From assembly GCA_937952875.1 (NCBI GenBank), contig CALFDI010000193.1, positions 1-11,737 of the forward strand: DNA of 11,737 bases, in the 5' to 3' direction. Position numbers and translations under genes: made by a program. Numbering within the stretch: the stretch's first letter is position 1; every line of letters starts with the position of its first letter. This DNA comes from an uncultured Verrucomicrobiales bacterium (GTDB taxonomy: Bacteria > Verrucomicrobiota > Verrucomicrobiia > Verrucomicrobiales > Akkermansiaceae). The notes below the pieces were generated by a model that was given only the letters and a program-made list of their open reading frames with translations, did not search any database and was not told the DNA's origin. This document shows positions 1 through 11,737 of this stretch, one piece after another.

Positions 1-1663
1 ATTTTTTACAGACTTGGAGGCCTGTCATTTCAGGCATCATAAAGTCTAACAAAACGACATCTGGCCGATAATGATCGACTAAATCGTAAGCTTCTTGCCC
101 ATCCGCAGCTTCTATCACGTTATGCTTCTGTTTAATGGAGTCTGCGAGCATTGAGCGGATTTGAGGCTCATCATCTGCTATAAGTATTGTAAGATCACTT
201 TTTTCAGAAGGAATGACAGCTTCAGCCAGAGGGCGAGCCACTTCATCAGATGCTGCTGTGATCAGTTGTGCCTGTTTATGCATGGATTCGACAGCATCTA
301 CAGTGGTATCATGACGATAAATATCTGATTGAGATGCCTTTTCAGCAGGCAGGGTAATTCTAAATAAAGTGCCTTTTCCTTCTTCACTTTCTACGGTTAC
401 CTCACCGTTCATCACATCGACTAAATTTTTCGTAAGAGACAGTCCTATCCCTGACCCTCTAAACTTACGTTGCATCGAAGAATCAGCCTGCCAAAATCGC
501 TGGAACACATTTTCAAGCTTCTCTTTATTCATGCCTATTCCATTGTCTTCTACGATCAATGTGAGATTTCCACTTTGGTAATCAGCTTTTAAATTTATGA
601 CTCCACCAGGCTCTGTGAACTTAATCGAATTAATGAGCAGATTATAAATAATTTTCTCTAACTTGCTTATATCTACGAGCAAGGCAGGAAGCTTCATTGA
701 TTCTTCATAGCTCAGCGTAATTGATTTACGCTCGGCTAAATAAGTAACATTTGCTACGAGTCCTTTTAAGAAAACAGAAGTCTCTATAGCTTGCGGAGTA
801 ACTTTCTCCTGACCTTGATCGAATTTCACAAGGTCTAGTAGATTATTAATAAGTCCTAGGAGACGAAGTCCGTTATTCTGCACGGAGGCCAGCATTTCGG
901 ATCGTTCCGCGACATCTTTATCTTCTTTCTTTTCTTGAATAGTCTCAACTGTTCCCAAAATAACAGTGAGCGGAGTTCGGAGTTCGTGGCTAATGTTTGC
1001 AAAGAATTGCGTTTTCGCTTCGTCTAGCTCTTGTAACTGAAGATGGTTCTCTTCGAGCTGTTTTTTCGCAGCCCCAAGGTCCATACTGAGCATAAATTCT
1101 TTGTAACGTGACTTGAGATATAGATGACTCCCTATAATTACGAAAATACTCGTAAGAATCATGAAATAGAGATTATTAAACAAAAGGCGTCGGTCAACTG
1201 CTCCGTCTTGAATATATGCAATGATTATATAGCCTAAGAAGGTGATCCCGAACTGTATGATGATAGACTTTAACGGCCACCAGAGCGTTACAGCCATACC
1301 GACAAAGACTAAATTTAGCCCTGCATAGTAAGTCGACTTCACTCCCTCCGTCTCATAGATCATCCATAAAATCGCTCCTAGAGGAACAAAAGCTAGCAAC
1401 TCAAGGAGAGCATGCTTCAACCCATCGACCTTCAAATACTTAATAAGCATGAAGAGCAATATGAGAAGCATGGAAGATGCCGAACGAATCCAAAAGAACT
1501 CCCAAAGGTGCTCAGGATAAACAAAGTAATCTAAGCAGCTTCCGACCATCATACCAACGGCCGCCACGAGTGACATATCCGTGGTATTCTTTAGCCGTAT
1601 CGCCATCTCGTGTTTACGAAATGATGCGTCAGCTTCAGCAGACCTGTTGGCTGAATTAAGCAT
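1..1663 (-). CDS. Six-transmembrane hybrid sensor histidine kinase with C-terminal receiver domain (partial)
   Basis: Inner-membrane two-component sensor, read leftward; 554 codons are visible and the 3' end lies outside the window. About six hydrophobic segments fall between residues 28 and 184 with no large periplasmic loop, so the signal is probably sensed in or near the membrane. A short helical linker (195-215) follows. The kinase core is complete: H box FFANISHELRTPLT with phospho-acceptor His226, N box around Asn341 (NLLINSIKFT), G1 VEDNGIGM, F box FQRFW, and G2 GSGIGLSL. After a linker (about 440-490) comes a receiver domain with acidic Asp497/Asp498 and phospho-acceptor Asp540 in LLDFMMPEMTG; its conserved Thr and Lys are beyond the edge. 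The ATG directly follows the stop of the methyltransferase gene, so translation is probably coupled. No clear ribosome site is seen, and an internal ATG at codon 20 is an alternative start. By context it resembles a PhcS-like sensor, but this is inference. Confidence 0.93.
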   Translation of the reverse strand, partial: MLNSANRSAEADASFRKHEMAIRLKNTTDMSLVAAVGMMVGSCLDYFVYPEHLWEFFWIRSASSMLLILLFMLIKYLKVDGLKHALLELLAFVPLGAILWMIYETEGVKSTYYAGLNLVFVGMAVTLWWPLKSIIIQFGITFLGYIIIAYIQDGAVDRRLLFNNLYFMILTSIFVIIGSHLYLKSRYKEFMLSMDLGAAKKQLEENHLQLQELDEAKTQFFANISHELRTPLTVILGTVETIQEKKEDKDVAERSEMLASVQNNGLRLLGLINNLLDLVKFDQGQEKVTPQAIETSVFLKGLVANVTYLAERKSITLSYEESMKLPALLVDISKLEKIIYNLLINSIKFTEPGGVINLKADYQSGNLTLIVEDNGIGMNKEKLENVFQRFWQADSSMQRKFRGSGIGLSLTKNLVDVMNGEVTVESEEGKGTLFRITLPAEKASQSDIYRHDTTVDAVESMHKQAQLITAASDEVARPLAEAVIPSEKSDLTILIADDEPQIRSMLADSIKQKHNVIEAADGQEAYDLVDHYRPDVVLLDFMMPEMTGLQVCKK

Positions 1664-3061
1664 TTAAGACCGGTCTGTGTGAGTTAGCTCTAGAAAAAGG
1701 TTTACGCCCGTTTCATCATGGACGACTTCCGATGCGATATTTCCTTTTGGAGTAAGATCCTTCATGTCGTTATCATCTCGGTAGATCAAATTCCATTCTA
1801 CGAGATATTCCATCAAATTAATGGTCGGGTTATTCTTCGCGACATTCGTCACGACAACAATTCCCTCCTTATGCACCATATCGCAAAACATTGAGACGAG
1901 CTTCGCACACACTTTCTGCGACAAGTAATCGAACAGTCCAGCACAATAGATGATATCATACTTCCGATCAATCCGTGATCTACTCGCTTCTTTTAAGAGC
2001 TGATGAACCGATTTCAGGATAAAATTGATATTGCACTTACTCCCTTGTCTCAACCTCTTACGTAAGACGGATTCGGTATAATCGATGGTTTCTTGACTGA
2101 AATCAAGTAGGTCAAAATCAATAAATTCTGCACAATCATCATCCAGCACATGCTGAATCTCCATTGCAGGACCACAACCTAGATTGAGAACTTTTAATCG
2201 CCTTCCTTCACGCGCCGCCTTTTCCCCCTCTCTAAGCAGGAGCTTGACCAAATATTTTATGCGATTTCGATGAGCTTCTGCTGCTGGTAATTTTAAAAAC
2301 GTGTGATCTAGTAATTTTGCAAATAAGTTCGCTCCATTATATCCATTCTTTAATATCATGTTCACCATTTCATAATCACCTGCATAACCTAATGGCTTAA
2401 CAAATGTTCTATAACAAAATGGTGACTTCATTAAGAAAGGGTGCGTGAGGCGGCGAACGTATGCTTTATGAGTAGAAGCGACTTCAGGGTCCACTTCTCC
2501 TGCTTTTTTTTCTAGGTCTTCCATCACAACCATGAGCTTTTCATCGATTTGCTCCCCCAAGTCATCGATCACTTTTCGCTCTAGTTCAATCCGATCGCCT
2601 GCTAATGTCGACCGCAAGCCAAAGTCGACTTCCTCTAACCATTTCGACAATCCTAACAGTGTATTTTCGCAATTAGTGACGGATATTTTAAAAGGATCAA
2701 TGACCTGATTCGACTTTTGCCAATCGCCTAGAAACTCAGTCAGTTTTGAGCCGATTTTATCTCCACGAATCAAATTCAAGAAATCAAGCTCTTGCCAAGA
2801 ATCCCCAAGAGATGCTTCACAGACCAAGAAAATACCAGTGTTCACGATACTACTGACGATGGCCTTACCTGAATACAGAACGCGATCTTCTGAGAAAATG
2901 CGGAAGTCTTCGAGAACTTCTGACGTTTGAACGATGCTGTAAGGATTATAGACCTCAAAGACGACCGTATAACGCTCCATGCGCAAAACGCTGGCGTTTA
3001 ATTCACCTCCTTGACTGTTTTTACACGAAATTGAGAGAAGGTTAATATTTTGGCGATTCAT
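1664..3061 (-). CDS. PhcB-like class I SAM-dependent methyltransferase with PilZ-like N-terminus; candidate fatty-acid methyl ester autoinducer synthase
   Basis: A 465-residue cytoplasmic protein. The C-terminal half is a Rossmann-type methyltransferase: SAM motif I VLNLGCGPAME at 291-301, an acidic strand and helix LLDFSQETIDY at 318-328, and YDIIYCAGLFDYL at 368-380. Ahead of it is PLGYAGDYEMVNMIL (223-237), a signature I associate with proteins annotated as 'extracellular factor 3-hydroxypalmitic acid methyl ester biosynthesis' (PhcB of Ralstonia). PhcB methylates 3-hydroxy fatty acids to make the quorum signal. Residues 25-95 resemble a PilZ beta-barrel (VVFEV, then IVNTGIFLV) but lack a proper D/N-x-S-x-x-G motif. 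Residues 130-190 are helical and charged. The family assignment is from memory of the motif; the substrate is inferred. The ATG is the first in frame and has no Shine-Dalgarno sequence. It is the first gene of a two-gene or longer operon with the hybrid kinase. A methyltransferase acting on another lipid or small molecule is the main alternative. Confidence 0.82.
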   Translation of the reverse strand: MNRQNINLLSISCKNSQGGELNASVLRMERYTVVFEVYNPYSIVQTSEVLEDFRIFSEDRVLYSGKAIVSSIVNTGIFLVCEASLGDSWQELDFLNLIRGDKIGSKLTEFLGDWQKSNQVIDPFKISVTNCENTLLGLSKWLEEVDFGLRSTLAGDRIELERKVIDDLGEQIDEKLMVVMEDLEKKAGEVDPEVASTHKAYVRRLTHPFLMKSPFCYRTFVKPLGYAGDYEMVNMILKNGYNGANLFAKLLDHTFLKLPAAEAHRNRIKYLVKLLLREGEKAAREGRRLKVLNLGCGPAMEIQHVLDDDCAEFIDFDLLDFSQETIDYTESVLRKRLRQGSKCNINFILKSVHQLLKEASRSRIDRKYDIIYCAGLFDYLSQKVCAKLVSMFCDMVHKEGIVVVTNVAKNNPTINLMEYLVEWNLIYRDDNDMKDLTPKGNIASEVVHDETGVNLFLELTHTDRS

Positions 3062-3180
3062 TGTGTTTTAAGCGGATGTTGTAGTGTGCAGATCAAAGTA
3101 AAGAGCCTCTAGGCGTTTATTTACGTCTACCAGTTATCATGATCCCATGACAATCAATATCGATACAATAAAACCCCTTC

Positions 3181-3188
3181 ATTATAAT
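3181..3188 (-). promoter_or_regulatory. Candidate -10 box for the methyltransferase-kinase operon
   Basis: The minus strand reads TATAAT at 3186-3181, a perfect sigma-70 -10 hexamer, about 120 bases upstream of the methyltransferase ATG. No good TTGACA-like -35 box lies 16-18 bases upstream. The motif is part of a symmetrical ATTATAAT, so it also reads TATAAT on the plus strand. It is a weak assignment based on the hexamer and position alone. Confidence 0.25.
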
Positions 3189-3228
3189 ACCCATTCATAA
3201 TCACTTAGTTAGAGGTAAACACATCTTG

Positions 3229-3248
3229 GCATAAAGTAATCTTTATGC
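3229..3248. promoter_or_regulatory. Inverted repeat, candidate operator: GCATAAAG-TAAT-CTTTATGC
   Basis: Two perfect 8-base arms (3229-3236 and 3241-3248) flank a 4-base TAAT spacer, a symmetrical site of the size bound by dimeric regulators. A third copy of the half site, GCATAAA, lies at 3271-3277 in the same orientation as the left arm, 42 bases away (about four helical turns). There is no following T-run, so a terminator is unlikely. The site sits between the two divergent genes, upstream of the methyltransferase -10 candidate. Which protein binds is unknown; the neighbouring AraC-type protein and the kinase's response regulator are possible. Confidence 0.5.
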
Positions 3249-3536
3249 TTATAGCTTAAATCCTACAGACGCATAAAATAACTATCTATCTGTCCAGTCG
3301 TTAAGCCAGAGGCCTCCATTGATTCGATCAGCGTAAAGACGCCCTTCAGTTCCACCAAGGTTTGCGACTATTTAGATGAGAAGCTAATCGGTCCTTTTTA
3401 TTCAACTGTTCAAGAGATCGAGAACTCACGACTTGAACACATTGAAATGAGTTGATACTTAGAGTGTGTCCCTTGTCGTGCGGATAAATTCATTTCTCCG
3501 CGCCATTTTCTTACGAAACCCTGTTTATTTGCTTCT

Positions 3537-3947
3537 ATGAAACTTTCTCCTGAAAATGAGATTTTTTTCCAAAAAATTAACTCCCAAGTCGTTGCTAGCT
3601 TTCCCGCAGCAAAGGATGAACATATCAATTTCTTTGATCTCTGTTCTCATAACCAGTTTTGCCTTAAAGAAATAGCCAGTCAACTTAACGTGACAGGACT
3701 AGTCGTTCGGGAGCGTTTTAAGAAATTTTCAGGGATGACTCCGAAGGCGTGGATTAGAGAACAAAGAGTTCTCAAAGCGATACGGATGATTAAAGAAGAC
3801 ATCCCTATCGATGTGGTGATGGAGAGCCTCTACTACCACGATTATCCTCACATCTCTAAGGACATCAAATACATCACTGGCATGACCCCTAAGCAAATGC
3901 GCAAAGAGGTAAATGCCAGACAGACAGAGAAAATGCTTAGCTCTTAG
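3537..3947 (+). CDS. AraC/XylS-family HTH transcriptional regulator lacking a ligand-binding domain
   Basis: A 136-residue protein that is almost only a double helix-turn-helix AraC DNA-binding domain. The first HTH is at about 43-65 (LKEIASQLNVTGLVVRERFK), followed by the linking helix WIREQRVLKAIRMI. The second HTH is at about 91-113, ending in ITGMTPKQMRK, the usual closing 'G-x-T-P-x-x-x-R' of the family. Typical AraC proteins are about 250-300 residues with an N-terminal sensor domain; here only about 40 residues precede the domain. The same frame stays open upstream to 3282 except for a TGA at 3453-3455, so a truncated longer gene is possible. The ATG has no clear Shine-Dalgarno sequence. 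It is divergent from the methyltransferase-kinase operon and is a plausible regulator of it. Its 3' end overlaps the end of the convergent heme oxygenase-like gene by 11 bases. Confidence 0.82.
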   Translation: MKLSPENEIFFQKINSQVVASFPAAKDEHINFFDLCSHNQFCLKEIASQLNVTGLVVRERFKKFSGMTPKAWIREQRVLKAIRMIKEDIPIDVVMESLYYHDYPHISKDIKYITGMTPKQMRKEVNARQTEKMLSS

Positions 3948-4578
3948 GCGTTAGAGCTTTTGAAAGCTGGGCAAAGGCAGAAATGGCTTCATCTCTCGCC
4001 TTTAGCTTCATGGCATCGCTGCATTCGTAACGATCAAGCCAGATCAGAATATCGCGCCACATTTTATAAGTCTGCTTTCCGTAACCTCTGAGGAATGTTG
4101 TTTGTTCCTTAGTGATCCCTATGTCTGCTGCGATAAATGCAGCCGCCATATCACGGCCTAGATGCACACTGCCCTCTACGACATACACATAGCCTATCGA
4201 AGTCGCTAGGCACAATTCGGCGCATTTATCTTCATCCTGATTGAGTCTTTTTTCAGGTCCGGCATTCCCGAGAGATTCGAGGTCTTTCCTGATTTTACGA
4301 CACCTAGCGAGGCGTTCGGTCGTATGACTCAACCCTTCTTCTTCCAATAAAGGCCAACAAATCTTTTCCATGAGCGTCGAAATCGTCTGATGAAAGTCGT
4401 ATAAATGCTTTACGTAATGATCTCGTGTCACGAATGCATTATTCGTCATTACGGAAGAGCGAAAATCTTCATATAAGTCGGCTGTTGCTCCACGTAGAAT
4501 ATCTAAGAGACTGACATCTACTAAACTGAAGATAGCTGACTTAGGAAAGTTAGCATCTGGAATATCTGAACTGTTCAT
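3937..4578 (-). CDS. Heme oxygenase-like protein (BphO/HemO type) with Tyr in place of the proximal His
   Basis: A 213-residue all-helical protein resembling bacterial biliverdin-forming heme oxygenases, which open heme to biliverdin, CO and iron, often for a phytochrome chromophore or iron supply. Family-like features are the N-terminal helix LRGATADLYEDF, the distal-helix segment YVVEGSVHLGR (usually YVLEGS-x-LGG-x) and FLRGYGKQTYKMWRDI near the C-terminus. In the family the first helix normally carries the proximal heme ligand as T-x-x-L-H; here the equivalent residue is Tyr36 (codon 4471-4473). The distal Gly pair is also partly changed, with Gly136 and Gly141 kept and the middle Gly replaced by Leu. 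Activity is therefore uncertain. A GTG at 4587 could add three residues; I prefer the ATG because a G-rich ribosome site lies at proper spacing. No phytochrome gene is in the window. Confidence 0.72.
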   Translation of the reverse strand: MNSSDIPDANFPKSAIFSLVDVSLLDILRGATADLYEDFRSSVMTNNAFVTRDHYVKHLYDFHQTISTLMEKICWPLLEEEGLSHTTERLARCRKIRKDLESLGNAGPEKRLNQDEDKCAELCLATSIGYVYVVEGSVHLGRDMAAAFIAADIGITKEQTTFLRGYGKQTYKMWRDILIWLDRYECSDAMKLKARDEAISAFAQLSKALTPKS

Positions 4579-4582
4579 TGTG

Positions 4583-4592
4583 CTCACCCCCC
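4583..4592 (-). promoter_or_regulatory. Ribosome binding site deciding the heme oxygenase-like start
   Basis: On the minus strand GGGGGGTGAG ends four bases before the ATG at 4578, with the G-run centred about 8-12 bases upstream. The same run lies too close to the GTG at 4587 to serve it. This is the clearest Shine-Dalgarno-like sequence in the window, where most genes have none. Confidence 0.45.
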
Positions 4593-4917
4593 ATAGGCAA
4601 AACTCTGCATAACAGCAATTATTAATCGCAAAACTTATATTATCTTTTATCTAATTAATTAATCATCCATTATTAAATTTACACAAAATCAAAAAGATCG
4701 GCCATAAGTGTTTGATACTTCTTAAGAAACGGGAGTCGGCTGCATCTGGTCGGCCCAATTTGGCACATTTCTCACAGGGCGACATCTGAGGAAAAGAACC
4801 TTTATTCGACATCGTTTCATATTTCGCTAAAAAAACCTTGGCAAAGCCACGAACTTTCTCCAGTTTCCCGCTCCGCCGTCGCTTTAGACAGCTTTTTAAA
4901 CAAACATTTTCATTCAC
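4588..4917. other. Intergenic region between heme oxygenase-like gene and rpsP
   Basis: This 330-base stretch separates divergent genes. Its left part (about 4605-4680) is very AT-rich, with TTAATTAATTA-like runs, and probably holds the leftward promoter. The right part is more G+C-rich and contains a 50-codon minus-strand reading frame (4663-4812, including a CEKC motif) that I do not regard as a supported gene. No -35/-10 pair for rpsP stands out, and no structured RNA is recognised. Confidence 0.5.
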
Positions 4918-5163
4918 ATGGTAGCTCTTCGCCTCAACCGTCAGGGAACTAAAGATCGTCCCTACTACAAAATCGTCGCTGTCGACAGCCGTAAGCGTCG
5001 TGATGGCCGTTACATCGAACAAGTTGGCACTTACAATCCAATGATTGAAGGTGAAAACTTCAAAATCGATCTCGAGAAAGCCGACGAATGGATCGGCAAA
5101 GGTGCTCAGCCATCAGCAACAGTTGCTAGCATCATTAAGAAGGCTCGCAAGGCTGTCGCTTAA
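4918..5163 (+). CDS. rpsP: 30S ribosomal protein S16
   Basis: An 81-residue, full-length S16, needed for assembly of the 30S body. The family signature is plain: an N-terminal [20 protein letters not shown] strand-loop-strand, [19 protein letters not shown], then the [22 protein letters not shown] helix-turn region and a short basic C-terminal tail. The start is fixed by the conserved N-terminus. The upstream sequence (ACATTTTCATTCAC) shows no Shine-Dalgarno motif, so translation may use an A/U-rich unstructured leader or another mechanism. It is not followed by rimM, trmD or rplS as in many bacteria; a strong terminator begins 22 bases after the stop, so it appears monocistronic here. Confidence 0.97.
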
Positions 5164-5184
5164 TCTTTCTCGCTCTTAATTTTC

Positions 5185-5214
5185 AAAAAGCGCTGTCTTC
5201 GGACAGCGCTTTTT
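5185..5214. terminator. Strong bidirectional intrinsic terminator with cUUCGg loop
   Basis: A perfect 9-bp stem AGCGCTGTC/GACAGCGCT (5189-5197 with 5202-5210) closes a TTCG tetraloop and is extended by A-T pairs, giving a T-run on each strand (seven Ts on plus, five on minus). On plus it ends rpsP. On minus it lies just past the stop of the DPxAA-repeat gene at 5226, so it can terminate both convergent transcripts. Confidence 0.93.
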
Positions 5215-5225
5215 TTCTGATTGGA

Positions 5226-6545
5226 TTAGTTCAGCAGTCGCTCTTTATTTCGATCAGAGAGCTGGTCAGTTGATTCTATAAAATCTTTAGCTGCATCAGG
5301 ATCTGTCTCTAACCACTGGCCAGCTGCACGTCGAAGGCTTCGCTCTCGGCGGCTTTCATCTGATATGCTTAATGCGATATCAACGACGGCTTGTCCGTTC
5401 GAATTACGATTAGAAAACACATAATAAGCTGCAGCAGAGTCTTTTACGGGTCCTTCCTCTTGAGTGTTAATAAAGCTCTGAGCTACGCTATCGTTCTGTC
5501 TGGCGAGACTAGACATGACATTTCCCACACCATCGATCTGAGCCTCTTCCGAACCATTCTCCATCAGCCAGCTGAGCGCTTCCTCTGGGCGACTCCGACT
5601 CATTTGATCTGCAACTTCGATGATGGAATTATCACGTGTATCACCCTCTGACATGGCTAGTGACTTCTCCGCAGCAGATTCTACGTCAACAGCGGCTAGG
5701 CCTCTGATCATTGACTGAACAGCTTCATTTTTCTCATCTCCTGACAATGACTGCGTCCAGAGCTCAGCAGCATCAGGATCAGTTTTCCCCCAGCTTTCTG
5801 CAATTGACGAAACAGCACCTGTTCTGCCTTCGATCTCGCCTTCTTGAGCCAGCATCTGTGCCGCTCTCGCTGGATCGTCTGCAGCCACTTGCTGGAACAC
5901 GCCACTCACAGAGCTCGATACATCATCTCCAGTGAGGCCTTTTGACCATTGAAGAGCGGCGACTGGATCGACCCTAGCCCATTCCTTTGCAATCCCAGCT
6001 GCAGGACCGCCACCTCTGCCTCTGCGTCCTCCCCAGCCGCGGTTGCCAAATTCTGCTGTGTTTTCGATGTAATATTGAGCGGCATCTTCGGGACTTTCTC
6101 CGGCCCAGCTCTGTATAATCGTAGGTTTTACAAAGCGGCCGCCCATACCCATGGTATCTGTGTATGCCAGTGCTTCACGCGGAGCTTCTTCCCCCCAGCG
6201 AGAAAAGAGGAGATACGAGGCGATTATGCGCTCAGACCACGGGAGATCTTCAATTTTTCTCGCTTCATCTGCAAACAAAGCTGGATCAAGATTCTCATAA
6301 AATGACATCAACTTCTCCATCCGAGCCGTCTGGCCAGGAGAATTGAGAATATCTTCGCTCGTTTTATACTCCCGACTTTCGGTATTTGCAGCCTTTTCAG
6401 GAGCAATAGAACGCACTCGTTCACTTTTTGATGATGTTGCGATTGGAGATACAGTCGTATTCTCTGATCCGCTTTTCCCAACAAAGTATCCACCTGTTAA
6501 ACCTAACACGAGTGTCGCCACGGGCATATAAATCATCGTCTTCAT
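5226..6545 (-). CDS. Membrane-anchored DPxAA/W-repeat protein of unknown function
   Basis: A 439-residue protein with one N-terminal hydrophobic anchor (about residues 4-23, MIYMPVATLVLGLTGGYFVG), a Ser/Thr/Lys-rich linker, and then about eight to ten helical repeats of roughly 35-40 residues. The repeat core reads like 'W-[A/G]-x-x-[D/S]-P-[D/E/V]-x-A-x-x-[W/Y/F]': SWAGESPEDAAQYY, EWARVDPVAALQW, SWGKTDPDAAELW and QWLETDPDAAKDF. These are probably alpha-solenoid, TPR/HEAT-like repeats facing the periplasm and used for protein contacts. I know such proteins as common in Verrucomicrobia but not with a defined role. A Gly/Arg-rich stretch GNRGWGGRRGRGGGP interrupts the repeats at 6003-6047. A TTG at 6566 would add seven residues; the ATG at 6545 fits the anchor better. 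The gene follows the sulfatase by 47 bases and is probably co-transcribed, ending at the 5185-5214 terminator. Confidence 0.8.
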   Translation of the reverse strand: MKTMIYMPVATLVLGLTGGYFVGKSGSENTTVSPIATSSKSERVRSIAPEKAANTESREYKTSEDILNSPGQTARMEKLMSFYENLDPALFADEARKIEDLPWSERIIASYLLFSRWGEEAPREALAYTDTMGMGGRFVKPTIIQSWAGESPEDAAQYYIENTAEFGNRGWGGRRGRGGGPAAGIAKEWARVDPVAALQWSKGLTGDDVSSSVSGVFQQVAADDPARAAQMLAQEGEIEGRTGAVSSIAESWGKTDPDAAELWTQSLSGDEKNEAVQSMIRGLAAVDVESAAEKSLAMSEGDTRDNSIIEVADQMSRSRPEEALSWLMENGSEEAQIDGVGNVMSSLARQNDSVAQSFINTQEEGPVKDSAAAYYVFSNRNSNGQAVVDIALSISDESRRERSLRRAAGQWLETDPDAAKDFIESTDQLSDRNKERLLN

Positions 6546-6592
6546 AACAGATATATAACTGCTCAAATGGAGTGCTGTCGCACATTATTTTT

Positions 6593-8392
6593 TCATTTTT
6601 TCCTGACAGTCATTTCTCCTATCCGTTCTATATCGAGAAAAAAGCAACCAAGAGTTTTGTCTGGCTCTTGTGGAAATTGGCCTTCTAGCCACGATTCCAC
6701 ATCGTAATCCCCCACCACGAGATCAAGTTCGACCGGGATAGCCAGCATGGGACTGCGGAGCCGTGCTGCGACTTCATTTCTGCCAAAAAGCAGCTTAGCC
6801 ACTCCATGCGGAGTCGTCGCGAGTGATGCATCTGGAGACTTAAGAGCTTCAGGCGGCAGACTATACATAGTCATCCTATAGCGCCCATCACGGACGACTT
6901 TTACTTTCCAGAATCCACGCAACTCTTCTAAAGCAATGTCTTCGCCCTTTTGCACCTTACGCAGACTTTGCAAATAGCGACGAATCTGGCCTTGATTCCA
7001 GACCATTTCCGCACCACGCGAGCCGGGTGTGAGATCACTTGCATGCCAATCATGTGCCGTCAAACGCGTCACCGGCTCTGCCTGATGGCCGACTTCAATG
7101 GGAACATAGGAGAAAATCTGCTGACGCTGACCTTTCCACCAGTCTTGATACGCCTGCAGCATGCGGAATGCTGTGCCTGACTCTTTTTCCAACACGTCTG
7201 TCTCTTGAGCAGAATCATTCCGCATATCGAAAAAACGCGTCTCAACGAGGCGAAACTCATCATTTCTGACGGCGAAGTGACGCATACGAGCAAAGGATGG
7301 ATCATCACGGCTAGACCAGCGTCCTCGATTAGTAAACCAGAGCCGGTCTTTGATCGCCTCCCCCTTTCCCAGCAAATAATCAGACCAGTCAGCCCCGACT
7401 AGATTCAGTCCATCCTTTATAGGAACTCCAGCTAAGCCACAGAGAGTAGGGAGAAAGTCCACATGACCAGAGATATTGTTCGTTTCGAGATCTGAGGATA
7501 TTTTCCCCTTCCAGCTTATCCAAGACGGAACGCGCACGCCACCTTCATCGACCGATCCTTTTCTCCCCTTCATCCCGGCGTTATAGCCACTTCCAGCTGT
7601 TCCGTTATCCGAGAGAAACCAGATAATCGTATTCTCACGATCAACCGTCTCTAGAAGACTCCCGATCTGAGAGTCCATATCTTCGATAAGGGCATAGAAA
7701 TCGATAAGCTCTTCCCCGACTCCGCGTTTTTTCAAAGTATCTTGCCACTCTTTCTTCACCGTCCATGGCTGATGGGCCACATTGAGAGGAATGTAGGCGA
7801 AGAATGGCTTATCTGACTCTTCACGAGACCACTCGATCGCCTGCTGAATGAAGACCTCTGTGCAGAATCCTTCGGTCTTCACCCATTGTCCATTATGCCA
7901 GAGAGTCGGATTCATATACGAGTTCCCCCAGTAATCAGGCGACTGGCCAATACCGCCTCCTTTATGAATGAACACTTCTTGAAATCCTCTATCTTCTGGG
8001 CGTGATGGGGCATTATCGCCCAGATGCCATTTCCCAAATATACCCGTGCGGTAGCCAGCTTTTTGAAAAAGATCAGCCACAGTGGGAATTCCTTTTTTCA
8101 GAAGAGACCGACCACTTATCGTGTGGCTCACGCCGACTTCAAATGGCCAACGCCCCGTCATGAGTGCCGCACGGGTCGGAGAGCAAGTCGGACTCACATA
8201 GTAGCGATTGAACTGCGCAGACGCAGCATGCAAGGCATTAAGGTTCGGCGTTTTTATGACAGCATTGCCGTGGCATTCGAGATCGCCATATCCCACATCA
8301 TCCGCCAGCACCACGATTACATTCGGCCTTTCTGCCACCGCATGAAGAGTTAGCCATGCGAGAACGAGAAGAGTGAGTTTTTTAACGGACAC
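6593..8392 (-). CDS. Secreted sulfatase of the arylsulfatase A-like (S1) family
   Basis: A 599-residue exported enzyme that hydrolyses sulfate esters, probably of a carbohydrate. It has a signal peptide (KKLTLLVLAWLTLHAVA, likely cleavage after Ala20), then RPNVIVVLADDVGYGDL with metal ligands Asp31 and Asp32. The sulfatase signature CSPTRAALMTGRWP follows, with Cys70 as the formylglycine precursor and Arg74. GKWHLG (Lys121, His123), His207 and SDNG (Asp262, Asn263) complete the active site. The Cys-type site needs a formylglycine-generating enzyme, which is not in the window. After about 430 the C-terminal part is unusually long, with a beta-rich end (about 490-599) that may bind substrate or resemble non-catalytic domains of other planctomycetal and verrucomicrobial sulfatases. 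The start codon is GTG, placed directly before the signal peptide. It is first in a leftward pair with the DPxAA-repeat gene. The substrate cannot be told from sequence. Confidence 0.95.
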   Translation of the reverse strand: MSVKKLTLLVLAWLTLHAVAERPNVIVVLADDVGYGDLECHGNAVIKTPNLNALHAASAQFNRYYVSPTCSPTRAALMTGRWPFEVGVSHTISGRSLLKKGIPTVADLFQKAGYRTGIFGKWHLGDNAPSRPEDRGFQEVFIHKGGGIGQSPDYWGNSYMNPTLWHNGQWVKTEGFCTEVFIQQAIEWSREESDKPFFAYIPLNVAHQPWTVKKEWQDTLKKRGVGEELIDFYALIEDMDSQIGSLLETVDRENTIIWFLSDNGTAGSGYNAGMKGRKGSVDEGGVRVPSWISWKGKISSDLETNNISGHVDFLPTLCGLAGVPIKDGLNLVGADWSDYLLGKGEAIKDRLWFTNRGRWSSRDDPSFARMRHFAVRNDEFRLVETRFFDMRNDSAQETDVLEKESGTAFRMLQAYQDWWKGQRQQIFSYVPIEVGHQAEPVTRLTAHDWHASDLTPGSRGAEMVWNQGQIRRYLQSLRKVQKGEDIALEELRGFWKVKVVRDGRYRMTMYSLPPEALKSPDASLATTPHGVAKLLFGRNEVAARLRSPMLAIPVELDLVVGDYDVESWLEGQFPQEPDKTLGCFFLDIERIGEMTVRKK

Positions 8393-8420
8393 AGGTGTAA
8401 TATCACTCTAATCATAAGGC
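8393..8420. promoter_or_regulatory. 28-base divergent start-to-start interval between sulfatase and phosphatase genes
   Basis: Only 28 bases lie between the sulfatase GTG and the phosphatase ATG. At least one promoter must therefore extend into the opposite gene, or transcripts have very short leaders. The interval contains TAATAT on plus (overlapping TGATATTA on minus), a possible shared -10 area, and AAGG four bases or so before the ATG at 8421, the only ribosome-site-like bases. Confidence 0.4.
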
Positions 8421-8909
8421 ATGGCAAGTTCACCCTACCGCATCCTTTTCGTCTGCCTTGGTAATATCTGCCGCTCCCCTGCCGGTGAGAATACAATGAA
8501 CCACCTTATAGAACTCGCTGGCCTCACAGATCACATCATCAGTGACTCTGCTGGCACAGCCGGATGGCACACTGGTAAAGGCCCTGATCCACGAATGACG
8601 AAAACGCTCGAATCACGCGGAATCACTGTCACTGGCAGAGCTCAGCAACTCACTTCAGAGCTCCTCGCTAGCCATGATCTCATCCTTACTATGGATGACG
8701 ACAATTATCATGAGGCGCTGAAAGTCGATTCTCAGAACCTTTATCGAGAAAAAATCAAACGCTTCACCTCCTTCTGTGAAAACAGCACACTCACTGAAGT
8801 GCCGGATCCGTATTACGGAGGAGACGATGGCTTTGAAACGGTCGCAGATCTCATGCAAGACGGCTGCACCCACATCCTCGCACAGATTAAAAAAGAACGC
8901 TCTCTATGA
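8421..8909 (+). CDS. Low-molecular-weight protein tyrosine phosphatase
   Basis: A 162-residue cytoplasmic phosphatase of the LMW-PTP family, which removes phosphate from tyrosine or, in some bacteria, arginine residues. The P-loop C-x5-R-S is near the N-terminus as expected: VCLGNICRSP, nucleophile Cys12 and Arg18, with Asn15. The general acid Asp129 sits in VPDPYYGG, the typical D-P-[Y/F] motif. The length is normal for the family (about 150-165). Residues DSAGTAGWHTGKGPDPRM (42-59) match the conserved region after the first helix. It is divergent from the sulfatase, and its TGA overlaps the ATG of the peptidase/deacylase gene (ATGA), so the two are translationally coupled. Whether it acts on protein or on a small phosphorylated compound cannot be judged; there are no Wzc-like kinase or capsule genes nearby. 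Confidence 0.94.
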   Translation: MASSPYRILFVCLGNICRSPAGENTMNHLIELAGLTDHIISDSAGTAGWHTGKGPDPRMTKTLESRGITVTGRAQQLTSELLASHDLILTMDDDNYHEALKVDSQNLYREKIKRFTSFCENSTLTEVPDPYYGGDDGFETVADLMQDGCTHILAQIKKERSL

Positions 8910-10033
8910 CTGCCACCTCACTCCTTCAAGACCTCGTCCGTATCCCCTCCGTCAACCCTGAGGACACACCGGGCACACATCTCACTGGTGAGAAAGCGAT
9001 GGCTGATTATCTCGCCCCACTTCTCAGCAGTTGGGGCTTCGATGTGACGCTAGAAGACGTCCGCCCAGACCGCCCTAACCTCATCGCCCGAGCACCAGGC
9101 CCAGCAGATCGTCCCCGCATCCTATTAGGCCCTCACCTAGATACGGTTGGCATCGTAGGTATGACGATTGATGCCTTTTCCGGAGAAGAAAAAGATGGCT
9201 GCATCTGGGGGCGTGGATCATCAGATACGAAAGGCCCCATGACCGCTATGCTCATCGCACTCCGGGACTGCCAAGACATCCTTCCTAAGCTTCCAGTTGC
9301 GATAGACTTTGTCGCCTTTATGGGAGAAGAGTCCTCGCAATGGGGATCGCAAGACTTCGCTGCCAAATACGCCAAAGACTATGTATTCGCCATCGCCGGT
9401 GAGCCAACTTCTCTCGACATCGTCCATGCAAACAAAGGGTCACTCTGGGCTACACTCAGCTGCAGCGGAAAGGCTGCTCATTCTTCGAAGCCACACCTGG
9501 GAGACAATGCCGTTCTAAAGCTCGCCCGAAGCCTCGATTATCTGAATCGTAAGCTGACAAATAGACTCGCCACCTATGATCACCCGATCCTAGGTCACGC
9601 CACTATAAATATAGGAACATTTCATGGCGGCACTCGGCCTAATATCGTCCCAGATCACGCAGAATCCATCATAGATATCCGCACCACACCACCTCTCGAT
9701 CGCGAAGGTGGCGCACTTCCTCTTTTAAAGGAAATGATCACGGCAGCTAAACTCCCAGTCACGGTGAGTCACGCCGCAGAAAATCCTTCAATGGAGACAG
9801 ATGTGGAGAACCCTTACATCCAGAAACTACTCACATGCATGCCTACGACACGTGCAGTAGGTGCACCTTGGTTCTCAGATGCAGCACATTTATCTAATGC
9901 AGGGATTCCTTCAGTGTGTGCCGGTCCAGGCAGCATCGATCAGGCGCACACATGTGATGAGTTTATCAAAATCAGCGACCTGGAAGAAGGTGTGACGTTT
10001 TTTAAGAATTTCATACTGTCCCATCGCCCCTAA
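8906..10033 (+). CDS. M20-family metallopeptidase/deacylase (ArgE/DapE/CPG2-like)
   Basis: A 375-residue two-zinc amidohydrolase, most likely cytoplasmic, as it has no signal peptide. The catalytic domain carries the M20 motifs in order: GPHLDTV (His77, Asp79), GRGSSDTKGP (bridging Asp107), MGEES (general base Glu141, ligand Glu142), AGEPT (Glu166) and the final ligand His348 in IDQAHTCDEFI. The lid/dimerisation domain lies at about 175-285 with GKAAHSSKPHLGDNA (His192), as in ArgE, DapE and carboxypeptidase G2. The substrate is an N-acyl amino acid or a short peptide; ArgE-like acetylornithine deacetylase is one option, but no arginine or lysine genes are adjacent, so I give no symbol. The ATG overlaps the phosphatase stop by four bases. 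A 111-base gap without a clear terminator separates it from mgtE. Confidence 0.93.
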   Translation: MTATSLLQDLVRIPSVNPEDTPGTHLTGEKAMADYLAPLLSSWGFDVTLEDVRPDRPNLIARAPGPADRPRILLGPHLDTVGIVGMTIDAFSGEEKDGCIWGRGSSDTKGPMTAMLIALRDCQDILPKLPVAIDFVAFMGEESSQWGSQDFAAKYAKDYVFAIAGEPTSLDIVHANKGSLWATLSCSGKAAHSSKPHLGDNAVLKLARSLDYLNRKLTNRLATYDHPILGHATINIGTFHGGTRPNIVPDHAESIIDIRTTPPLDREGGALPLLKEMITAAKLPVTVSHAAENPSMETDVENPYIQKLLTCMPTTRAVGAPWFSDAAHLSNAGIPSVCAGPGSIDQAHTCDEFIKISDLEEGVTFFKNFILSHRP

Positions 10034-10144
10034 TGCTTTTATAACTTATTACAAAGCGCCCTTAAATAAGAAGAACAGATCTACCCGCTGAAGTAAGCTA
10101 GCGTGATAATCGGCACTTAAATTGCTCATCTCTGCCCTACCACT

Positions 10145-11542
10145 ATGTCCACATTGGAAGCCCCTGAAGACCCTCATTTCGAAGAAAACAACACTCCACG
10201 CTGGAAAAAGATCAAAGACGCACTCGAAGCTCAAGAGATCGAAATCATTCAGAAAATCCTCGGTGAGGCTACAGTAGATGACCAACGCCGAATCATCTCA
10301 CGTCTCAGTCTGGATGAGAGAGAGCAGCTGTGTAAGCTATTACCTATCGAAGAAACCGCTCAGCTCTTCGAGCATCTCATCGAAGAACAGGCCACCGAAC
10401 TCCTCGAAGAGATGCCGGCCGACGTGGCTGCTGACGTCATCGAGGAGCTTCCTGCTGATCTAAGTGGTGACCTTCTACGAGAAATCGACGAGAAAAACTC
10501 TACAGCTATTCTAGCCGAAATTGATGACTCCGAAGAATCAGCCGAACTACTAGAAAGATCAAAATTCGCATGGGACTGCGCTGGCGGCCTCATGTCAGAT
10601 CGTGTCGTTTCCTTTCCAGAAACGACAACTGTGCAAGAGGTTCTTACCGATCTAGGCGAGCATTCGGAAGACTACTCTGACGCAGATGTTCAGTATTTCT
10701 ACGTCGTCGATAGCGGGCAAAAGCTCACCGGAGTGCTCGCCCTGAGAACACTCGTTCTGAGCAAGCGCAATACAGCCATTAGTGACTTAATGATACAGGA
10801 TCCCATGTCTGTCTCTGTAGATGCCACGCTCGAAGAACTGGAAGACTTTTTCGAAGAGAAGAATTACCTCGGATTCCCCGTGGTAGACGATCAGGGGAAG
10901 CTACGAGGCCTCATCTCTCGTGGAGATCTCAATGAAGCTCTCTCTGATAGACAAACTGAAGGTTACCTTAAGTCCAGCGGTATCGTTGGTGGTGAAGAAC
11001 TCAGAAGTATGCCTCTCAAGGACCGCTGCCTGCGCCGACTCGCATGGCTCGGACCGAATATTTTACTCAATCTCCTAGCTGCTAGTGTCATCGCAGCACA
11101 TGAGGAAACTCTTCAGGCAGTGATCGCTCTCGCCATATTCCTCCCGATGGTCTCAGACATGAGCGGGTGCTCTGGCAATCAAGCCGTCGCTGTCAGTATT
11201 CGAGAGCTCACACTCGGTGTGATTCAGCCTCGCGACTATATGCGTGTATTATTTAAAGAAGGCCTGCTCGGCATTAATAACGGAATCGTCCTAGGAATCG
11301 TTCTCGGAGTCATCGCTGCTATCTGGAAAGATAGCGTGTATCTCGGAGTCGTCGTTGGCTCTGCTCTCGCGCTTAATACGATTTTGTCTGTGCTCCTCGG
11401 TGGACTCATCCCACTCGCACTGAAAAAGCTAAAAGTCGATCCAGCACTGGCCTCTAGTCCGATTTTGACAACATGCACAGATATGTGCGGCTTCTTCCTA
11501 GTTTTAAGCGTGGCTAGCCTCTTTTTGACTCAGCTGACTTAA
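10145..11542 (+). CDS. mgtE: MgtE-family magnesium transporter
   Basis: A 465-residue inner-membrane Mg2+ channel/transporter with the full family architecture. The cytosolic N domain (about 20-140) has repeated acidic helices such as LLEEMPADVAADVIEELPAD. A CBS pair follows (about 145-270; LMSDRVVSFPETTTVQEVL and LMIQDPMSVSVDATLEEL, ending FPVVDDQGKLRGLISRGDL). After a plug-like helix come about five transmembrane segments (300-463). The selectivity Asp is present as Asp446 in LTTCTDMCGF, matching the Asp of Thermus MgtE. The usual 'GGNxGNQ' stretch reads MSGCSGNQA (339-347), with Cys and Ser where Asn and Ala are common. The N and CBS domains in this family act as the Mg2+ sensor that closes the pore. 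I see no M-box riboswitch or other leader in the 111 bases upstream, and no Shine-Dalgarno sequence before the ATG. Confidence 0.96.
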   Translation: MSTLEAPEDPHFEENNTPRWKKIKDALEAQEIEIIQKILGEATVDDQRRIISRLSLDEREQLCKLLPIEETAQLFEHLIEEQATELLEEMPADVAADVIEELPADLSGDLLREIDEKNSTAILAEIDDSEESAELLERSKFAWDCAGGLMSDRVVSFPETTTVQEVLTDLGEHSEDYSDADVQYFYVVDSGQKLTGVLALRTLVLSKRNTAISDLMIQDPMSVSVDATLEELEDFFEEKNYLGFPVVDDQGKLRGLISRGDLNEALSDRQTEGYLKSSGIVGGEELRSMPLKDRCLRRLAWLGPNILLNLLAASVIAAHEETLQAVIALAIFLPMVSDMSGCSGNQAVAVSIRELTLGVIQPRDYMRVLFKEGLLGINNGIVLGIVLGVIAAIWKDSVYLGVVVGSALALNTILSVLLGGLIPLALKKLKVDPALASSPILTTCTDMCGFFLVLSVASLFLTQLT

Positions 11543-11706
11543 AACTGAATAGCCGTAAAAGAGGTATACGAAGAATAAAAGGAAACTGCTAAAGACACCG
11601 CAAAAGGCTCTTCAACTCAAACTTTCCCGAGTCATCTCTCTCATTGTATCGCCGTCCAGTTTTGCCAGGTTCTTTTTTCTGATTAGTAATTAGATCCGCA
11701 CACAAA

Positions 11707-11737
11707 AAAGTCGCAGAAGACATTCCTCTGCGACTTT
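11707..11737. terminator. Hairpin terminator at right edge
   Basis: An 11-bp perfect stem AAAGTCGCAGA/TCTGCGACTTT (11707-11717 with 11727-11737) encloses a 9-base loop. On the minus strand it is followed by six Ts (11709-11704), so it can end a leftward gene from beyond the window. Its plus-strand tail is cut by the edge, so it may also end mgtE. The 164 bases between mgtE and the hairpin hold nothing I recognise. Confidence 0.75.

Follow-up and report, generated by a model that had tools for sequence, protein, structure and literature searches.

Work on Ralstonia and, less fully, on Cupriavidus has established how quorum sensing by fatty-acid methyl esters operates. The locus described here raises the question of whether a related system operates in Verrucomicrobia, a group for which no Phc system was reported among the open-licence literature matches listed. 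We analysed a stretch of 11,737 nucleotides (the window) that comprises bases 1-11737 of the forward strand of contig CALFDI010000193.1 (C193), from an uncultured Verrucomicrobiales bacterium (assembly GCA_937952875.1; 2.04 Mb, 72% complete). A sequence-only reading had described an abutting methyltransferase and histidine kinase at one end, and both reading frames and their coordinates were confirmed, with a gap of 0 (Table 1). We consider it likely that the two genes form a Phc-type sender-receiver module, whose chemistry and function we infer.

Table 1. Features of the window
Feature	Position	Strand	Basis
PhcS-like hybrid histidine kinase, cut at contig end	2..1663	-	ORF, at least 554 aa seen
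Receiver aspartate Asp540	44..46	-	residue present
Phosphoacceptor His226, first HisKA domain	986..988	-	residue present
PhcS-type membrane sensor domain, residues 15-196	1076..1621	-	profile match, alignment
Junction methyltransferase/kinase	1661..1666	-	TAA stop (1664-1666) abutting ATG start (1661-1663); TCT TAA ATG on the minus strand
PhcB-like SAM-dependent methyltransferase, candidate signal synthase	1664..3061	-	ORF of 465 aa, homology, trees, AlphaFold2 model
Class I SAM-dependent methyltransferase fold, residues 289-410	1832..2197	-	Pfam, alignment, fold search
KPLGYAGDY motif, residues 222-230	2372..2398	-	invariant in 58/58 alignment rows
N-terminal six-strand region, residues 9-85	2807..3037	-	strands in AlphaFold2 model; without Pfam name
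Divergent intergenic region, methyltransferase to AraC gene, 475 nt	3062..3536	.	presumably both genes' promoters
Short AraC-type HTH_18 protein, 136 aa, divergent, candidate output regulator	3537..3947	+	Pfam, linkage

A full-length PhcB relative

Judged by alignment, the methyltransferase is a full-length relative of PhcB. The homology takes in the N-terminal part (96% coverage, 38.8% identity), and the protein is 37-41% identical to 14 Burkholderiales rows and 38% identical to a P. graminis plasmid protein. The proposal that the enzyme is PhcB-like was upheld by the tree, in which it groups, with good support, with Burkholderiales PhcB and not with other methyltransferases, under a weak root that rests on six long and distant outgroup rows. 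Assignment to the quinone methyltransferases was rejected, as UbiG gave 21.8 bits compared to a cut-off of 102.95; the malonyl-ACP methyltransferase BioC, with 23 bits, was likewise far under its cut-off. The methyltransferase fold carries GCGPA and YCAGLFDY motifs, and its Pfam match in the window lies below the curated cut-offs. In the AlphaFold2 model (pLDDT 86.8), the N-terminal strands appear barrel-like from their order. A PilZ identity was considered for them and rejected, since PilZ was absent among the 25 of 40 families listed for the 58 members.

One residue of known effect differs. According to an excerpt of PMC6989110, changing Arg22 of Ralstonia PhcB to Cys delays Phc signalling; this arginine is present in C. 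necator PhcB, and the aligned residue in the window is Asn22.

The enzyme has already been noticed by JGI annotation, which names 13 of 120 listed relatives 'extracellular factor (EF) 3-hydroxypalmitic acid methyl ester biosynthesis protein'; among the named relatives bearing the methyltransferase are Luteolibacter luteus, Luteolibacter sp. LG18 and Oceaniferula spumae. This name, which we take to stem from KEGG K19620 phcB, covers the methyltransferase alone and not the sensor, relay, output or polyketide synthase described below.

A conserved partner kinase with a PhcS-type sensor

The neighbourhood was surveyed in 80 methyltransferase loci, consisting of the window and 79 relatives. In 78 of these rows the next gene after the methyltransferase is a same-strand kinase-type gene (exceptions: L047 and L182), so that the expected conservation of the pair in relatives was borne out. 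With starts taken from the longest reading frame, no more than 29 nt separate the two genes in 77/77 relatives. A kinase-profile match was found at this position for 74 of the 79 relatives' genes, compared to 32 of 742 other genes of those regions, a comparison set that omits third genes, 41 of which match the profile. Among 384 genomes of the window's class, its own included, 89 carry the methyltransferase, 90 the sensor and 84 both; the methyltransferase occurs without the sensor in 5/89 and the sensor without the methyltransferase in 6/90.

The PhcS-like nature of the membrane sensor was beyond what the sequence-only reading could see. A profile built from 78 Burkholderiales sensors matched residues 15-196 with 62 bits, and the motifs G..LDY.VYPE and S.YYAGLNL are common to the window sensor and PhcS-type sensors. 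Of 84 matches to the PhcS-sensor profile, 77 are kinases adjoining the methyltransferase. Besides these, only L189 exceeded 7 bits in the surveyed loci; this sole other strong match lies next to a stop-broken methyltransferase. Pfam MASE8 was rejected as a name for the sensor, since it fell short of its cut-off in four kinases, two from relatives and two from Burkholderiales, and gave no match in the window at E values up to 1.

These observations bear on whether a generic methyltransferase merely happens to lie beside a generic hybrid kinase. Pfam and NCBIfam do give the window pair generic methyltransferase and kinase models only. Nevertheless, the conserved gene order, the neighbourhood-specific sensor, the co-occurrence and the concurring trees of both proteins make a chance neighbourhood highly improbable. 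Both trees recover the window's family as well as a group of Burkholderiales and polyketide-synthase loci.

PhcS is a single kinase without a receiver, whereas the window kinase is a hybrid with a receiver. Its Pfam domains are HisKA (216-284), HATPase (331-441) and a receiver that starts at residue 493 and is cut off, because the contig ends inside it. Long kinases (>800 aa) account for 64 of the 78 surveyed and short ones for 8, two of which were profile-checked. Profile checks of six uncut long relatives place a kinase-receiver module ahead of a PhcS-type kinase domain, which scores 149-191 bits; the window contig stops before this domain. A PhcS-kinase profile search of the assembly did not find the continuation elsewhere. 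Contigs C74 and C254 encode kinase domains but were rejected as the missing end, with 83.2 and 88.5 bits compared to the 149-191 bits of the relatives. An origin of the hybrid by fusion of PhcS and PhcR was also considered and rejected: the C-terminal kinase fits the PhcS profile better than that of PhcR (21-50 bits), and insertion is thus more likely than fusion.

Downstream genes, candidate output and possible signal chemistry

A REC-type gene lies downstream in 71 of the 78 kinase-bearing rows, the window being among the misses since the position is past its contig end. In the window's family a single REC gene follows; in the four loci listed, the C-terminal half of its product had no match to PhcQ or PhcR, and no DNA-binding domain was recognised in the protein. 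A short HTH-only AraC gene is linked in 19 of 21 fetched loci of this family; among loci of other families, 56 of 58 lack this linkage. Three genomes (G033, G034 and G392) keep the sensor kinase, REC gene and AraC gene, with no methyltransferase found, which indicates that sender and receiver are separable; the AraC gene is present at 3/3 fetched receiver-only loci of the window's family. The short AraC protein is therefore the likely output of the module in this family. A search for such a gene near Burkholderiales phc operons gave AraC matches in 21/80 loci, but 20 are in frames of at least 194 codons, and the remaining one (L051) is a 96-codon frame at a contig edge. Nothing convincing emerged from an operator and promoter search of the intergenic region, where promoter-like sites numbered 4 compared to 2.6 expected and repeats were short.

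Taken together, the following mechanism is proposed. By analogy with PhcB, the methyltransferase would convert a fatty acid or acyl chain into a diffusible lipid methyl ester by methylating its carboxyl group. The neighbouring kinase may sense this ester with its membrane domain, a role suggested by homology to PhcS. In the window's lineage, the layout seen in relatives suggests that the inserted kinase passes phosphate to the built-in receiver, which might tune the C-terminal PhcS-type kinase encoded past the end of the window contig. That kinase would act on the REC protein, encoded next in relatives, and the REC protein probably binds a separate transcription factor, the short AraC protein, as PhcQ does PhcA in Ralstonia.

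It is unlikely that the methyltransferase instead acts as a regulator that methylates a protein carboxyl group in a CheR-like manner, or some other target inside the cell, thereby tuning a kinase that senses something else, for example membrane state. In favour of such a role are weak CheR-type matches (45/58 members at E values up to 5, the best being 3.4e-5, and 0.014 for the window) and one relative (L046) that joins receiver and methyltransferase in a single reading frame. On the other hand, the kinase sensor is PhcS-like, and the receiver-only loci retain the relay without the enzyme. Furthermore, phcB is required for the extracellular signal in Ralstonia, as deletion and a supernatant bioassay show in passages of PMC6989110.

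A small acyl substrate is also suggested by the link to a polyketide synthase. One other clade has a type I polyketide synthase directly upstream in 12 of 79 loci, with the domains KS-AT-DH-ER-KR-ACP by Pfam in L196; in the trees, this clade is the nearest to Burkholderiales PhcB. The presence of a synthase that builds acyl chains beside the enzyme in twelve loci is in line with the sender-receiver module. The same loci raise the possibility, which we regard as rather doubtful, that the system is Phc-like but uses another acyl or polyketide ester in each lineage in place of a 3-hydroxy fatty acid methyl ester. Sensor divergence would fit, the seven other rows of an eight-row alignment being 20-36% identical to the window, as would a possible structural variant of the signal in C. 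metallidurans, mentioned in part of PMC2864759. However, no polyketide synthase was found in the window by Pfam or in the fetched stretches of its family, and the present data do not separate fatty acid from polyketide substrates. Different chemistry overlaps with the sender-receiver explanation, which leaves the exact ester unspecified.

Comparison with known systems

The conserved pair of likely sender and receiver genes, with its own receptor design, suggests that a little-known bacterial group probably has cell-cell signalling. If so, this would be a concrete case, with both genes in 84 of the 384 genomes sampled from the class, more than one fifth. The receptor layout is new, the candidate output regulator is likely to be so, and the polyketide-linked variant predicts new signal molecules. 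More tentatively, Phc signalling of Ralstonia and Cupriavidus could be a small offshoot of a wider family of lipid methyl ester systems found mostly in Verrucomicrobia, with so far unknown signals in one branch whose acyl chain is built by a dedicated polyketide synthase, sensor-kinase-receiver-kinase receptors, an AraC HTH output in Luteolibacter/Akkermansiaceae, and receiver-only listeners.

LuxQ resembles the window kinase in its kinase-receiver layout; however, the window kinase scores 181 bits compared to a cut-off of 1200, the sensor of LuxQ is different, and we know of no methyltransferase partner of LuxQ. PrhX is said to be a regulator adjoining PhcB. As a reference for the Phc operon, we checked C. 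necator UYPR2.512, where the four-gene operon lies about 22 kb from fur and a LysR gene adjoins fur; phcBSRQ and phcA of C. metallidurans are arranged in the same way (part of PMC2864759). PhcS has H230 in an excerpt of PMC11960443, and the kinase histidine is residue 233 in C. necator UYPR2.512 and 231 in three other Cupriavidus.

The proposal of a Phc-like signalling pair thus holds for the enzyme and the sensor, but the locus is not a copy of phcBSRQ. Most of the surveyed kinases are long, with the inserted kinase-receiver module in the six profile-checked, Arg22 of PhcB is not kept, the REC protein departs from PhcQ and PhcR in its C-terminal half, and one other clade has the upstream polyketide synthase. 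The window's family links a short AraC gene, whereas the Phc regulator PhcA, which PhcQ binds and stabilises (excerpt of PMC13320629), is a LysR protein. Shared with the Phc operon are the order of methyltransferase, sensor kinase and REC gene (the last seen in relatives), the homologous full-length methyltransferase and the homologous membrane sensor. Relatives further share the kinase domain of PhcS type, and some of them (L041 and L198) a PhcR-like REC-kinase protein.

The methyltransferase and its neighbour

The methyltransferase-kinase pair of the window is a real and conserved Phc-type module, the chemistry of which we infer. As proposed in the sequence-only reading, the two genes abut on the minus strand, the TAA of the methyltransferase at 1664-1666 being followed by the ATG of the histidine kinase at 1661-1663. 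The kinase combines a membrane part with HisKA and HATPase domains and the front half of a receiver, and has both His226 and Asp540. It ends within the receiver at the contig end, and its remaining part was not found elsewhere in its assembly (2.04 Mb, 72% complete).

Genes and open frames of the window
Feature	Position	Strand	Remarks
Methyltransferase	1664-3061	-	465-aa ORF
Histidine kinase	1663 down to contig end	-	ORF directly after the methyltransferase
AraC-type HTH protein	3537-3947	+	136 aa; divergent from the methyltransferase, 475 nt off
Weak heme-oxygenase-like protein	3937-4587	-	Pfam E = 8.7e-4, below cut-off; end overlaps the end of the AraC gene
Open frame	5226-6566	-	446 aa; no Pfam match at E up to 0.1

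The methyltransferase matched generic Pfam and NCBIfam models alone, all below cut-off. In a protein search, 4739 of 7998 scored candidates were retained. Among the 120 listed, all organism-named matches were Verrucomicrobia (Luteolibacter, Oceaniferula, Akkermansiaceae and others) bar one called simply 'bacterium'; for 13 of the 120 the JGI annotation reads 'extracellular factor (EF) 3-hydroxypalmitic acid methyl ester biosynthesis protein'. The AlphaFold2 model, based on 58 sequences and with a pLDDT of 86.8, combines six strands at the N-terminus and a helical part with a class I methyltransferase fold. In the PDB it fits 3ocj best, a Bordetella protein that is uncharacterised, and many other methyltransferases rank behind it.

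The best match in a plasmid search was a Paraburkholderia graminis protein (38.8% over 96%) of a four-gene phc-like operon in the order methyltransferase, kinase, REC (receiver-domain gene), REC, in agreement with the earlier assignment of the window protein as PhcB-like. A genome scan with the P. graminis protein heading the alignment confirmed at least 570 relatives. The best 80 were all from Burkholderiales or kin such as Nitrotoga; by best hit, the methyltransferase was accompanied by a PhcS-like kinase and a PhcQ-like REC gene in 80/80 and by the other REC gene in 76/80. On the P. graminis plasmid (locus L002, 17457-25347), the operon is followed by genes resembling a Pel exopolysaccharide operon; PelD is named in the record, and the rest was read from product names and sizes. 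A stretch with 27% identity to methyltransferase residues 203-436 sits inside an annotated type I polyketide synthase on an Enterobacter ludwigii plasmid (NZ_CP134637.1, 46779-47459).

Conservation of the pair and its sensor

A neighbourhood survey covered 80 regions (loci numbered L), and the methyltransferase ORF was found in 79, not in L189. A same-strand kinase-type gene comes next in 78 of the 80 rows (the window and 79 relatives), and the pairing is thus kept in relatives. The two exceptions are L047 and L182, and in L182 there are only short frames. A REC-type gene is third in 71 of the 78 kinase-bearing rows; the other seven comprise four rows truncated by a contig end (window, L012, L162 and L184) and three untruncated ones (L172, L187 and L191). 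Five more full-length or split methyltransferases (L214-L218) each stand with a sensor kinase and a REC gene. In L046 (2089-4146, genome G052), a family methyltransferase shares one frame with an N-terminal receiver domain.

A sensor profile built from 78 Burkholderiales PhcS sensors matches residues 15-196 of the window kinase with 62 bits. Among all ORFs in the surveyed loci it had 84 matches with E of 10 or less. Genes adjoining the methyltransferase account for 77 (median 85 bits, minimum 10.5), one further match (L189, 86 bits) adjoins a methyltransferase with an in-frame stop, and the remaining six are below 7 bits. Since 77 of the 84 adjoin the methyltransferase and the kinase profile also matches 80 ORFs away from it, it is the PhcS-type sensor rather than the kinase that is specific to the methyltransferase neighbourhood.

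The window's class is taken as Verrucomicrobiia because its relatives bear such names. Among 384 sampled genomes of the class (methyltransferase at E up to 1e-15, sensor at E up to 1e-6), the methyltransferase was detected in 89, the sensor in 90 and both in 84 (Fisher p 1e-70, kinship ignored). Five of the 89 gave no sensor match: next to the methyltransferase the frames are split in G164 and G271, the gene begins at a contig edge in G214, and in G254 and G405 a stretch with no adjoining kinase matches its last two thirds only. In a phylum sample the sensor occurred in 26 of 383 genomes, one of them outside the class. Both genes were absent from the 20 genomes listed for genus g2, presumably Akkermansia, of the window's family. 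PhcS-type sensor kinases without methyltransferase were seen outside this family in L205, L206 and L207 (G036, G119 and G186). A second methyltransferase in genus g23 (L208, L209 and L213) has diverged, measures 319 aa and lacks the N-terminal part; it too has a PhcS-type sensor kinase beside it, along with a REC gene. In G042 the short and the other methyltransferase are on separate contigs (L210, L211).

Kinase architecture, REC and AraC genes

When 78 kinases were classed by length, 64 exceeded 800 aa, eight had 430-500 aa and six were cut, split or odd. Domain profiles were read for six long uncut and two short kinases. The long ones, to which type the window kinase belongs, carry a PhcS sensor, kinase, receiver and PhcS-type kinase (the last with 149-191 bits); the short ones carry sensor and PhcS-type kinase, a layout like that of PhcS. 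The gene after the kinase in L029, L030, L037 and L044 of the window's family matches PhcR/PhcQ in the REC half alone, whereas in L041 and L198 it adds a kinase part to REC, as PhcR has.

An AraC profile built from the window, L035, L037 and L143, three counted loci thus being in the training set, matches 19 of 21 surveyed loci of the window's family, with nine genes divergent upstream of the methyltransferase and ten same-strand downstream of the operon. No match was obtained in L144 or in L012, a contig of 3.2 kb. Beyond the family, the profile matched in two of 58 loci, each time at least 3 kb away. Three family genomes, G033, G034 and G392, have a sensor kinase and REC gene with a divergent AraC gene; a class-wide genome search found no methyltransferase match in them, and another search found none in G033 and G034. 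Because these genomes keep the AraC, sensor kinase and REC genes without methyltransferase, the AraC gene goes with the receiver side of the module. PhcQ binds and stabilises PhcA, according to the available text of PMC13320629; by analogy, the REC protein may act on the AraC protein.

Polyketide synthase loci and comparison with Phc operons

Directly upstream of the methyltransferase, 12 of 79 loci have a same-strand ORF that carries the KS motif and measures 1941-2134 aa, most of these ORFs reaching the edge of the examined stretch. The one tested (L196) reads KS-AT-DH-ER-KR-ACP in Pfam. The motif was absent from the stretches examined at 80 Burkholderiales loci. In a methyltransferase tree of 109 rows, the 12 loci form a clade (96) joined to Burkholderiales PhcB (99). 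Support in a second, careful tree from 50 selected rows (eight of the 12, 10 Burkholderiales, 12 family, 20 others) was 98/96 for the clade and 100/99 for the joint group. The kinase tree, in which the window is represented by its sensor alone, has the joint group at 95 and the 12 unsupported as a clade (0). All three trees place the window's family in a single group (99, 100/99 and 99, respectively). The root is weak and does not fix the direction of transfer.

Among the matches listed in literature searches, none dealt with Phc signalling in Verrucomicrobia. Two listed papers name both and treat them apart in the passages seen, and a 2026 quorum sensing review does not name the phylum.

The neighbourhood check of the reference covered L104 (Cupriavidus necator UYPR2.512) among the 80 Burkholderiales loci; another, L076, lies on chromosome 2, and some of the 80 may be second copies. 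PhcB residue 22, changed in the work excerpted from PMC6989110, is Arg in L104 and Asn in the window methyltransferase. The kinase histidine is residue 233 in L104 and 231 in three other Cupriavidus; the PhcS histidine is H230 in the available part of PMC11960443. The L104 operon encodes a methyltransferase, a kinase, a REC-HisKA-HATPase protein and a REC protein, which matches phcB, phcS, phcR and phcQ as described in the accessible text of PMC8578825. Its distance from fur is about 22 kb, and a LysR gene adjoins fur. The setting is like that of C. metallidurans, whose phcBSRQ genes are Rmet_2949-52 and whose phcA, Rmet_2977, is beside fur (PMC2864759, from the portion available).
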